Source: Chitinophaga pinensis (GTDB lineage: Bacteria > Bacteroidota > Bacteroidia > Chitinophagales > Chitinophagaceae). From it: DNA of 64,000 bases. Within the stretch, counting starts at the first letter, position 1. Each line of letters starts with the position of its first letter. The notes under the pieces were generated by a model. It was not told the DNA's origin and did no database searches. It worked only from the letters and a program-made list of their open reading frames with translations. Where the stretch lies: NCBI GenBank assembly GCA_945878115.1, contig CAMDVD010000001.1:1-64000 (forward strand), read 5' to 3'. A program made the position numbers and the translations under genes. This document shows positions 1 to 64,000 of the stretch, one piece after another.

Positions 1-269
1 TTTTGGACAATGGGGCTTTTCACAAAGCTAAAGCACTTCGTATACCCAATAACATTGGACTTATATTTTTACCTCCATATAGCCCTGAGCTAAATCCAGC
101 AGAAAATATGTGGCAAGGATTTAAAAGAAATTTTACAGGTAAACTTCATCAATCACTGGATGAAGTAAGCCAATTCATATCTAATGAAATCAAAACCCTT
201 ACCGAAGAAAGCATTAGAACTACTTGCGCATTTAGTTATATTTTTGCAGAACTAAATTGGACCATGTAA
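1..269 (+). mobile_element. IS630-type transposase, C-terminal fragment cut by window edge
   Basis: The frame is already open at the first base and gives about 88 residues. It contains LDNGAFHKAK followed by LPPYSPELNPAENMW, the block that surrounds the last acidic residue of the DDE triad in IS630/Tc1-like transposases; the final catalytic acid is the E of NPAEN. The protein ends normally at a TAA at 267-269, so the 3' end of the element is intact and its start lies outside the window. I could not assign the terminal inverted repeat in the AT-rich bases after the stop. The family call is firm. Whether the full element is intact cannot be judged here. Confidence 0.88.
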
Positions 270-284
270 TAAATATAATTAGTA

Positions 285-497
285 TTAGATAAGTAGAAAA
301 ATATTTTCAAGTTCTAATCCAGGTTCTATTTTGCGGTCTACTTTTGGATCAAATGGCTTATAAATATCGTCACGTATGTGCAGTTTTATATTTCGCCTTT
401 TACATTCTCTATCCACCAATATCTTTATTTCCTCATTGATATAGCTACTGTTTCTTAACACAAAAAGCTCATCTTCCGTATGTTGTGATAGATCCAT
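285..497 (-). CDS. Small hypothetical protein (70 aa)
   Basis: This is a short charged protein starting MDLSQHTEDELFVLRN, with no signal peptide or membrane segment. I do not recognise a family. The ATG is preceded on the minus strand by TACGTTTA, one mismatch from the TAnnTTTG -7 box, a few bases upstream. It converges on the transposase fragment with only 15 bases between the stops. The composition (alternating acidic and basic helix-like stretches, cysteine in the middle) looks protein-like, but it could be a chance frame in this gene-poor edge region. Confidence 0.42.
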   Translation of the reverse strand: MDLSQHTEDELFVLRNSSYINEEIKILVDRECKRRNIKLHIRDDIYKPFDPKVDRKIEPGLELENIFLLI

Positions 498-833
498 AAT
501 GTAAACGTATTGATTCGTAAATAATTAGTATAACCTCTTTTTTCAATTTTTAATAAAATAATAATCAACGATTGTATTCGCAATGTCAATTAATAAAGCA
601 TGTAAGCGGTATGAAATTAAAAATGTTTATTATCACAGAACCTACATTGACATTTAATAACTGAATGGATAACAATATTACTTAAAACATTTTGAAATGA
701 TGGTAAATATTCTAAAATTTATTTTCGTGAAATTTTGTTTATACAATGAATCAAGCTTAGAAAAGATGTCGGAATATAGCTTGAGTGCCATTCATTAAGG
801 AAAGAGTGGCATTTTATACTTAAAGATTTTTCT
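498..833. other. Intergenic stretch with no recognised gene
   Basis: This is AT-rich sequence between the small hypothetical gene and smpB. I see no open frame of note. A weak TGCCA...TGGCA inverted repeat near 789-813 might act as a poor terminator for smpB on the minus strand. Confidence 0.5.
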
Positions 834-1274
834 CTAATATTTTAAAGTTCGTTTCAAATCTCGTTCCGCATCCTTAGCCTTAATACTATCTCGTTTGTCA
901 TGTGTTTTTTTTCCTTTTGCTAAGGCAATTTCAATTTTAGCATAACCACTTTCACTCAAAAAAATCCGCAAAGGAACTATGGTATATCCCTTTTCTTTGG
1001 TCTTGTTGGTAATCTTGCGCAATTCCTTTTTTGTCAATAATAATTTACGGTCCCGAACTGGATTATGGTTATTGGCAGTGCCATGCGAATATTCGGCTAT
1101 ATGCAAACTTCGTATGCTAAGCTCTCCATCGTTTAGCATACAAAAGCTATCATTAAAACTTACTTTTCCTTGTCGGATAGATTTTATTTCGGTACCCAAT
1201 AATACCATGCCAGCCGTGAATTTAGTTTCAATAGCAAAATGATAAGTGGCGGATCTGTTTGAAATTTCTTTCAT
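834..1274 (-). CDS. smpB: SsrA-binding protein SmpB
   Basis: SmpB binds tmRNA and delivers it to stalled ribosomes for trans-translation. The protein has the family landmarks: NRSATYHFAIETKFTAG at the start, GTEIKSIRQGKVSFNDSF, the HNPVRDRKLLLTKKE loop, and the basic tail GKKTHDKRDSIKAKDAERD that reaches the decoding site. With this start the length is 146 residues, normal for the family. The longer frame would begin at a TTG that lies inside the -7 box TACATTTG (1284-1291), so the ATG at 1274 is preferred; the box ends only nine bases before it. The tmRNA gene itself is not in the window. Confidence 0.97.
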   Translation of the reverse strand: MKEISNRSATYHFAIETKFTAGMVLLGTEIKSIRQGKVSFNDSFCMLNDGELSIRSLHIAEYSHGTANNHNPVRDRKLLLTKKELRKITNKTKEKGYTIVPLRIFLSESGYAKIEIALAKGKKTHDKRDSIKAKDAERDLKRTLKY

Positions 1275-1283
1275 GATATTCGG

Positions 1284-1291
1284 CAAATGTA
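1284..1291 (-). promoter_or_regulatory. smpB -7 box, TACATTTG
   Basis: This is an exact match to the Bacteroidota -7 consensus TAnnTTTG, nine bases upstream of the smpB ATG. It decides against the longer TTG start. No clear TTTG -33 element was found at the usual distance. Confidence 0.6.
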
Positions 1292-1408
1292 ATGTGTAAA
1301 TCTATGCATTAATACAGTTCGCCTTATGGATTGGATAGTTTTGCATCTAGTTCGTATTTGTATAGCTAGTATTTTCAATGTAATTTCGGCGCCTCAAATA
1401 CTCTTGCT

Positions 1409-2896
1409 ATGACCGAAAATTATTTTAAACCCTTTCATGATCGTACCATTGGCATCCATCAAACTTTTCCAACGCCTTTTGGTGAAAAGAAAATGATCTA
1501 TGCCGACTGGATAGCAAGCGGCAGGTTATACGCTCCCATTGAAAACAAAATACAAGAAAAACTATTTCCATTTTGTGGCAATACCCATACCGAGACTTCA
1601 ATTACTGGAACGCTGATGACAAGGGCATATCATGAAGCCAAGCAAGTGATTAAAAAAGCAGTGCATGCAAACGATAGTGATGCACTTATTTTTTCTGGCT
1701 CCGGCATGACCGATTCTATCAATAAATTACAACGGATTTTAGGCTTGCGATATCCTGAAAATTGCAAGACTTTTTTTACTGGTCCCAACAATACTTTTTG
1801 CATCGATGAAAAGGATAGACCTATGGTTTTTATCACCCATATGGAACATCATTCAAATCATACTTCTTGGTTGGAAACCATTGCAGATGTAGAAATTATC
1901 AATGCAGACAAGGAAGGCCTAGTAGATTTGAATCATTTAGAATCGCTCATTAAACAATATGAAAATCGACCTTTGAAAATTGCTTCCGTTACTGCTGCAT
2001 CCAATGTAACTGGGGTATGCACACCTTATGCCACAATCGCTGAAATGATACATGCAGTTGGTGGTTATTGCTTTGTTGATTTTGCTTGCTCAGGACCTTA
2101 TGTGTCTATTGATATGCATCCCGAAAAGGAGGCACAACAATTAGATGTTGTATTTCTTTCGCCACATAAATTTCTAGGCGGACCAGCTACACCGGGTATT
2201 ATGATTATGAATAAAGCATTGTACAAAAATGCAATTCCAGATCATTCTGGTGGCGGTACGGTTAAGTTTACCACACCTTGGAAATTTCATGAATATATTG
2301 ATGATATTGAAGATCGTGAAGATGGTGGTACGCCTCCTTTTTTACAAGGTATTAAAGCGGCATTGTGTTTCAATTTAAAACAAGAAATGGGGGTTGAAAA
2401 TATTTTAACTCGTGAAAAAGAAATTATACATCAAGTATTTTCTCGTTTACAAAAGGTAGAAAATATACACATATTAGCAGGTAATTTGCAAGAACGAATA
2501 GGTGCTATTTCTTTTTATGTCGATGACTTACATTTTAATTTAGGTGTTCGTTTATTGAATGATTATTTTGGTATACAAGTTCGCGGCGGATGCGCTTGTG
2601 CAGGCACTTACGGGCATTACTTACTTGGTATAGACAAAGAGCAATCAGATGCCATTCGACAAGGTTTGAAAAAAGGACAATTGTTTATGCGCCCAGGATG
2701 GATTCGTTTATCAGTGCATCCAACCATGAGCAATGCAGAAGTGGAATTTATTTTGGATAGTATTATTTATGTCGCAGAAAATCATGCAGAACTGGCAAAA
2801 AATTATACCTACAATACCAAGAAAAATATCTTTCAATACAATGATTATGAGTCGACTTTTGAAAGTAATTTCATGAAAGATTTGTATGGGATGTAA
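1409..2896 (+). CDS. PLP-dependent class V aminotransferase, cysteine-desulfurase/selenocysteine-lyase-like
   Basis: This is a fold-type I PLP enzyme of 495 residues, longer than housekeeping SufS/IscS (about 400). The PLP lysine is K254 in LSPHKFLGGPATPG, the stacking histidine lies in MEHHSNHTSW (145-154), and the cofactor aspartate is D224 in FVDFACSGP. RGGCACAGTYGH near 392-403 carries two cysteines (C395, C397) in the region where desulfurases keep the persulfide cysteine, so sulfur or selenium transfer is possible. No suf genes are adjacent, so a housekeeping Fe-S role is not supported by context. The start is the ATG after the -7-like box TACTCTTG (1399-1406). The exact substrate is unknown. 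Confidence 0.88.
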   Translation: MTENYFKPFHDRTIGIHQTFPTPFGEKKMIYADWIASGRLYAPIENKIQEKLFPFCGNTHTETSITGTLMTRAYHEAKQVIKKAVHANDSDALIFSGSGMTDSINKLQRILGLRYPENCKTFFTGPNNTFCIDEKDRPMVFITHMEHHSNHTSWLETIADVEIINADKEGLVDLNHLESLIKQYENRPLKIASVTAASNVTGVCTPYATIAEMIHAVGGYCFVDFACSGPYVSIDMHPEKEAQQLDVVFLSPHKFLGGPATPGIMIMNKALYKNAIPDHSGGGTVKFTTPWKFHEYIDDIEDREDGGTPPFLQGIKAALCFNLKQEMGVENILTREKEIIHQVFSRLQKVENIHILAGNLQERIGAISFYVDDLHFNLGVRLLNDYFGIQVRGGCACAGTYGHYLLGIDKEQSDAIRQGLKKGQLFMRPGWIRLSVHPTMSNAEVEFILDSIIYVAENHAELAKNYTYNTKKNIFQYNDYESTFESNFMKDLYGM

Positions 2897-2991
2897 TGAA
2901 TAGATTATAGTCCATAATATGTAAAGCATTAAAATTCATTTACATTGGCATCTTCCTTTACAACGAACTTCTAATTTCTCATTCCTGCGCT

Positions 2992-2999
2992 TATCTTTG
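2992..2999 (+). promoter_or_regulatory. -7 box TATCTTTG four bases before the E1 gene
   Basis: This is an exact TAnnTTTG match followed by CGCC and then the ATG at 3004. With the usual distance from -7 box to transcription start, the mRNA would begin at or next to the start codon. Confidence 0.6.
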
Positions 3000-3003
3000 C
3001 GCC

Positions 3004-4983
3004 ATGATTTTCGATAGAAAAAAGAAGAGCAATGATGAGCTCATTGCCATTTATAAGGAGCTATTGTTGCCTCGCATGATAGAAGAAAAAATGCTCATTT
3101 TGTTGCGTCAAGGACGTATCAGTAAATGGTTTAGCGGCATCGGGCAAGAAGCAGTTGCAGTAGGCGCTACACTCGCTTTGGATGCAGATGAATACATCAT
3201 GCCGATGCACAGAAACCTTGGTGTTTTTACTGGACGAAAAATGCCACTCGATAAATTGTTTATGCAATGGCAAGGCAGCAAAGAAGGATATAGTAAAGGT
3301 CGTGAACGTAGCTTTCATTTCGGGAGTAATGCACACCATATATGCGGCATGATTTCGCACTTAGGTCCACAATTGGCTATTGCTGATGGTATTGCGTTGG
3401 CGCATCAATTACGTAAAGAAAATAAAGTATCTCTCGCATTTAGTGGTGATGGTGCAACCAGCGAGGGTGATTTTCATGAAGCCTTAAATGTGGCGGCAGT
3501 ATGGCATTTGCCCGTCATTTTTGTTATCGAAAATAATGGTTATGGATTGAGTACACCAAGTAGCGAACAATTTATTTGTAAGCAAATTGCGGATAAAGGA
3601 ATTGGTTATGGCATGAAAGCAATTACCATTGACGGCAATAATATTTTAGAAGTTTTGGACGAAATAAAAAAGGCAAAAGCCTATTGTATTCAAGATCAAA
3701 AACCAATATTGGTTGAATGTATGACCTTTCGCATGCGAGGACATGAAGAGGCAAGTGGCGTTAAATATGTGCCTAAAGAATTATTTGACATATGGGGCAA
3801 AAAAGACCCACTCATGAATTACGAAAACTTTTTGAAAAAGGAAAAAGTGTTAAGTGATAAGGAGATTCAAACCATTCGAGAGGAAATCAAAACACATATC
3901 GAACAAAGTATAGAACGCGGCTTCAACGTAGAACCAATAGTAGCGAACACAGCAGAAGAAATACATGATGTGTATGCACCTAGTTCAACTATTACTACAG
4001 CAACTGAACATTTGCCAAAGAAGGAATTAAAACTGATACAAGCCATTACAGAAGGCATGGAGGAAAGCATGAAACGTTATGATAATTTAATACTCATGGG
4101 TCAAGATATTGCAGAATATGGCGGCGCATTTAAAGTCACAGAAGGATTTGTAGAAAAATTTGGTAAAGAACGTGTACGCAATACACCTTTGTGTGAAAGT
4201 GCCATTATTGGTTCCGCTTTGGGCTTGTCTATCAAAGGTTTTAAGTCGATGATGGAAATGCAATTCGCCGATTTTGCGACTGTTGGTTTCAATCAAATAA
4301 TCAATAACCTAGCAAAAATTTATTACCGTTGGGGACAACAAGCAGACGTAGTTGTGCGCATGCCAACAGGCGGTGGCGTTGGTGCTGGACCATTTCATTC
4401 GCAATCAAATGAAGCGTGGTTTACACATACACCAGGTTTGAAAGTAGTTTATCCTTCAACGCCGGAAGATGCTAAAGGTTTATTGATTGCAGCATTTGAA
4501 GATCCAAATCCTGTATTATTTTTTGAACATAAAGCACTTTATCGAAGTGTGAGCGGATTAGTACCTGAAGGATATTATACCATTGAAATAGGCAAAGCAA
4601 AACATGTGCAAGCTGGCGAAGACATCAGCATTATCACTTATGGTGCTGGTGTACATTGGGCTGTAGAATATGCAAAAGCGCACCCTGATTATTCGATTGA
4701 TATTTTGGATTTGAGAACCTTACTTCCATTGGATTATGATGCCATAAGAGACAGTGTAATGCGAACAGGTAAAGTACTTTTATTACACGAAGATTGTTTA
4801 ACAGGTGGCATTGGTGGCGAAATTGCAGCATGGATTTCAGAACATTGTTTTACTAGTTTGGACGCACCCATTATTCGTTGTGCTAGTTTGGATACCCCTG
4901 TTCCATTTGCCATTGAACTAGAAAAAAACTTCATGGCGAAAAGTAGATTAGATGAATGTGTTGAACGACTCATGTCTTTTTAA
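3004..4983 (+). CDS. Branched-chain 2-oxoacid dehydrogenase E1, fused alpha and beta subunits
   Basis: This is a thiamine-diphosphate enzyme that decarboxylates 2-oxo acids and passes the acyl group to lipoyl-E2. The E1-alpha half spans about residues 10-330, with the ThDP/Mg motif GDGATSEGD...ENN at 148-178 and the substrate-side block GMISHLGPQLAIADG. The E1-beta half follows from about 345 (KELKLIQAITEGMEESM, MGQDIAEYGGAF, LCESAIIGSALG, PTGGGVGAGPFHSQ). Fusion of both halves in about 660 residues is common in Bacteroidota. Sequence resembles branched-chain (2-oxoisovalerate) enzymes most; pyruvate cannot be excluded. E2 and E3 are not adjacent. It starts four bases after a consensus -7 box. 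Confidence 0.93.
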   Translation: MIFDRKKKSNDELIAIYKELLLPRMIEEKMLILLRQGRISKWFSGIGQEAVAVGATLALDADEYIMPMHRNLGVFTGRKMPLDKLFMQWQGSKEGYSKGRERSFHFGSNAHHICGMISHLGPQLAIADGIALAHQLRKENKVSLAFSGDGATSEGDFHEALNVAAVWHLPVIFVIENNGYGLSTPSSEQFICKQIADKGIGYGMKAITIDGNNILEVLDEIKKAKAYCIQDQKPILVECMTFRMRGHEEASGVKYVPKELFDIWGKKDPLMNYENFLKKEKVLSDKEIQTIREEIKTHIEQSIERGFNVEPIVANTAEEIHDVYAPSSTITTATEHLPKKELKLIQAITEGMEESMKRYDNLILMGQDIAEYGGAFKVTEGFVEKFGKERVRNTPLCESAIIGSALGLSIKGFKSMMEMQFADFATVGFNQIINNLAKIYYRWGQQADVVVRMPTGGGVGAGPFHSQSNEAWFTHTPGLKVVYPSTPEDAKGLLIAAFEDPNPVLFFEHKALYRSVSGLVPEGYYTIEIGKAKHVQAGEDISIITYGAGVHWAVEYAKAHPDYSIDILDLRTLLPLDYDAIRDSVMRTGKVLLLHEDCLTGGIGGEIAAWISEHCFTSLDAPIIRCASLDTPVPFAIELEKNFMAKSRLDECVERLMSF

Positions 4984-5056
4984 TTTTCAAATTTTCAAAT
5001 CGGCAGATTTTCAAATTCTAAATTCTAACATCTAACTACTAATTACTCACTACTTA
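4983..5056. repeat. Low-complexity TTTTCAAAT / CTAACTACT tract
   Basis: Directly after the E1 stop, short units of the type TTTTCAAAT repeat several times and then give way to CTAACTACTAATTACTCACTACT. The second part recurs at 27490-27525 and 49664-49690, each time just outside a coding end. It has no coding potential. Confidence 0.6.
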
Positions 5057-5116
5057 TTTGATGAACGGTTTTGCAATATTAAAACTGAAATGTACTTTCA
5101 CCCATTAAAAAAAATA

Positions 5117-6295
5117 ATGAAAAAAATTAATTGCCTAGTCGCCCTACTATTATCTGGTTCTATGCTTTTTGCACAAGATAATTTAGTCAATTCTCTAAAA
5201 GCCAATGCATCAGATAGTGCTAAGGTGAAATTCACGTTTACCAATATTATTAATCTAGAAAATGGTCCAGTAAAAAACCAAGGAAGTTCTGGTACCTGTT
5301 GGAGTTATTCTGGCAATTCATTTGTAGAAAGTGAAATGTTACGTAATGGCAAAGAGCTAGTAGACATCTCCGAAATTTACACAGCAAGATGTGCATATAT
5401 TGATCGCGCAATTACCTACGTTCGTATGCATGGAAATGTAGGCTGGGGCGATGGTGCAGAATTGCACGATGTACTCCAAACGTATAAAAAATATGGTGCA
5501 GTTCCGAATTCTGTTTATTCTGGTTTGAACTATGGTACTTCTAAAAATAAATTCGGAGAAATGCAAGCTGCATTAGAAGGGATGTTGAAAGGAATAGTAG
5601 AAAATAAAAATGGGAAGCTAACAAAAAATTGGTTGACTGCATTTACCGCAGCCTTGGATGCATACTTGGGTAAAGTGCCTGAAACCTTTATGTACAAAGG
5701 GAAAGAGTATACACCACTGACTTTTGCAGAAGCTGTTGTGGACATCAATGCCGATGATTATATTGAGCTTTCTTCATTTACCTATGCGCCTTATTATGAA
5801 TCCACTTTATTGATGGTTCCAGATAATTGGAGTTTGCAAAATATTTATAATGTGCCTTTGAATGACCTCACCGCAATTGTAGATCATGCATTGGAAAATG
5901 GATTTACAGTAGCATGGGCAACTGATGTAAGTGAGAAAGGATTTAGTTGGAAAAATGGAGTTGCCATAGTACCTGAAAAAGATGTGGAAGATATGGAACC
6001 GGAAGAAATAAAGAAAATGTTTGATGGTCCAAAGAATGAAAAAACAATTACCCCTGAAATTCGTGAGGACGGTTTTGATAACTATACAACTACCGACGAC
6101 CATGGTATGCATATCGTAGGTAAAGCCAAAGATCAAAATGGTAAAGAATATTATATTGTAAAAAATAGTTGGGGAGAAAAAAATGATTACAAAGGTTATA
6201 TCTATGTGAGCAAGGCTTTTTTTCAATACAAAACCACTGCGATTTTATTGCATAAAAATGGCATCCCGAATGCTATTGCTAGAAGGTTGAATTAA
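5117..6295 (+). CDS. Secreted C1-family (papain-fold, aminopeptidase C-like) cysteine peptidase
   Basis: The start chosen is the internal ATG giving MKKINCLVALLLSGSMLFAQ, a clean signal peptide; the longer frame adds nine residues that would spoil it. The catalytic cysteine sits in NQGSSGTCWSYSG (C61 from this start), with the oxyanion glutamine just before it. The catalytic histidine is in DDHGMHIVGKA and the asparagine in YYIVKNSWGEKN near the C-terminus. The wide spacing between Cys and His fits the bleomycin-hydrolase/PepC branch (C1B), in which Bacteroidota have many exported members. It is likely periplasmic or secreted, degrading peptides. It has no sorting domain and no operon partner. 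Confidence 0.9.
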   Translation: MKKINCLVALLLSGSMLFAQDNLVNSLKANASDSAKVKFTFTNIINLENGPVKNQGSSGTCWSYSGNSFVESEMLRNGKELVDISEIYTARCAYIDRAITYVRMHGNVGWGDGAELHDVLQTYKKYGAVPNSVYSGLNYGTSKNKFGEMQAALEGMLKGIVENKNGKLTKNWLTAFTAALDAYLGKVPETFMYKGKEYTPLTFAEAVVDINADDYIELSSFTYAPYYESTLLMVPDNWSLQNIYNVPLNDLTAIVDHALENGFTVAWATDVSEKGFSWKNGVAIVPEKDVEDMEPEEIKKMFDGPKNEKTITPEIREDGFDNYTTTDDHGMHIVGKAKDQNGKEYYIVKNSWGEKNDYKGYIYVSKAFFQYKTTAILLHKNGIPNAIARRLN

Positions 6296-6420
6296 GGAGA
6301 ACAGATTTCTGAGAAGTATTTTGTTGGTGTGATTTTAATATTAGCATTTTTTGATTCGTCATTAAAGTAATATATCTTTAAATATTGCTACAGTGCTTAA
6401 AGCATGTCTATTTGCAAGAA

Positions 6421-7107
6421 ATGAAAATGAGCAAACTTATTTCGATATTATTCTATTTCACATTTCTCTTCAATTTTCAATATTGCTTTGGGCAAGGGAT
6501 TTGTACTTATAAAAATAGTACAGGTTTTGAAAGTGAGACTATTAAGTTACTAGATTCAAATAAGTTTGAATTTCGATTCTCTAGCTGTACTGGTAGAAAT
6601 AAGAAAGAATACGGTACTTACAGCTTTGATGAGAAGGAATTGAATTTAAGATTTAATGATACAGTTCTACCATCTCAAAAAGAGAGCAGAATAATGAGTA
6701 TGGAATCAAAACCCAGTCATTCGAGCAAAACAAAAATGAAATTTAAAATTGTTTCTGACTGGGATAATCAGCCATTAGAATTTGCTACAGTTCAAATCTA
6801 TTCGAATGATAAATTAACTTGTTCTTCTCATACAGACTCATTAGGTGAAACACTTCTTATTTTTGAAAGTACTAACCAAGATTTACGAATTAAAATTTCC
6901 TATTCTGGACATCAAACTTTTGACTTGCCGTTAAAATTAGAAAATCGTGATTATAATATTACTATAATTTTAAGTGAAAGATCAGACAGAAAGATGCATA
7001 AAAATGGAGAGTTAGTAAGATACATCATCGCAAGAGAGACTAAAGAGTCCATTGAGCTGAGTACAGATGGACGAGAGTTTAGAAGCTACAAAATAAGTTG
7101 TAGATAA
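6421..7107 (+). CDS. Exported hypothetical protein with carboxypeptidase-regulatory-like domain
   Basis: The start at 6421 gives MKMSKLISILFYFTFLFNF followed by a hydrophobic run ending at CFGQ, a signal peptide; the longer frame prepends twelve poorly fitting residues. An N-terminal part (ICTYKNSTGFESETIKLLDSN) looks like the short beta-rich repeats seen in Bacteroidota exported proteins. Residues about 105-185 (FKIVSDWDNQPLEFATVQIYS ... LRIKISYSGHQTF) match the CarboxypepD_reg-like/peptidase-associated beta-sandwich: G/N-Q-PLxxATVxIY, then xDSLGExL, then IxxSYxGY-like. The C-terminal tail is polar. The function is unknown, and no partner genes are adjacent. Confidence 0.7.
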   Translation: MKMSKLISILFYFTFLFNFQYCFGQGICTYKNSTGFESETIKLLDSNKFEFRFSSCTGRNKKEYGTYSFDEKELNLRFNDTVLPSQKESRIMSMESKPSHSSKTKMKFKIVSDWDNQPLEFATVQIYSNDKLTCSSHTDSLGETLLIFESTNQDLRIKISYSGHQTFDLPLKLENRDYNITIILSERSDRKMHKNGELVRYIIARETKESIELSTDGREFRSYKISCR

Positions 7108-7213
7108 TTTCTCTTCCTGTTCTGTTTTCTTAACAAATTACCTCAATGCTTAACCATAAAAACCACATCTAATTTTTTACATCATTCTACTTTCTTTTTT
7201 GCATCTTTGCCAC

Positions 7214-7975
7214 ATGTCTTTATTGAACCATCAAATTTTATCTCGTCAAGCAAAACAATGGGTTATTGCATTTCACGGTTATGGACAACAAGCTTCTGTG
7301 TTTGAACCATTAGCAAAAATGATAGACACAAAATACAATTTCATGGTCATTGAATTACCTATTGAATCGTATGCAAAGGCAATTCAAAAAATGGACTTTA
7401 GAAACTATATCGAAACTTTATTGAAGGAATACAATATTGAAAAAATGACTGCTATTTCTTATAGTATGGGCAGCCGTTTTAATCTTTGCATTGCAGAATT
7501 ATTGCCGCAACGATTACAAAAAATAATCACCGTTGCACCCGATGGTGTGCGTATGCGAATTTGGAATCGCTTCTCAACCAATACTGGTCTAGGCCGTCTC
7601 TTGTTTAGATATTTTGTCCGCAATAAGAATGCGTACCAAAACTTACTTTCTATATTATATAAAATAAAATTCATGCCTTCCTCTTTATATGCTTTTTCAA
7701 AATGGCATATGCGCGATACCCATACGCGTACTAAAGTGTATAACGCTTGGATGAATATGAAAAATCTAATTCCCAATTTAAAAGTAGTAGAACAAAATAT
7801 TCGGCAATACCAAATTCCAATCATGGCATACTTTGGCAAAGACGATCAAGTCATCGATAGGGCATGCATGAAAAAAATGAAAAAGTATATTCCTTCCGCT
7901 ACCATTATTGAAATGGATAAAGGGCATAATTTATTAGATAAAGATTTATTTAAAAATATTGCAGCTCAATTATAA
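7214..7975 (+). CDS. Alpha/beta hydrolase
   Basis: The N-terminus shows the hydrolase strand and oxyanion region WVIAFHGYGQQASVFEPLA. The nucleophile elbow reads ISYSMGSR (G-x-S-x-G form SYSMG, Ser near residue 85). The acid is in MAYFGKDDQVID, and the histidine in EMDKGHNLLD close to the C-terminus, so the triad is complete. The start is the ATG at 7214; the longer frame begins with TTG inside the promoter. CATCTTTG (7202-7209), one mismatch from TAnnTTTG, ends four bases before it. The gene is followed after three bases by a glycosyltransferase and then an ABC permease, so the three are probably co-transcribed. The substrate is unknown. Confidence 0.85.
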   Translation: MSLLNHQILSRQAKQWVIAFHGYGQQASVFEPLAKMIDTKYNFMVIELPIESYAKAIQKMDFRNYIETLLKEYNIEKMTAISYSMGSRFNLCIAELLPQRLQKIITVAPDGVRMRIWNRFSTNTGLGRLLFRYFVRNKNAYQNLLSILYKIKFMPSSLYAFSKWHMRDTHTRTKVYNAWMNMKNLIPNLKVVEQNIRQYQIPIMAYFGKDDQVIDRACMKKMKKYIPSATIIEMDKGHNLLDKDLFKNIAAQL

Positions 7976-7978
7976 TTT

Positions 7979-9112
7979 GTGGGATTACTACTTTTCATAT
8001 GTGTATTCCTGCTGTTGTTATATGCAATACTCATTTTATTTTATCGTGCTGCATGGCGCCATTTACCCAGTTTTGCAGTCGATAAAAGTTATGAACCTGC
8101 CACTACAATCAGTATCATTATTCCAGCTCGAAACGAAGCAAAAAATATTGCCTTATTATTAAACTGTATCAGTAGACAATTTTACCCAAGCAAGCTCATA
8201 GAAGTGATTGTAATGGATGATCACTCTAGCGATGAAACGGTAGAAATTGTAAAAACCTTTCTCAATGTTCAATGCCTTTCATTGGCAACATTTACCCAAG
8301 GCCAACCTTTGAATGCGTATAAAAAGAAGGCGATTGAAATAGGTATTGCACATAGTCGCGGTGAATTAATTATAACAACCGACGCCGACTGTAGCATGGA
8401 TGATTATTGGTTATTAAGCATCGTTCAATATTATGAATTAAATCATCCACAAATGATTGCGGCTCCTGTTGCTTTCAACAACAATGGTACTTGGTTTCAA
8501 ACCTTTCAATCGCTCGATTTTACAACCATGCAAGGTATTACCGCTGCAGTGGTTTCGACCAAAAATGGAAACATGTGTAATGGCGCTAATCTCGCTTACA
8601 CGCGTACAGCCTTTGATGCGGTAAATGGGTTTACGGGTGTGGATACCTTGGCAAGTGGAGATGATGTTTTTCTCATGCAAAAAATACAAGTTGTTTTCCC
8701 AGATAAAATAGCATTTCTGAAATGCAAAGAAGCGATAGTTAAAACAGTTCCCATGCTGGATATGCATTCCTTTTTTCAACAACGTATTCGATGGGCATCT
8801 AAGGCTACTGCCTATAAAGACAATTATATCAAAGCCGCTCTAGCTTTAGTGTACAGTGTAAATTTGTTATTTCTTGTACTTGGAATATTTGCTTTTTTTA
8901 AACCTGCCATGTGGTTTGTTTTTTTTATCTTATTAGGTCTGAAAATAATTGTGGAACTTTCCTTATTGACAGGAGTTGCACAATTTTTTGATAAACAAAA
9001 AGAACTCCGTATTTTTTCTATCTTGCAATTTATACATATTCCCTACATTCTCATTGCTGGATTTTTAGGACTATTTGGTTCTTACCAATGGAAAAATAGG
9101 CAAGTGAATTAG
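7979..9112 (+). CDS. Membrane glycosyltransferase, family 2
   Basis: This is a GT-A-fold glycosyltransferase anchored in the inner membrane. An N-terminal membrane helix (LLLFICVFLLLLYAILILF) is followed by the catalytic domain: SIIIPARNEAKNI, the nucleotide site VMDDHSSDET, the metal site TTDADC, GDDVFLM, and the acceptor-side QQRIRWASK (QxxRW-type). Two or three C-terminal helices end the 377-residue protein. The only start that keeps the first helix is GTG at 7979, three bases after the hydrolase stop. It probably builds a lipid-linked or exported glycan; the sugar is not predictable. Confidence 0.9.
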   Translation: MGLLLFICVFLLLLYAILILFYRAAWRHLPSFAVDKSYEPATTISIIIPARNEAKNIALLLNCISRQFYPSKLIEVIVMDDHSSDETVEIVKTFLNVQCLSLATFTQGQPLNAYKKKAIEIGIAHSRGELIITTDADCSMDDYWLLSIVQYYELNHPQMIAAPVAFNNNGTWFQTFQSLDFTTMQGITAAVVSTKNGNMCNGANLAYTRTAFDAVNGFTGVDTLASGDDVFLMQKIQVVFPDKIAFLKCKEAIVKTVPMLDMHSFFQQRIRWASKATAYKDNYIKAALALVYSVNLLFLVLGIFAFFKPAMWFVFFILLGLKIIVELSLLTGVAQFFDKQKELRIFSILQFIHIPYILIAGFLGLFGSYQWKNRQVN

Positions 9113-9124
9113 TATCAAAACAGC

Positions 9125-10234
9125 ATGATGACCGCTACACATACCACTCGATTTTGGAATCGATTCAAAAAAAATAAAGCAGCTTTGGCTTCTATTGTTT
9201 GGATAGGTGTAGTGATGCTTATCGCATTATTTGCTTACCCTTTAAGCCCCGATGATACGCCAGATGCGAATAATATGACAGTCGAAATTGCGACCATGTC
9301 TCCTGGTTATTCTTGCCTTTTTTTGAAAAAAAATAGAAAGGAAAAACCAGCGAATATTTCTTGGTATGCTTACCTCATGTATGGTGCACCCTCAACGGTT
9401 GAACTCATTCCGATTAAAGAATATAAAATAAGTAAAGACAGTATTTTTGTTCAACATATTATGGATGAACAAGTAACCGAGCCGTTGGCTTTTTCTCTAG
9501 AACAAGTATTGCCTGAAACAAAGACACAAAGTACATCTGTAGAGAAGGATTTGATTGTACATCGAACTTTTTATTTAGGCACAGATCGATATGGAAGAGA
9601 TATGCTTTCCCGATTAATTATTGGCACTCGAGTTAGTATCAGTGTCGGTTTTATCGCTGTTTTTTTGTCCATTTTTATAGGCGTATTATTGGGTGCAATC
9701 GGCGGTTATTTTGGCGGCTTTGTTGATGATATCATAACTTGGCTTATCAATGTTTTATGGGCAATTCCAACCTTGCTTCTGGTATTTTCTATCACCTTCG
9801 TATTGGGGAAAGGATTTTGGCAAATCTTTATTGCCGTGGGTTGTACTATGTGGGTTGGAACTGCTCGATTAATACGCGGACAGGTTCTTTCTCTGAAAGA
9901 AATGGAATATATACAAGCTGCGAAAGTGATGGGATTTTCGTCGATGCGCATCATCATCAAACATATTTTACCCAATGTATTAGGACCAACAATTGTAATG
10001 GCTGCCAGTAACTTTGCAACCGCGATTTTAATAGAAGCTGGTTTAAGTTTTTTAGGTATTGGTGTACAACCACCTGTTTCTTCTTGGGGATTAATGATAA
10101 AAGAAAATTATAATTTTATTATCACCAACAAGCCTATGCTCGCCATTGTGCCAGGTGTAGCCATCATGCTAATTGTACTTGCATTTAATATCTTAGGTAA
10201 TGCATTAAGAGATGCCTTGGATGTGAAAGGGTAA
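9125..10234 (+). CDS. ABC transporter permease, oligopeptide/dipeptide DppC-OppC family
   Basis: This is the inner-membrane permease of a peptide (or nickel) importer. TM1 (ALASIVWIGVVMLIALFAYPL) is followed by about 100 periplasmic residues, then YLGTDRYGRDMLSRLIIGTRVSISVGFIAV, the signature that opens DppC/OppC permease domains. The EAA loop is EYIQAAKVMGFSSMRIIIKHILPN, the contact for the ATPase. C-terminal helices end with ALNxLGxALRDALD-type FNILGNALRDALDVKG. Length 369 fits Bacteroidota homologues with an enlarged first loop. No ATPase, second permease or binding protein lies nearby, so partners must be encoded elsewhere. It starts twelve bases after the GT2 gene; ATG at 9128 is an alternative. 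Confidence 0.92.
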   Translation: MMTATHTTRFWNRFKKNKAALASIVWIGVVMLIALFAYPLSPDDTPDANNMTVEIATMSPGYSCLFLKKNRKEKPANISWYAYLMYGAPSTVELIPIKEYKISKDSIFVQHIMDEQVTEPLAFSLEQVLPETKTQSTSVEKDLIVHRTFYLGTDRYGRDMLSRLIIGTRVSISVGFIAVFLSIFIGVLLGAIGGYFGGFVDDIITWLINVLWAIPTLLLVFSITFVLGKGFWQIFIAVGCTMWVGTARLIRGQVLSLKEMEYIQAAKVMGFSSMRIIIKHILPNVLGPTIVMAASNFATAILIEAGLSFLGIGVQPPVSSWGLMIKENYNFIITNKPMLAIVPGVAIMLIVLAFNILGNALRDALDVKG

Positions 10235-10302
10235 AAGTCGTAAGTAAAGAGTCGTAAGTAAAAAGTAAAAAGTAGAAAGTAAAATGAACAAAGTCATAAA
10301 AC

Positions 10303-10457
10303 AAACACGAAACCCCAAGCCCTGAAAGGGCGACATACAATAGCGAGGGGTACCGCCCCTCGATTGGTAATGTAAGTAGAAAGTAAATAAACAAATACGA
10401 AACCCCAAGCCCTGAAAGGGCGACATATATTAGCGAGGGGTCTCGCCCCTCGATTGG
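10303..10457. repeat. Two tandem copies of a REP-like palindromic element (about 65 bp each)
   Basis: Copies at about 10303-10367 and 10393-10457 share ACGAAACCCCAAGCCCTG, then AAAGGGCGACATA and a terminal CGATTGG. Each holds two small hairpins: GCCC-TGAAA-GGGC and GAGGGG-N-CCCCTC. Between and before them are AAGTAGAAAGTAAA-type A-rich repeats. The rest of the 290-base gap between the ABC permease and truB holds no gene; minus-strand frames here only translate the repeat. A diverged, inverted relative is at 27436-27461. Confidence 0.75.
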
Positions 10458-10526
10458 ATGAGGCTAAGGTCAAGAAGGCTATATCCCGCATGAATAATGT
10501 AGAATAGAAGAAAAAAAATTAAATAA

Positions 10527-11240
10527 ATGAAAAAAGAATTATCGGAATTAGATTGCACGGCTGGTGAATTATTACTCATAGATAAACCTTATGGTTGGTC
10601 CTCCTTTGCGGTAGTTGCGCAAATAAAAAAATGGACGAAAGCAAAAATTGGGCATGCGGGTACTTTAGATCCATTGGCAAGCGGACTAGTGATATGCTGC
10701 ACTGGTAAATGGACCAAAAAATTGACCGCACTTATTGGTTGTAAAAAGGAATATACGGGTATTATTTATTTAGGTGCTAGTACGCCAACTTATGATAGAG
10801 AAAGTTTACCCGAAAATCAACAAGACATTTCTGCACTGAGTCTTGAAAAAATAAATGCCACTACCGCATTATTTACTGGAGATATTTTACAATATCCTCC
10901 TATTCATTCGGCTATCAAACAAGAAGGAAAACCCATATACGAATTGGCACGCAAAGGAGAAGAGGTGATTGTAAAAAGCAGAGCAGTAACTATCGAAACT
11001 TTTGACATTACAAAAATCGCTCTGCCCGAAGTCCATTTTAGAGTGGTTTGTAGTAGTGGTACTTATATTCGTTCGCTTGCCCACGACTTCGGAGCAGCAT
11101 TGGGTTGTGGCGGATACTTGCATACCTTGCGCAGAACGCAAATTGGTGATTATCGAATTGAAGATGCGTATACCATTGAAGAAATGGCATCTTATTTTGG
11201 AAGCCAAATGAATGCGAGAATCGTGGTGCCAAAGGGATAG
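10527..11240 (+). CDS. truB: tRNA pseudouridine(55) synthase TruB
   Basis: TruB converts U55 in the T-loop of tRNAs to pseudouridine. Family motifs are plain: LLIDKPYGWSSFAVV (motif I), KIGHAGTLDPLASGLVI with the catalytic aspartate in GTLDPLASG (motif II), KEYTGIIYLG, YPPIHSAIKQEGKPIYELARKG, and FRVVCSSGTYIRSLAHDFG. At 237 residues it lacks the C-terminal PUA extension of the E. coli enzyme, as usual in Bacteroidota. It is a single gene after the REP-like repeats. Confidence 0.97.
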   Translation: MKKELSELDCTAGELLLIDKPYGWSSFAVVAQIKKWTKAKIGHAGTLDPLASGLVICCTGKWTKKLTALIGCKKEYTGIIYLGASTPTYDRESLPENQQDISALSLEKINATTALFTGDILQYPPIHSAIKQEGKPIYELARKGEEVIVKSRAVTIETFDITKIALPEVHFRVVCSSGTYIRSLAHDFGAALGCGGYLHTLRRTQIGDYRIEDAYTIEEMASYFGSQMNARIVVPKG

Positions 11241-11303
11241 TTTCCCTTTGTCATATTAATGTCATATTTCGGAATGCAAATAAAGGAGCTCTGTTTTTGG
11301 GGC

Positions 11304-11311
11304 TACTTTTG
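11304..11311 (+). promoter_or_regulatory. -7 box TACTTTTG of the HmuY-like/TonB receptor operon
   Basis: This is an exact TAnnTTTG match, 17 bases before the ATG at 11329. I saw no clear -33 match and no recognisable Fur-type palindrome, so iron control cannot be argued from sequence. Confidence 0.5.
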
Positions 11312-11328
11312 TCGTTCAAAAAATAGAA

Positions 11329-12630
11329 ATGAAGAAAATAATTTTTACACTTATTTCATTAGTAACACTAGCGATTACTGCACATGCACAATCCACATGG
11401 ATTATGGATTCTGTCTCTTTAGGAGCAGGCGTTAATGATGATGTTTTTTATAGCATGGGCACAGGTACTGTTCGCGTAGAAAACAATAAAAATTGGCATC
11501 TTGGATTTTCATTAAGTCCAATCGGAGACAGTGCTGCAATATGGGCTAATCATGGTTCAGGAAATGCTTATACCAAAGTGTATAATATCCATAAAGATTC
11601 TGCACAATGGAGCACCGTTACACTTGGCGATACAGCCTTGGCTACATTATGTTTTAATAATGATAAAGGTTGGTATCAAGGTGCTTTTAATAATATCCAA
11701 AGTATGGATCCATTTAATTTTGGATGGGGCCATTATCTAGGTGCACCAACGCATGCAATACAAGGAGATTCTATTTTTATTGTGAAAGCAAATGGCATTT
11801 TTTATAAAGTGTTTATTGCAAAATTAGATGCAATACCTTCCATTGTTTGGACTTTCACTGTTGGTGATTTTGCAGGAAATGATGCCGTGTACACCATCGC
11901 GAAAAACCCTAATTATACAAACAATCTTTTTGCCCATTTTAACTTAGCTACAGGTGCTGATACCAATCGCGAACCGAATATCAATACTTGGGATGTTATT
12001 TTTAATAGATATACAACCGATGCAGTGGGTAGTGGTCCTGCACCAAATAACAATGTAATTGGTGTATTTGCAAATAAAGGCGTCAAAACAGCGAGAGCAC
12101 AAGGTGTTCAAGTGGATTCAGCATTTATGAATTACCCAGTATATACTGCTTCTTGGAGTCCTGTTATTTCTGGTATTGGATATGATTGGAAAACTTTTAA
12201 TCAATCTACATTTAGCTGGACTGTTGCTGATTCTAATTCATATTTTATTAGAGGAAAAGATACCAGCGTCTTGTGGCAATTACAGTTTACCGCGTATGGT
12301 GGAAGTGCGAATGGAAATGTTGTTTTTAAAAAGCGTGCTGTTTGGCCAACTGCAGTAAATGATATTCAATCTTCAATCAACAGCTATTCCATTTTTCCAA
12401 TACCAAGTGATCAACAATTGAATATTGTTTTGGATGCCAAAGAAACTGCAAAAGCAAATATAACATTAATGGATATGTTTGGTAAAACTATTCTACGCTC
12501 TGCGATAAACGTCAACAACGGATTAAATGCATACACATTACCAACACAATCTTTACCAAATGGTAATTATATTTTATCCATCAATGGAACTAGCATACGC
12601 ATCAATCAAAGTATTCAAATTGTAAAATAA
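11329..12630 (+). CDS. T9SS-exported HmuY-like protein (putative heme-binding)
   Basis: The signal peptide MKKIIFTLISLVTLAITAHAQ is followed by a beta-rich region and a type A T9SS sorting domain from about residue 350 (SYSIFPIPSDQQLNI ... NGNYILSINGT). The middle part carries pieces typical of the HmuY-like family: NWHLGFS (56-61), WDVIFNRYTT (221-230), NNVIGVFANKGVKTARA, IGYDWKTF (283-290) and YFIRGKDTSVLWQLQF (305-320). In Porphyromonas HmuY is a lipoprotein that takes heme from host proteins and hands it to HmuR; here it would be exported by T9SS. The TonB-dependent receptor starts one base after the stop, supporting a binding-protein/receptor pair. Heme as ligand is inferred from family and context only. 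Confidence 0.72.
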   Translation: MKKIIFTLISLVTLAITAHAQSTWIMDSVSLGAGVNDDVFYSMGTGTVRVENNKNWHLGFSLSPIGDSAAIWANHGSGNAYTKVYNIHKDSAQWSTVTLGDTALATLCFNNDKGWYQGAFNNIQSMDPFNFGWGHYLGAPTHAIQGDSIFIVKANGIFYKVFIAKLDAIPSIVWTFTVGDFAGNDAVYTIAKNPNYTNNLFAHFNLATGADTNREPNINTWDVIFNRYTTDAVGSGPAPNNNVIGVFANKGVKTARAQGVQVDSAFMNYPVYTASWSPVISGIGYDWKTFNQSTFSWTVADSNSYFIRGKDTSVLWQLQFTAYGGSANGNVVFKKRAVWPTAVNDIQSSINSYSIFPIPSDQQLNIVLDAKETAKANITLMDMFGKTILRSAINVNNGLNAYTLPTQSLPNGNYILSINGTSIRINQSIQIVK

Positions 12631-12631
12631 A

Positions 12632-14839
12632 TTGAAAAAACACTTTCTTTATATTCTCCTATTTTTATTAGTGGCTTTGCATACCAAAGCCACTAATTTA
12701 GTAATAGAAGTTAAAGAAGATCATACCAATATTGTATTGGAGAATGCAATAGTTTCCTATACCCAAAATAAGCTACAGTATGCATTTCCTGTGCCTTTGA
12801 ATGGTAAAGTGGTATTGAAAAACATAGTATATCCAATCAAAGTAAAAGTCCAATCATTAGGTTATGAATCCATTACTAGAACTATAAAAGCAAAAGATAT
12901 TACATCACTACATGGAGATGATTATTTGTTGGTTCAATTGAAAAAAATGAATGTTCAACTGAATGAATTAGTGGTAACTGCACAAACCACGCCGCAGCTT
13001 GCAAAACAATCTATATATAAAGTAAATTCTTTTAACAGTACACAAATTGCACAACGCGGTGCGGTAAGTGTGAACGATGTTTTAAGCTATGAAGTCAATC
13101 ATTTTATTTCCAATGATAATCTTTTAGGTAGCTCTGTTAGCATTGGTGGGATTGGTGGTCAGAATGTAAAAGTTTTAGTGAATGGTGTTCCAATTATGGG
13201 GCGTGAAAATGGGAATATAGATTTAGGTCAACTCAGTGTAAATAATATTAAACGCATTGAAATGATACAAGGACCAATGAGTGTAATCTATGGTTCGAAT
13301 GCACTAGGTGGCGTTATTAATATTATCACAAAAACACCCCAAAAGAAGATGGCTTTTGGCATTCGTAGTTATACAGAAAGCATTGGCAAGTACAACTTCT
13401 TTGGCGATATGAGTTTACACAAAAAGAAACATCAAGTTCAAGTATCTCTTTCTCGAAATTTTTTCCAAGGCTGGACGCCTGAGGATTCTGTAGACAGATA
13501 TCAATTATGGAAACCCAAAACCCAATATGCTAGTGACTTGCAGTATAATTATGAAAATAAAAAAACGAAGCTGAATTATTATAGTTCTTACCTCTACGAA
13601 AAAATTACAAACAAAGGTGTACCTATTGTCAATCCTTATGATGGTTATGCATTTGATGAATATTATAAAACACAACGCATTATCAATTCATTGGGATTGA
13701 ATTATGTTTTATCTACCAAAGAACAACTTTCATTTTCAAACAGTTATTCTATTTATAAACGTACAAAAAATAGATTTAGAAAAGATTTGGTTTCGCTTGA
13801 ACAATTTGAAACGCATGGTATTGGAGATCAAGATACCACTCGATTTGATGACATCAACGCCAGAGGGACATTGTCAAGCAAACGCATTAGAAACACAGAT
13901 GTCTTATTGGGTTATGAATATACCTACGAGCTAGGAAAAAGTTATAAACTGGCAGATGATGAACAAAGCATGTCGGACATTGGTGTGTTTGCATCTGCAA
14001 CATATACCCATAAAAAAATAAGTGTTCAGCCTTCCTGCAGAATGACATATAGCAATCGATTCAACAAGGCCACTACACCTGCTTTGCATTTGAAGTATGA
14101 TTTAAATGACAAGACCCAAATTAGAGCTTCTTATGCACGTGGTTTTAGAGCACCTACTTTAAAAGAAATGTATTTACAATTTGTAGATCAAAACCATACT
14201 ATCATTGGCAATCCAGAATTGAAACCTGAAATTGGCGATCACCTTGAATTCGGTATAGAGCATCAAGCCAAGCTTGCACATGCAACACTAAGTATTGGTT
14301 TAAATGCATATGCTAATGCGATAACAAATTTGATAACCTTGGCTATTTATAACAACCATGGCGTACTTCGTCAATATGCTAATATTCAAGAATACCAAAA
14401 TGGCATTTTGAATGTACAAGCTAAATACGCATCCAGTAGATTGAAGTTCAATACGGCAATGGGGTGTATCTTAGTCAATAAATCGGAAACCTTGCCGCAA
14501 CATGTTATTCTAGAGATTTCTCCTAATTTGTCTTATTGGTTTAAAAGTATAAATACCACTTTTAATTTTAATTATAAATTCAATAGCAAACAACCTGTGC
14601 TTACAGTAGATCAACAATTTTTGTATACATCTGCATTACATATTGCTAATGCTTCTTTGCAAAAATCGTTTTTCAAAAAATCTTTGGCACTGCAAGTTGG
14701 CGTTAAAAATTTATTTAATTTACAAAATACACCACTTTCAGGCGCAGTTGATTTACAAAGTGGTGGTCATACCTCTGCATCAGGTATGCAGTTATTTCCT
14801 GAACGCAGCTTGTTTATGGATATTCAATATCATTTTTAA
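12632..14839 (+). CDS. TonB-dependent outer-membrane receptor (HmuR-like position)
   Basis: The order is: signal peptide KKHFLYILLFLLVALHTKA; carboxypeptidase-regulatory-like domain (about 20-105); plug domain with RGAVSVNDVLSYEV, VLVNGVPIMGRENG and MIQGPMSVIYGSNALGGVINIITK; then a 22-strand-type barrel ending in aromatic YHF. RASYARGFRAPTLKEMYLQF and NPELKPEIGDHLEFGIE are classic receptor motifs. At 735 residues it resembles heme/siderophore/vitamin receptors rather than SusC. The start is TTG, one base after the stop of the HmuY-like gene; no ATG near the signal peptide would work, so translation is probably coupled. The ligand is inferred from the neighbour. Confidence 0.92.
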   Translation: MKKHFLYILLFLLVALHTKATNLVIEVKEDHTNIVLENAIVSYTQNKLQYAFPVPLNGKVVLKNIVYPIKVKVQSLGYESITRTIKAKDITSLHGDDYLLVQLKKMNVQLNELVVTAQTTPQLAKQSIYKVNSFNSTQIAQRGAVSVNDVLSYEVNHFISNDNLLGSSVSIGGIGGQNVKVLVNGVPIMGRENGNIDLGQLSVNNIKRIEMIQGPMSVIYGSNALGGVINIITKTPQKKMAFGIRSYTESIGKYNFFGDMSLHKKKHQVQVSLSRNFFQGWTPEDSVDRYQLWKPKTQYASDLQYNYENKKTKLNYYSSYLYEKITNKGVPIVNPYDGYAFDEYYKTQRIINSLGLNYVLSTKEQLSFSNSYSIYKRTKNRFRKDLVSLEQFETHGIGDQDTTRFDDINARGTLSSKRIRNTDVLLGYEYTYELGKSYKLADDEQSMSDIGVFASATYTHKKISVQPSCRMTYSNRFNKATTPALHLKYDLNDKTQIRASYARGFRAPTLKEMYLQFVDQNHTIIGNPELKPEIGDHLEFGIEHQAKLAHATLSIGLNAYANAITNLITLAIYNNHGVLRQYANIQEYQNGILNVQAKYASSRLKFNTAMGCILVNKSETLPQHVILEISPNLSYWFKSINTTFNFNYKFNSKQPVLTVDQQFLYTSALHIANASLQKSFFKKSLALQVGVKNLFNLQNTPLSGAVDLQSGGHTSASGMQLFPERSLFMDIQYHF

Positions 14840-15023
14840 ATGATGAAAAATAAAGGCTAAGCTTTTGCATTTTTTCAGTAAGTAAAATCTGTATAAGCCA
14901 GTTACAACAAGCCTTTCGTGGCAATGCATAGGCTGCTTGAGTACCTTGAGTTTGTAACTTTTCATTTTCTCGATAAAGTTTGTTTGGCACAATGTTTGCT
15001 TATACAGCGCAAAACGGTATCTG
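14840..15023. other. Short intergenic stretch without recognised content
   Basis: I see no terminator or promoter that I would defend. A minus-strand frame across here overlaps the better-looking plus-strand small gene and the receptor end, and is rejected. Confidence 0.4.
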
Positions 15024-15272
15024 ATGGCAACGAACAATAGTGAAATCCTTTTTAATAAGAGAAATTTAAAGTCCCCAATAGAACAATCGCCAATCACGGC
15101 ACGAAAGATATTATATATTTTAGGCGAAGGACTTGTAGCACAAAAAAAAGAAGATTCTTTAGAATTAATTAATTTATACGCGAAAAGAGTAAATAAGCCT
15201 TCACAAGCCCTATCAAAAAAAATAAGTTTAGATGAATTTAGACCATTTGAATTCTTGGTTAATCGAAATTAA
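15024..15272 (+). CDS. Small hypothetical protein (82 aa)
   Basis: This is a soluble, basic 82-residue protein with no signal peptide: it begins MATNNSEILFNKRNLKSP and contains ARKILYILGEGLVAQKKE and SLDEFRPFEFLVNR. I do not recognise it. The helical pattern and Lys/Glu-rich composition look like a real cytoplasmic protein, and the A-rich codon use matches neighbouring genes. It is isolated between the TonB receptor and an ECF sigma gene, both on the same strand. It might be a spurious frame. Confidence 0.45.
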   Translation: MATNNSEILFNKRNLKSPIEQSPITARKILYILGEGLVAQKKEDSLELINLYAKRVNKPSQALSKKISLDEFRPFEFLVNRN

Positions 15273-15505
15273 TCTATTATGTTTACAAAAAATTAAGCTA
15301 CTGACGCATCTCTACATTGTTAAATCTTATTGAAATATTTTAACCTTATTTTCAAAAGGATTTATTTTTATTCACTGATAATTTTATCAGACAAACAAAA
15401 AGCAATTTGAAAAACAAATTGTGCAAACTATAAAAGAGATAAAGCCTATACGTCAACACTTCTACATTTTATTCATTATTGTTTCACCAAACAAAGTAGA
15501 AGTCT

Positions 15506-16090
15506 ATGACACCAAGTACCATTCTTACAGATGCTATACTCCTTGAGTTAGTAAAGAAAAATGACGAAGTTGCAATTGCAACATTATTAGATAGGTATAA
15601 AGACAAGTTTTATACCGCCATTTTTTTACTCGTAAAAGACAAATACATTGCCGAAGATTTATTTCAAGAAGTATGTATCAAAATTATTACGTGTATACGA
15701 AATGGAAATTATAACGACGATGGTCGCTTTCTTTCTTGGACCATGCGTATCTGCCGCAATCTAGCATTGGATTATTTTAGAGCCAACAAAAGAAAAGTAA
15801 AAGTGACTTTATCTGATGGAACAGATATTTTTTCTGTATTCAATTTCGGTAAAGAAGAGTCCTTTGAAAAAACAATGATGCAAGAAGAAACTGCTCATCG
15901 TTTGCGTAAAATGTTAGACATGATTCCGTACGATCAACGTGAAGTAATCGTATTGAGAATGTATGGAGATATGTCATTTAAGCAAATTGCCGAAATGACT
16001 TCTACTAGTGTAAACACAGCGCTTGGTAGAATGCGATATGGTCTTTTACACCTTCGTAAAATTATGGACGAGAAAGGGATTTTGTTGTAA
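15506..16090 (+). CDS. ECF-type RNA polymerase sigma factor
   Basis: The protein directs RNA polymerase to alternative promoters. Region 2 is present (LLDRYKDKFYTAIFLLVKDKYIAEDLFQEVCIK, then RFLSWTMRICRNLALDYFR, region 2.4), followed by a linker and region 4 (LDMIPYDQREVIVLRMYGDMSFKQIAEMTSTSVNTALGRMRYGLLHLRK). At 194 residues it is the size of an ECF sigma factor. The neighbouring genes do not include an obvious anti-sigma factor, and the nearest TonB receptor lacks the signalling N-terminal domain, so it does not look like a FecI/FecR-type set. The regulon is unknown. Confidence 0.93.
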   Translation: MTPSTILTDAILLELVKKNDEVAIATLLDRYKDKFYTAIFLLVKDKYIAEDLFQEVCIKIITCIRNGNYNDDGRFLSWTMRICRNLALDYFRANKRKVKVTLSDGTDIFSVFNFGKEESFEKTMMQEETAHRLRKMLDMIPYDQREVIVLRMYGDMSFKQIAEMTSTSVNTALGRMRYGLLHLRKIMDEKGILL

Positions 16091-16147
16091 GGTTAAAGGA
16101 TTCAAATATTAATAGGGACAAGTTGTAAATCATCATCGTCTTTATTG

Positions 16148-18418
16148 CTATTCAATAATAAACTTCCCAGTCTTGGTTTTGGCACCATCTGTATTGCTTA
16201 CAAACACATAGTAAACGCCACTCTTAGGTTTTTGCCCTAAATAATTTTTTCCATTCCATGTAGCTTGTCCGCCTTGTGCAATGGTACGAAATACCAATTG
16301 CCCGCTTACGTCTGTTATGCGCACATCTGCATTGGTAACCAAACCTTTAATCGCAATAGTGCCATTATATTCTTTGCTCACTGGATTTGGAAAAATAAGT
16401 AAATCGTCATTGGTTTCACTGCCTTCTGTGGCGAATGCACGGTAAGAAATTAAGCCTTCTACGGTTGCAAAAAATACTTCACCTGTAATAGGATGAACCA
16501 TGATTTTACGAATTTCATTGGATGGTAATGGACTATTATCAATAGTGAATCGTTGCAAAATTTTTTCGGCATCGTCGCTAATAAGCCAAACGCCACTGGT
16601 AGTTCCTATCCATTTATTATTTGCGCCATCTACTGCAATCGAGGTTACATTTTCTCTTTGAAAAAGGAGTCCAGCATTCAAATCATATTTTACAATTTTC
16701 AATTCAGCATCACATCCACTTGTGGTAGTTGCACTTTCTGGACAATTAATGATACCAATACCATCGCTGGTACCAATCCATATTTTCCCATTTTTATCTT
16801 TCACGATACAATTGACGTCATTGGTCGGTAGGTTGCCATAACCTGCGCCAGTAGTGTATTTTCGAATTTGATCATCGCTCTTGTTGTCGATGGTATTATT
16901 GTCGTTGAGCACATATACACCAACACCTCTCGGAGCAACCATCCATTTTTGATTGGCATCATCAATCGCAATTTGGCTTGCTGTGGCCAAACTAACATTG
17001 TAAGGAAACGCAAATTTCTGCCAAGTGTTGTCTGCCTTTTTTACAACCAATTGATACGGTGAGCCATAATTACTCATCCATAAATTATGGTCATTGTCGA
17101 ATTGCAAGGAAACCAATGGCGTATTAATTCCATTCCCAACTTGTGGTTGCAGATAGGCAGTATTTTTATACACTACCGTACTAAAATCTGGATGAATTTG
17201 TACAAGTCCATTGCCAAAGGAAGCGAGGTAAATATCATTATTTCGTGAATCAACTACGATGTCCATGATATCATTAACGGAATCCATAGCAGGTAATTTA
17301 TTTTGCGAATTATAGGTTTGCCAAGTACCATTGTCTAAAGTATAATAGCCACTTCTATTACCTAATGTATTCCAATCGGCTTCACCGCCAGAAGCAACAT
17401 AGACAACACCATTATAGTTACTCAAGTTATAAATAGTATTGCTGTAAATGCCATTGGGTACATGATATTCTTTAACCTTGCGATTGTTTAACTTGATTAA
17501 GCCTTCCCAAAAATCGGCTTCCCAAATTTCATTTGGTGCCACTTCTACAATATCCAATGGATTGATTAAGTAAGTAGTGTCTTTAATGGAACCAAGCTCA
17601 TCTAAAATGATAATCGCTCTTCGGTCATCTCCCGATTCGGCAATATAAAAATCTTGTACACCTGTTCTTGTTTTTACGATGGTAGAAGTTGTTGTGTAAA
17701 TGAGTTGATTAGTAGTGCCTTGCAGCGAATACAAACTAGTGCTTGTAGCATAATATAGTTTATTGTTGTGCGCAAAAATAAACTGACAAGGCGTTTGATT
17801 TATTTCTGTCCAATTCGCAAAATTCTGTAAGGCAGTATTGTTTTCATCTGCCGAAAAAACACCTGCGGAAGTTGCGGTATAAAATTTACCATTCAAACTT
17901 GTAAAGTCCTTTATTTCCAATACTTGTGAGGCTTTTTGTAAGGTATAAGTTTCTTTGATTTCTAATTTATCTGGGTTCAAAACCACTATCCCAAAGTCGG
18001 TAGATAAATAGGCAAATTTGTTTTTGAAATAAATGGAATTGATACGCTTACTACCTGTGATATTCAGGTTTTTAATATCTGGAATATTTTGAAAAGTATT
18101 GTCTTTATAAATATCAATATTGCTATTGGCATACACAATAATTAAATATCCCGATTCACTATCATAACGCAATAATTTGATATTGATATCACTCAATCCA
18201 TTTGCTTTAGAGTAAGTCGTATATTCATGATCTGTCAAAGAATAAGAATATAAATGCGTAGCACCTGCGAAAATTTTGTCACCCATTTTTTCAACGGCAA
18301 AAATAGATTTGTAGGTATAATGGCTTTGCCAAGTTCCAATTGGAATTTGTTGTGCCCAAGCAAGAATAGTGCTGCATAAAAAGAGCAAAGACAAAATAAG
18401 GCGAAGGAGTCGAATCAT
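16148..18418 (-). CDS. porZ: PorZ-family beta-propeller protein of the type IX secretion system
   Basis: The signal peptide MIRLLRLILSLLFLCSTILAWAQ is followed by two beta-propeller domains. The opening IGTWQSHYTYKSIFAVEKMGDKI with a nearby LYSYSLTD and YSKANGLSD block is what I know from PorZ. Two-component-regulator-type blades recur (KDKNGKIWIGTSDGIGI, DGANNKWIGTTSGVWLI, NDHNLWMSN). A type A sorting domain follows from about residue 675 (LLIFPNPVSKEYNGTIAIKG ... KSGVYYVFVSNTDG). In Porphyromonas PorZ is part of the surface attachment complex that works with the PorU sortase. Length 756 fits. No other T9SS core gene is nearby. An alternative is a generic propeller T9SS cargo protein. Confidence 0.8.
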   Translation of the reverse strand: MIRLLRLILSLLFLCSTILAWAQQIPIGTWQSHYTYKSIFAVEKMGDKIFAGATHLYSYSLTDHEYTTYSKANGLSDINIKLLRYDSESGYLIIVYANSNIDIYKDNTFQNIPDIKNLNITGSKRINSIYFKNKFAYLSTDFGIVVLNPDKLEIKETYTLQKASQVLEIKDFTSLNGKFYTATSAGVFSADENNTALQNFANWTEINQTPCQFIFAHNNKLYYATSTSLYSLQGTTNQLIYTTTSTIVKTRTGVQDFYIAESGDDRRAIIILDELGSIKDTTYLINPLDIVEVAPNEIWEADFWEGLIKLNNRKVKEYHVPNGIYSNTIYNLSNYNGVVYVASGGEADWNTLGNRSGYYTLDNGTWQTYNSQNKLPAMDSVNDIMDIVVDSRNNDIYLASFGNGLVQIHPDFSTVVYKNTAYLQPQVGNGINTPLVSLQFDNDHNLWMSNYGSPYQLVVKKADNTWQKFAFPYNVSLATASQIAIDDANQKWMVAPRGVGVYVLNDNNTIDNKSDDQIRKYTTGAGYGNLPTNDVNCIVKDKNGKIWIGTSDGIGIINCPESATTTSGCDAELKIVKYDLNAGLLFQRENVTSIAVDGANNKWIGTTSGVWLISDDAEKILQRFTIDNSPLPSNEIRKIMVHPITGEVFFATVEGLISYRAFATEGSETNDDLLIFPNPVSKEYNGTIAIKGLVTNADVRITDVSGQLVFRTIAQGGQATWNGKNYLGQKPKSGVYYVFVSNTDGAKTKTGKFIIE

Positions 18419-18497
18419 ATTTCAAAAGTAATGGTTTTATGAACGCCTCAAAACAAAGATTATTATTTTTTATAGTGTTAGTTTTTTAGATTCATGG

Positions 18498-18505
18498 TAT
18501 CTTCG
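18498..18505 (+). promoter_or_regulatory. -7-like box TATCTTCG before the RND/MMPL gene
   Basis: One mismatch (T to C) from TAnnTTTG. It ends eight bases before the ATG at 18514. The same TTCG variant appears before 25263 and before rpsA. Confidence 0.4.
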
Positions 18506-18513
18506 CCCCCTCT

Positions 18514-20823
18514 ATGTGGCATTTTTTAGCGCGATTTATTCTACGATTTCGTATTCCAATTCTACTGTTCATTGTCCTGTCTACTATCGGTATGGGCTAT
18601 TTTGCTTCACAAGTGAAAATGAGTTATGAAATGGCAAGCGCTATTCCTACGGACAATCCAAATTATTTGGCTTATCAGAATTTTAAAAAAATGTTTGGAG
18701 AAGATGGCTCTATGTTGGCAGTTGGTTTTGATAAGGAACATTTATTTGAACCGAAATTTATGGGCGCTATGTTAGATTGGCAAAAAAAAATAAAAGCGAT
18801 TCCAGGTGTCGATAATATTTTGAGTATTCCTTCGGCGATTAATATTGTGAAACAAGAAACGGAGACCAGTCAAAAATTAATTGCTAAACCTATATTTAAT
18901 GGACAGCAAAATTTTGATTCTAGTGTACAAGAGTTTTTGAATTTACCTTTTTATAAAAACCTCTTATATAACCCACAAACGAACTCTTATCTCACTGCTA
19001 TTTATATTCAAAAAGATGTCTTGAGAACAGAAGGTCGAGTAAAAGTGATTCATTCAATAAAATCCATTTCCGATGAATTTGCAAAGGAACAAAAATTGAA
19101 GATTCATTATTCAGGGCTTCCCTTTATCAGAACGCTATATGCCGAAAGTGTGAAGGCAGAAATGAAGTTGATTTTACTACTTTCCTTGTTACTGACTTCC
19201 ATTATTTTATTCCTCTTTTTTCGTTCCTTCAGTACGGTTATTTTTTCTGTATTGATCGTATTGGTTGGGGTAGTTTGGGCATTGGGAATGTTAACGATTT
19301 TTGGATTTAAAATTACCATCTTGTCTGGATTGATAGCACCTTTAGTGGTGGTGATAGGCATTCCAAATTGCATTTATTTTCTGAATAAATACCATACACA
19401 ATATGCCATTCATCAAGATAAAAGAACGGCATTGATTGCCATGGTGGAACGTATGGGTATTGTTACTTTATTTACGAATCTAACAGCTGCTATAGGTTTT
19501 GGCGTTTTCTATTTTACGAAGAGTCAAGTCTTGAAAGAATTTGGACTTGTATCCGGATTGAGTATCATCATTATTTTTTTTATTTCATTATTTGCCATAC
19601 CTGCCATATTTAGTTTTTTACAAGAGCCAAAAGCAAAGCATACCAAATACTTGGAAAATAAATATTTGTCCATGGTGTTACTGAAGTTTGATTTATGGGT
19701 GTTTAATCATCGTAAGACAGTTTTTGCGTTTTGGGCAATCATCATTTTGGTGTCTATTGCGGGCATGATGCGTTTGCACAACAAAGGAAAAATTGTGGAT
19801 GATTTGCCGAAAAAAAATAGACTCTACAAAGACTTGCAATATTTTGAAAATAGATTCAATGGTGTGATGCCTTTAGAAATATTGATTGATACTAAAAAGA
19901 AACAAGGCGCGCTCTCTTTAGCAACCATTCAACATATAGATGAATTAAGTAACGCTTTGAAATTGCATCCAGAAATGGCTAAGCCCTTGTCTTTGGTAGA
20001 AGCGATTAAGTTCGCACGACAAGCATATTATGATGGCGACAGCAGTAGCTATGGTGTACCGAATAGTTTTGATGTTGCATTCTTATTGCCTTATTTAAAA
20101 ATGAAAACAGACACGAGTAAATCGGCATTGTCTGGAATAGTAAAATCCTTCACCGATAGCAGTAAACGCTTTGCCAGAATAAGTGTAAATATGGCGGATG
20201 TGGGCTCGGATAGACTACCGAAATTATTGCAAGAAATTAATACCAAAGCAGTAGAAATATTTGATACTTCACGGTATACCATTTCTTATACAGGTACGAG
20301 TATCATCTTTTTAGAAGGTAGTAAATTTATTATCCATAGTTTGATGGATAGCCTACTGTTGGCATTGGTCATGATTGTATTGTGCATGTTCTTTTTATTT
20401 CATTCATGGCGTATTGTACTTATTTCTATCCTCACCAATATGATACCTTTGGTCATTACTGCTGGTGTAATGGGGTGGTGCGGCATTGCCTTGAAACCTT
20501 CAACAGTATTGGTTTTTAGTATTGCTTTAGGTATTGCCATTGATGTTACTATCCGATTCTTGGTAAATTACAAACAGGATTTAGTACGATACGATTATGA
20601 CATCATTGCAACAGTAAAAGCAACGATACAAGAAACAGGTATTAGTATTATTTATACATCCCTTATTCTAGCAGCAGGATTTATTGTATTTTTAGTTTCC
20701 GAGTTTGATGGTACAAAAGCATTAGGATATCTTACTGCACTTACTTTATTTATGGCATTGATTACTAACCTTACCATTTTACCAGTATTACTAGTTGCAT
20801 TTGATAGGCAAAAAAAAAGGTAA
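18514..20823 (+). CDS. RND superfamily exporter (MMPL/sterol-sensing-domain type)
   Basis: This is a 12-helix proton-driven exporter with the MMPL layout: TM1 (RIPILLFIVLSTIGMGYFAS), a large periplasmic loop beginning YEMASAIPTDNPNYLAYQNFKKMFGEDG, five helices (LILLLSLLLTSIILFLFF and on), then the same pattern repeated in the second half from about residue 395. GFKITILSGLIAPLVVVIGIPNCIYFLNKY and LKPSTVLVFSIALGIAIDVTIRFLVNY are the paired helix-4 segments with conserved small residues; the second keeps an acidic residue (AIDVTIRF), the first does not. It lacks the adaptor/TolC neighbours of HAE-type pumps, so lipid or hopanoid-like cargo is a family-based guess. Confidence 0.9.
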   Translation: MWHFLARFILRFRIPILLFIVLSTIGMGYFASQVKMSYEMASAIPTDNPNYLAYQNFKKMFGEDGSMLAVGFDKEHLFEPKFMGAMLDWQKKIKAIPGVDNILSIPSAINIVKQETETSQKLIAKPIFNGQQNFDSSVQEFLNLPFYKNLLYNPQTNSYLTAIYIQKDVLRTEGRVKVIHSIKSISDEFAKEQKLKIHYSGLPFIRTLYAESVKAEMKLILLLSLLLTSIILFLFFRSFSTVIFSVLIVLVGVVWALGMLTIFGFKITILSGLIAPLVVVIGIPNCIYFLNKYHTQYAIHQDKRTALIAMVERMGIVTLFTNLTAAIGFGVFYFTKSQVLKEFGLVSGLSIIIIFFISLFAIPAIFSFLQEPKAKHTKYLENKYLSMVLLKFDLWVFNHRKTVFAFWAIIILVSIAGMMRLHNKGKIVDDLPKKNRLYKDLQYFENRFNGVMPLEILIDTKKKQGALSLATIQHIDELSNALKLHPEMAKPLSLVEAIKFARQAYYDGDSSSYGVPNSFDVAFLLPYLKMKTDTSKSALSGIVKSFTDSSKRFARISVNMADVGSDRLPKLLQEINTKAVEIFDTSRYTISYTGTSIIFLEGSKFIIHSLMDSLLLALVMIVLCMFFLFHSWRIVLISILTNMIPLVITAGVMGWCGIALKPSTVLVFSIALGIAIDVTIRFLVNYKQDLVRYDYDIIATVKATIQETGISIIYTSLILAAGFIVFLVSEFDGTKALGYLTALTLFMALITNLTILPVLLVAFDRQKKR

Positions 20824-20921
20824 TTTGCTAAAAGCTTTTTGTGGAATAATGTGGTGATTTTTATAGATAGTAAAATGATTGATGTCAAAAATCTATGTCG
20901 TCCAAACAAAAACTTTGACCC

Positions 20922-20929
20922 TATTTTTG
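20922..20929 (+). promoter_or_regulatory. -7 box TATTTTTG four bases before the epimerase gene
   Basis: Exact TAnnTTTG match followed by CAGC and the ATG at 20934. The four-base spacing is the same as for 3004, 7214 and 60451. Confidence 0.55.
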
Positions 20930-20933
20930 CAGC

Positions 20934-21929
20934 ATGCTTCAGATAAAATACAAATCCATTTCTACTCCTTTTCATCATCCGTTCACAACAGCACATGGTG
21001 TCAAAACACATCAAGCTGCATTGTTAGTCGCTATCACATTCAATGGTATAACTGGGTTTGGAGAAGCTCCTGCTATTTATTATTATCAGGTTACGGTGGA
21101 TAGTATGATAGAAGAATTATTAACTAAAATAGAAATCCTACAAAGATATTCTTTCACAGAACCAGATCGTTTTTGGCATTTTTGTCATCATCTTTTTCCG
21201 AATAATAATTTTTTAGTTTGCGCGTTAGACATGGCTTATTGGAATATGTACGCAGCCATGAAACGAAAAAAAGTAAATGAAATTTGGCAATTGAATACTG
21301 AACATAAGGTAATTACTCCTCCACTAACGGATTATACATTAGGCATAGATTCAACAGAAATGATGATTGCAAAAATGCTGGAAAAACCTTGGCCTATTTA
21401 TAAAATAAAAATGAGTAAGCGTGAGGATATCGAGATCATACGGGCATTGCGCCAACATACGAATGCCATTTTTCGTGTAGATGCAAATGCAAGCTGGTCG
21501 CTAGAGGACGCGATTTATCTCCTACCATTGCTTAAAGAATGTGGTGTTGAATTGGTGGAGCAACCGCTTGCAAAAGATGCTTGGGATGAGATGCATACAT
21601 TGAAAGCACAATCTGTATTACCATTATTTGCAGATGAGTCTTGTGTTCTAGAATCCGATGTTAAAAAATGTGTTGGATGTTTTGATGGTATAAATATCAA
21701 ACTCACAAAATGTGGCGGCATTACTCCTGCGTTGCGTATGATACAAGACGCACGCAACCTAAATCTACAAGTCATGATGGGTTGCATGAATGAAACAGAA
21801 ATAGGTAGTGTAGCAATAGCACAATTTTTACCTTGGCTCGATTATGTAGATATGGACGGACCACTATTGTTGGATGTAGCAGCATTGAAACAGTTGAAAT
21901 ATGACGATGGGGTAGTAGAGGTAATTTAA
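20934..21929 (+). CDS. Dipeptide epimerase (L-Ala-D/L-Glu epimerase type), enolase superfamily
   Basis: This enzyme epimerises dipeptides, typically L-Ala-D-Glu released from peptidoglycan, using two lysines across a Mg2+ site. Visible: capping domain with FHHPFTTAHGVKTHQAALLVAI; the acid/base pair KIKMSK (KxK); metal ligands in FRVDANASWS, VELVEQPL and LFADES; and the second catalytic lysine in INIKLTKCGGI. MGCMNETEIGSVAIAQF closes the barrel. Length 331 is a little short of the usual 340-360. The superfamily is certain, and the Ala-Glu specificity is inferred from the MGCMxES/T-like block. It is a single gene. Confidence 0.9.
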   Translation: MLQIKYKSISTPFHHPFTTAHGVKTHQAALLVAITFNGITGFGEAPAIYYYQVTVDSMIEELLTKIEILQRYSFTEPDRFWHFCHHLFPNNNFLVCALDMAYWNMYAAMKRKKVNEIWQLNTEHKVITPPLTDYTLGIDSTEMMIAKMLEKPWPIYKIKMSKREDIEIIRALRQHTNAIFRVDANASWSLEDAIYLLPLLKECGVELVEQPLAKDAWDEMHTLKAQSVLPLFADESCVLESDVKKCVGCFDGINIKLTKCGGITPALRMIQDARNLNLQVMMGCMNETEIGSVAIAQFLPWLDYVDMDGPLLLDVAALKQLKYDDGVVEVI

Positions 21930-23306
21930 ACTCGATTATCCTTGAAGACTTTTCGTTTGAGAATTGAAAATGTAAAAGTACTAAACATGTATTCTGAATA
22001 GTTTGGACTGCATGCACGTCCTGACGATAAATGTCAGGATTCGTTTCCGCTCAAAGCAGCAGAATATAGGCTTTCCTTTTCTATCTTTTTTGCTACAGAG
22101 CAAGTAAAAAAGTATTTCCAATACAATCGTTGCCGAAATACATCCTCTATATAATACCATCTTGATTTATAAAATAGACCAAAGTGCTTTTTAGAAATTT
22201 CAGATGGTATTATGCCGATTCAATACTGGATGGTCTATCTATTATTTCACATCGGTATTAGATGATAATTAAGCGATGGATGAAAGGGCGATAGTTTATT
22301 CTCCTTTATTTTTGTTTATATTTGTTTTGATAAATTCAAATTAAGCTTTATTTCTCTTTTAATAAAAACGCATGTATAAAGGCAAGTCCTGCATCATATA
22401 AAAGCAATCTGAGGTTGAATCTAAAGCAATTTCTCCAACAAAAGCATAATAATAACACATGAAAAAAGGAATCTACACCATTAATAAGTTATGGTTGAGG
22501 TATGGATGGGTTATTTACACCTGTATAGCTATGTCAGTATTACAAAAAAGGGGTGTAAAGCTATATCAGTATTTTAAATCCAAACTGTATATTAATACCA
22601 GTAATAAATAAAGGTCGGAAACCTTATTGAAGAAATTGACACAACGAAATGCGATGAAGATTTTTCAATTATTGTAAACCTTAAAACATTCGGGCAAATT
22701 CAATGCGACCTTGCAAAGCTTATAAAATTAGAGAACGAAGATGATATTTATCTTTGGGCTGTTAAGTTAGATGACCTTGATATATTTCTTTTTACTTTGA
22801 TTGCACAGAAGAAAAAGCCAAAGGATTTTGTGATTTTTTTACTGATGAGAGAAACACTTCATCGCAAGTAGATTTGTGCAGGCGAGTTAGAAATTTGTGG
22901 CAGGTTTCTTATTGATAAACTCAAACAAAAAATATTAATAATTCGAGTGTAATTGCTTTGACACCTGAATTAGGAAATATTGTTGACAACAGTATTACAA
23001 AACAATGGGTTTTAAAAATGAGAAATATTTATATGAAAAACAAAGTGGAAAATACATCTTCTGGTAAAGCCTACCTACAAAAAAGAACTTCTAAATTTTC
23101 CCCCCAACGCCCAAAAAAATAAATCACAGCATCGCACAGTGCTAACTTGGACACTAACATTATGATAAGTAAACTATTCAAATATTTTACGAAATTTGGT
23201 CTTACAAAGAATGGAATAGAATTGCCTTTCATGCTATTTGATGCTAAGTTGTGACGACTTTTATCTTAAAGTAGCAAATGTAGGTAAGTAGGTTTTTCGG
23301 AGGTTT
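21930..23306. other. 1.4-kb gene-poor region with decayed coding remnants
   Basis: There is no intact gene between the epimerase and the recombinase cassette. A short hairpin TCCTGAC...GTCAGGA lies near 22019-22040. From about 22611 fragments of broken reading frames appear (listed separately). The A+T content and scattered stops are consistent with degraded accessory DNA adjoining an integration site. Confidence 0.6.
22611..23122 (+). pseudogene. Degraded reading frame(s) of unknown identity
   Basis: From 22611 one frame reads VGNLIEEIDTTKCDEDF ... VNLKTFGQIQCDLAKLIK ... DDIYLWAVKLDDLDIFLF ... VIFLLMRETLHRK, meets TAG at about 22869, and continues in the same frame as ICAGELEICGRFLIDKL before a second stop near 22953. 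A further piece from about 22960 reads TPELGNIVDNSITKQWVLKMRNIY and ends in a basic tail. The residues look like a soluble helical protein with loss of frame and premature stops. No family was recognised. It may be cargo of the element that carried the recombinase. Confidence 0.5.
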
Positions 23307-23314
23307 TAGGTTTG
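23307..23314 (+). promoter_or_regulatory. -7 box TAGGTTTG of the recombinase cassette
   Basis: Exact TAnnTTTG match about 20 bases before the ATG at 23334. No TTTG -33 element is visible at the usual distance. Confidence 0.45.
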
Positions 23315-23333
23315 CTTTTAAAAGCAAATAAAT

Positions 23334-23621
23334 ATGAAACCTTCAACGTTGAAAAAAGAAAATGAACAGAGAACTAACATCATTCCATTCAAAAAAACAA
23401 ACCCGATTACCGTCAATGACATTAAGCAAACAATATGCAAACGAAGAACACTAACTGACGAACAATGTATTTTAGTCAAGGACTGGTTGAACCACTTTTT
23501 AGAATTGAGTTATAAAACATGGAAACACAAACAAACACAACTATCATTTACAATAAACAATAAAGAACAAGATGAAGAAAGCAATATTATATATCCGGGT
23601 GAGTACAGACGAGCAAGCTGA
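23334..23621 (+). CDS. Small hypothetical protein overlapping the serine recombinase
   Basis: This is a 95-residue basic protein (begins MKPSTLKKENEQRTNIIPFKK) with a helical middle, TLTDEQCILVKDWLNHFLELSYKTW. Its last 50 bases overlap the recombinase start in another frame, so the two are probably translated together. Small basic genes just upstream of large serine recombinases are common on Bacteroidota elements; a DNA-binding or recombination-directionality role is possible but not shown. I do not recognise the family. Confidence 0.65.
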   Translation: MKPSTLKKENEQRTNIIPFKKTNPITVNDIKQTICKRRTLTDEQCILVKDWLNHFLELSYKTWKHKQTQLSFTINNKEQDEESNIIYPGEYRRAS

Positions 23622-25149
23622 ACGAGGACATTCATTAGCCTATCAGGAAGATAAACTGAGAAAGTATTGTGAGCTGAAAAATATTGAAGTCGTACAATTA
23701 TATAAGGACGACCATTCAGCAAAAACTTTTGAGCGTCCTGAATTCACCAAACTATTGGCTTATATAAAAAAGAACAAACAGGAAGCAGACCTATTACTTT
23801 TCATTAAGTGGGATAGATTTAGTAGAAATACTGGTGATGCATATCACATGATAAATGTACTCAATAGATTAGGAGTAGAGCCACAAGCTATTGAGCAACC
23901 GTTGGATTTAAACGTACCTGAAAACAAAATCATGTTGGCATTTTACTTAGCTTCCCCTGAAGTGGAAAATGACAGACGTGCTTTAAATGTAATTTCAGGA
24001 ATGCGAAGGGCAAGAAAGGAAGGAATATTTTTAGGCGTGGCTCCCAAAGGATATTTAAACCAACGAAATGAAAATAACAAACCTATAATTGTTCCCGACC
24101 CAATTTCATCTCCACTTATTCGAGAAGCCTTTGAGGAAGTTGCTAAAGGGGTGAAACCTGTATTTACTATATTGGAAGAATTGCAAAAGAAAGGTTTGAA
24201 ATGTAGTAAGTCAAATATGTGGCACGTTCTAACAAACCCTGTTTATTATGGAGGTGTAGAAGTTTCTACTTATAAAGATGAAGCATACGAAATCGTTAAG
24301 GGGAAACATGAATCCCTTATTACAAAAGAATTATTTGAAGCTGTGCAAGATGTGCTTTTCAATAGAAAACGAAAAGTATCTGAAAAGAATACCAAGAACA
24401 ACGAACTCCCATTGAGAGGATTATTGCAATGTAAGATATGTGGAGGAAATTTAACAGGGAGTGCTTCCAAAAACAGATTGAAGCAACCATACTTCTATTA
24501 TCATTGTCGTTTAAAATGTAATGAACGATTTAGAGCTAAGTTGGCAAATGATTGGATAGTAGATGAACTTCTTAAATTGAAAATATCTAGAGAGGATGCA
24601 GAAGCAATTAGAAGAGGTAGCAAAGAAGTATTCACCTCAAATGAAGAGGATAGAAAAAAAGAAGTTCAAAAGAAAAACGTAGAAATTGAACGCAATCAAA
24701 CTCGAATTGCAAAGGCTCAACAAATGATGTTGGACGGCACATTAGATACTCAGGATTACAAAGAAATCAAGGCAAGATATGAACCTGAAATTTTGAAAAT
24801 CAAACGAGAATTATCAGTATATAATTCCTCGAATAGCAAAATGGAAGAATATGTAAACTATGCCATTGATGTATTGCAAAACATAGACAAACTCTTTGAT
24901 GAAGCGGATTTGGGCACAAAGCAAGCAATTGTGTGTTCGGTTTTTGCTGAAAAGTTAGTTTATGACAAAAATGAGTGTCGAACACCAAAATTGAATGAAG
25001 CCGTTTCTCTATTACTCAATATTAGCAAGGATTACAGCCCAAATAAAAATGGGACTTTTCAACAAAATCGTGAAAAGTCCCATCCTGTGATCCCGTTGGG
25101 ATTCGAACCCAAGACCCCATCATTAAAAGTGATGTGCTCTACCAGCTGA
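23572..25149 (+). CDS. Large serine recombinase (site-specific integrase)
   Basis: The catalytic resolvase domain occupies residues 1-150: the nucleophile is S11 in AILYIRVSTDEQAERG, with FIKWDRFSRN and the ENDRRALNVISGMRRARKEG helix. The recombinase domain follows (LGVAPKGYLNQ; ISSPLIREAFEEVAKG; TNPVYYGG). A zinc ribbon LRGLLQCKICGGNLTGS ... YYHCRLKCNE lies near 283-325, and a coiled coil near 355-420. Such enzymes integrate and excise phages and islands with one short core site. The final 30 or so codons are odd: they run through the tRNA-Lys terminator hairpin and antisense through most of the tRNA, ending GFEPKTPSLKVMCSTS. The natural C-terminus is therefore probably about NISKDYSPNKN, and the rest is host sequence gained on integration. 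Confidence 0.93.
   Translation: MKKAILYIRVSTDEQAERGHSLAYQEDKLRKYCELKNIEVVQLYKDDHSAKTFERPEFTKLLAYIKKNKQEADLLLFIKWDRFSRNTGDAYHMINVLNRLGVEPQAIEQPLDLNVPENKIMLAFYLASPEVENDRRALNVISGMRRARKEGIFLGVAPKGYLNQRNENNKPIIVPDPISSPLIREAFEEVAKGVKPVFTILEELQKKGLKCSKSNMWHVLTNPVYYGGVEVSTYKDEAYEIVKGKHESLITKELFEAVQDVLFNRKRKVSEKNTKNNELPLRGLLQCKICGGNLTGSASKNRLKQPYFYYHCRLKCNERFRAKLANDWIVDELLKLKISREDAEAIRRGSKEVFTSNEEDRKKEVQKKNVEIERNQTRIAKAQQMMLDGTLDTQDYKEIKARYEPEILKIKRELSVYNSSNSKMEEYVNYAIDVLQNIDKLFDEADLGTKQAIVCSVFAEKLVYDKNECRTPKLNEAVSLLLNISKDYSPNKNGTFQQNREKSHPVIPLGFEPKTPSLKVMCSTS
25051..25081 (-). terminator. Terminator of tRNA-Lys, inside the recombinase reading frame
   Basis: A perfect 11-bp stem, GGGACTTTTCA / TGAAAAGTCCC, with a nine-base loop. 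On the minus strand it is followed by ATTTTTATTT, and it lies seven bases beyond the tRNA 3' end, so it terminates the tRNA transcript. Confidence 0.8.
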
Positions 25150-25160
25150 GCTACAAGATC
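25088..25160 (-). tRNA. tRNA-Lys, anticodon UUU
   Basis: It folds as a 73-base cloverleaf on the minus strand: acceptor GATCTTG / CGGGATC with discriminator A, D-arm GCTC...GAGC, anticodon stem CATCA / TGATG with loop CTTTTAA (anticodon TTT), and T-arm around GGTTCGAATCC. CCA is not encoded. A consensus promoter lies upstream and a strong hairpin terminator follows. The serine recombinase gene overlaps it antisense, marking the 3' end of this tRNA as the probable integration target. Confidence 0.95.
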
Positions 25161-25203
25161 TTTTTGCCAAATTACTCTAAACAAAGAATTTTATTTGGGA
25201 GTG

Positions 25204-25234
25204 CAAATGTAATTAGATTTTTTTAAGTACCAAA
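25204..25234 (-). promoter_or_regulatory. Promoter of tRNA-Lys (TTTG, 19 bp, TACATTTG)
   Basis: On the minus strand TTTG (25234-25231) is separated by 19 bases from TACATTTG (25211-25204), a textbook Bacteroidota promoter. The predicted start lies about 35-40 bases before the mature tRNA 5' end. Confidence 0.75.
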
Positions 25235-25262
25235 CCAATTCTATAAACTATTTTCGCATCTC

Positions 25263-26078
25263 ATGAATCCACACTTCACAAATAAGGTTGTACTCATCAG
25301 TGGGGCTACCTCCGGAATCGGTAAATCCCTTACTGCTGCTATATTACAGGCAGGTGGGAAGGTAGCCATATGTGCACGGAATGAAACAAATATGAATGCA
25401 TTAAAAAATGAATTTAACTCCCTAAATTTATTTACGGTCATTGCAGATGTAAGCGTTGAAGCAGATTGCAAACGTTTTATTGAGCATTCCATTGCTCATT
25501 TTGGTACTATAGATGTATTAATTAATAATGCTGGAATCAGTATGCGTGCATTGTTCAGAGATTTAGATATAAACATTCTCAAACAATCTATGGATATCAA
25601 TTATTGGGGGACTGTTTATTGTACAAAATTCGCCTTGGAAGCTATTATTGCTTCTAAAGGAACCATTGTTGGTATCTCTTCTATTGCAGGATACAAAGGA
25701 CTTCCATGTAGAACAGGATATTCTTCTTCTAAATTTGCCATGCAAGGTTTTTTGGAAGCACTTCGAATTGAAATGCTACATGAAGGAGTGAATGTAATGT
25801 GGATTTGCCCTGGCTTTGTAGCATCTAATATTCGGAATACCGCCTTAAATGCCCAAGGTCAATCCCAAAGTGAAACGCCGTTGGAGGAAAGCAAACTCAT
25901 GTCAGCAGAAGAATGTGCGCAAAGAATACTACATGCAATTGCGAAACGTAAACGTACAGTTGTCATGACCACACAAGGCAAATTAACCGTATGGATGAAC
26001 AAATTTTTCCCTAGTTTTGTTGACCGCAAAGTATATTCCCATTTTGCAAATGAACCAAATTCCCCTTTAAAAAAATAA
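25263..26078 (+). CDS. Short-chain dehydrogenase/reductase (SDR)
   Basis: This is a classical SDR. The NAD(P) site is LISGATSGIGKSL near residues 11-22, with R at ICARNE suggesting NADPH; then DVLINNAGIS, the catalytic serine in VGISSIAGYKG and YSSSKFAMQGF with the Tyr-x-x-x-Lys pair, then PGFVAS. Length 271 with an extended C-terminus (GKLTVWMNKFFPSFVDRKVYSHF) resembles membrane-associated SDRs of the DHRS7/YqjQ type. The substrate is unknown. TATTTTCG (25249-25256), one mismatch from the -7 box, ends six bases before the ATG. Confidence 0.9.
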   Translation: MNPHFTNKVVLISGATSGIGKSLTAAILQAGGKVAICARNETNMNALKNEFNSLNLFTVIADVSVEADCKRFIEHSIAHFGTIDVLINNAGISMRALFRDLDINILKQSMDINYWGTVYCTKFALEAIIASKGTIVGISSIAGYKGLPCRTGYSSSKFAMQGFLEALRIEMLHEGVNVMWICPGFVASNIRNTALNAQGQSQSETPLEESKLMSAEECAQRILHAIAKRKRTVVMTTQGKLTVWMNKFFPSFVDRKVYSHFANEPNSPLKK

Positions 26079-26097
26079 TTAGCCCTTACTACACTTC

Positions 26098-27399
26098 ATG
26101 CTAGATAGAAACACTCCACCAGTTACTTATTCACCGATTGATTTTGATTTCAAATTGCCCCTTTGCCAAGAGGGTAAATTAGACAATGGCATCCCTATCT
26201 ATTCTCTCTATGGAAATGTAGAACCTGTTTTACAACTAGACTTAGTATTTCCTGCAGGTCAATGGTATGAATCACAAAATGGAGTTGCTCAGGCTACTGC
26301 TTCGTTACTAAAAAGTGGTACTTCCAAATACACTTCATTTCAAATTAGTGACTTATTTGAACAATATGGGGCATCTGTCAAATCCAATGCTGGTTCAGAT
26401 TGGTCTACGATTAGTATCAGTTGTTTAACAAAACATATTGGTCAATTATTGCTATTACTAGCCGATTTGATAACCGATACCGTATTCCCGCAATCTGAAA
26501 TCGATTTGTATATTCAGAATGCGAAACAACGTTTATCTGTTCAATTATTAAAAAGTGAATTTGTAGCCAATCGAAAAATAGATGAATATCTTTTTGGTTT
26601 ACAACATCCGTATGGGAAATATTTAGTGGCTGCCGATTATGATGCTATCTCCCAAGACGCTTTGACGCAACATTTGAAATCACATTACCGATCCGCAGAT
26701 TGTAAGCTTTTTCTTGCAGGGAGTTTTTCAGAGGAAGACATTCGATTGATTAATCAAAGTTTCGGAGGAAGTGCTTGGAATGACAATGAGAAACCTACAC
26801 AAGTTTCGCCACAAATTATTAGTGCTACAGAAAAAAAATATAGAGTACACAATAATGCACATGTGGTACAAAACGAGGAAGGAGCACAAGGGTCTATACG
26901 AATTGCAAGTCATTTTCCAGACAAACACCATACGGACTTTACCCCTATGATAGTTGTAAACACTATATTTGGTGGTTATTTCGGATCTCGCTTAATGGCG
27001 AACATACGAGAAGAAAAAGGGTATACTTATGGCATTCATAGTTACATGTATAACCATAAACAATGCAGTGCTTATCTCATCAGTACCGAAGCTGGAAAGG
27101 ATGTTTGCGAAGCGGCCATAAAAGAAATCTATCACGAAATGGATGTGTTGAAAAATGAAAAAGTACAGGCAGACGAATTGGATTTAGTCAAAAACTATTT
27201 ACTCGGTACCATCTTAGGTGATTTAGATGGTGCTTTTCAAGTGATACATCGATGGAAAAATTTAATACTCAATGATTTTACGCAAGAACGTTTTTATAAG
27301 AACATTGAAATATATAAATCTATTACTGCTGAACAAATACAAGCCTTAGCAAACAAATATTATCAAGAAGATTCTTTTTATGAATTAGTAGTGACCTAA
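26098..27399 (+). CDS. M16-family peptidase-like protein lacking the zinc-binding motif
   Basis: It has the two-domain insulinase/M16 fold: N-terminal half with LDNGIPIYSL ... DLVFPAGQWYESQNGVAQATASLLKSGT, and C-terminal half with GGYFGSRLMANIREEKGYTYGIHS, which keeps the R/Y pair of active partners. In catalytic members the first block reads GxAHxxEHMxFxGT; here it is GVAQATASLLKSGT, so HxxEH is absent. It is likely the non-catalytic subunit of a heterodimer, as in mitochondrial processing peptidase alpha. In other Bacteroidota a catalytic M16 gene is often adjacent; here none is. There is no signal peptide, so it appears cytoplasmic. It starts 19 bases after the SDR gene. Confidence 0.87.
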   Translation: MLDRNTPPVTYSPIDFDFKLPLCQEGKLDNGIPIYSLYGNVEPVLQLDLVFPAGQWYESQNGVAQATASLLKSGTSKYTSFQISDLFEQYGASVKSNAGSDWSTISISCLTKHIGQLLLLLADLITDTVFPQSEIDLYIQNAKQRLSVQLLKSEFVANRKIDEYLFGLQHPYGKYLVAADYDAISQDALTQHLKSHYRSADCKLFLAGSFSEEDIRLINQSFGGSAWNDNEKPTQVSPQIISATEKKYRVHNNAHVVQNEEGAQGSIRIASHFPDKHHTDFTPMIVVNTIFGGYFGSRLMANIREEKGYTYGIHSYMYNHKQCSAYLISTEAGKDVCEAAIKEIYHEMDVLKNEKVQADELDLVKNYLLGTILGDLDGAFQVIHRWKNLILNDFTQERFYKNIEIYKSITAEQIQALANKYYQEDSFYELVVT

Positions 27400-27435
27400 T
27401 TTCATTTTTAGTGATGCACTTTACGTGTTGCTAGG

Positions 27436-27525
27436 CTACTCCGCCCTTTCAAGGCTGGGAGTTGTGTGTTCGCAGGATGTTGTCTTTTTCTAACTACTAA
27501 ATACTCAATACTAACTACTTTTTAC
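27436..27525. repeat. Diverged REP-like copy plus CTAACTACT tract
   Basis: CCGCCCTTTCAAGGCTGGGA (27441-27460) resembles the reverse complement of the GCCCTGAAAGGGCG part of the repeats at 10303-10457. It is followed by CTAACTACTAAATACTCAAT, the same low-complexity tract seen at 4983-5056 and 49664-49690. Confidence 0.5.
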
Positions 27526-28043
27526 TTTTCTAATTTCTCTTTCACTCGATCGATATACTTTTTCTTGTAATAAAAATCTTTCAATAATAGATAATCGCTT
27601 GTAGATGCTTCAAAATTTGAAAGTGTAAAAAAAGATTGCACAGTCGTAAAAATAGAGGCTTCAATACTAGCAAGCTCAGCACTTATTTTTAGTAAGTCGG
27701 CTTCATTTTTTTCAAATTCTAATTCAATAAGCTGTTCATTGATATCCATCATTTCGCCTAAAAACTGGGGAGATAAAACATATTTTTCATCTGGGATAAT
27801 GGTATTTGTTTCACGCAAAATGTATTCCAGTCGCTTGTAATTATTGTCTAATATTTTTTTAGCTTCATTGATTTTTGCACTCATGTTTAATGCTTGCTCT
27901 TGTGCCAATTCATTGCCTAAAGAAAAATTATCAGGGTGATATTCTTTACTCAATGTATAGTATTTTTTAAGCAATGCAGACTTGTCTACCACCAAAGAAA
28001 TGGGTGTGTCAAATAGTTCAAAATAATACATAGTCTTTTCCAT
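27522..28043 (-). CDS. hscB: Fe-S cluster co-chaperone HscB
   Basis: This is a J-protein that brings the IscU/NifU-type scaffold to HscA/DnaK. An N-terminal J domain carries the HPD motif in LSKEYHPDNFSLG, and the C-terminal three-helix HscB domain contains LSPQFLGEMMDINEQLIEL, where the scaffold binds. Length 173 matches the family. ATG at 28043 or the one four codons on (MYYFELF) could be used. The gene is divergent from the dehydrogenase at 28069, with only 25 bases between starts, so promoters must overlap the coding ends. Confidence 0.93.
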   Translation of the reverse strand: MEKTMYYFELFDTPISLVVDKSALLKKYYTLSKEYHPDNFSLGNELAQEQALNMSAKINEAKKILDNNYKRLEYILRETNTIIPDEKYVLSPQFLGEMMDINEQLIELEFEKNEADLLKISAELASIEASIFTTVQSFFTLSNFEASTSDYLLLKDFYYKKKYIDRVKEKLEK

Positions 28044-28051
28044 TATATTTG
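28044..28051 (+). promoter_or_regulatory. -7 box TATATTTG for the 28069 gene
   Basis: An exact TAnnTTTG match in the 25-base gap between two divergent starts, 17 bases before ATG 28069. The -33 region would lie inside hscB; no TTTG is seen there. Confidence 0.4.
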
Positions 28052-28068
28052 TTGCTTAAACAAATGCA

Positions 28069-29280
28069 ATGATACGAATAGGAATTGTAAGAGAAGGAAA
28101 AACACCGCAAGATAATAGGACCCCATTTTCACCAAAACAATGCAAAGAAATACAAGATAAATATCCCCAAGTTCAGTTCTTGATACAACCTTCTTCAATT
28201 CGTTGTTTTACGAATGAGGAATATCTTGCACAAGATTTAATTGTTCAAGAAGATTTGTCAGCATGTAGCATACTATTTGGTGTCAAAGAAGCATTGATAC
28301 CTACTTTAGTGGAAGGGAAGACCTACTTATTTTTTTCGCATACGAAGAAGGCACAGCCACATAACAAACAATTGATGTTGGCATTATTGGATAAAAAAAT
28401 TAAGATGATAGATTATGAATGTCTCACCCATGAAGATGGACACAGAATGATCGGTTTTGGATATTGGGCTGGCGTGGTCGGTGCACACAATGGCTTACTC
28501 ACTTATGGTAAGAAGTTTCAGAAATACCAACTAGAACCGGTACATGGGATGAAGAATTTTTTAGAATTAAAAGAATCTTATGAGTCCTTTGTAATACCAC
28601 CAATCAAGATTGTTGTTACTGGCTCTGGACGTGTATCTACAGGCGTATTGGATATTTTACAATATTTAGATATTTCAGAAGTAAGCCCAGATGATTTTTT
28701 ACAGAAGCAATATAATTATCCTGTGTTTACCCATGTAAAAGGGAAAGATTTATATCAGCGTAAATTGGATGGCAGTTATAATAGAGAACATTTTCATCAA
28801 AATCCGAAGGAGTATAGTTGTCATTTTTTACCCTATACAAAAGTGTCGGATATATTGATGAATGGTGTTTATTGGGATAAAAATATTCCCCCATTATTTG
28901 AACTTAAAGATTTACAAGATCCGAGTTTTACTTTGTCTGTAATTGCTGATATTACTTGTGATGAAAACGGCTCCATTCCATGCAATATGGGCTCTACAAC
29001 CATCGCTGATCCTACCTATGGCTTCGACAAAAAATCTCTAGCAAGAACAACTCCATTTTTGCATACCACGGATACTATTGACGTGATGGCGGTCGATAAT
29101 TTACCGAATGAATTACCTCGTGATGCTTCTAAATATTTTGGCGGATACTTGCTCTCTTATATAGTTCCGGATTTAATTGCATCGAATGAAAGCAGTGCGA
29201 TTCAAAGAGCGACTATTTGTGAAAATGGAAAATTGACTGCGCAATTCAGCTATTTGAAGGAATACGCGAATGAAATATAA
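28069..29280 (+). CDS. NAD(P)-dependent dehydrogenase of the saccharopine/alanine dehydrogenase (AlaDh/PNT) family
   Basis: The N-terminal half matches AlaDh/PNT domains: IGIVREGKTPQDNRTPFSPKQ, then ILFGVKEAL, TYLFFSHTKKAQPHN and MIDYECLTHEDGHRMIGFGYWAG. The nucleotide-binding domain follows, with KIVVTGSGRVSTGVLDIL (GxGxxxxG) near residues 180-198, then VIADITCDENGSIPC and DNLPNELPRDASKYFGGYL, a block typical of Lys1-type saccharopine dehydrogenases. It is 403 residues long. Use in lysine catabolism is a family-based guess; no LKR/SDH partner is near. It is cytoplasmic. Confidence 0.85.
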   Translation: MIRIGIVREGKTPQDNRTPFSPKQCKEIQDKYPQVQFLIQPSSIRCFTNEEYLAQDLIVQEDLSACSILFGVKEALIPTLVEGKTYLFFSHTKKAQPHNKQLMLALLDKKIKMIDYECLTHEDGHRMIGFGYWAGVVGAHNGLLTYGKKFQKYQLEPVHGMKNFLELKESYESFVIPPIKIVVTGSGRVSTGVLDILQYLDISEVSPDDFLQKQYNYPVFTHVKGKDLYQRKLDGSYNREHFHQNPKEYSCHFLPYTKVSDILMNGVYWDKNIPPLFELKDLQDPSFTLSVIADITCDENGSIPCNMGSTTIADPTYGFDKKSLARTTPFLHTTDTIDVMAVDNLPNELPRDASKYFGGYLLSYIVPDLIASNESSAIQRATICENGKLTAQFSYLKEYANEI

Positions 29281-29634
29281 AAGTAAAAATTGCAAGAATC
29301 AAAACCTATTACTGGTTACGACAATGGAACTTATTGGGTGTATGTAAACATAGATACCGAGAGATATGCATTGCCAATGGTTATTCATGAATAGAAAAAG
29401 TAGAGGTAGACAATTTTTAAGCTTGTATGCTTCTATCAAAAATAGGAAGTGAGTTGCGCGCTTTTACCGCTGTTCGGGAAGTGAAATTCTTGCGCAGTAA
29501 CATATCATAAGCCTTAATCATAAAAGTTAATTCAAGATATAATAAATGATAAAATAGAAATATTAATTTTCTAAGCGGTTTGCAAAACCGCCGATACGAG
29601 TACGACATTGCAAATGTCGAACAGAATTGCTACT
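29281..29634. other. Intergenic stretch with a coding remnant and twin palindromes
   Basis: Around 29300-29393 one frame reads ITGYDNGTYWVYVNID and YALPMVIHE before a stop, possibly a gene fragment. Further on, two hairpins with GCA loops stand 11 bases apart: GCGGTTT-GCA-AAACCGC (29575-29591) and CGACATT-GCA-AATGTCG (29603-29619). No complete gene is supported. Confidence 0.5.
29575..29619. repeat. Twin palindromes with GCA loops
   Basis: Both stems are perfect seven-base pairs around the same GCA triplet: GCGGTTT/AAACCGC and CGACATT/AATGTCG. They sit immediately downstream of the truncated hicA-like frame and may be the end of an inserted repetitive element. Confidence 0.65.
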
Positions 29635-29670
29635 TTAATTTTGAACATCTTGAATAGATGGTATTCTCAT
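29635..29670 (-). pseudogene. Truncated hicA-like start (11 codons)
   Basis: The ATG overlaps the stop of the HicB-like gene in an ATGA junction, typical of translationally coupled pairs. The frame reads MRIPSIQDVQN and then hits TAA. The opening resembles HicA toxins, which often begin with a short MK/R-(L/I)P segment before a helix, but 11 residues are too few for a firm family call. The rest of the gene is missing, and palindromic DNA follows. Confidence 0.4.
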
Positions 29671-29879
29671 AATGCAAATACTTCATCCTTTACAAAATGT
29701 AAATGAACGAATAATGGTAATTCTTCGGGTGAATTATAATAGCATTCAATACCACTCTTAATATTATCCTTAAGTTCTGGAATTGTATCGCCCTCAGAGA
29801 ATATAGCTACTCCAACACTTTCCGCATAGTATCCGCCTTCTTCAGCTTCGTGTACAATAAATGTTATTTCCTTATTCAT
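29667..29879 (-). CDS. HicB-like antitoxin family protein (orphan)
   Basis: At 70 residues, MNKEITFIVHEAEEGGYYAESVG, GVAIFSEGDTIPELKDNIKSGIE and LHFVKDEVFAL show the HicB-like beta-alpha-beta fold (EEGGYxAxxxxxxxxSEGDTxxEx). Such small proteins sit next to HicA mRNA-interferase toxins; database entries of this group are sometimes mislabelled as 2-oxoisovalerate dehydrogenase. It has no DNA-binding extension. The stop overlaps an ATG whose frame ends after 11 codons, so the toxin appears lost. Function as an antitoxin is inferred from the family. Confidence 0.78.
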   Translation of the reverse strand: MNKEITFIVHEAEEGGYYAESVGVAIFSEGDTIPELKDNIKSGIECYYNSPEELPLFVHLHFVKDEVFAL

Positions 29880-30170
29880 CAGACAAATATATAAATGTTA
29901 ATTCAAAAAGCCACAAGGCTCCGTGCTCTTATACATTACAAGATTAATGGTACTCAAAATTTGTTCCAAAGGAGAAATTATCTTTGAATAGGTAGATTTC
30001 TTACAGGTGAATGATTGGTTCGCAGAACCTTTTTTTATCTATAGGTCGACATGCCGCGGCAGAACATGTAGTACAGCAGAGGGAAAGTCATATTGTAGCA
30101 TTAATTTTTTTTCAAAAAATACGCTACAGTTTAGCTCACACAACTAATTCAGTTTGGGCAAAAAAATAAG
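29880..30170. other. Intergenic stretch with half of a dispersed 40-bp repeat
   Basis: It contains GAAATTATCTTTGAATAGG followed by TAGATT (29974-30013), which recurs with a few changes at 43044-43083. It also has a small GGTTC-GCA-GAACC hairpin followed by a T-run near 30017-30036. No gene is seen. Confidence 0.5.
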
Positions 30171-31997
30171 CTAAGCCCATTTCTCCAATACTGCACCTTT
30201 TGTAAATAAGCTATCTATCTTTTTTTCTATAGCGGCATTTTTTTCCAGTGCTGGTGCGTGATGTGGCTTAATGCGTGCATCAATAATCAATGAACTTCTA
30301 CAACCCCAATGTTTATTTTCCGTAAAAGAATCAATGCCATATATATCATGAGATGGATTACATCTTGTAAAAGTTACCCAAAGGAAATTACCTACATTTT
30401 GTCCGACAAAATCTGCATCGTCACATAAAATGATAAGCGGTATTTCTTCTAAAGATTTGGATTCATTTATTAATTTTTCATTCAATAGGTTCATCTCTAT
30501 TTGCGCATCCGAGTAATTTGTAAACTTACTGGATTGTATTGCCACAACGCCAGGCATTACCATTTTCGTTTTCCATGTTTGCAAACAAGAAGGTATATCA
30601 TTTTTTAATTTTCGTATTACATCACCATAAGCTGCAAACACCACTTTACTACCACTATTCAAACCTTCACCCGAATAATCTAAAGTATCAATGGTAGTCT
30701 TTGTAAAAAAATGAATATCTCTTGTCCAATCTATTCTTTGCAAAATGAATTGCAAATAGTTTTCGATGTGATGCGTGCTTAGTTGCTTTGTATCGTCAGC
30801 AGTAATAAATAAAAATTTTGCCAAACTCAATTGCCCAGTGCCCAATATATGATTTGCAATAGTTAGCAATTCTGCCGGCTGCTTATTTTGCAAATAGGGC
30901 GTATACCTTTCACTCCCAATCGCTAATAATAAAGGATGCACACCAGCTGCATCTACCGCATGTATTTCTTGCAATCCTGGAATTTCAAATTGAATGGCTT
31001 TGCCTGTTAAGGCATGAATCAATTGTCCAAAACTAGTATCTTCTTGTGGTGGTCTACCAACAACTGTAAATGACCAAATTGCATTTTTACGAGCATACAC
31101 TTTATGCACTTTCAGTACAGGAAATGGATGTTGTAAACTATAATAGCCTAAGTGATCACCGAATGGTCCTTCAGGTTTTGTTTCGTTCATTTGCACTTCA
31201 CCTGTGATGACAAAATCTGCATCCGTACTAATACAAAATCCATCTTGATAAGTGTATCTAAAACGACGGTTGCCCAGTACGCCAGCAAATGACATCTCAC
31301 TCATTCCTTCTGGAAGTGGCATTACTGCTGCAACGGCGTGTGCTGGAGGACCACCAACAAAGCAACTTACTTTTAATGGAATTCCTTTTTGATTTGCTTT
31401 TGTTTGATGAACGCCAATGCCTCTATGCAATTGATAATGCAATCCAATTTCTTGATTTAATACATAATCATTTCCTGTCAATTGAATACGATACATGCCA
31501 AGGTTTGCATGTTGAACGCCGGGCTTGTCGATGTCTTCTGTATACACTTGTGGTAAGGTTACAAATGCACCGCCATCTTTTTCCCAATGATGTATTAATG
31601 GTAAATCTGCAATCTGAATTTCTTCATACATCACAGGTTTGGCGAATGGATTTTTCAAAGGCAAGGCTTGTAATGCTGCAAGTCCAGCTTTGAAATTTTT
31701 TATCGGATGTTGAAGTGCTTTGATCGGATTGTTTTTTATTTCAATCAAATCTTGCACTTGTTGTATGCTATTTCTAAAAATAAATTTACTGCGTTCTAAG
31801 GTGCCAAAAATATTAGATGCACACCTATATGTAGAACCTTTTACATTTTCAAACAATAAAGCGGGACCGCCCTTTTCGTGTACTCGTAAATGGATAGCTG
31901 CCATCTCCAAGTAAGGATCTACTTCCGTTTGAATACGCACAAGTTCGCCATGTTTTTCTAGATCTAAAAGACAATTTTCTAAGGAATGATAGGACAT
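30171..31997 (-). CDS. UbiD-family decarboxylase
   Basis: Prenylated-FMN-dependent (de)carboxylases of this family act on aromatic or alpha,beta-unsaturated acids, including a step in menaquinone or ubiquinone synthesis. Visible: ENCLLDLEKHGELVRI at the start; GPALLFENVKGS; GVHQTKANQKGIPLKVSCFVGGPPAHAVAAVMPLPEGMSEMSFAG; and EGPFGDHLGYYSLQHPFPVLKV, containing the catalytic E-x-x-x-D/E region; then VVGRPPQEDTSFGQLI. At 608 residues it is the long form common in Bacteroidota. No UbiX or men genes are nearby, so the substrate is not assigned. Confidence 0.92.
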   Translation of the reverse strand: MSYHSLENCLLDLEKHGELVRIQTEVDPYLEMAAIHLRVHEKGGPALLFENVKGSTYRCASNIFGTLERSKFIFRNSIQQVQDLIEIKNNPIKALQHPIKNFKAGLAALQALPLKNPFAKPVMYEEIQIADLPLIHHWEKDGGAFVTLPQVYTEDIDKPGVQHANLGMYRIQLTGNDYVLNQEIGLHYQLHRGIGVHQTKANQKGIPLKVSCFVGGPPAHAVAAVMPLPEGMSEMSFAGVLGNRRFRYTYQDGFCISTDADFVITGEVQMNETKPEGPFGDHLGYYSLQHPFPVLKVHKVYARKNAIWSFTVVGRPPQEDTSFGQLIHALTGKAIQFEIPGLQEIHAVDAAGVHPLLLAIGSERYTPYLQNKQPAELLTIANHILGTGQLSLAKFLFITADDTKQLSTHHIENYLQFILQRIDWTRDIHFFTKTTIDTLDYSGEGLNSGSKVVFAAYGDVIRKLKNDIPSCLQTWKTKMVMPGVVAIQSSKFTNYSDAQIEMNLLNEKLINESKSLEEIPLIILCDDADFVGQNVGNFLWVTFTRCNPSHDIYGIDSFTENKHWGCRSSLIIDARIKPHHAPALEKNAAIEKKIDSLFTKGAVLEKWA

Positions 31998-32098
31998 GAT
32001 GGTATAATGTTTGCAAGGTAATGCAAAGCAAATATAAATAAAGGGTGATGGTCAATTTATGTATCAAATTGTTGATGCGAATGATGAACAAGTACATG

Positions 32099-32279
32099 GC
32101 CTTGGATAGTTTGGCGTTAAAAAAAATGGAGTGGTCGGCGAACAAATCGTCCCTGTTTGAGCCAGCCAGCCGCAGGCAGCTGGTGAGTTTGGACGATTTG
32201 CGTCGAACACGAACATTTTTTAGCTAAACTATCCACAGCCTTGATTTTTTGGTTCTTTTGTATCAAGACAAAAGAACAA
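32099..32279. repeat. Nested-palindrome element
   Basis: Outer arms GGATAGTTT (32104-32112) and AAACTATCC (32226-32234) enclose inner arms CAAATCGTCC (32143-32152) and GGACGATTTG (32191-32200), which in turn surround a GC-rich core with GCCAGC/GCAGCTGG. A third hairpin, GTTCTTTTG / CAAAAGAAC (32252-32277), follows directly. Short frames here only translate the repeat. It occupies most of the gap between the ubiD-like gene and the response regulator. It looks like a MITE or structured intergenic element. Confidence 0.75.
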
Positions 32280-32329
32280 ATGATTGTTAGAAGAGAAATT
32301 TGGAATATGCACATTCTCCAAATTAAAAA

Positions 32330-32355
32330 TGGCTAATCAGTTTCCCAATTAGCCA
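32330..32355 (-). terminator. Terminator of the response-regulator gene
   Basis: Stem TGGCTAAT / ATTAGCCA with a ten-base loop, followed on the minus strand by TTTTTAATTT. It lies 26 bases beyond the stop at 32381. Confidence 0.75.
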
Positions 32356-32380
32356 CTTTATTTTCGACCCGATTAGGGTT

Positions 32381-33151
32381 TTATATTTTATTGATTTCAC
32401 CAATTAATCGAAATCCAAATCCATGATGTGTTTTGATTTCTACAGAATCATCTTCTTTAAAATGTTTGCGTAGTTTGGCAATATAAACATCCATACTTCG
32501 GCCATTAAAATAACTGTCACTTCCCCAAACTTTTTTCAACAATGTTTCTCTATTCACCAATACATTTTTATTCTCTGCTAATACTTTTAGTAATGCACAA
32601 GCTTTAGGTTGCAAATCTATTTTTTCATCCCCTTTCAATAATTCTCCATGATGTGTATCAAAAATATAATTTCCAATGCGGTATTTTCCAGAGCCGTTTT
32701 GTCTGTCTATTAATTCAGTATTTCTTTTGATGATGGCTTTAATTTTAGATAATAAAATTTCACTATCAAATGGTTTTAAAATATAATCATCAGCACCTAA
32801 TTGGTAACCAATTAATATATCTTCTTTCATATTTTTCGCGGTTAGAAAAAATAAAGGAACATCTATATCTACATTTCGAATTTCTTCTGCAAGTTGGAAC
32901 CCATCCATGTTTGGCATCATGACATCTAATAAGCAGAGGTCATATTTTTCTTTGATGAATGCTGCTAAACCAAGTTTGCCATCACGAGCTAGTTCCACGA
33001 TAAAATCATTCATCTCCAAATACTTTTTCAGCACATTACCAAAATTGGTATCATCCTCCACCAATAGAATTTTATACTTACGTTCGGGTGTTGAAATTGT
33101 TTCCACTTCCAATGTTTCCACGTCGTGCATTTCTTCCTTCATGTTTTTCAT
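32381..33151 (-). CDS. OmpR-family response regulator
   Basis: A receiver domain at about 26-140 with the phospho-acceptor D76 in LCLLDVMMPNMDG, acidic pair ED at VEDD, and K126 in YILKPF; then a winged-helix DNA-binding domain (LQPKACALLKVLAENKNVLVNRETLLKKVWG ... RSMDVYIAKLRKHF ... THHGFGFRL). It resembles RprY of Bacteroides. The first 25 residues (acidic, Met-rich) are an unusual extension; ATGs at 33142 or 33130 are alternative starts. No histidine kinase is adjacent; the TPR kinase at 36568 is the nearest but not in an operon with it. Confidence 0.93.
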   Translation of the reverse strand: MKNMKEEMHDVETLEVETISTPERKYKILLVEDDTNFGNVLKKYLEMNDFIVELARDGKLGLAAFIKEKYDLCLLDVMMPNMDGFQLAEEIRNVDIDVPLFFLTAKNMKEDILIGYQLGADDYILKPFDSEILLSKIKAIIKRNTELIDRQNGSGKYRIGNYIFDTHHGELLKGDEKIDLQPKACALLKVLAENKNVLVNRETLLKKVWGSDSYFNGRSMDVYIAKLRKHFKEDDSVEIKTHHGFGFRLIGEINKI

Positions 33152-33288
33152 ATAGTTTTATTTTTTTTCAAAAGTAATACAAGGCATTAGGAGGCTCTTA
33201 TATTGTGCGATAAAATTATGTTAAAAAAACCAATGATTTATCAAAGGAAAAAGGAATAGTTCATAATTCTAAATTAATTTCACAGCGG

Positions 33289-34512
33289 ATGAAACTACTT
33301 TTTGCATGGCGTTATTTTCGCAGTAAAAAATCGACTAATGCGGTAAACATAATATCTTGGGTCAGTGTGTTTGCAATGGCTGTAGGCACTGCCGCATTGA
33401 TTACTGTGCTTTCGGTGTTTAATGGATTTGAATATTTTATCAAGGATTTATATTCTAATTTTTATCCAGAAATAAAAATAACGGCGGTTCGAAAATCTAC
33501 TTTTTCTATTTCTGATTCTACATGTCTGTCCTTAAGATCTATTGCAGGAATAAAATTTGTCAGTAAAACCCTGGAAGAAAAAATACTTTTTTCTTTCGAA
33601 GACAACCAAGCAATTGCCACATTAAAAGGGATAGATACAAGTTATAATTTAGTAACTGGTATTGCAAAAAATGTTCGTTATGGGCACTTTAATTTAGCGG
33701 ATTCTGGCAAGTTGCCGAATATAGTTTTAGGTGTTGGTATTTCTAATAGATTGGGCGCTTCAGAGGAATCACATGAACCAATAACTTGCTATTCTTTTAA
33801 ACGAGAATCGTCTATGCAAGCATTAGATCCTACGCAAATGTATAATACCAATTTATTTACGATTGAAGGCGTTTATGTATTGCAAGATGACATTGATAAT
33901 CAATACGCTTTTGCTTCATTAAAAGCTGTGCAAGAATTGGCGGAAAAGGAAAATCAAATTTCTTCTATAGAAATAAAATTAAAATCGAACGAGCAAGTGA
34001 ATGAGGTTATGCTGGAGATTCAAAAACTTTTTCCTGCAGCAGATTTTCGTGTTGAATCCAGATGGATGCAAAATAAAACTTTATACTTTATTTTAAAGAG
34101 TGAGCGTTGGGCAGTGTATGCTATTTTGACTTTAATGTTATTGATAGCATCCTTCAATATTATTGGTTCTCTTTCGATGTTGGTGATGGAAAAAGAAAAG
34201 GACATTCGAATACTTAAATCGATGGGTATGGAGAATAAAGACATTCAACAAATATTTTTAAGTACTGGTATCCTTTTATCTTTGATAGGTGCAAGTATTG
34301 GTTGTGCTCTTGCTACTATTCTTTTAGGTCTACAACAACAATTTGGATTTATAAAATTGGGTAATGCGGATGCTTTTTTGATTAATGCTTATCCAGTGAA
34401 AATGATTCCGACAGATTATATTTTAGTATTGGTGACCGTTGTGTTTATAGCCGCTTTAGCATCTTGGATACCAGCTCGAAAAGCGAGTAAAGTAAAAATG
34501 GGAGCGGCCTAG
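33289..34512 (+). CDS. ABC transporter permease, LolC/LolE-like (FtsX/MacB fold)
   Basis: It is 407 residues with four membrane helices: TM1 near 25-48 (SVFAMAVGTAALITVLSVFNGF), a large periplasmic domain, then three helices at the C-terminus (WAVYAILTLMLLIASFNIIGSLSMLVMEKEKDIRILKSMGM; GILLSLIGASIGCALATILLG; YILVLVTVVFIAALASWIPARKAS). EKEKDIRILKSMG is the typical coupling segment after TM2. In lipoprotein-releasing systems this protein works with the LolD ATPase and moves lipoproteins toward the outer membrane. No ATPase is adjacent. It runs divergently from the response regulator. Confidence 0.9.
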   Translation: MKLLFAWRYFRSKKSTNAVNIISWVSVFAMAVGTAALITVLSVFNGFEYFIKDLYSNFYPEIKITAVRKSTFSISDSTCLSLRSIAGIKFVSKTLEEKILFSFEDNQAIATLKGIDTSYNLVTGIAKNVRYGHFNLADSGKLPNIVLGVGISNRLGASEESHEPITCYSFKRESSMQALDPTQMYNTNLFTIEGVYVLQDDIDNQYAFASLKAVQELAEKENQISSIEIKLKSNEQVNEVMLEIQKLFPAADFRVESRWMQNKTLYFILKSERWAVYAILTLMLLIASFNIIGSLSMLVMEKEKDIRILKSMGMENKDIQQIFLSTGILLSLIGASIGCALATILLGLQQQFGFIKLGNADAFLINAYPVKMIPTDYILVLVTVVFIAALASWIPARKASKVKMGAA

Positions 34513-34599
34513 AATGCTTTTGCAATAATGGTTTGAAAAAGTGGACAAGTGAAGAATTATAGAAATATGTATTCAGAGAAGTTTTATTGACTCCGCAAT

Positions 34600-34911
34600 T
34601 TATTTTTTTTCAAATTCTGCTTTCGCATTTGCTAAAGTTCCGAACGCTAAAATAGCTAATTCGCTAGCCGATAAAAATGGTAAAGTTTGTTTTGCTTTTG
34701 ACATAACGAATTCAAAAAAAACAGAATGATTTTGGTATTCGTCGATATGAATGATATCTATACTGGTTTCAAAATGATCTGATTCTTCTAGTTCTATCAC
34801 TTCATTTTTGTATAAATGATTTGCAATATCTATGGCTTGTAAAACACTAGGTGCATCAATACCATCTTTACGAATAGACTTCTCAATAATTTGCAAATCA
34901 AATGTTTTCAT
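34600..34911 (-). CDS. Hypothetical protein (103 aa)
   Basis: The start is placed at the ATG giving MKTFDLQIIEKSIRKDGID, because a -7 box TACATTTG (34932-34939) lies just upstream of it and the longer frame would begin inside the promoter. The protein is soluble, with ASVLQAIDIANHLYKNEVIELEES and a C-terminal helix TLPFLSASELAILAFGTLANAKAEFEKK. I do not recognise it. It is convergent with the LolC/E-like permease. Confidence 0.65.
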   Translation of the reverse strand: MKTFDLQIIEKSIRKDGIDAPSVLQAIDIANHLYKNEVIELEESDHFETSIDIIHIDEYQNHSVFFEFVMSKAKQTLPFLSASELAILAFGTLANAKAEFEKK

Positions 34912-34931
34912 GCACTTACATATATAAAAAA

Positions 34932-34960
34932 CAAATGTACGTTCTTTTATATTGTTCAAA
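34932..34960 (-). promoter_or_regulatory. Promoter for the 34911 gene (TACATTTG)
   Basis: On the minus strand TACATTTG (34939-34932) is an exact -7 match, and TTTG lies 17 bases upstream (34960-34957), slightly short of the usual spacing. It sets the start of the downstream gene. Confidence 0.55.
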
Positions 34961-35043
34961 CAATAGTCAGCATGAAAAAATGATTATTAATGAAGATAAA
35001 AATGAGGGATTCTTTTAATGTATAATTATATGCACAAAAAAAT

Positions 35044-35071
35044 GATGGACACCATTACAGTGCCCACCATC
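35044..35071 (-). terminator. Terminator of the lipoprotein gene
   Basis: The imperfect stem GATGG..CAC / GTG..CCATC is followed on the minus strand by seven T residues (35042-35036). It lies 23 bases after the stop at 35094. Confidence 0.65.
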
Positions 35072-35093
35072 TATTTACCAATAACCCTGTATT

Positions 35094-35777
35094 TTAAAAA
35101 TTGACAGAAGATATTCTATTCCCCCAACCCATTAAGGGTAAATTAGGAATACCGCCTACAACTGCGAAAAACACACCTGCTATTGGATTGAAATTATTGG
35201 CATCAAAGAAATGTAAATTCATTGGAGCACCTGTTCCTCTTACGGAATTAGATAAATTATTGATACCACCAACTAATACCGGTGTTGGCCCCATAACAGG
35301 ATAGCCTGGTGCTGGTAAATAATTAATAAGGCTGTATAAATTAATTGGGAATGCTCTAGTTTTAAAATCGTCCAAATACGCTGTGAAAGCTGCACTAGGA
35401 GCGCCATTTGCCGCAACGTATTCATCTTCATGAATAGAAACTGCATAAGCTCTTACTATTTTTGCTTGTCTGATTTTTGCTTGCATTTCTGTAAATGTTG
35501 GTACGGAATTGATGAAGCTTTCTGCCATATCATTATTGTCGAAATAATAATAATCCATAACACCATCCAATTGGTCAGTGAGCAACACGGATGTTTGTGG
35601 CAAACCAAAATTTGTAATGTCGTGTTGATGATATACTTGTATACCATTGCAATAATAATGTGCATTTGTTGGAAGAACATCAGAAGATGTTTCTGTAGTA
35701 GGAATAGTAATTGGTGCTTTTTGACAAGCGGTGAATGTGATGGCAATGACTGCGATTGCGAAGATTAAAGTTTTCAT
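35094..35777 (-). CDS. Hypothetical lipoprotein
   Basis: The signal peptide MKTLIFAIAVIAITFTACQK has a lipobox (FTAC), so lipid attachment at C18 is expected. The mature part begins with a Thr/Ser/Pro linker and then HYYCNGIQVYHQHDITN, a low-complexity region with DYYYFDNNDMAESFINSV, and ends in a Gly-rich NLPLMGWGNRISSVNF segment. I know no family for it. It is short (227 aa) and stands alone. A CCC-N6-GGG motif pair is about 190-230 bases upstream. Confidence 0.75.
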   Translation of the reverse strand: MKTLIFAIAVIAITFTACQKAPITIPTTETSSDVLPTNAHYYCNGIQVYHQHDITNFGLPQTSVLLTDQLDGVMDYYYFDNNDMAESFINSVPTFTEMQAKIRQAKIVRAYAVSIHEDEYVAANGAPSAAFTAYLDDFKTRAFPINLYSLINYLPAPGYPVMGPTPVLVGGINNLSNSVRGTGAPMNLHFFDANNFNPIAGVFFAVVGGIPNLPLMGWGNRISSVNF

Positions 35778-35964
35778 GATTTTAAGTTTTTGTTTTGTTT
35801 GTAAATGATGTTTGTGAATTTGTTTTTGCTTTTTGTTGTTGTATAGGAATGATAAATAAATCAGCTTAGGGAGGATATTTATTGAAGCACTTGATGTTTG
35901 TTTTGCATTTCATTTTGTTTCTTTTTCTGATACAAATGTAGAACCGCAAATCACCCTGTACAAT

Positions 35965-36005
35965 CCCGTAAAAGGGTGTACTCTGCAAAATACCCAATTA
36001 CGGGA
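35965..36005. promoter_or_regulatory. Two CCC-N6-GGG motifs upstream of the lipoprotein gene
   Basis: CCCGTAAAAGGGT (35965-35977, whose reverse complement reads ACCCTTTTACGGG) and TACCCAATTACGGGA (35991-36005). The core CCCnnTTACGG also occurs at 38583-38597 ahead of the sensor-kinase gene. Each site is itself an interrupted inverted repeat, consistent with a dimeric regulator; no binding protein is known to me. Confidence 0.5.
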
Positions 36006-36080
36006 GGTAAATAATTTTGGTGTGAGATTAAGTAAACACAGTGTTTCTAGCATATCGTGTTCTTCGTGAATGCGCATTTT

Positions 36081-36375
36081 TACCACAGAGTCGCGCTGAG
36101 TTTTACCACAGAGTTGCGCTGAGTTTTACCACAGAGTTGCGCTGAGTTTTACCACAGAGTTGCGCTGAGTTTTACCACAGAGTTGCGCTGAGTTTTACCA
36201 CAGAGTTGCGCTGAGTTTTTCACAGAGTTGCGCTGAGTTTTTTCACAGAGTTGCACTGAGTTTTTCACAGAGTGGCGCTGAGTTTTTCACAGAGTTGCGC
36301 TGAGTTTTTCACAGAGTTGCGCTGAGTTTTTTCACAGAGTTGCGCTGAGTTTTTTCACAGAGTTTCATGGAGTTT
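36081..36375. repeat. Minisatellite, 13 copies of a 21-23 bp unit
   Basis: The unit is close to CACAGAGTTGCGCTGAGTTT plus one to four T or TAC bases, and I count 13 occurrences of CACAGAG in register. Early units carry TTTTACCACAG; later ones TTTTTCACAG. There are no spacers, so it is not a CRISPR. It lies in the gap between the lipoprotein and the TPR kinase, both on the minus strand. Confidence 0.85.
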
Positions 36376-36389
36376 TTTTACAGATTGCT

Positions 36390-36550
36390 TGGAGCTTGTC
36401 TCTGTGTAACTCTATGCTTGACTCAGTGAAACTCTGTGGTTATTTTACTTTCATCTGTTCGTTTATTTTTTACCACAGAGTTGCACAGAGTTGCACAGAG
36501 TTTTTTCACAGAGTTGCATGGAGTTTGTCTCTATGTGACTCTGTGGTTAT
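36390..36550. repeat. Inverted and degenerate continuation of the minisatellite
   Basis: After the tandem block, reverse-complement units appear (AACTCTGTGGTTATTTTACTT near 36429 and again near 36538) flanking two or three forward units (ACCACAGAGTTGCACAGAG near 36472). Forward and inverted units could pair into long hairpins. The plus-strand frame across 36396-36632 is only repeat translation. Confidence 0.7.
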
Positions 36551-36567
36551 TTTACTTTCAACTATTC

Positions 36568-38421
36568 CTATTCGCAAGGGAAAAATAACACTATCGTATT
36601 CCCATTTTCTTTCGACGTTTTTATTTCCATAATTACGCCTAACTCATCGGCTAATCGTTTTACGATACTTAAACTTAATGCAGTACTTTGTTCACCTGCC
36701 GAAGGTCGATGATTTATACTCCCATACTTAGAAAAAATCATTTGCAAATGTTCTTCTGCAATTTCTAATCCTTCATCCTTTAGAATCAGAATTACTTTAT
36801 TTTTTTCTTGTTTCACGTTTACAAAAACTTGCTTACCCACCATTGAATATTTAAAGGTATTGGATAATAAGTTCTCGATGATTCGAATAAAGTAGGTTTT
36901 GTTGGTAGAGATAAAAATTGGATCAACAGAAAATAAACTTCTAATTTGTGTGTTTTTCTCCGTCGATTTATTCGTGTATTCAGCAATCAATTTTTGTAAT
37001 TCGCCAATAATATTTATTCTTTCAAATGTAAGTGCTTGACCATCCTTTGCATACAATTTTTCTACATCTAATATTTGCTTAATCATTGTCTCTCCACTTT
37101 CTATTCCTTGTGCAATACGGTGTATGGCTTTTACTTGATCTTCATCTAGTCCTTCCGTATTTGTAGCAAGCACTGAATTCCATAATTTGATATTGGCAAA
37201 TGGATTACTTAAATCATGACTTACTATACTAATCAATGCATTTTTTTCTTCATTGAGTTCTTCCAACATAGCATGCTGTGTCATAATTTCTTGATTCAAT
37301 TGTTGCAGCATTTTATTTTTCTTATTTCGTTGGAATAAAAAATAAATTAAAATAGACAAGATAAGGACTAAACAACTGAAAGCGAAAATCCAATAGCGTT
37401 GAATTAATTTCTGTTGATTCAAAGCGGATACCAATAACTTATTATCCATCTCTCTTTTATTGGCACTGTATTTCTCCATCATTTTAGTAGTGGTATTGAT
37501 GGCTTCATAATTCATTAAGGAATCTTGAAATATATTTTGCTCGCGCAAGTGTATAAAGGCATGTTTATAATCTTCCAATTCTTCGTAATAACCAGTCCAA
37601 ATATTTTTTAATGCCAGTAGATTGCTACTCGTCGGAAACGCTTGATTGATTTGGGTTGCAGTATCTATGTAAGCTTTAAACATTCGATAATTTTTCAATC
37701 GAATATAGGCTGAGGCAATATTTGCATAGTCGCTAAATAATTGTTTCCTATTTATGCCATTGGCAATTTTTATTTCCAAATTGGCAGTAAAATAGGGCAA
37801 AGCTTTTTCGGGCATTCCCTTTTCGACATACAAGGAACCGATATTCGTATTCACATTCATGATGCCGTTCACGCTTTTTAATTCTTGTTTGATGGCTAAA
37901 CTTTTATCATAATACGCAATGGCAGAATCATACATTTTTTGCTTTCTAAATAGGATTCCCAAATTATTATAACAAGAAGAAATACGGGTTTTGTTTTTGA
38001 TAAGTTGTGATATGCTTAATGCTTTCTGAAAATAATCTCTTGCTATGGAGTAAGCTTTATTTTTGATATAGAGTCCGCCCAAGTCAACATATACTGCCGA
38101 CAATGCATCCTGATTATTGTGTTGTTCGGCTATTTGAATAGATTTTAAAAAATAATAAGTTGCGCTATCCGTAGCCATATGAATATCCTGATAAATGCCC
38201 AAAATTCGATAATGGTAAATGGGGTAATTGTCTTCATCAAAATAATTTTTGGTCAGTATACCATCAAAATATAACATACTGTCTTCATCCATATCGGCAT
38301 AAGAAATTGCCACATGATAAATAGAATCCATGACAACAGTATCTTGTGAAAGTCCCTTGAATGCTATACTACAGCATAAGCACAAGATAATGGAAAATAG
38401 GACTAAAGTTTTTTTTCTCAT
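36568..38421 (-). CDS. TPR sensor histidine kinase with altered ATP-binding glycines
   Basis: Order: signal peptide (1-25), about six tetratricopeptide repeats (75-300), a membrane helix at 343-363, coiled coil, dimerisation/phospho-acceptor helix with H402 in SHDLSNPFANIK, then the ATPase domain with the N-box ENLLSNTFKYS (N517). The G1 box reads KDEGLEIAEEH where kinases usually have DxGxGI, and the G2 box reads STALSLSIVKRL where G-x-G-L-G-L is expected, so conserved glycines are replaced. It is 617 residues. Periplasmic TPRs may bind a protein or peptide signal. A CCCTTTTACGG motif is about 165 bases upstream. No regulator is adjacent. Confidence 0.9.
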   Translation of the reverse strand: MRKKTLVLFSIILCLCCSIAFKGLSQDTVVMDSIYHVAISYADMDEDSMLYFDGILTKNYFDEDNYPIYHYRILGIYQDIHMATDSATYYFLKSIQIAEQHNNQDALSAVYVDLGGLYIKNKAYSIARDYFQKALSISQLIKNKTRISSCYNNLGILFRKQKMYDSAIAYYDKSLAIKQELKSVNGIMNVNTNIGSLYVEKGMPEKALPYFTANLEIKIANGINRKQLFSDYANIASAYIRLKNYRMFKAYIDTATQINQAFPTSSNLLALKNIWTGYYEELEDYKHAFIHLREQNIFQDSLMNYEAINTTTKMMEKYSANKREMDNKLLVSALNQQKLIQRYWIFAFSCLVLILSILIYFLFQRNKKNKMLQQLNQEIMTQHAMLEELNEEKNALISIVSHDLSNPFANIKLWNSVLATNTEGLDEDQVKAIHRIAQGIESGETMIKQILDVEKLYAKDGQALTFERINIIGELQKLIAEYTNKSTEKNTQIRSLFSVDPIFISTNKTYFIRIIENLLSNTFKYSMVGKQVFVNVKQEKNKVILILKDEGLEIAEEHLQMIFSKYGSINHRPSAGEQSTALSLSIVKRLADELGVIMEIKTSKENGNTIVLFFPCE

Positions 38422-38582
38422 CCAATCATTTTATAGGACTATAATTTATTATTCAGTTTGTTAGTACAAACAACAGCGTATTTTATTTTTATGTTCATCG
38501 CAAAAAAATAGAACAGGACCTATTGCTTACAAATAACAAAAATAGAGTCTAGTTTGATTAATTGTCACTCTGCGAGGTAAAA

Positions 38583-38597
38583 TACCCTTTTACGGTA
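38583..38597. promoter_or_regulatory. CCC-N6-GG motif upstream of the TPR kinase
   Basis: TACCCTTTTACGGTA matches the motif at 35965 (as reverse complement) in eleven core positions, CCCTTTTACGG, and is itself palindromic at its ends (TACC...GGTA). Confidence 0.5.
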
Positions 38598-38617
38598 TTG
38601 CATAATTTATTTCTCAA

Positions 38618-38655
38618 AAAAAACGACCACCTGGAAATTACCAAGTGGTCGTTTT
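38618..38655 (-). terminator. Bidirectional-looking terminator after the M36 protease gene
   Basis: Stem AAAACGACCAC-TGG / CCA-GTGGTCGTTTT with a six-base loop and one bulge, flanked by A-runs and T-runs on the two sides. It lies 18 bases past the stop at 38673. Confidence 0.85.
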
Positions 38656-38672
38656 TTAAATAGAAATAAGTC

Positions 38673-41615
38673 TTACTTCGCAATCGTAAATTTCATTACC
38701 GATTGTTTAGAACCTAATTCTAATTTGATAAAATAAATGCCATTAGATAATGTGTTTGTAGGTATAGCAATTTGCTGATTGGATGCCGTACAATTTTCAT
38801 TTGCTGACACCAATGTTTCACCTACCATGTTCAGAATTGAATAATGTACCATACCCAATTCAGATGGCATGATATACAATATATCTTTTGCCGGATTAGG
38901 GAATATGGAAGCATTCAAGGTTTGTACACTAGATGTACTTGCAGGTGCAGATAAATCTAATATTTCAATATCATCAATAGCGGCTTCAACCCAAGTACCA
39001 GTAACACCAGTTGAAACAGAATCTGTAGCAACGAACATGAAGCGCACTTTCGTGCCAACCGATTTGTTCGGAATAAATAAATTTCTTCTCCAACTTACAT
39101 CAGCTGCATACGTTTTTTCTAACTGAAACCAAGTGGTGCCATTGTTGTAAGAACCATACGCTTTCCATGTGTCTTTGCCAGGATTATTCGAACTTTGTCT
39201 ATTACTAAACCATCTCCAATAGCTGAAAACTGGCATATTGAAGTTTGAAATATCAAACTCATCTGTTACTAAAGATGTTCTGCCATTATCTACATCCGCA
39301 CTACCTGCTTGGGCTGTTGCACTTGTAGCATTTCCTGTTACTGCACATTTGCCAGAGCCAGTTGTGTGGTCATGACCAGTTTGTACAGTGTCACCATTTG
39401 TTGCAGATGAAATCGGAACTGCAACTATCCATTTACCAGCAGTTGCATTGTCGTTAGTAGATGTACCAACAATCCAATTCGGTGTAGTGGAAGTGATATT
39501 GTCGAAATTTTCAAGGTAATAGGAGCTATATCCTATCAATAAATAGTATGGCAAGTTACGTTGATTCAACGCGAGATTAAATTTAGAATTAATCGGAGAA
39601 GAAGCAGCAAAAGCATTTGCGTTATCATAAATATTAAAGTAATACTCATATACTTCACCAGATGTGGAAGAAGGGAAAGTAGTCGTGAAAGTAGTACCTA
39701 CTTTAGTCATTAGAATTGAATCTTGCGGTGTAGTTCCTTTCAATCGATAAAACATTTTTACATCACCTAAGAAGGCTGGATAATCCACAATAGCATCTGC
39801 TTGTATCACAAGGGGAACACCAGCACTAACACTAATAGGATTGGCATGATTTAATTCGGCATTGCTCAATAAGAAAATTCCATGTTTGGCAAAAGCTTGT
39901 ACAATATCCATGAAGTGTGGCGTGCCATCATTGAGGTTTGCATTATTATCGTCATAAGTCAATGCATCAATTAATATATCATGAAATACTTGGCCTTCCG
40001 TACCATCTGGACCAGTTGCTAATCCGAAATAAGTTGAAGCAAATAAATCTGACATAGAATCTATTGGGTTAATCATGGTAGTTCCGAAATTTATGCTCAC
40101 ATCCCACCATGCACCAGCAATGATTTCACCATCTGCATGTACTTCCCCCACTATGTCAACAGGATATACTTTAGGTGCTCCTGTATAATCGCGTATAGAA
40201 CTTGTTGCAGAATTTACACCCAATCCAATAATACCCGTTTTTAAAATTCCACTTGCCCAAGTATCAGAATATCCTTCACCCATGGCGCCGTTGTCAAAAC
40301 TTGCACCTTGCCAGGTATAAAATTTATCACTGATACCATGTCCATATTCATGACTCATTACATCACCAATTAAAGAAAAAGCATTACATCCACCTCCAGC
40401 AGCATAAAAATTAATACTAGTGCCATTGTAGAAAGCGTTACAAGTACCTGCTACATCTACGTTTGCAGGCAGTGCATTATCCATGACTGTAAATGTTGGG
40501 AATTTCGCTTTCATAAAATCGTGCACTTCATTTACATGATAATACACATTTACACCTCTATCACTTGAATTAGTAACTGTGGTTACATTGAAGTTAGTAG
40601 AGTCGTCGCTATTCGCAAAAGTTTGTGCGTAATTTGCAGAGGCAGTGGCGCTTGCAGCTGAATTCAAAACTTTTACCCATTTACCTTCTAAAGATAAAGT
40701 AGTATTTACATTGGTAGTACCAGGTACAACAGCCACACCGTCATTGTCGGTATAATAAGTAGTACCGCCAACAACAACTTTTAAATTTTTCATTGGGCGA
40801 TTTTCTGCCGGGGTGTATTGATTTACGGGGCGAACATCTCCTTTTACTTTCGCATTAAAATGTTTCACTTGATTTTGTCTGTATATTATTTTGCCATTTG
40901 TTGCATCCACATAGCAAAGGTATTTACCCGGTACTCTATCTTGATCCATGGTGTTCACCGTGGTTTCATACACTAGATGATATTCATTTGCACCATCGAC
41001 TGGTACAGGGAAAATTTTTAAAGCTGGATTTGTTTGGATAGACTCCACATTGTTTGCAATAGCTTGGCTAGCATATTGTTCAGCACTAGCAGCAGTGATG
41101 GTGGTAGTAAGGTTAGGAATATTTTTGTAGGCATCCATACCTACCAACACGATTCGTAAATCATGTGTAAAGCGCACGCCCACTCGGCTCCAAAGTACGT
41201 CGATGCCATTATGCACTTGTTTAAAATCGACATGGATATATTTTCCATCATTGTAATTACGAGTCAATACCAATTCATTGATGGGGATATTAAAACCAGC
41301 CAATTCACTTTGTATAAATAATTTTGCTTTTGCTTCAGCATCATTGCCACCGCCCGCAAATACAATAGGCGTTCCAAAAGCACGATGCGGCAATTGTGTA
41401 TACCGATTAAAGCTTGCCCCCCATCCTGGATGATTTTGTGTAAACGTTTTCCAAGCGGCTTGTTGCAATAAATGGGCATTACTTTTTCCATCCATTGCAT
41501 CTTGTGCATCATGAAATGGCGTAATGTTTTTATTGATGTCTTGGTGAATAAATTCTTGTGACATCACCTGGCTAAATGCAAGTGCAGACAAGAGGGAAAA
41601 GAAAAGTTTTTTCAT
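38673..41615 (-). CDS. M36-family (fungalysin-type) zinc metallopeptidase with T9SS sorting domain
   Basis: The signal peptide MKKLFFSLLSALAFSQVMSQ is followed by an FTP/PepSY propeptide (about 30-260, with HVDFKQVHNGIDV and GKYLCYVDATNGKIIY) that keeps the enzyme latent. The catalytic domain carries HEYGHGISD (H422, E423, H426) and GEGYSD (E447), all zinc and catalytic residues of M36 enzymes; IAGAWWDV follows. After it come beta domains (about 600-900) and a type A sorting domain (SIFPNPAKDILYI ... SNGIYFIKLELG). It should be secreted and surface-attached by T9SS, degrading external proteins. At 980 residues it is long for the family owing to the added domains. Confidence 0.94.
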   Translation of the reverse strand: MKKLFFSLLSALAFSQVMSQEFIHQDINKNITPFHDAQDAMDGKSNAHLLQQAAWKTFTQNHPGWGASFNRYTQLPHRAFGTPIVFAGGGNDAEAKAKLFIQSELAGFNIPINELVLTRNYNDGKYIHVDFKQVHNGIDVLWSRVGVRFTHDLRIVLVGMDAYKNIPNLTTTITAASAEQYASQAIANNVESIQTNPALKIFPVPVDGANEYHLVYETTVNTMDQDRVPGKYLCYVDATNGKIIYRQNQVKHFNAKVKGDVRPVNQYTPAENRPMKNLKVVVGGTTYYTDNDGVAVVPGTTNVNTTLSLEGKWVKVLNSAASATASANYAQTFANSDDSTNFNVTTVTNSSDRGVNVYYHVNEVHDFMKAKFPTFTVMDNALPANVDVAGTCNAFYNGTSINFYAAGGGCNAFSLIGDVMSHEYGHGISDKFYTWQGASFDNGAMGEGYSDTWASGILKTGIIGLGVNSATSSIRDYTGAPKVYPVDIVGEVHADGEIIAGAWWDVSINFGTTMINPIDSMSDLFASTYFGLATGPDGTEGQVFHDILIDALTYDDNNANLNDGTPHFMDIVQAFAKHGIFLLSNAELNHANPISVSAGVPLVIQADAIVDYPAFLGDVKMFYRLKGTTPQDSILMTKVGTTFTTTFPSSTSGEVYEYYFNIYDNANAFAASSPINSKFNLALNQRNLPYYLLIGYSSYYLENFDNITSTTPNWIVGTSTNDNATAGKWIVAVPISSATNGDTVQTGHDHTTGSGKCAVTGNATSATAQAGSADVDNGRTSLVTDEFDISNFNMPVFSYWRWFSNRQSSNNPGKDTWKAYGSYNNGTTWFQLEKTYAADVSWRRNLFIPNKSVGTKVRFMFVATDSVSTGVTGTWVEAAIDDIEILDLSAPASTSSVQTLNASIFPNPAKDILYIMPSELGMVHYSILNMVGETLVSANENCTASNQQIAIPTNTLSNGIYFIKLELGSKQSVMKFTIAK

Positions 41616-42126
41616 GTGTAAAAAATTATTAGGGTATGAAGGTAATTGCCAATTGGTAAATGACCAAATATTCTGGGGAATCAGAGGGGAGAGCAGAGGA
41701 ATTCAGAGTGAGAGGGTAGAACGGAGAGCGGAGTTGTATCCGGAAAGGAAAGCTACTCATGGAAGGCTTTGCTCCAAGTGAAGCCTTCCTTCTAACTGAA
41801 ATGTCATTTACATTTTACACTTTAAAGCAGCGATTTTTACATTTGTTCGTCTGGCGCGAGAATGAAGCGTTGCTTTGTGCGTTTGCCTTCTCGTGCCTTG
41901 CTATAAAAATGAAACTGAATCTCATTCCTTATTTTATTTTCTTATAGCCTATTCAATTTGCAAAGTACAAAATAATTTTAGATTGTATTTATTCTTTGCG
42001 TTCGTTGTTGCCATTGCACGAGACGCCAACGTTCATTATCTAAGCCTCAATCTCGCGCTAGAGGAGTATAATATTTTGGGGCGTTTCTTTTATTCCACTC
42101 TAATTAGGCACAGTACATTTTTCAAC
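41616..42126. other. Intergenic stretch with a palindromic element
   Basis: It begins with an AG-rich tract (GAGGGGAGAGCAGAGGAATT near 41685-41705) and the hairpin GGAAGGCTT / AAGCCTTCC (41761-41789), then the nested inverted repeat listed at 41852-42060. No gene is supported; short plus-strand frames have no homology that I recognise. Confidence 0.55.
41852..42060. repeat. Nested inverted-repeat element (MITE-like)
   Basis: The outer arm TGGCGCGAGA (41852-41861) pairs with TCTCGCGCTA (42051-42060), and the adjoining AATGAAGCGTTG pairs with CAACGTTCATT (42028-42038), with a 12-base insertion in the right arm. An inner pair TCTCGTGC (41889-41896) / GCACGAGA (42016-42023) is perfect. The centre is AT-rich and non-coding. 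Confidence 0.65.
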
Positions 42127-42300
42127 TTACGCTTTTTCTAATTTTTGTTTTGATATATTAATACGTTTTTTGTTTTTTTTCGCTTCGGTTTTATTTTTCT
42201 TTTGTTTAAAATATTCGCTCAAAGCATTTTCCTCTGTTTGTGTAAGCGATGCTTGTCCGCCAATAAAATCAACATTTAATTCAATGGATTTGTTTTTCAT
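42127..42300 (-). CDS. Small conserved Bacteroidota protein, partner of the 42305-42835 gene
   Basis: The start at 42300 gives MKNKSIELNVDFIGGQASL ahead of TQTEENALSEYFKQKK and a Lys-rich tail. I have seen this NVDFIGGQ-type opening in many Bacteroidota genomes without a known function. The ATG is only four bases after the stop of the upstream frame, so the two genes are probably translated from one message. It has no membrane segment. Its role is unknown; the basic tail could bind nucleic acid. Confidence 0.72.
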   Translation of the reverse strand: MKNKSIELNVDFIGGQASLTQTEENALSEYFKQKKNKTEAKKNKKRINISKQKLEKA

Positions 42301-42304
42301 GTTC

Positions 42305-42835
42305 TTAATTTTTAAAATATTTCCCAATTAATTTTAATGCTGAAGTTGTTTCAATTATCATAACTCTTCCTCCAAAATGAAACGCTCCCAATGTCTTTTC
42401 ATAATGTTCAACTAGTTGTGATTTTGAAAGAAATGATACATTCCCTTCATATCCTCTCTGAAATGAAACCTTTCAAGCAAAGGCTACTAGGTTTCCAGCA
42501 ACACCTGCATACATTTTCAATTTCCCTTTGTTGAATGGTGCATTGTCAACTAAGTGCATGTAGACATGATCAGAGCGAACTTCTATACAAATTAGTCCTT
42601 GAATAATATTCGGATTTCCTACAATTGTCAGTTTGTATACCTCTCTAATTGGATTTTTGAATTCTTCTGTCCAATTAAATAACCAACCATTTTTTTTGCT
42701 AACTATTTTTAATTCAACTTTTGACAAAATTGTTATTTCTGTCGCAAAACTATCTCCTGTAACAACATTTTCTATCGAATTAGTTAGTCTGTCAACTATA
42801 AAGTCAAGTTCTATTTCTTTGCTCTTTTTCACCAT
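42305..42835 (-). pseudogene. Conserved hypothetical gene interrupted by an in-frame TGA
   Basis: The first 120 codons read MVKKSKEIELDFIVDRLTN ... FATEITILSKVELKIVSKKNG ... VYKLTIVGNPNIIQGLICIEV ... VYMHLVDNAPFNKGK ... GVAGNLVAFA, then TGA at 42475-42473. The same frame continues for 55 more sense codons, KVSFQRGYEGNVSFLSKSQL, VEHYEKTLGAFHFGGRVMII and ETTSALKLIGKYFKN, ending in TAA at 42307-42305. Relatives that I remember continue through this point with cysteine (AFACK-FQRG), so the TGA replaces a Cys codon. The full length would be 176 residues, possibly an acetyltransferase-like fold. Nonsense mutation, sequencing error and recoding are the options, in that order of likelihood. Confidence 0.75.
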
Positions 42836-43166
42836 GCTAAATTAAATGTTTTCAATAAATTTTTAACGCATAATTTCTTTCAAGCTATTTGTTGGTTGTT
42901 GTTTTGGCATTGTGTCAATAATACTAATCCCTTATTCAAATTCTCAATTCCAATACCGACAACATTCAAGATAGCCTACACATTCGGGTTTCGTAAGCAT
43001 TCATCAAAAATAGTAAATTCGAGTTCATATTGTATTCAAATAAGAAATTATCTTTTGTATAGGTAGATTGCTTGGGGGTGAATTACAAGTTACTTAAATT
43101 TTTATCTTTTATTTCTCATACCGAAAATACGATTATACAAGACAGCGATAAATTCAACACAAAAAA
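42836..43166. other. Intergenic stretch with the second copy of a dispersed 40-bp repeat
   Basis: GAAATTATCTTTTGTATAGG followed by TAGATT (43044-43083) matches the sequence at 29974-30013 in about 34 of 40 positions. No gene and no clear promoter for the 42835 gene were found. Confidence 0.5.
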
Positions 43167-43198
43167 AGCTATATCAAAGTTTGACCTTCGATACAGCT
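43167..43198 (-). terminator. Terminator of the LruC-domain gene
   Basis: AGCT-TATC-AAG / CTT-GATA-AGCT stem with two mismatches and a short loop, followed on the minus strand by TTTTTTT. It lies 25 bases beyond the stop. Confidence 0.7.
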
Positions 43199-43222
43199 TC
43201 AATGATTTTTTTATTATATAGC

Positions 43223-44707
43223 CTAATAAAAATTGGATAAATTTCTAGAGCTATTTGTGTTCAGATACCAATTGGCATGATCGATTCCTTCACTTTCTGC
43301 CCAATCGACAAAGAACAAATAACCATTAATAAAATCGATCTTCTCTCTCATATAAGGAATAGCAGCAGGAATATCTAAAGCCCAAGGCAAGTTATTTACT
43401 TTGCTTTTGTAATATACCCCAGTGCCAATATTCGTGTTGTCTTGCAATGTCCCAAAATAGGATGAAGATGCCTTCAATGTCGGGACTTTATTCGCCAAAT
43501 GCACTTCCTTACCTCTTTCCTGATTCACAATCAGATAAGGGTTCAGACTAATATCTGATACCGTTATAGCCTGTCCAGTAGCCGTATTGAAACTAATCAC
43601 AATATCTGTTGTATCAGGTGTTACATACGTATTGCCTGTATATGTATTTATACAACTCCCTCCAGGATTAGGCATTAGTCTGTTCACATCGTCATATACA
43701 ATTACATTCGCACTTGTTTGCCCGTTTTCGGTGCCATTTGCTCCTACACTCAGCCAAGCTGCACTGTTGGTTTTAACACCAGTAACACCAGTAATTTTTG
43801 ACGGATTTAGATTATCCAACTGAATACCAAATCCATTACTCTTACCTGCACCAATGGCTCTGATTACATAAGTAGCTTTTAATTCAACGACTTTGCTATT
43901 GGCATTGGTTACTTTATTTGTTCTGTATGCCAATACCAAATCATTAAAATCATAATCACCAAGAGAAGGCCATAAATCTTCGAACAGAAGGGTTCCGAAT
44001 CCTGAAGGAGGATAATAATTATTGTACGCCCGTGCTGAATCGTTTGGATAAGCATCATCTGAATCTTGCACACCATCACCATCTGCATCAACAATTAATG
44101 CCAATGCCATACAAGAATTGGATGGATTAGACCAATAGATTGCTGGAATATTTATGTCATCCAATATCCATCGGCTACTTCCGCCAGAACCTACAGCACT
44201 GATCATTACGCTGAATACACTTGAATTACTGATAATAGCTGCTGGTAATGGCACAGATATATTCTGCACTGTGGTTGGTAAGGTTGAAGAAACAATAGGC
44301 GTATAGTTACCCCAAGTCATCGAATCGAAGCGCACCAAAGTACCCTGACCATAAGGTTTAGTAGCATCATACGTATAATAGCTAAAGATGAGCTTTCGAT
44401 AAGTTCCATTTGATGCATCAATTTTAGCTTTTAAGGTAATATTTCCGCCTGTTGTGAATTTACACCAAGGTGATTTGATCCAGCAATTTCCAATATTATC
44501 GGCAGATGTTGCGTTGCCACGGTATGAATAGCTTCCGGCTATAACGGATAAATTGGATGTATTGAAGGTTCCGAAGCCCCAGCAATTGGCCTGATCTGTT
44601 GCTCGGTTACCACTTTCCGCGTTTATTGTCGCCAATGGTTGTGCCTTAGCAGCTAAATGTAAGCATACTATAAAAATAAATGCCGCTATAAGTTTACTAT
44701 TTTTCAT
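43223..44707 (-). CDS. LruC-domain exported protein
   Basis: A signal peptide (to LAAKAQ) is followed by a jelly-roll-like N-terminal half, then a thrombospondin-type-3/EF-like calcium segment DADGDGVQDSDDAYPNDSARA (about residues 207-227), and the LruC domain starting GTLLFEDLWPSLGDYDFNDLVLAYR, whose DYDFNDLV signature defines the family. Near the C-terminus are KEVHLANKVPT and PWALDIPAAIPYMREK, also typical. LruC was named for leptospiral outer-surface proteins; in Bacteroidota they are exported and often sit beside lipoproteins, as here. The ligand is unknown. A lipoprotein gene lies 44 bases upstream in the same direction. Confidence 0.9.
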   Translation of the reverse strand: MKNSKLIAAFIFIVCLHLAAKAQPLATINAESGNRATDQANCWGFGTFNTSNLSVIAGSYSYRGNATSADNIGNCWIKSPWCKFTTGGNITLKAKIDASNGTYRKLIFSYYTYDATKPYGQGTLVRFDSMTWGNYTPIVSSTLPTTVQNISVPLPAAIISNSSVFSVMISAVGSGGSSRWILDDINIPAIYWSNPSNSCMALALIVDADGDGVQDSDDAYPNDSARAYNNYYPPSGFGTLLFEDLWPSLGDYDFNDLVLAYRTNKVTNANSKVVELKATYVIRAIGAGKSNGFGIQLDNLNPSKITGVTGVKTNSAAWLSVGANGTENGQTSANVIVYDDVNRLMPNPGGSCINTYTGNTYVTPDTTDIVISFNTATGQAITVSDISLNPYLIVNQERGKEVHLANKVPTLKASSSYFGTLQDNTNIGTGVYYKSKVNNLPWALDIPAAIPYMREKIDFINGYLFFVDWAESEGIDHANWYLNTNSSRNLSNFY

Positions 44708-44751
44708 GCTTGTTTTTTAAAATGTTTATGAAGGTTTTATTATTTCTTTCA

Positions 44752-45162
44752 TTATTCAACGATATAATTAAATGTGATTTGATTATTAATAATGGTTTCC
44801 GTTTTTGCAATGCTACCAAAGCTGACCAGTAGTTTGGTTTCTGTAGATGGTACCAATATTTTTTCTGTAAAAGCTTCTGCCATATTCTGGTTTTTACTAA
44901 ATAATACCTCGCCATTTTCCATTTTGATCATCAAGGTATTGTTGACATTGGATGCCTGCGCTAAAGGTGTAACGTGTAGAATAATTTCATTGGTTGTAGT
45001 CCATCCAAATGATGGACTTACTTTCAGGTTTTTAAAAGAGGTAACGGCTGAGTTGTTGCCATTGGTTGATGGATCAAAGGGATTTGGTGCTTTCTTAGAG
45101 CAACTCGCGAACACTGTTGACAGGGCTGCGAGCAGAAGGGTGGTTTTGTTTACGATTTTCAT
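44752..45162 (-). CDS. Hypothetical lipoprotein upstream of the LruC-domain gene
   Basis: The start at 45162 gives MKIVNKTTLLLAALSTVFASCSKK, a lipoprotein signal with lipobox FASC; the longer open frame adds 81 residues of no consistent character and is rejected. The mature part is short (about 115 residues) with beta-rich text such as LKVSPSFGWTTTNEIILHVT and SSIAKTETI-like strands, suggesting a small beta-sandwich. It probably forms a two-gene unit with the LruC-domain protein. No family is recognised. Confidence 0.78.
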   Translation of the reverse strand: MKIVNKTTLLLAALSTVFASCSKKAPNPFDPSTNGNNSAVTSFKNLKVSPSFGWTTTNEIILHVTPLAQASNVNNTLMIKMENGEVLFSKNQNMAEAFTEKILVPSTETKLLVSFGSIAKTETIINNQITFNYIVE

Positions 45163-45668
45163 GTTATTTTTTTTGAATAGCAAGATTAATTTGAAAGAAA
45201 AGTATACTATACCATTTCCGTTAAACTGCGAAATAGGTCCGACAAACTGCAAAAATCGGGGGTTAAAAATTTGAAATATGCTTGAAGTTTGTTTATTTAA
45301 TAATTGGTCGAAATCTACTAAGAGGCTCATCAGAAACGAAAAAAATAGACAGATACTAGTGTTTCCCTTAATGAGGTGAACTTCATTAAGGCCAGAGAAT
45401 ATCATTTAATAGTTTGTTGAGTTTTCTACTTAATAATAATTGCTGTATATAGTGTTCGGCGCAGCGGCATATATAAGCTTAGATAGAATGGGTTCTCTAA
45501 CAGTCATTTTATAGAGCTTGCTCGTAAATCTCTAATTCATTCATCGGTATTGTAATAAGTCCACACAACTTTAATTATCTATAGCTCAATATGCACACCC
45601 GGATATGTAGAACATCGGATGTTCAAACTTGGGGCGATTTTTCTATAAAAAGGTGAATGTTAATGGAT
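45163..45668. other. 506-base intergenic region
   Basis: It holds a perfect nine-base hairpin CCTTAATGA / TCATTAAGG (45366-45391) and a small GAACAT-CGG-ATGTTC palindrome near 45612-45627. No gene was found; the lipoprotein promoter should lie near 45170-45260, but no full -7/-33 pair stands out. Confidence 0.45.
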
Positions 45669-46319
45669 TTATTTCTTCCAATTTTTATCCACCAAAAAAA
45701 CATAAACTTCTTTGGGTCCATGTACGCCAACGACCAATGTCTTTTCTATATCTGCAGTTCGGCTAGGTCCAGTAGTGAGGCTCAACATGGATGGTAAATT
45801 GTTCTTGTATTTTTCTTGCAACAGAGTAACGGCATTGCTTATATCCCATACCATTTGGTTCGCAAAGGCAATGGTAATATGTATAGGCGCATATACTGGT
45901 AAGGCACGCCCATAGTCTTGTCCTGAACTTAATATGGTGCTACCTGTGCGCGCAATCAAGCATTCGCATAAGGAGAGTCCAACTTCGATATTACGCATGT
46001 CGCTACCTTCTTGAATAAAATCTAAATGATGCTCTTTAAAGAGTTGTAATAAAAAAGAATCTTTGACATGAATGTGATCCCATTTCAAGGTATCGGCAAG
46101 TGCTGAAAGTTGTTGTATCATTTCAGATTCGTCGGCACAGTACACAAACTTGCCACCGAGTTTATTAAATTCAAAAGCAAATTTTTCTTCCATGCTTTTA
46201 TTATCCGTTGCAAAAAAAGAAGTTAATTTATCTGCTTCTGGAAAAGGCATGGGTACATGATTTTCGCTTAATGCCTTGCGTATAGAACCTAGAATATTTT
46301 CACGAGAGGGACTAGTCAT
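45669..46319 (-). CDS. LUD-domain protein, LutC/YkgG-like
   Basis: LutC-type proteins are linked to iron-sulfur-dependent lactate oxidation (LutABC). The LUD fold is seen in the N-terminal RENILGSIRKALSEN, the central EVGLSLCECLIARTGSTILSSGQDYGR and MLSLTTGPSRTADIEKTLVVGVHGPKEVYVFLVD at the C-terminus, which is the family signature. Length 216 is typical. lutA and lutB are not in the window; instead the gene follows ftsH by 12 bases in a presumed rsfS-ftsH-lutC operon, so its role here is unclear. Confidence 0.9.
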   Translation of the reverse strand: MTSPSRENILGSIRKALSENHVPMPFPEADKLTSFFATDNKSMEEKFAFEFNKLGGKFVYCADESEMIQQLSALADTLKWDHIHVKDSFLLQLFKEHHLDFIQEGSDMRNIEVGLSLCECLIARTGSTILSSGQDYGRALPVYAPIHITIAFANQMVWDISNAVTLLQEKYKNNLPSMLSLTTGPSRTADIEKTLVVGVHGPKEVYVFLVDKNWKK

Positions 46320-46331
46320 TCTACATTTATT

Positions 46332-48362
<2,031 letters not shown>

Positions 48363-48397
48363 TCGTTATGTATTCAGATCAAGTACTGAAAATCTAT

Positions 48398-48790
48398 TTA
48401 ATGATGTTGTTTTTGTTCGGCATCTTGCCATAATTCTTCTAAATTATAAAATCCTCGCATGTCGGGAGAAAGGCAATGTACCACTACATTGATATAATCA
48501 ACGAGTATCCATTTTTCACCTTGCTTTCCTTCCATTTTAAAAGGATGTTCTCCACACAATTCGAGGACTCTTTTTTCAATATTATCTGCAATGGCTTTCA
48601 ATAGTGTTGTATTGTTGGCTTCACAAATAATAAAAAAATCCGCAACGGCTTCAGGTATTTTTTTAAGATTTAGAGAAATAATTTCTTCTCCTTTTTTTTC
48701 ATCAATTGCAGCAATAATGACTTTAATAATTTTGCTGTTCTGCGTTAAACGGCTGATGGTTGTGGGTTTTGCTGCTGTATCTGTTTTCAA
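48398..48790 (-). CDS. rsfS: Ribosomal silencing factor RsfS
   Basis: RsfS binds ribosomal protein uL14 and blocks subunit joining during starvation. The conserved core is IIKVIIAAIDEKKGEEIISLNLKKI, VADFFIICEANNTTLLKAIADNIEKRV, and the signature GEKWILVDYINVVVHCLSPDMRGFYNLEELW. Length 130 fits. No ATG precedes the conserved N-terminus; the start at 48790 is TTG. It probably heads the operon with ftsH, 35 bases downstream. Confidence 0.94.
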   Translation of the reverse strand: MKTDTAAKPTTISRLTQNSKIIKVIIAAIDEKKGEEIISLNLKKIPEAVADFFIICEANNTTLLKAIADNIEKRVLELCGEHPFKMEGKQGEKWILVDYINVVVHCLSPDMRGFYNLEELWQDAEQKQHH

Positions 48791-48857
48791 GTCGATAAAA
48801 TATTTTTTGTTATATTGTGTTTATTAAATAATTTACAAATCTAAACAAAACATTTGA

Positions 48858-49610
48858 ATGCGAAGGAATTCAACTATTGGAGATGTGATTATTGAATTAA
48901 TTGAAATTGATAGTACCAATAATTATGCCATGCGTTTATTGAATGAAGGAATGGCAGAGCACGGTATGGCAATACGTGCTGATTTTCAATCTAACGGTAA
49001 AGGACAACATGGAAATGTGTGGCATGCAGAAGAATGTAAAAATTTATTATTGTCTGTAATCCTTGATACACGCAGCTTTTCCTTAGATAAGTTATTTTAT
49101 TTTAATGCCTTCTCCTGTATTTGTATTGCAGACCTTCTTATGTCTGTATATAATTTACGTGACATATCTATTAAGTGGCCAAATGACATATATGCAGGAG
49201 ATAAAAAGATTGCTGGCATCTTGATTGAAAATAATATCCGTGGTACAACTTGGACGAACGCCATTATTGGGCTAGGATTGAATGTAAATCAAACTCATTT
49301 CACGGATTTGCATCGAGCTACATCTATTGCAATAGAAAGCGCCTTAACAGTGAAAATTAATTTGGTGCTTGAAAATTTATTAAAGTCTATGAATAAATTT
49401 ATACATCGATTAGATACAAATCCTGAGGAATTATTAAAGATGTACAATGCCAGTTTGTATAAATTGAATAAGCAAATAAGCTTTAGTAAGAATGCTGAAA
49501 TGTATACAGGTAAGTTAGTTGGCGTAAATGAATTTGGCCAGATTGAAATCGAAGTAAAAAACAATATCCAGAAATTTAAACATAAGGAAATTGAATTCAT
49601 ACTAGATTGA
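48858..49610 (+). CDS. birA: Biotin--[acetyl-CoA-carboxylase] ligase
   Basis: It attaches biotin to carboxylase carrier proteins via biotinyl-AMP. Visible: IDSTNNYAMRLLNEG, ADFQSNGKGQHGNVWHAE (the GRGxxG-type biotin loop, here with GKGQHG), ISIKWPNDIYAGDKKIAGILIEN (the catalytic lysine region KWPND), and IIGLGLNVNQTHF. The N-terminal DNA-binding domain of the E. coli repressor type is absent; a small C-terminal SH3-like domain is present. It is 250 residues and divergent from rsfS, with 67 bases between starts. Confidence 0.95.
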   Translation: MRRNSTIGDVIIELIEIDSTNNYAMRLLNEGMAEHGMAIRADFQSNGKGQHGNVWHAEECKNLLLSVILDTRSFSLDKLFYFNAFSCICIADLLMSVYNLRDISIKWPNDIYAGDKKIAGILIENNIRGTTWTNAIIGLGLNVNQTHFTDLHRATSIAIESALTVKINLVLENLLKSMNKFIHRLDTNPEELLKMYNASLYKLNKQISFSKNAEMYTGKLVGVNEFGQIEIEVKNNIQKFKHKEIEFILD

Positions 49611-49663
49611 AAAAGTCGTAAGGCATAAGTAGAAAGGCATAAGTGGATCTAGTCACATCCTAT

Positions 49664-49690
49664 CTAACTACTAAATACTAACTACTCAAT
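49664..49690. repeat. CTAACTACTAAATACTAACT tract
   Basis: Low-complexity repeat of TACTAA/CTAACT between the convergent birA and tsf genes; the same type occurs at 4983-5056 and 27490-27525. Confidence 0.55.
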
Positions 49691-49735
49691 TCTGTTTAGT
49701 ATTTTACAATTCACAATTAAGCAAACATAAAAAAA

Positions 49736-49753
49736 CCATCTAATCATAGATGG
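49736..49753 (-). terminator. Terminator of the rplM-rpsI-rpsB-tsf operon
   Basis: Stem CCATCT / AGATGG with a six-base loop, followed on the minus strand by a run of seven T residues. It lies 26 bases past the tsf stop. Confidence 0.75.
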
Positions 49754-49778
49754 CTCTTTACTATTTTTAAATAATTAA

Positions 49779-50627
49779 TTATCCAATTTTCAAACGACAA
49801 AATGAGGTAACCGTCAATTCGTTTTCAACACTTTTTAAGTATTCAGTAACTGTTTTGCTACCATCTTTTACAAATGGTTGAGCAAGTAAGGTGTTTTCTT
49901 TAAAGTATGCATTGATTTTCCCATCCGCAATTTTTGAAATCATTTCCTCTGGTTTTCCTTCCATTTTTGGATCTGCTTTCATTTGTTCCATGATGATATC
50001 TTTCTCACGAGCAATTGTTTCGGCAGGCACAGCAGCAGGATCTACAGCAACTGGATTCATTGCAGCAATTTGCATAGCCACATCTTTTCCAGCTTGTTGA
50101 TTTGCATCATTAGCTGCTTTGTTCATCGCTACAAGAACGGCAACACGATAGCCGCTATGGTTATAGGCTGCAACACTTTCAGCATCTATACGTTCGAAGG
50201 AAGTGATATCGATTTTTTCGCCAATTTTAGCAACCGTATCCATCAATTTATCTTCCACTGTGATATTGTCATAAGCGCAAGCTTTTAATTCTTCAAGCGA
50301 AGTACAATTATTATCGATAGCAGTTTTGCTAAAGCTTAATGCTAAGTTGATAAAGTCTTCATTTTTAGAAACAAAATCTGTTTCAGAAGTAAGATTCATA
50401 ACGATTCCTGTCTTCTTATCGGCAGTAGTAGCGGCAATTACAAGACCTTCTTTTGCATCGCGGTCACTGCGTTTTGCAGCAACTTTTTGACCTTTTTTTC
50501 TCAAGAAATCAATAGCAGCTTCAAAGTCACCATTTGTTTCTACTAATGCTGCACGGCAATCCATCATGCCGGCACCAGTTTGCTGACGTAGTTTATTAAC
50601 GTCTGTAGCAGTTATAGTTACACTCAT
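49779..50627 (-). CDS. tsf: Translation elongation factor Ts
   Basis: EF-Ts regenerates EF-Tu-GTP. The N-terminal UBA-like part reads ATDVNKLRQQTGAGMMDCRAALVETNGDFEAAIDFLRKKG, and the core contains NLTSETDFVSKNEDFI with the TDFV contact motif, then QIAAMNPVAVDPAAVP. Length 282 is normal. It is the last gene of the operon, 75 bases after rpsB, with a hairpin terminator behind it. Confidence 0.98.
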   Translation of the reverse strand: MSVTITATDVNKLRQQTGAGMMDCRAALVETNGDFEAAIDFLRKKGQKVAAKRSDRDAKEGLVIAATTADKKTGIVMNLTSETDFVSKNEDFINLALSFSKTAIDNNCTSLEELKACAYDNITVEDKLMDTVAKIGEKIDITSFERIDAESVAAYNHSGYRVAVLVAMNKAANDANQQAGKDVAMQIAAMNPVAVDPAAVPAETIAREKDIIMEQMKADPKMEGKPEEMISKIADGKINAYFKENTLLAQPFVKDGSKTVTEYLKSVENELTVTSFCRLKIG

Positions 50628-50702
50628 TATATAGTTGTTTTTAAGGCTGTTTACACAGCAGTATAAATTATTGAATTAAAATAAATGGGGAAAGAATAAT
50701 GA

Positions 50703-51551
50703 TTATTTCTTAGCAGCAGTTGTTGTTCTTCTTGTGCCACTAGCCTTTTTGCGCGGTGCATTTCTATCACCTTCTGAAGTTTCATTATCTTTATCATTGC
50801 CAATAGAAGTTTTTTCTTCTGCATTTTCTTCATCAGAATCTTCCATTTTATCTTTTTCTGTTTCTCTTTCTTGTAATCCTTCAATGATAGCAGCAGTAAT
50901 AAAATTAGTAATGATAGCAATTGATTTAGTAGCATCATCATTGGATGGAATAGCAAAATCTACTTTATTTGGATCGCTATTTGTATCTACCATACCAACT
51001 GTTGTGATACCTAAACGTTTTGCTTCAGATAATGCGATATGTTCATGTGAAATGTCTACAATGAAAAGAGCTGAAGGCGTACGAGACATATTTGTAATCC
51101 CACCTAATACTTTATTCATTTTATCCATATCGCGCTTTAAAGTTAAACGCTCTTTTTTATTGATACTGATGCTACTATCTTCAAGCATTTTTTCAATGCT
51201 CTGCATTTTTTTTACGCTCTTACGGATAGTTCCAAAATTGGTCAACATACCACCTAACCAACGATCGGTAACATAAGGCATGTTTACTTTTTCTGCACAT
51301 TCTGTTACTATTTCTTTTGCTTGCTTTTTTGTAGCAACGAATAGAATTTTTTTACCGCTTTTTGCGATTTGTTTCAAAGCAGCAGCAGCTTCAGTTAATC
51401 CTTCAACGGTGCGATTCAAATCGATAATATGAATACCTTTTTTTTCTGCAAAAATGTATGGAAGCATTTTTGGATTCCATTTTTTACGTAAGTGACCAAA
51501 GTGTACGCCGGCCTCTAATAACTGCTGTTGTAATGTTGTATTTTCTGACAT
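50703..51551 (-). CDS. rpsB: 30S ribosomal protein S2
   Basis: Standard bS/uS2 text: LLEAGVHFGHLRKKWNPKMLPYIF, GIHIIDLNRTVE, ILFVATKKQAKEIV, RWLGGMLTNFGTIRKS, PSALFIVDISHEHIALSEAKRLGI and VDTNSDPNKVDFAIPSNDDATKSI. The last 50 residues or so are an acidic stretch (DKMEDSDEENAEEKTS) followed by a basic tail (RKKASGTRRTTTAAKK), a lineage-specific extension beyond the usual 240-260 residues. It lies between rpsI and tsf. Confidence 0.98.
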   Translation of the reverse strand: MSENTTLQQQLLEAGVHFGHLRKKWNPKMLPYIFAEKKGIHIIDLNRTVEGLTEAAAALKQIAKSGKKILFVATKKQAKEIVTECAEKVNMPYVTDRWLGGMLTNFGTIRKSVKKMQSIEKMLEDSSISINKKERLTLKRDMDKMNKVLGGITNMSRTPSALFIVDISHEHIALSEAKRLGITTVGMVDTNSDPNKVDFAIPSNDDATKSIAIITNFITAAIIEGLQERETEKDKMEDSDEENAEEKTSIGNDKDNETSEGDRNAPRKKASGTRRTTTAAKK

Positions 51552-51605
51552 GATATAAGTAAATCGTTGTTTGTTGTGAATGAAATAGTTAATGAAAAAT
51601 ACAGA

Positions 51606-51995
51606 TTAACGTTTAGAGAATTGATAACTTCTACGTGCTTTCTTATGACCAAATTTCTTACGTTCAACAGATCGTGAATCACGAGTAAGTAAACCAAGTG
51701 GTTTTAAAGTTAAACGCATTTCAGCTTCTACATTACATAAAGCACGAGAGATACCTAATTTGATAGCTTCAGCTTGGCCTTTTTGTCCGCCACCAGCTAC
51801 ATTTACATTTACATCATACTTGTCTAGAGACTGAATTGATTTCAAAGGAAGTTCAACTTGATTTTGAAGGTACATCAAAGGGAAGTACGATTTGTAATCA
51901 CGATCATTCACTGTAATTTTCCCGTTCCCTACAGAAAGGTATACGCGAGCTACTGCTTCTTTTCTACGACCAATTGCTTTTTTAAGTTTTTCCAT
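51606..51995 (-). CDS. rpsI: 30S ribosomal protein S9
   Basis: The protein begins KAIGRRKEAVARVYLSVGNGKITVN and ends with GLLTRDSRSVERKKFGHKKARRSYQFSKR, whose C-terminal Lys-Arg tail contacts P-site tRNA. Length 129 is normal. It lies 29 bases after rplM, the usual pair. Confidence 0.99.
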   Translation of the reverse strand: MEKLKKAIGRRKEAVARVYLSVGNGKITVNDRDYKSYFPLMYLQNQVELPLKSIQSLDKYDVNVNVAGGGQKGQAEAIKLGISRALCNVEAEMRLTLKPLGLLTRDSRSVERKKFGHKKARRSYQFSKR

Positions 51996-52024
51996 TATAC
52001 TAGAGGTATTTATGTGTTTTAATT

Positions 52025-52474
52025 TTAGTTTTGATAAGTTAATTCTGTTGGTTTTTGAGCAGAGTGCGGATGTTTATCACCTGCATAAACATTTAGTTTT
52101 GTATACATAGCTCTACCTAATTTATTTTTAGGCAACATTCCTTTTACAGCACGTTCAACAATGCGTTCTGGTCGGCGAGCTAATAAATTTTTAGCTGTTT
52201 CTTCTTTTTTACCACCTGGATAACCAGTATAATCTAAGTATACTTTTTGATTTAATTTGTCGCCAGTGAATACCACCTTGTCGGCATTGATTACAATCAC
52301 AAAATCGCCAGCATCTGCATGTGGTGTATAACTCGGTTTGTGTTTACCACGAAGCACTGCGGCGATTCGTGTACACATACGACCAACAGTTTGGTTTGTC
52401 GCATCAATCACAAACCATTCAGCTTGATGATTTTGTTTGTTTGCAAAAATTGTCTTGTAACTTAAATGTCTCAT
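52025..52474 (-). CDS. rplM: 50S ribosomal protein L13
   Basis: uL13 landmarks: WFVIDATNQTVGRMCTRIAAVLRGKHKPSYTPHADAGDFVIVINADKV, then YLDYTGYPGG and RAVKGMLPKNKLGRAMYTKLNVYAGDKHPH. It is 149 residues and first in the operon. The leader region upstream carries TTTTCTTTGCACTCC (52521-52507 on the minus strand), similar to the start region of rpsA. Confidence 0.99.
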   Translation of the reverse strand: MRHLSYKTIFANKQNHQAEWFVIDATNQTVGRMCTRIAAVLRGKHKPSYTPHADAGDFVIVINADKVVFTGDKLNQKVYLDYTGYPGGKKEETAKNLLARRPERIVERAVKGMLPKNKLGRAMYTKLNVYAGDKHPHSAQKPTELTYQN

Positions 52475-52982
52475 TTTATCAGAAATTAAATAGTTCTTAT
52501 TTTAAAGGAGTGCAAAGAAAAGCGTTGCAACTGTATTTTCCAACTATTTTTTCGAGTAATTTATAAATATGGTCATTAATTCATTGATAATCAGCACTAA
52601 AAAAGATATATATTTATTTTTCGTATATAATTTATAGTATTGGTTCTTTGGAAATGCATTGTATTTTCTTTCACCTTGGTTTACTTAATCATCTTCCTAT
52701 TCTATCTTATTATTAAATTGCAATAAGAAAAAGAATTACGATTTTTAATCATTTAAGAGACCTTCTAATTTTTGATTTTCCAAAATAAAGACAATAAAGG
52801 CATGAATAGATATTGTAAAAAAGTAGTATTAATACCTACCAATAAATAGTTACAGACGGTTGTATTTATAGATGAATGGTTCAAATGAAAAATTTTGTTA
52901 AAATTTTCTTGCATTTAAAAAATTAGTATATTAAGTTTACATCATTAATTTAACTAATTCACAAAATTTAAAAAAAGAAAGC
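52475..52982. other. Divergent promoter region between rplM and susC-like gene
   Basis: On the minus strand, TTTTCTTTGCACTCC (52521-52507) lies about 33-47 bases before the rplM start. On the plus strand, TTG (52909-52911), 20 bases and TAAGTTTA (52932-52939) form a possible promoter for the SusC gene. The remaining 350 bases are AT-rich with no open frame. Confidence 0.5.
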
Positions 52983-55900
52983 ATGAAGAAAAAATTACTC
53001 CTGACGCTGTCCATTCTTTTGATTGGACTACAAACGGTGCTGGCTCAGTCTGGCATGATTCGAGGAAAAATTACGGATGATCGAAGCGAAGGACTTCCCG
53101 GTGCAACCGTACGTGTAAAAGGCACCATTAAAGGAGCCGTCACAGATTTAAACGGAAATTTTAAAGTGAATGCAGAAGATGGTGCTACTTTGATTATTAG
53201 TGCGATTGGTATGAAAACTACTGAACAGCCAGCGCAAGACGGCATGAATGTAAAAATGGCGACTGAAACAAGAGGCATTGGCGAAGTAGTTGTTACTGCG
53301 CTTGCTATTCAACGTGAAAAACGAAGTTTGGGCTACTCAACAACGCAAATAAAAGGCGAAGAGTTGGTACAAGGTCAAGACAGAAATGTATTGAGCGCAA
53401 TCTCTGGTAAAGTAGCAGGTGTAAACATTACGAACACTTCAGGTTCACCAGGAAGTGGTACCCGCGTTGTTATTCGTGGTGGTTCTTCTGTTCAAGGAAA
53501 TAACCAAGCCCTAATTGTAGTGGATGGTGTTCCATTTGATAATAGTAATTTGCAAAATGGTGGAGATAACTTAAACAATCAAATAGATGCTGGTAATCGT
53601 GGTAATGATATTAATCCAGAAGATGTAGAAAGCATGACTGTACTTAAAGGTGCTACTGCAACTGCATTGTATGGTGCACGTGCTTCTAATGGTGCGATTA
53701 TCATCACAACAAAAAGAGGAAAATCAGGTCGTGGTGGTACAGGTAAAAATGCAACCTTTACTTCTAATTACGGCATGAGTGGTATTTTGATGTATCCTGA
53801 ATTCCAAAACAGCTGGGGACAAGGATATGGCGGCGAGTCACATTCTGAAGAGAATTGGAGTTGGGGTCGCAAATTCGATGACAAATTAGCTCCATGGGGT
53901 AATGTGGTAAATGGGGTTCAAAAAATTAAACCTTATTCTGCTTTAAAAGATAATGTCAAAGATTTTTTCCGCAGAGGTCAAACTATGCAAAATAATTTTT
54001 CTATTGGCGGTGGAAATGACAAAGGCAATTATTATGTGTCATTTAATAATTTGACAAGTGATGGTATCGTAGCTAATTCTGGATATAAAAGAACTGGTTT
54101 GCGTTTCAACGGAAGTTCTACGATGAATGATAAATTGTCTGCACAAATCGGTGTAAATTATACTAAAGTAAAAGGTGATTTATTTGCACAAGGGCAAGCA
54201 AATAATTCTTTTTATGATCAAATTTATCAAACCCCACGTGATATTCCAATGCGTGAATTACGAGACTTGAGTGATCCATTCAATACTTTAGAAGGTTATT
54301 ACGGTGCTTATACAGTAAATCCTTATTATGTTTTGGAAAATTACAAAAACCAAAATAATGTAGATCGTGTTGCTGGTAATGTTGATGTTACTTATAAGCC
54401 TTTCAAATGGTTACAAGTTTTAAATAGAACTACAAATGATTTTTATATTGATAATACGACACAATATTCACCTAAGTATAATATCACTCGTCCTGATTTT
54501 GGAATTGATATTAAAGAACCAGGTCAATATTCTATTGGGAATACAATCTATAACGAAACCAATAATGATTTGATGTTGACTTTTAAGCAAGGTTTGGCTA
54601 AGGATTTCTCCATGAATGCTTTGTTAGGACATAATGTAAGACAAAGAAGAGTTAGAAATTCATACACAGAAACTAAGGGAATTATTGCGAATGGTTGGGA
54701 AAATATTGATAATAATGCGGATGGCTTTAACGCAACAAGCAGTTTGTTTATGAAGAGATCTGTTGGATTATATGCTGATATCGGTTTTAATTATTCTGAT
54801 TATTTATTCTTAAACATAACTGGAAGAAATGATTGGTCGTCTACGTTGCCAACAGATAAGAATTCATATTTCTATCCAAGTGCATCATTATCCTTCGTGT
54901 TTTCTGATTTGTTGCAAAAACAAGCAGATATGAAAGATAATATTTTATCTTATGGTAAATTGAGAATGAGCTTAGCACGTGTAGGAAATGACGCTAGTGA
55001 ATATAAATTAAATGGAACATTTAGTAAAGGTTATGTTACAGATGGTTTTAATAATTCAGAACTTAACTTCCCAATAAATGGCACAGCTGGAGTTTCTTCT
55101 ACTAATTTGTTGGAAAACCCAAATCTTAAACCTGAAATAACAACGGCTCAAGAAATTGGTACAGAATTAGGATTTTTCCACGACCGATTAAAATTAGATG
55201 TATCATTATATAAAAGTACTGGTAAAGATCAAATTATTGATGTTGATTTACCTGCTTCAACTGGTTATACTGCTGGTGTTTTCAACGCAGGAAAAATTGT
55301 CAACAAAGGAATTGAAATAGCCATTTCTGGAACGCCAATTAAAATGGCAAACAGTTTGAAATGGGAATTGTTTATGACTTACACGAAAAACAAAAGCAAC
55401 GTAGAAGAATTATTTGGTGAGAATAAACAACTAAGTCTTGGTGGTTTTAATGGTATGAGTGTGGTTGCTGCAGTTGGTCAACCTTACGGTACGTTTTATA
55501 CCAAAGGACCTGAGCGTACTTCTACTGGCCAAGTCATTTGTGATCCAGCAACAGGAATGCCTATCTTAAGCCAATCACCACAATTGTATGGTTCATACAA
55601 TCCAGATTGGATGGGTAGTTTGGGTACTGATTTGTCCTACAAAGGACTTAAACTGCACATGTTATTTTTCCACAAGCAAGGCGGTCAATTCTACTCTCGT
55701 TTGAAAAATATTATGGAGTTTGTTGGTACAGCATCTACTACTGAGTATAACGATAGAGAAGATTTCGTAGTTCCAAATTCTGTGGTGGAAGTTAGTCCTG
55801 GTGTTTATGCAACTAATCAGACACCTGTAAGTGCTGAAACATATTGGACAGAACAATCGAATAATGAAATGAATATTTTGCCTGCTACATTTACGAAATT

Positions 55901-56156
55901 GAGAGAGGTTTCGTTGTCGTACAGCTTACCTAAAAGATGGATGAAAAAATCACCATTTGGTGCTGTTGAGTTCGGTCTTTATGGAAATAATTTATTCCTT
56001 TGGGTATCAAAAGAAACAAACGAATTTGGACAACGCAAGAATACTTTCAGTGATCCAGAAATTAGTGGTTTCGGAACCGGAAATGTACAAGGCATTGAAT
56101 TTGGTACTGTACCATCTTTGAAAAACTATGGCGTAAACTTAAAAATTACCTTTTAA
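52983..56156 (+). CDS. SusC/RagA-family TonB-linked outer-membrane transporter
   Basis: The signal peptide MKKKLLLTLSILLIGLQTVLAQ is followed by the carboxypeptidase-regulatory-like domain (MIRGKITDDRSEGLPGATVRV ... DLNGNFKV), a TonB/plug segment with GYSTTQIKGEELVQGQDRNVLSAISGKVAGV and the SusC signature VDGVPFDN ... INPEDVESMTVLKGATATALYGARASNGAIIITTK, then the barrel ending in NLKITF. At 1057 residues it is standard. With SusD (56178) it forms the lidded importer for oligosaccharides or peptides. No glycoside hydrolase is next to it, so the substrate cannot be assigned; the third gene is a small lipoprotein. Confidence 0.97.
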   Translation: MKKKLLLTLSILLIGLQTVLAQSGMIRGKITDDRSEGLPGATVRVKGTIKGAVTDLNGNFKVNAEDGATLIISAIGMKTTEQPAQDGMNVKMATETRGIGEVVVTALAIQREKRSLGYSTTQIKGEELVQGQDRNVLSAISGKVAGVNITNTSGSPGSGTRVVIRGGSSVQGNNQALIVVDGVPFDNSNLQNGGDNLNNQIDAGNRGNDINPEDVESMTVLKGATATALYGARASNGAIIITTKRGKSGRGGTGKNATFTSNYGMSGILMYPEFQNSWGQGYGGESHSEENWSWGRKFDDKLAPWGNVVNGVQKIKPYSALKDNVKDFFRRGQTMQNNFSIGGGNDKGNYYVSFNNLTSDGIVANSGYKRTGLRFNGSSTMNDKLSAQIGVNYTKVKGDLFAQGQANNSFYDQIYQTPRDIPMRELRDLSDPFNTLEGYYGAYTVNPYYVLENYKNQNNVDRVAGNVDVTYKPFKWLQVLNRTTNDFYIDNTTQYSPKYNITRPDFGIDIKEPGQYSIGNTIYNETNNDLMLTFKQGLAKDFSMNALLGHNVRQRRVRNSYTETKGIIANGWENIDNNADGFNATSSLFMKRSVGLYADIGFNYSDYLFLNITGRNDWSSTLPTDKNSYFYPSASLSFVFSDLLQKQADMKDNILSYGKLRMSLARVGNDASEYKLNGTFSKGYVTDGFNNSELNFPINGTAGVSSTNLLENPNLKPEITTAQEIGTELGFFHDRLKLDVSLYKSTGKDQIIDVDLPASTGYTAGVFNAGKIVNKGIEIAISGTPIKMANSLKWELFMTYTKNKSNVEELFGENKQLSLGGFNGMSVVAAVGQPYGTFYTKGPERTSTGQVICDPATGMPILSQSPQLYGSYNPDWMGSLGTDLSYKGLKLHMLFFHKQGGQFYSRLKNIMEFVGTASTTEYNDREDFVVPNSVVEVSPGVYATNQTPVSAETYWTEQSNNEMNILPATFTKLREVSLSYSLPKRWMKKSPFGAVEFGLYGNNLFLWVSKETNEFGQRKNTFSDPEISGFGTGNVQGIEFGTVPSLKNYGVNLKITF

Positions 56157-56177
56157 TTTAAACCCACAATTATAAAA

Positions 56178-57626
56178 ATGAAATCGATAAATATATATAA
56201 AATAGCATTCCTCTTTGTTGGAATTACAATGATGAGTACTTCATGTAAGAAGTGGCTTGATACAAACAAAGATCCAAATTTATTAGAACAGTCTAAAGCT
56301 ACTGTCCAGCTTACCTTGCCTACTGCAGAATATACGATATCTTATGTTCTTGGCAATAGATATGCTGAATTGGGTGGTTTTTTATCGCAATATTGGACGC
56401 AATTACCTTCTGCAACACAATATTATGATTATGATAGATATTCATTTGATGCAGCTGATGCAAATAGAGAATGGAATCAACTTTATGCAGGGGCTTTAAA
56501 AGATTTGAATTTTATAGTATCAAAAGGAAGCGCTGATGGAGATTCTAATTATGTTGCTGCCGCAAAGGTTTTACAAGCGTATACATTTCAGTTGGTATCG
56601 GACGTACATGGCGATGTTCCTTTCTCAGAGGCATTACAAGCGCAGTCTGGTACGCTTGCTCCTCACTATGATAAACAAAAGGCTATTTATGCAGGGTGCG
56701 TTAAATTGATTGATGATGCAAATATGCTTTGGAGTGACGATGCAAAGAAAGCAATCACTACTGAAGATGTTCTTTTCGGTGGCGATTTAGATATGTGGAA
56801 GAAATTTGCGAATACATTGAAATTGAAACTTGCTGTACGTCAGTCAGGTGCTAATTCCGCTGAAGCGATTTCCATACTTGCTGAACTAAGTGGAGCAAGC
56901 TTTTTGGAAGGAACTGACGTAGCGTCTATCAAATTTTATGAAGTAAAGGGAAATCAAAACCCATTATATGCAAGTATACAAGGAATTGGCGTTGACAATA
57001 ATGTAGCTTCAAAAGCAATTGCTGATTCAATCAATGGCTGGGGTGATCCAAGAGCAGCAGCATTTTTTGATGAAGCAACATTTGGTGGTGCTGGAATTAA
57101 TGGCACGCAACAAGGTGCTGCTGCCTTTGGTGGGTACTCTTCTTCTTCTCCTCGTTCAAGCTTATCTTCCACCGTTTTGGGTAAAACAACTCCAGTTATT
57201 TTAATGTCAGGTTGGGAGAGTAAATTCTTACAATCAGAAGCGAAAGCAAATGGCTGGTTAGCAGGCGGAACAACAGCACAAGAAGATTACGAAGACGCGA
57301 TAGTTTCAAACATGAGTTTCTTTGGTATTGACACTACAGGATTGGATTTATTTGCGGCTGCTCCTTATGCTTGGGATACGGATCCATTAAATAATGTACA
57401 ACAAATCGCTATTCAAAAATGGGTTGCATTTTGTGGTACGCAAAACATGGAATCTTGGATAGAATTAAGAAGAATGGGTTATCCAGTTCTTTTACCTTCA
57501 AAAGCGACACAATTAGGTCTACTTTTCCCACAAAGAATTCCTTATGTTGATGGAGAAATAGCCTCTAATCCTAATTGCCCTGCCCAATTACCTATCACAG
57601 ATAAAATGTGGTGGGATATTAATTAA
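56178..57626 (+). CDS. SusD/RagB-family outer-membrane lipoprotein (SusD-like_2 type)
   Basis: The signal peptide has lipobox STSC, followed by KKWLDTNKDPNLLEQSKATVQLTLPTAEY. The helical TPR-rich body includes ANREWNQLYAGALKDLNFIV and KVLQAYTFQLVSDVHGDVPFSEALQ (the GDVPFSEA block of the SusD-like_2 subfamily), WKKFANTLKLKLAVRQS, and at the end QQIAIQKWVAFCGTQNMESWIELRRMGYPVL with LLFPQRIPY. It is 482 residues. It acts as the surface lid and binding protein of the SusC transporter 21 bases upstream. Confidence 0.96.
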   Translation: MKSINIYKIAFLFVGITMMSTSCKKWLDTNKDPNLLEQSKATVQLTLPTAEYTISYVLGNRYAELGGFLSQYWTQLPSATQYYDYDRYSFDAADANREWNQLYAGALKDLNFIVSKGSADGDSNYVAAAKVLQAYTFQLVSDVHGDVPFSEALQAQSGTLAPHYDKQKAIYAGCVKLIDDANMLWSDDAKKAITTEDVLFGGDLDMWKKFANTLKLKLAVRQSGANSAEAISILAELSGASFLEGTDVASIKFYEVKGNQNPLYASIQGIGVDNNVASKAIADSINGWGDPRAAAFFDEATFGGAGINGTQQGAAAFGGYSSSSPRSSLSSTVLGKTTPVILMSGWESKFLQSEAKANGWLAGGTTAQEDYEDAIVSNMSFFGIDTTGLDLFAAAPYAWDTDPLNNVQQIAIQKWVAFCGTQNMESWIELRRMGYPVLLPSKATQLGLLFPQRIPYVDGEIASNPNCPAQLPITDKMWWDIN

Positions 57627-57648
57627 TTCATAAAATAAAATTAAGAAA

Positions 57649-58329
57649 ATGAAAAGAATATTCATATTAATAGTCATTATGACGCCTTTCCTTTTTACCG
57701 CATGTAAAAAGAAATATACAACAGATGATGTAACGCAAAAAATAGTGGAACCACATTATCCAACCATTACTTTAAACGGTCCTCAATTTGTTAGTGCACC
57801 AGTAAGTACTGGTTCATATACTGATGCTGGTGCTAGTGGTTTAGATGATAATACTAATGTCTCTACAGAACTTACACCTGAACCATTCAATGTTGATTTG
57901 ACTACACCAGGTTTTTATACAGTTATATATAAATTTAAAAATACAGATGGCTATGCGACTTCTGCTACTCGTTTTATACTAGTAACTGAAGTAGATTCAG
58001 CGTTGGATTATTCAGGTGTTTATGTTAGAACTACTGGTACGCCAACCAATATTACTAAAGTTGCTACTGGGTTATATAAAACTGATAATGTTGGTGGAGT
58101 AGGTGCTAGTGGTATTCCAAATCCAGCCTTCATTGCTGATGTTTACTTCGGACAAATTGATGATAGTACTTTAGTATTCCCTATGCAACCAACCCCTTTT
58201 GGTGATTTGTATTGTGTGAATTCATATATCTATACAACAACTTCTGATACAACAATTAAATACGCAGTTCGTAATGCAACTTTTGGTACAGCAGTTCGTA
58301 CCTTTATTAAAAACGATGATGGTATTTAA
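57649..58329 (+). CDS. DUF5011/DUF5012-like lipoprotein of the Sus locus
   Basis: The lipoprotein signal MKRIFILIVIMTPFLFTACKK is followed by an immunoglobulin-like domain (about 35-110: PTITLNGPQFVSAPVSTGSYTD ... FYTVIYKFKNTDGYA), the type of Ig-like fold common as the third gene of small Sus loci, and a C-terminal beta domain (VYVRTTGTPTNITKVATGLYKT, FIADVYFGQIDDS). It starts 22 bases after SusD. It is probably surface-exposed and helps recognise the substrate. The ligand is unknown. Confidence 0.85.
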   Translation: MKRIFILIVIMTPFLFTACKKKYTTDDVTQKIVEPHYPTITLNGPQFVSAPVSTGSYTDAGASGLDDNTNVSTELTPEPFNVDLTTPGFYTVIYKFKNTDGYATSATRFILVTEVDSALDYSGVYVRTTGTPTNITKVATGLYKTDNVGGVGASGIPNPAFIADVYFGQIDDSTLVFPMQPTPFGDLYCVNSYIYTTTSDTTIKYAVRNATFGTAVRTFIKNDDGI

Positions 58330-58354
58330 TACTTAACATTAAATGTATATTACT

Positions 58355-58389
58355 GAGAACCGCTCTTCAACGAGCGGTTCTCTTTTTTT
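58355..58389 (+). terminator. Terminator of the SusC/SusD operon
   Basis: Perfect 11-bp stem GAGAACCGCTC / GAGCGGTTCTC with loop TTCAAC, followed by seven T residues. It is a textbook intrinsic terminator. Confidence 0.95.
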
Positions 58390-58423
58390 ATAATGCAATT
58401 GTAATTTAAAGAAATAATTTTCC

Positions 58424-58431
58424 TACTTTCG
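58424..58431 (+). promoter_or_regulatory. rpsA -7-like box TACTTTCG followed by CACTCCC
   Basis: One mismatch from TAnnTTTG. The following GCACTCCCTT resembles the TTTGCACTCCTTT segment upstream of rplM. The predicted leader before the rpsA ATG would be about 75-80 bases. Confidence 0.5.
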
Positions 58432-58515
58432 CACTCCCTTAGTGAAATTATATTTTTAACCCGACCTACATTCTTTGACAAGGGCAAGGAATGAAGTCAT
58501 AAAAAACAAAAACAA

Positions 58516-60336
58516 ATGGAAGAAACAACATTCTTAAACCCTAACTTGTCTTCAGGACCAGCAAGTGCACATGACGATTTTGATTGGAGTGTAGACAAAC
58601 GAAATGTGTCTACTTACAACCAAAAAGACCGCGAAACGTATGATAAAACATACGAAGAAACATTCAAGACAGTTACTGACAATGAAATGGTTATTGGCCA
58701 TATTGTGGGCCTTACTAAAACAGACGCTGTAGTAAATATTGGCTACAAAAGTGATGGTTTAATTTCTTTGAATGAATTTAGAGATTTACCGAATTTAAAA
58801 GTAGGTGATGAAATTGAAGTTTTAATTGTAGAGAAAGAAGATAGAGATGGTCATTTAAATTTAAGTCGTAAACTAGCTCGTCAACAACGTGCTTGGGAAC
58901 GCATTGTAGAAGTATACAAAACTGGTGAAATTGTTACTGGTCATGTTACTTCTAAAACCAAGGGTGGATTAATCGTAGATTTATATGGCATGGAAACTTT
59001 CTTGCCAGGTTCACAAATAGATGTAAAACCGGTTACGGATTATGATCAATTTGTAAACAAAACCATGGAATTTAAAGTAGTTAAAATAAATGAAATTATT
59101 CGTAATGCTGTTGTGTCGCACAAAGCATTAATTGAGAGCGATATCGAAGCACAACGTACAGAAATTATTTCTAAATTAGAAAAGGGACAAGTACTTGAAG
59201 GAACGATTAAAAATGTAACTGACTTCGGTGCATTCATAGATTTGGGTGGATTAGACGGATTGTTATATATCACAGATATTTCTTGGGGGCGTATTAATCA
59301 CCCATCAGAGGTATTGACTAATGGTCAAAAATTAAATGTTGCTGTATTAGATTTTGATGATGAGAAGAAACGTATTTCTTTAGGTCTTAAACAATTGACT
59401 CCTCATCCTTGGGATACATTACCTGATACAATTGTAGAAGGTAATAAAATTAAAGGTAAAGTAGTAAATATTGAAGACTATGGTGCATTCTTAGAAATGG
59501 AACCAGGTATTGAAGGCTTGGTGCATGTATCAGAAATTACTTGGAGTAATCAACCTATTAATGCGAAGGAGTTTTTCAAAATGGGTGAAGAGCATGAAGC
59601 GATGATCGTATCTATTGATAAAGATGAACGTAAAATGAGTCTTTCCATTAAGAAAATGACACAAGATCCTTGGGATGAAATAGAAAGTAAATTCGCTGTG
59701 GGTAGTCAACATGATGGTATCGTGAAAAACTTAACTCCATATGGCGTATTTGTGGAACTTGGTTCAGGTATCGGTGGTATGATACATATCTCTGATTTGA
59801 GTTGGGTTAAGCGTTTCAATCACCCAAGTGATTTTACAAAAGTTGGTGAAACACTTCCTGTGATTGTACTTGGTGTAGATAAAGAAACACGTAAATTATC
59901 CTTAGGTCATAAACAAATCGAAGAAGATCCTTGGACTACTTTAGAATCTGTGTTCCCAATTGGTTCATTGCATGATGGTGTAATGGTTCGTAAGGAAGAA
60001 AAAGGTGGCATTATTCAGTTGCAATATGGTTTGGAAGCATTTGCTCCAACACGCCATTTGAAAAAGCAAGATGAAAAAATGATAGCTGTAGATGAAACGA
60101 ATAAATTCATGATTATTGAATTTGATCGCAATGACAAACGTATCATGGTATCGCACGCTAAGGTTTGGGAGCAAGTAGTTGAAGAAGAAAAAGAAGGTGC
60201 TCGTAAAGATGCAAAAGATGAACAAGATTCAACTAATAAAGCAGTGAAAAACCTACAATCAAAAGTAGAAAAAGCTACTCTTGGTGATATTGGCGCACTT
60301 GCTGACTTAAAAAAGAAAATGGACGAGAGCGAATAG
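58516..60336 (+). CDS. rpsA: 30S ribosomal protein S1
   Basis: S1 helps mRNAs without strong Shine-Dalgarno sites bind the ribosome, which is relevant here since few such sites are visible. Six S1 (OB-fold) repeats can be followed: VIGHIVGLTKTDAVVNIGYKSDG; IVTGHVTSKTKGGLIVDLYG; VLEGTIKNVTDFGAFIDLGGLDGLLYITDISW; IKGKVVNIEDYGAFLEMEPGIEGLVHVSEITW; HDGIVKNLTPYGVFVELGSGIGGMIHISDLSW; and a more diverged last copy near 480-550. The C-terminus is charged and helical. It is 606 residues. The leader is about 80 bases long. Confidence 0.97.
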   Translation: MEETTFLNPNLSSGPASAHDDFDWSVDKRNVSTYNQKDRETYDKTYEETFKTVTDNEMVIGHIVGLTKTDAVVNIGYKSDGLISLNEFRDLPNLKVGDEIEVLIVEKEDRDGHLNLSRKLARQQRAWERIVEVYKTGEIVTGHVTSKTKGGLIVDLYGMETFLPGSQIDVKPVTDYDQFVNKTMEFKVVKINEIIRNAVVSHKALIESDIEAQRTEIISKLEKGQVLEGTIKNVTDFGAFIDLGGLDGLLYITDISWGRINHPSEVLTNGQKLNVAVLDFDDEKKRISLGLKQLTPHPWDTLPDTIVEGNKIKGKVVNIEDYGAFLEMEPGIEGLVHVSEITWSNQPINAKEFFKMGEEHEAMIVSIDKDERKMSLSIKKMTQDPWDEIESKFAVGSQHDGIVKNLTPYGVFVELGSGIGGMIHISDLSWVKRFNHPSDFTKVGETLPVIVLGVDKETRKLSLGHKQIEEDPWTTLESVFPIGSLHDGVMVRKEEKGGIIQLQYGLEAFAPTRHLKKQDEKMIAVDETNKFMIIEFDRNDKRIMVSHAKVWEQVVEEEKEGARKDAKDEQDSTNKAVKNLQSKVEKATLGDIGALADLKKKMDESE

Positions 60337-60358
60337 TATTCCCCTCCATATAGAAATT

Positions 60359-60389
60359 AAAACTGCTCCTTGTGAGCAGTTTTTTTTTG
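60359..60389 (+). terminator. Terminator of rpsA
   Basis: Stem AACTGCTC / GAGCAGTT with a five-base loop and a following T-run of nine. It lies just after the rpsA stop. Confidence 0.9.
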
Positions 60390-60402
60390 TTGATTATAAT
60401 AA

Positions 60403-60444
60403 AAACTAAATAAACTTTTGATATATGAAAAGTTTATTTAGTTT
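60403..60444. promoter_or_regulatory. 42-bp near-perfect palindrome overlapping the TetR/RND promoter
   Basis: Left arm AAACTAAATAAACTTTT (60403-60419) is the exact reverse complement of the right arm AAAAGTTTATTTAGTTT (60428-60444). The eight centre bases GATATATG contain a palindromic ATATAT, leaving one mismatched pair. It covers the TTTG -33 element (60417-60420), the 18-bp spacer and most of the TAGTTTTG -7 box (60439-60446), so a dimeric repressor bound here would block RNA polymerase. The adjacent TetR-family gene is the natural candidate. Confidence 0.85.
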
Positions 60445-60446
60445 TG
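60417..60446 (+). promoter_or_regulatory. Promoter of the TetR/RND efflux operon
   Basis: TTTG (60417-60420), 18 bases, TAGTTTTG (60439-60446), then CGCC and GTG at 60451. Both boxes match the Bacteroidota consensus; the start codon follows the -7 box by four bases. Confidence 0.8.
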
Positions 60447-60450
60447 CGCC

Positions 60451-61074
60451 GTGGAAATGAAAAAGCAAGATATTATTGCCGACGCATATAATCAGTTTAG
60501 ACTCTATGGGTTTAAAAGTGTGACGATGGACGATTTAGCTCGTACCATAGGTATCTCCAAGAAAACGTTATATGAATTATTTAAGGATAAAGATGAGCTA
60601 GTATTGGAAGCGGTTAAATACATGCTCAATACTAATCAATGCGATACGGAAGAGATATTTAAAAATTCGAATAACGCCATTGAACAAATTTTTGGCATAC
60701 TTGGACTAATGGAAAAAATGGTGAGAGGACTAAATTTGATTTGTTATATGGACATGCAACGTTATTACCCAGCATCCTATAAATATTTGGAAGAACACAA
60801 AAAAAATTATTTGTATAAATGCATTATTTCCAATTTGCAACAAGGGATTTCCGAAGGCTACTATCGTGAAGAAATTGATTTGGAAATAATTACGCGCTTT
60901 AGAATGGAATCTGCTTTACTCGTTTTTCAGAATAATTTATTTCCGCAGGATAAATATGATATCGTAAAAGTGAACAACGAAATATTTACCAATTTTATTT
61001 ATGGCATTGTTTCAATAAAAGGGTATAAACTGATTTCAAAATACTTACAAAAATCTTTAAAAAATAAAATATGA
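60451..61074 (+). CDS. TetR/AcrR-family transcriptional regulator
   Basis: N-terminal helix-turn-helix DNA-binding domain: QDIIADAYNQFRLYGFKSVTMDDLARTIGISKKTLYELFKDKDELV. An all-helical ligand/dimer domain follows (ICYMDMQRYYPASYKYLEEHKKNY, EIDLEIITRFRMESALLVFQ). Length is 207 residues from GTG at 60451, or 205 from the ATG at 60457; the GTG fits the four-base spacing to the -7 box seen elsewhere. Its stop overlaps the ATG of the TolC gene (ATGA). It probably represses its own operon through the 42-bp palindrome; the inducer is unknown. Confidence 0.95.
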   Translation: MEMKKQDIIADAYNQFRLYGFKSVTMDDLARTIGISKKTLYELFKDKDELVLEAVKYMLNTNQCDTEEIFKNSNNAIEQIFGILGLMEKMVRGLNLICYMDMQRYYPASYKYLEEHKKNYLYKCIISNLQQGISEGYYREEIDLEIITRFRMESALLVFQNNLFPQDKYDIVKVNNEIFTNFIYGIVSIKGYKLISKYLQKSLKNKI

Positions 61075-62462
61075 ATAAGAAGTTAGGGCTAATACTACTA
61101 TCCGCTTTGGCATCCATTGGATTGGGCGCACAAAACCGAACGGGATTTTCATTGGCCGATTGTATTACCTATGCTGTCACCAATCAACCTAAAATGAAGG
61201 GCGCAATATTGGATGAGCAAATGCAAATTGAAAAAAACAATGAAATCATTGGTATTGCTAGACCGCAAGTGAAAGCTACTGGGCAGTTTCAATATTTATT
61301 TGTCTTGCCAAAACAAAGAGCAGACGCTGGTGCATTTGATTTTTCGTCGAGCCTGAGCTTTTTTAAAATAGATACAGCAGCATATAATGAATACCAGAAA
61401 CTACCGAAGAAGAAATATAGCGACCTTCAGTTTGGTCTTCCGCTTAATGTATCAGCAGGTATTCAAGCATCTCAGATTTTATTCGATGCTGGGATTTTCG
61501 TCGCATTAAAAGCAAGAAAAAGTTTAGAGGAATTATCTACTTTAAATACAAAACGAACAGAGGAAGAAGTAAAAGTCTCTGTTTCAAAAGCATATTATAG
61601 TTGCCTTGTTGCAGAAAAAAGAATCCAATTATTAGATGAAAATATTTCGCTTCTCAATTCGGTTGAAAGTATGACTAAAAAGCTGTACGCAGAAGGATTT
61701 GTAGAAAAAATTGATGTGGATAGACTTACCGTGCAGAAGAATAATTTGATGATAGAAAAAGATAAAATTTTGAACTTAGTGGAGCTCAGCTATTCCATGT
61801 TGAAATTTCAAATGGGTATGCCACTCATGCAACATATTTCTTTATTAGATAGTTTAAGTTTAGATGAGGTGAAGAAAAATTTAGAATTAGATAAAGTACT
61901 TGATATATCTAATCGAACAGAAATTCAAACATTGAAGATGCTCAAGAAATTGAATGGTTATGATTATGAGCGTTACCAAAAAGGTTATCTACCAACGGTT
62001 GCAGCAGCATTATCCGGTAGTTATGCTACACAAACTAAAGCGGTGAAAGAGCTATTCACTTTACCTTATTTTCCAACTGGTGCATTTGTTTTGAGCGCTA
62101 GTGTTCCCATCTATGATGGTAATACACGAAAGGCTAAAATGAATCAAGCGAAATTGAATATGTTGAAAAATGACAATGATTTAATGGCAGCACAACAAGG
62201 TATAGAATTGGAAGTAAGCAATGCATTCGTTCAATTGCGAAATAGTATTACTTCACTAGAAAATCAAAAAAACAATATAGAATTGGCACAAAAAATCTAT
62301 ACCATTGCACAAACAAAATATAAAGAAGGTGTCGGCACAAATATTGAAATTATTCAGTCCGAAACGGCTTTGAAAGATGCACAAACCAATTATTATAATT
62401 CCATGTTTGAAGCAATCATTGCAAAAATTGATTATCAAAAAGCGCTTGGCATTTTGAAATAA
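61071..62462 (+). CDS. TolC-family outer-membrane efflux protein
   Basis: The signal peptide (LGLILLSALASIGLGAQ) is followed by two TolC-type repeats, each with long helices: FSLADCITYAVTNQPKMKGAILDEQMQIEKN and KARKSLEELSTLNTKRTEEEVKVSVSKAYYSCLVAEKRIQLLDENI in the first; LEVSNAFVQLRNSITSLENQKNNIELAQKIYTIAQTKYKEGVGTNIEIIQSETALKDAQTNYYNSMFEAI in the second. The protein forms the outer-membrane channel of the RND pump. At 463 residues it is standard. It overlaps the TetR gene by four bases. Confidence 0.95.
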   Translation: MNKKLGLILLSALASIGLGAQNRTGFSLADCITYAVTNQPKMKGAILDEQMQIEKNNEIIGIARPQVKATGQFQYLFVLPKQRADAGAFDFSSSLSFFKIDTAAYNEYQKLPKKKYSDLQFGLPLNVSAGIQASQILFDAGIFVALKARKSLEELSTLNTKRTEEEVKVSVSKAYYSCLVAEKRIQLLDENISLLNSVESMTKKLYAEGFVEKIDVDRLTVQKNNLMIEKDKILNLVELSYSMLKFQMGMPLMQHISLLDSLSLDEVKKNLELDKVLDISNRTEIQTLKMLKKLNGYDYERYQKGYLPTVAAALSGSYATQTKAVKELFTLPYFPTGAFVLSASVPIYDGNTRKAKMNQAKLNMLKNDNDLMAAQQGIELEVSNAFVQLRNSITSLENQKNNIELAQKIYTIAQTKYKEGVGTNIEIIQSETALKDAQTNYYNSMFEAIIAKIDYQKALGILK

Positions 62463-62575
62463 TATTCTATTCATCTGGACTTCTCGCAAATAATATTAAA
62501 TTATAGTTCAGACCAAAATTACTATGCCCATAAACCCCAAACGAAACATTCAATAAAACACATCAACCATACAAT

Positions 62576-63700
62576 ATGAAACAATCATTGATTAAAATAA
62601 CTTCACTTGCTTTTGGCTCCATTCTATTTTTTGCAGCATGCGGAGATAATAAAGAAAATAAAGATCCCAAAAAAGCATTGGCAGATTTAAAGAAACAGCA
62701 AAAGGAATTACAAACTAAAATTGCTGCCTTAGAAGAAAAGAATGGCGGTAAAGACAGTGTGCGAAAAGTGGCTGTATTCGTGACTTCTATGCAAACAAGC
62801 ACATTCAATAATTATGTGGATGTGCAAGGCAAAGTAGATATTGATGAGGTCGTAAATGCTATTCCTGAAACCCCAGGTATAATCAGTGAAATTACGGTAA
62901 CACAAGGGCAACATGTAAGCAAAGGTCAAATTGTGGCACGACTTCGCGCTGAGAGTGTAGACAAAGGCATTGATGAATTGGATCAACAAATTTCGTTCTC
63001 TAAGATATTATATGATAAACAACAAAGCCTTTGGAACCAAGGAATAGGTACAGAAATTCAATTGCTTTCTGCGAAAAATCAATACGAGGCATTATTAAAA
63101 AAGAAACAATCCATACTAACTACAAGGGGTACTTTTAATGTGTATTCTCCAATAAGTGGTGTGGTAGATGCCATCGATGCAAGAGTTGGTCAGTCTTATG
63201 CATCACCTATAAATCCGCCATTGATTAGAATTATCAATACAGGGAAATTAAAGATCAAAGCAGACATTGCAGAGAATTATGCATCCATTGTAAAGACTGG
63301 TAATATGGTGAAAGTAATTTTCCCTGATATACAGGATACATTGATTACCAAAATTAGCTATGCAGAGCATATGATTAATAATGTATCGAGAACTTATGCC
63401 ACCTATATCCCATTGCCTACTAATGCTAAGTATCAGCCCAATATGATAGCGCAAGTAAAAATCGCAACGTATCAAAATCCAAAAGCATTTGTATTACCAG
63501 CGTCTGTGATTCAAAAAACAGAACAAGGAAATTTTGTATATATCATGGATGAAAACAACAAGGCAAAATTATTGCAAGTACAAATTGGTAATACCTATGA
63601 AGGAAAAGTAGAAATCATCAGTGGTTTGGCACTTGGCGAAAAAGTAGTTACGACAGGCTATGAAGAATTGAACGAAGGCGATTTTTTAGTTAATCAATAA
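62576..63700 (+). CDS. Efflux RND transporter periplasmic adaptor (AcrA-like)
   Basis: A lipoprotein-type signal (MKQSLIKITSLAFGSILFFAACGDN, lipobox FAAC) is followed by a short coiled coil (KALADLKKQQKELQTKIAALEEKNGG), the barrel-sandwich/lipoyl part (VNAIPETPGIISEITVTQGQHVSKGQIVARL ... FNVYSPISGVVDAIDARVGQSYA) around a helical hairpin, a beta-barrel (LKIKADIAENYASIVKTGNMVKVIF), and the membrane-proximal domain (ALGEKVVTTGYEELNEGDFLV). It links the pump to TolC. It is 374 residues, 113 bases after the TolC gene. Confidence 0.95.
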   Translation: MKQSLIKITSLAFGSILFFAACGDNKENKDPKKALADLKKQQKELQTKIAALEEKNGGKDSVRKVAVFVTSMQTSTFNNYVDVQGKVDIDEVVNAIPETPGIISEITVTQGQHVSKGQIVARLRAESVDKGIDELDQQISFSKILYDKQQSLWNQGIGTEIQLLSAKNQYEALLKKKQSILTTRGTFNVYSPISGVVDAIDARVGQSYASPINPPLIRIINTGKLKIKADIAENYASIVKTGNMVKVIFPDIQDTLITKISYAEHMINNVSRTYATYIPLPTNAKYQPNMIAQVKIATYQNPKAFVLPASVIQKTEQGNFVYIMDENNKAKLLQVQIGNTYEGKVEIISGLALGEKVVTTGYEELNEGDFLVNQ

Positions 63701-63862
63701 ATGACATTAGCATCTGCGTAATTTCAAATTTGACGATTCGGCAATTTGATTATTTGATAATAGAAGTCATTTTTTAAAAAAGTTGAATTGCCAAAATTAT
63801 TGAATTGAGCAGCTGTAAAAAACAAACACCGATAAATCATTCACAACAATCCCAACCATCCT

Positions 63863-64000
63863 ATGAAATTTAATCCGTCTACATGGTCTATCAATAACAG
63901 AACCAGTGTATATATTCTCACCATTATTATTACTGCATTTGGATTATTGAGTTATCTCAATTTGCCTAAAGAGCAATTCCCTGAGGTGAAATTTCCGCAA
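63863..64000 (+). CDS. RND efflux pump (AcrB-like), N-terminal part, cut by window edge
   Basis: The ATG at 63863 opens MKFNPSTWSINNRTSVYILT followed by IIITAFGLLSYLNLPKEQFP, the first membrane helix and the start of the periplasmic domain of HAE1-type pumps (YNxLPKEQFPE block). Only 46 codons are in the window. It follows the adaptor after 162 bases of AT-rich DNA that contains TTTGAC/AATTTG-type low complexity. It completes a TetR-TolC-adaptor-pump operon for export of toxic small molecules. Confidence 0.9.
   Translation, partial: MKFNPSTWSINNRTSVYILTIIITAFGLLSYLNLPKEQFPEVKFPQ

Follow-up and report, generated by a model that had tools for sequence, protein, structure and literature searches.

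Operators of TetR-type repressors have usually been found one protein at a time. QacR, a Firmicute regulator, is not known to be autoregulatory, and its target is a single gene for an efflux pump. The described systems closest to the locus reported here are compared below as far as the available parts of their published accounts go. PsrA of Pseudomonas is a self-repressing TetR-family protein whose site, GAAAC-N4-GTTTC, lies over its own promoter and blocks RNA polymerase (PMC13104628). Our locus shares with it a TetR-type autorepressor (predicted here), the half-site GAAAC/GTTTC and an operator over its own promoter; it differs in having a spacer of 16 bp rather than 4 bp, and PsrA, in the portion of its account used here, governs fatty-acid and rpoS functions and not a cis RND operon. 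QacR resembles our system in being a TetR-type repressor of efflux whose inverted repeat is unusually long and is occupied by a pair of dimers, putatively so here (PMC4486848), whereas its half-site sequence, as given in the available text, is unlike that of our operator. DarR, a TetR-type self-repressor, recognises the palindrome ATACT-N4-AGTAT, and an imperfect site that overlaps it accommodates a second dimer; self-repression and a second dimer are both predicted for our locus, whereas a short spacer, another sequence and a second-messenger ligand set DarR apart. AcrR/CmeR-type regulators are also local TetR-type repressors adjoining an RND system, but at our locus the operon itself opens with tetR, behind a Bacteroidota-type promoter. 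The kind of system, an autorepressor operator over a core promoter, is already known. A literature search found no published mention of this particular operator in the titles and abstracts of the matches listed, and neither the phylum-wide operator nor the symmetric local variant described below was found in print among those matches.

Results

We analysed a window of 64,000 nucleotides, the whole stretch of DNA under study, in which an inverted-repeat scan placed a 44-bp palindrome with 21 of 22 pairs matched at 60402–60445, upstream of a tetR-family gene. The features of the locus are as follows.

60358–60389, + strand: intrinsic terminator (hairpin and T run) of the upstream rpsA-like gene, separate from the palindrome
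60402–60423 and 60424–60445, no strand: arms of the palindrome, 95% complementary, with no gap
60410–60437, no strand: putative 28-bp operator core, ATAAAC-N16-GTTTAT here and GGAAAC-N16-GTTTCC in most relatives
60417–60420, + strand: −33 box TTTG of the tetR promoter, from sequence and the consensus of PMC7366714
60439–60446, + strand: −7 box TAGTTTTG, from sequence, 18-bp spacer from the −33 box
60451–61074, + strand: tetR-family gene, GTG start 4 nt past the −7 box
61071–62462, + strand: TolC-like outer membrane efflux protein (OEP), 4-base overlap with the tetR stop
62576–63700, + strand: membrane-fusion (adaptor) protein, HlyD_D23
63863–64000, + strand: start of the RND transporter gene (ACR_tran, 9.5e-176), which continues past the window to about contig position 67237

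The palindrome is real and exceeds simulated sequence. Its inverted-repeat score was 18, with 12 for the runner-up in the window, and the top scores in simulated 64-kb sequences were 13 at the window composition and 15 at the local AT-rich composition (20 simulations each). The first-pass annotation had described a near-perfect palindrome of 42 bp at 60403–60444, with exact arms of 17 bases and one mismatched centre pair. The palindrome and its single mismatched pair (G60420/G60427) stand, one further end pair matches, and the exact arms, which flank the centre GATATATG, are 18 bp long.

The Bacteroidota promoter consensus, in the available text of its source, is TTTG at −33 and TAnnTTTG at −7 (PMC7366714), and this primary-sigma pattern, with TTTG near −33, was found at the tetR promoter. 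As had been claimed from first inspection, the palindrome lies over the −33 box, the spacer and most of the −7 box, of which the final base alone falls outside. In the 53 listed family loci the −7 box reads TAGTTTTG or closely resembles it.

Domain matches to OEP, HlyD_D23 and ACR_tran, all encoded in one direction, bore out the earlier assignment of a TetR/RND operon and identify a tripartite RND efflux operon. The protein encoded at 60451 carries a TetR_N helix-turn-helix (PF00440, 44.8 bits; cut-off 24) and is predicted to have an all-helical fold of two domains, with ten helices (AF2 mean pLDDT 91.9); its top Foldseek matches belong to the TetR family, KstR2 and FadR among them (TM 0.6–0.76). 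The upstream rpsA-like gene contains five S1 stretches. Further upstream, at 52983–57626, the window holds what we take from the open reading frame list to be a SusC/SusD-like gene pair.

In the assembly the exact operator is present at a single position. When up to two mismatches were permitted, AAACTTTT-N8-AAAAGTTT was present at 14 sites, including the operator. The reversed control gave 51 sites, and the 13 remaining near-matches are therefore attributed to chance. The strict family motif, described below, gave one site per matching genome and two in a single genome. A regulon with many sites per genome was ruled out, the core being unique in this genome.

We examined whether the operator accompanies tetR in relatives using loci chosen by protein, and therefore free of motif-selection bias. 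A protein search at order level found TetR in 95 of 99 genomes; five weak matches (G031, G038, G044, G049 and G086) were left out, and 90 loci were compared over 270 bp upstream (13 from the genus, 40 from other genera of the family and 37 from other families of the order). At least 11 of the 12 bases of GGAAAC-N16-GTTTCC were present at 38/40 loci of other genera in the family and 34/37 loci of other families, while the maximum among 357 control windows was 10/12. Outside the order, 62 of 77 class and phylum loci reached the same level and the other 15 fell below 11; this set comprises 77 of the 79 genomes there with a TetR match, and the 357 control windows belong to the order-level loci. 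None of 12 named loci outside the genus reached 11 bases (range 8–10), and several of these are labelled Bacteroidales, Lentimicrobium or Prolixibacteraceae. Within the genus just 5 of 13 loci reached it, and the window's own site scored 8/12.

A longer block that joins operator and promoter, AAACTTT-N10-AAAGTTTCCATAGTTTTG, was also scored. Out of 25 bases, the 13 genus loci matched 22–25, the 40 loci of other family genera 21–25 (at least 21 in all 53 family loci) and the 37 other-family loci 14–25, against at most 18 in control windows inside genes and at most 17 in those for the other-family set. In other families the core scores high and yet the block falls to 14–25, so the operator persists there and the promoter block does not. 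The search of homologous operons proposed by the first-pass annotation thus turned out in its favour: all 12 other genus genomes with TetR keep the block, at 22–25 of 25, and the core was not lost. In one of the 14 genus genomes, which is 70% complete, the TetR match was not found. A profile search of phylum genomes (E 1e-15) gave a TetR match in 90 of 198 and none in 108. TolC follows tetR in 89 of the 90 loci, the exception being a locus cut by its contig. Among these 90 loci the rpsA neighbour was found in this genome and G013 alone.

The comparison was also run starting from the motif. The strict family pattern matched 118 of 394 family genomes, with no reversed-control site among the matches listed; when gaps of 6–12 bp were permitted, every site among the matches listed had a 10-bp gap. 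The strict half-motif matched 57 of 296 phylum genomes, with about 10 control matches. Among 60 motif-returned loci, a subset of the matches (30 from the family search and 30 from the phylum search), a tetR relative was present in all 60 and a TolC relative in 52. These comparisons support the conservation of the predicted operator in place with its tetR gene, from genus to phylum.

Arrangements around the operator vary in places. In one class-level family (L156, L157, L161 and L162) the operator is followed by a small gene, YceI-like in L156, and then by tetR. In L156 and L157, 51 bp separate two operator-like sites, and the gene on the other side looks like a polyprenyl synthase; L246 has a tandem pair of operator-like palindromes upstream of tetR.

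Our reading, to which we give a probability of roughly 0.86, is that the palindrome serves the TetR-type repressor encoded downstream as its autoregulatory operator. The first-pass annotation had proposed such an operator for the efflux operon; its conservation beside tetR agrees with that proposal, whereas a length of 42 bp was not supported. The near-constant recognition helix and its covariation with operator position 2, given below, also speak for this reading. Against it count the low core scores of most genus loci, of the window site, of the 12 named loci and of 15 class and phylum loci, the 108 phylum genomes with no TetR match, the control matches of the phylum half-motif scan and a recognition helix that stays the same where the window lineage altered its operator. 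Without inducer, the repressor would occupy the 28-bp core, probably as two dimers. RNA polymerase would be excluded, since the core spans the −33 box and the spacer as well as the edge of the −7 box. An efflux substrate would free the repressor from the core, after which tetR, TolC, adaptor and RND genes would be transcribed as a single unit.

Transcription would start very close to the coding sequence. In the 13 genus loci a GTG lies 4 nt (10 loci), 5 nt (2) or 6 nt (1) past the −7 box, and in 12 of these it is the sole in-frame start candidate. The loci with this near-box GTG include 60451 and L003–L014, and G045 is likewise; in other family genera except G045 the start is at least 6 nt downstream and is mostly ATG. 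In Flavobacterium psychrophilum the −7 box spans −12 to −5 in the available text of the source (PMC9723704), and with a box so placed and a GTG 4–6 nt past it, the transcript would begin at the GTG or 1–2 nt earlier. We therefore predict that tetR transcription in the window begins with the G of the GTG and that the genus makes a near-leaderless GUG mRNA. Only a minority of transcripts in the phylum have short leaders: going by the available text of both sources, leaders under 10 nt make up 3.7% in B. thetaiotaomicron (PMC7366714) and leaderless transcripts 5.5% in F. psychrophilum (PMC9723704). Genome-wide, leaderless GTG promoters were not enriched (5 pattern matches vs 6 in the control).

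The recognition helix was compared with the operator at 154 measurable loci, after 25 of 179 were dropped for an imperfect AAAC/GTTT core or an unreadable helix motif. The motif SKKT-Y is nearly constant. Operator position 2 is G at 131 of 148 SKKT loci and belongs to a G-C pair at 127 of these, and all five measurable SKRT loci, from few lineages, lack that G (four A-T, one A-C). Some of the 12 named low-scoring loci have SKRT rather than SKKT, and GAAAAC or AAAAAC rather than GGAAAC. SKRT with position-2 A is thus a possible specificity switch. The loci that combine SKRT with A for G at this position are L169, L170, L172, L015 and L274.

Pairing across the dyad was tabulated for 80 distinct family sites. 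It was 84–100% at offsets 5–13, where core conservation is overstated since 30 underlying loci were drawn by the motif itself, and 26–66% at offsets 14–21; 42 bp was thus not borne out as the conserved operator length. Beyond the core the right side of family sites is fixed as the −7 box and the left side is free and A-rich, so the outer eight pairs may need no special function. All eight are mirrored in two family sites, the window's and L113 (G357), and seven in three more, G013 among them, whose TetR is 97% identical to the window's. Long symmetry appears to be mostly a feature of one small lineage, on top of the conserved 28-bp core.

It is unlikely, in our judgement, that the whole 44-bp palindrome is a selected operator of this lineage, occupied by a larger number of repressor units than the ancestral site of 28 bp. 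The excess of its 21 matched pairs over simulated sequence speaks for it, as do mirrored AAAACTA/TAGTTTT flanks seen by eye in three named Bacteroidales-type loci (L175, L177 and L179). At least seven of eight outer pairs were mirrored in 5 of 80 family sites when 2.3 were expected with left flanks reshuffled (0.3% of permutations reach 5), but the five include a near-identical pair, the window genome and G013, and the permutations ignore relatedness. Pairing at offsets 12–13 also exceeded permutation (141/160 cells vs 132.9, 0.18%; genus alone 15/26 vs 10.2, 4.4%). Against this, mean pairing at offsets 14–21 is about one half and the right side is set by the −7 box. As a family-wide conserved operator the outer arms were not borne out, the permutation leaving a weak excess.

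Within the 28-mer, an off-dyad AC at positions 14–15, a column chosen post hoc from sites with at least 11 of 12 bases (genus sites exempt), is present with both strands counted in 43/55 family, 46/61 class and phylum and 12/34 other-family order sites. The genus has it in 7 of 12 sites, six of these on the opposite strand; it is absent from the window site, G013 and three more genus sites. The GG/CC outer core bases are absent from the window site and G013, and no recognition-helix change matching the altered operator of the window lineage was seen.

That a single dimer with wide contacts binds the core, as the first-pass annotation had allowed, is quite improbable, even though single-dimer binding is usual for TetR-type proteins. 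The geometry makes it less likely: the core is a 28-bp inverted repeat, GGAAAC-N16-GTTTCC, with half-sites about two helical turns apart, an arrangement of the QacR-like two-dimer kind; in QacR, long half-sites are bound by a pair of dimers according to the available text (PMC4486848). The GGAAAC and GTTTCC centres are 22 bp (about 75 Å) apart, compared with the 39 Å that separate the recognition helices of a DarR dimer on DNA, as given in the part of that account used here. The off-centre AC would fit two dimers bound unequally, as in DarR.

For our preferred reading, autoregulation by the downstream-encoded repressor, binding by the adjacent TetR is a prediction only, and another DNA-binding protein could in principle use the operator. 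We consider this very unlikely, because one exact site in this genome and a tetR relative at 60/60 motif loci point to a dedicated local regulator. That the palindrome works as RNA, as a terminator or attenuator hairpin, is hardly credible and was rejected: the RNA form would fold well (−16.8 kcal/mol, z −7.7), but transcription is predicted to start downstream of the palindrome, the upstream gene already owns a GC-rich hairpin and T run, conservation covers sequence beyond pairing alone, and no Rfam family reached its gathering score at the palindrome.

Discussion

A broader account can be offered tentatively, with the odds somewhat against it. An ancestral asymmetric code, GGAAAC-N16-GTTTCC with an off-centre AC, would have run the TetR-RND operon across much of the Bacteroidota, read by two unequally placed dimers. 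In the window lineage the site would have lost the GG/CC bases and the AC and become fully symmetric while the recognition helix stayed the same. Promoter, operator and leaderless GTG would lie within about 50 bp, bringing repressor, polymerase and ribosome into competition for neighbouring bases.

One operator that can be traced with its regulator from genus to phylum would provide a test set for the coevolution of repressor and site, with K to R in the helix set against G to A in the site. In the Bacteroidota few local repressor-promoter pairs have been worked out, and here a compact promoter is at hand, with its repressor site predicted at single-base resolution. A separate oddity, also open to testing, is the near-leaderless GTG start that is predicted throughout the genus and conserved there.
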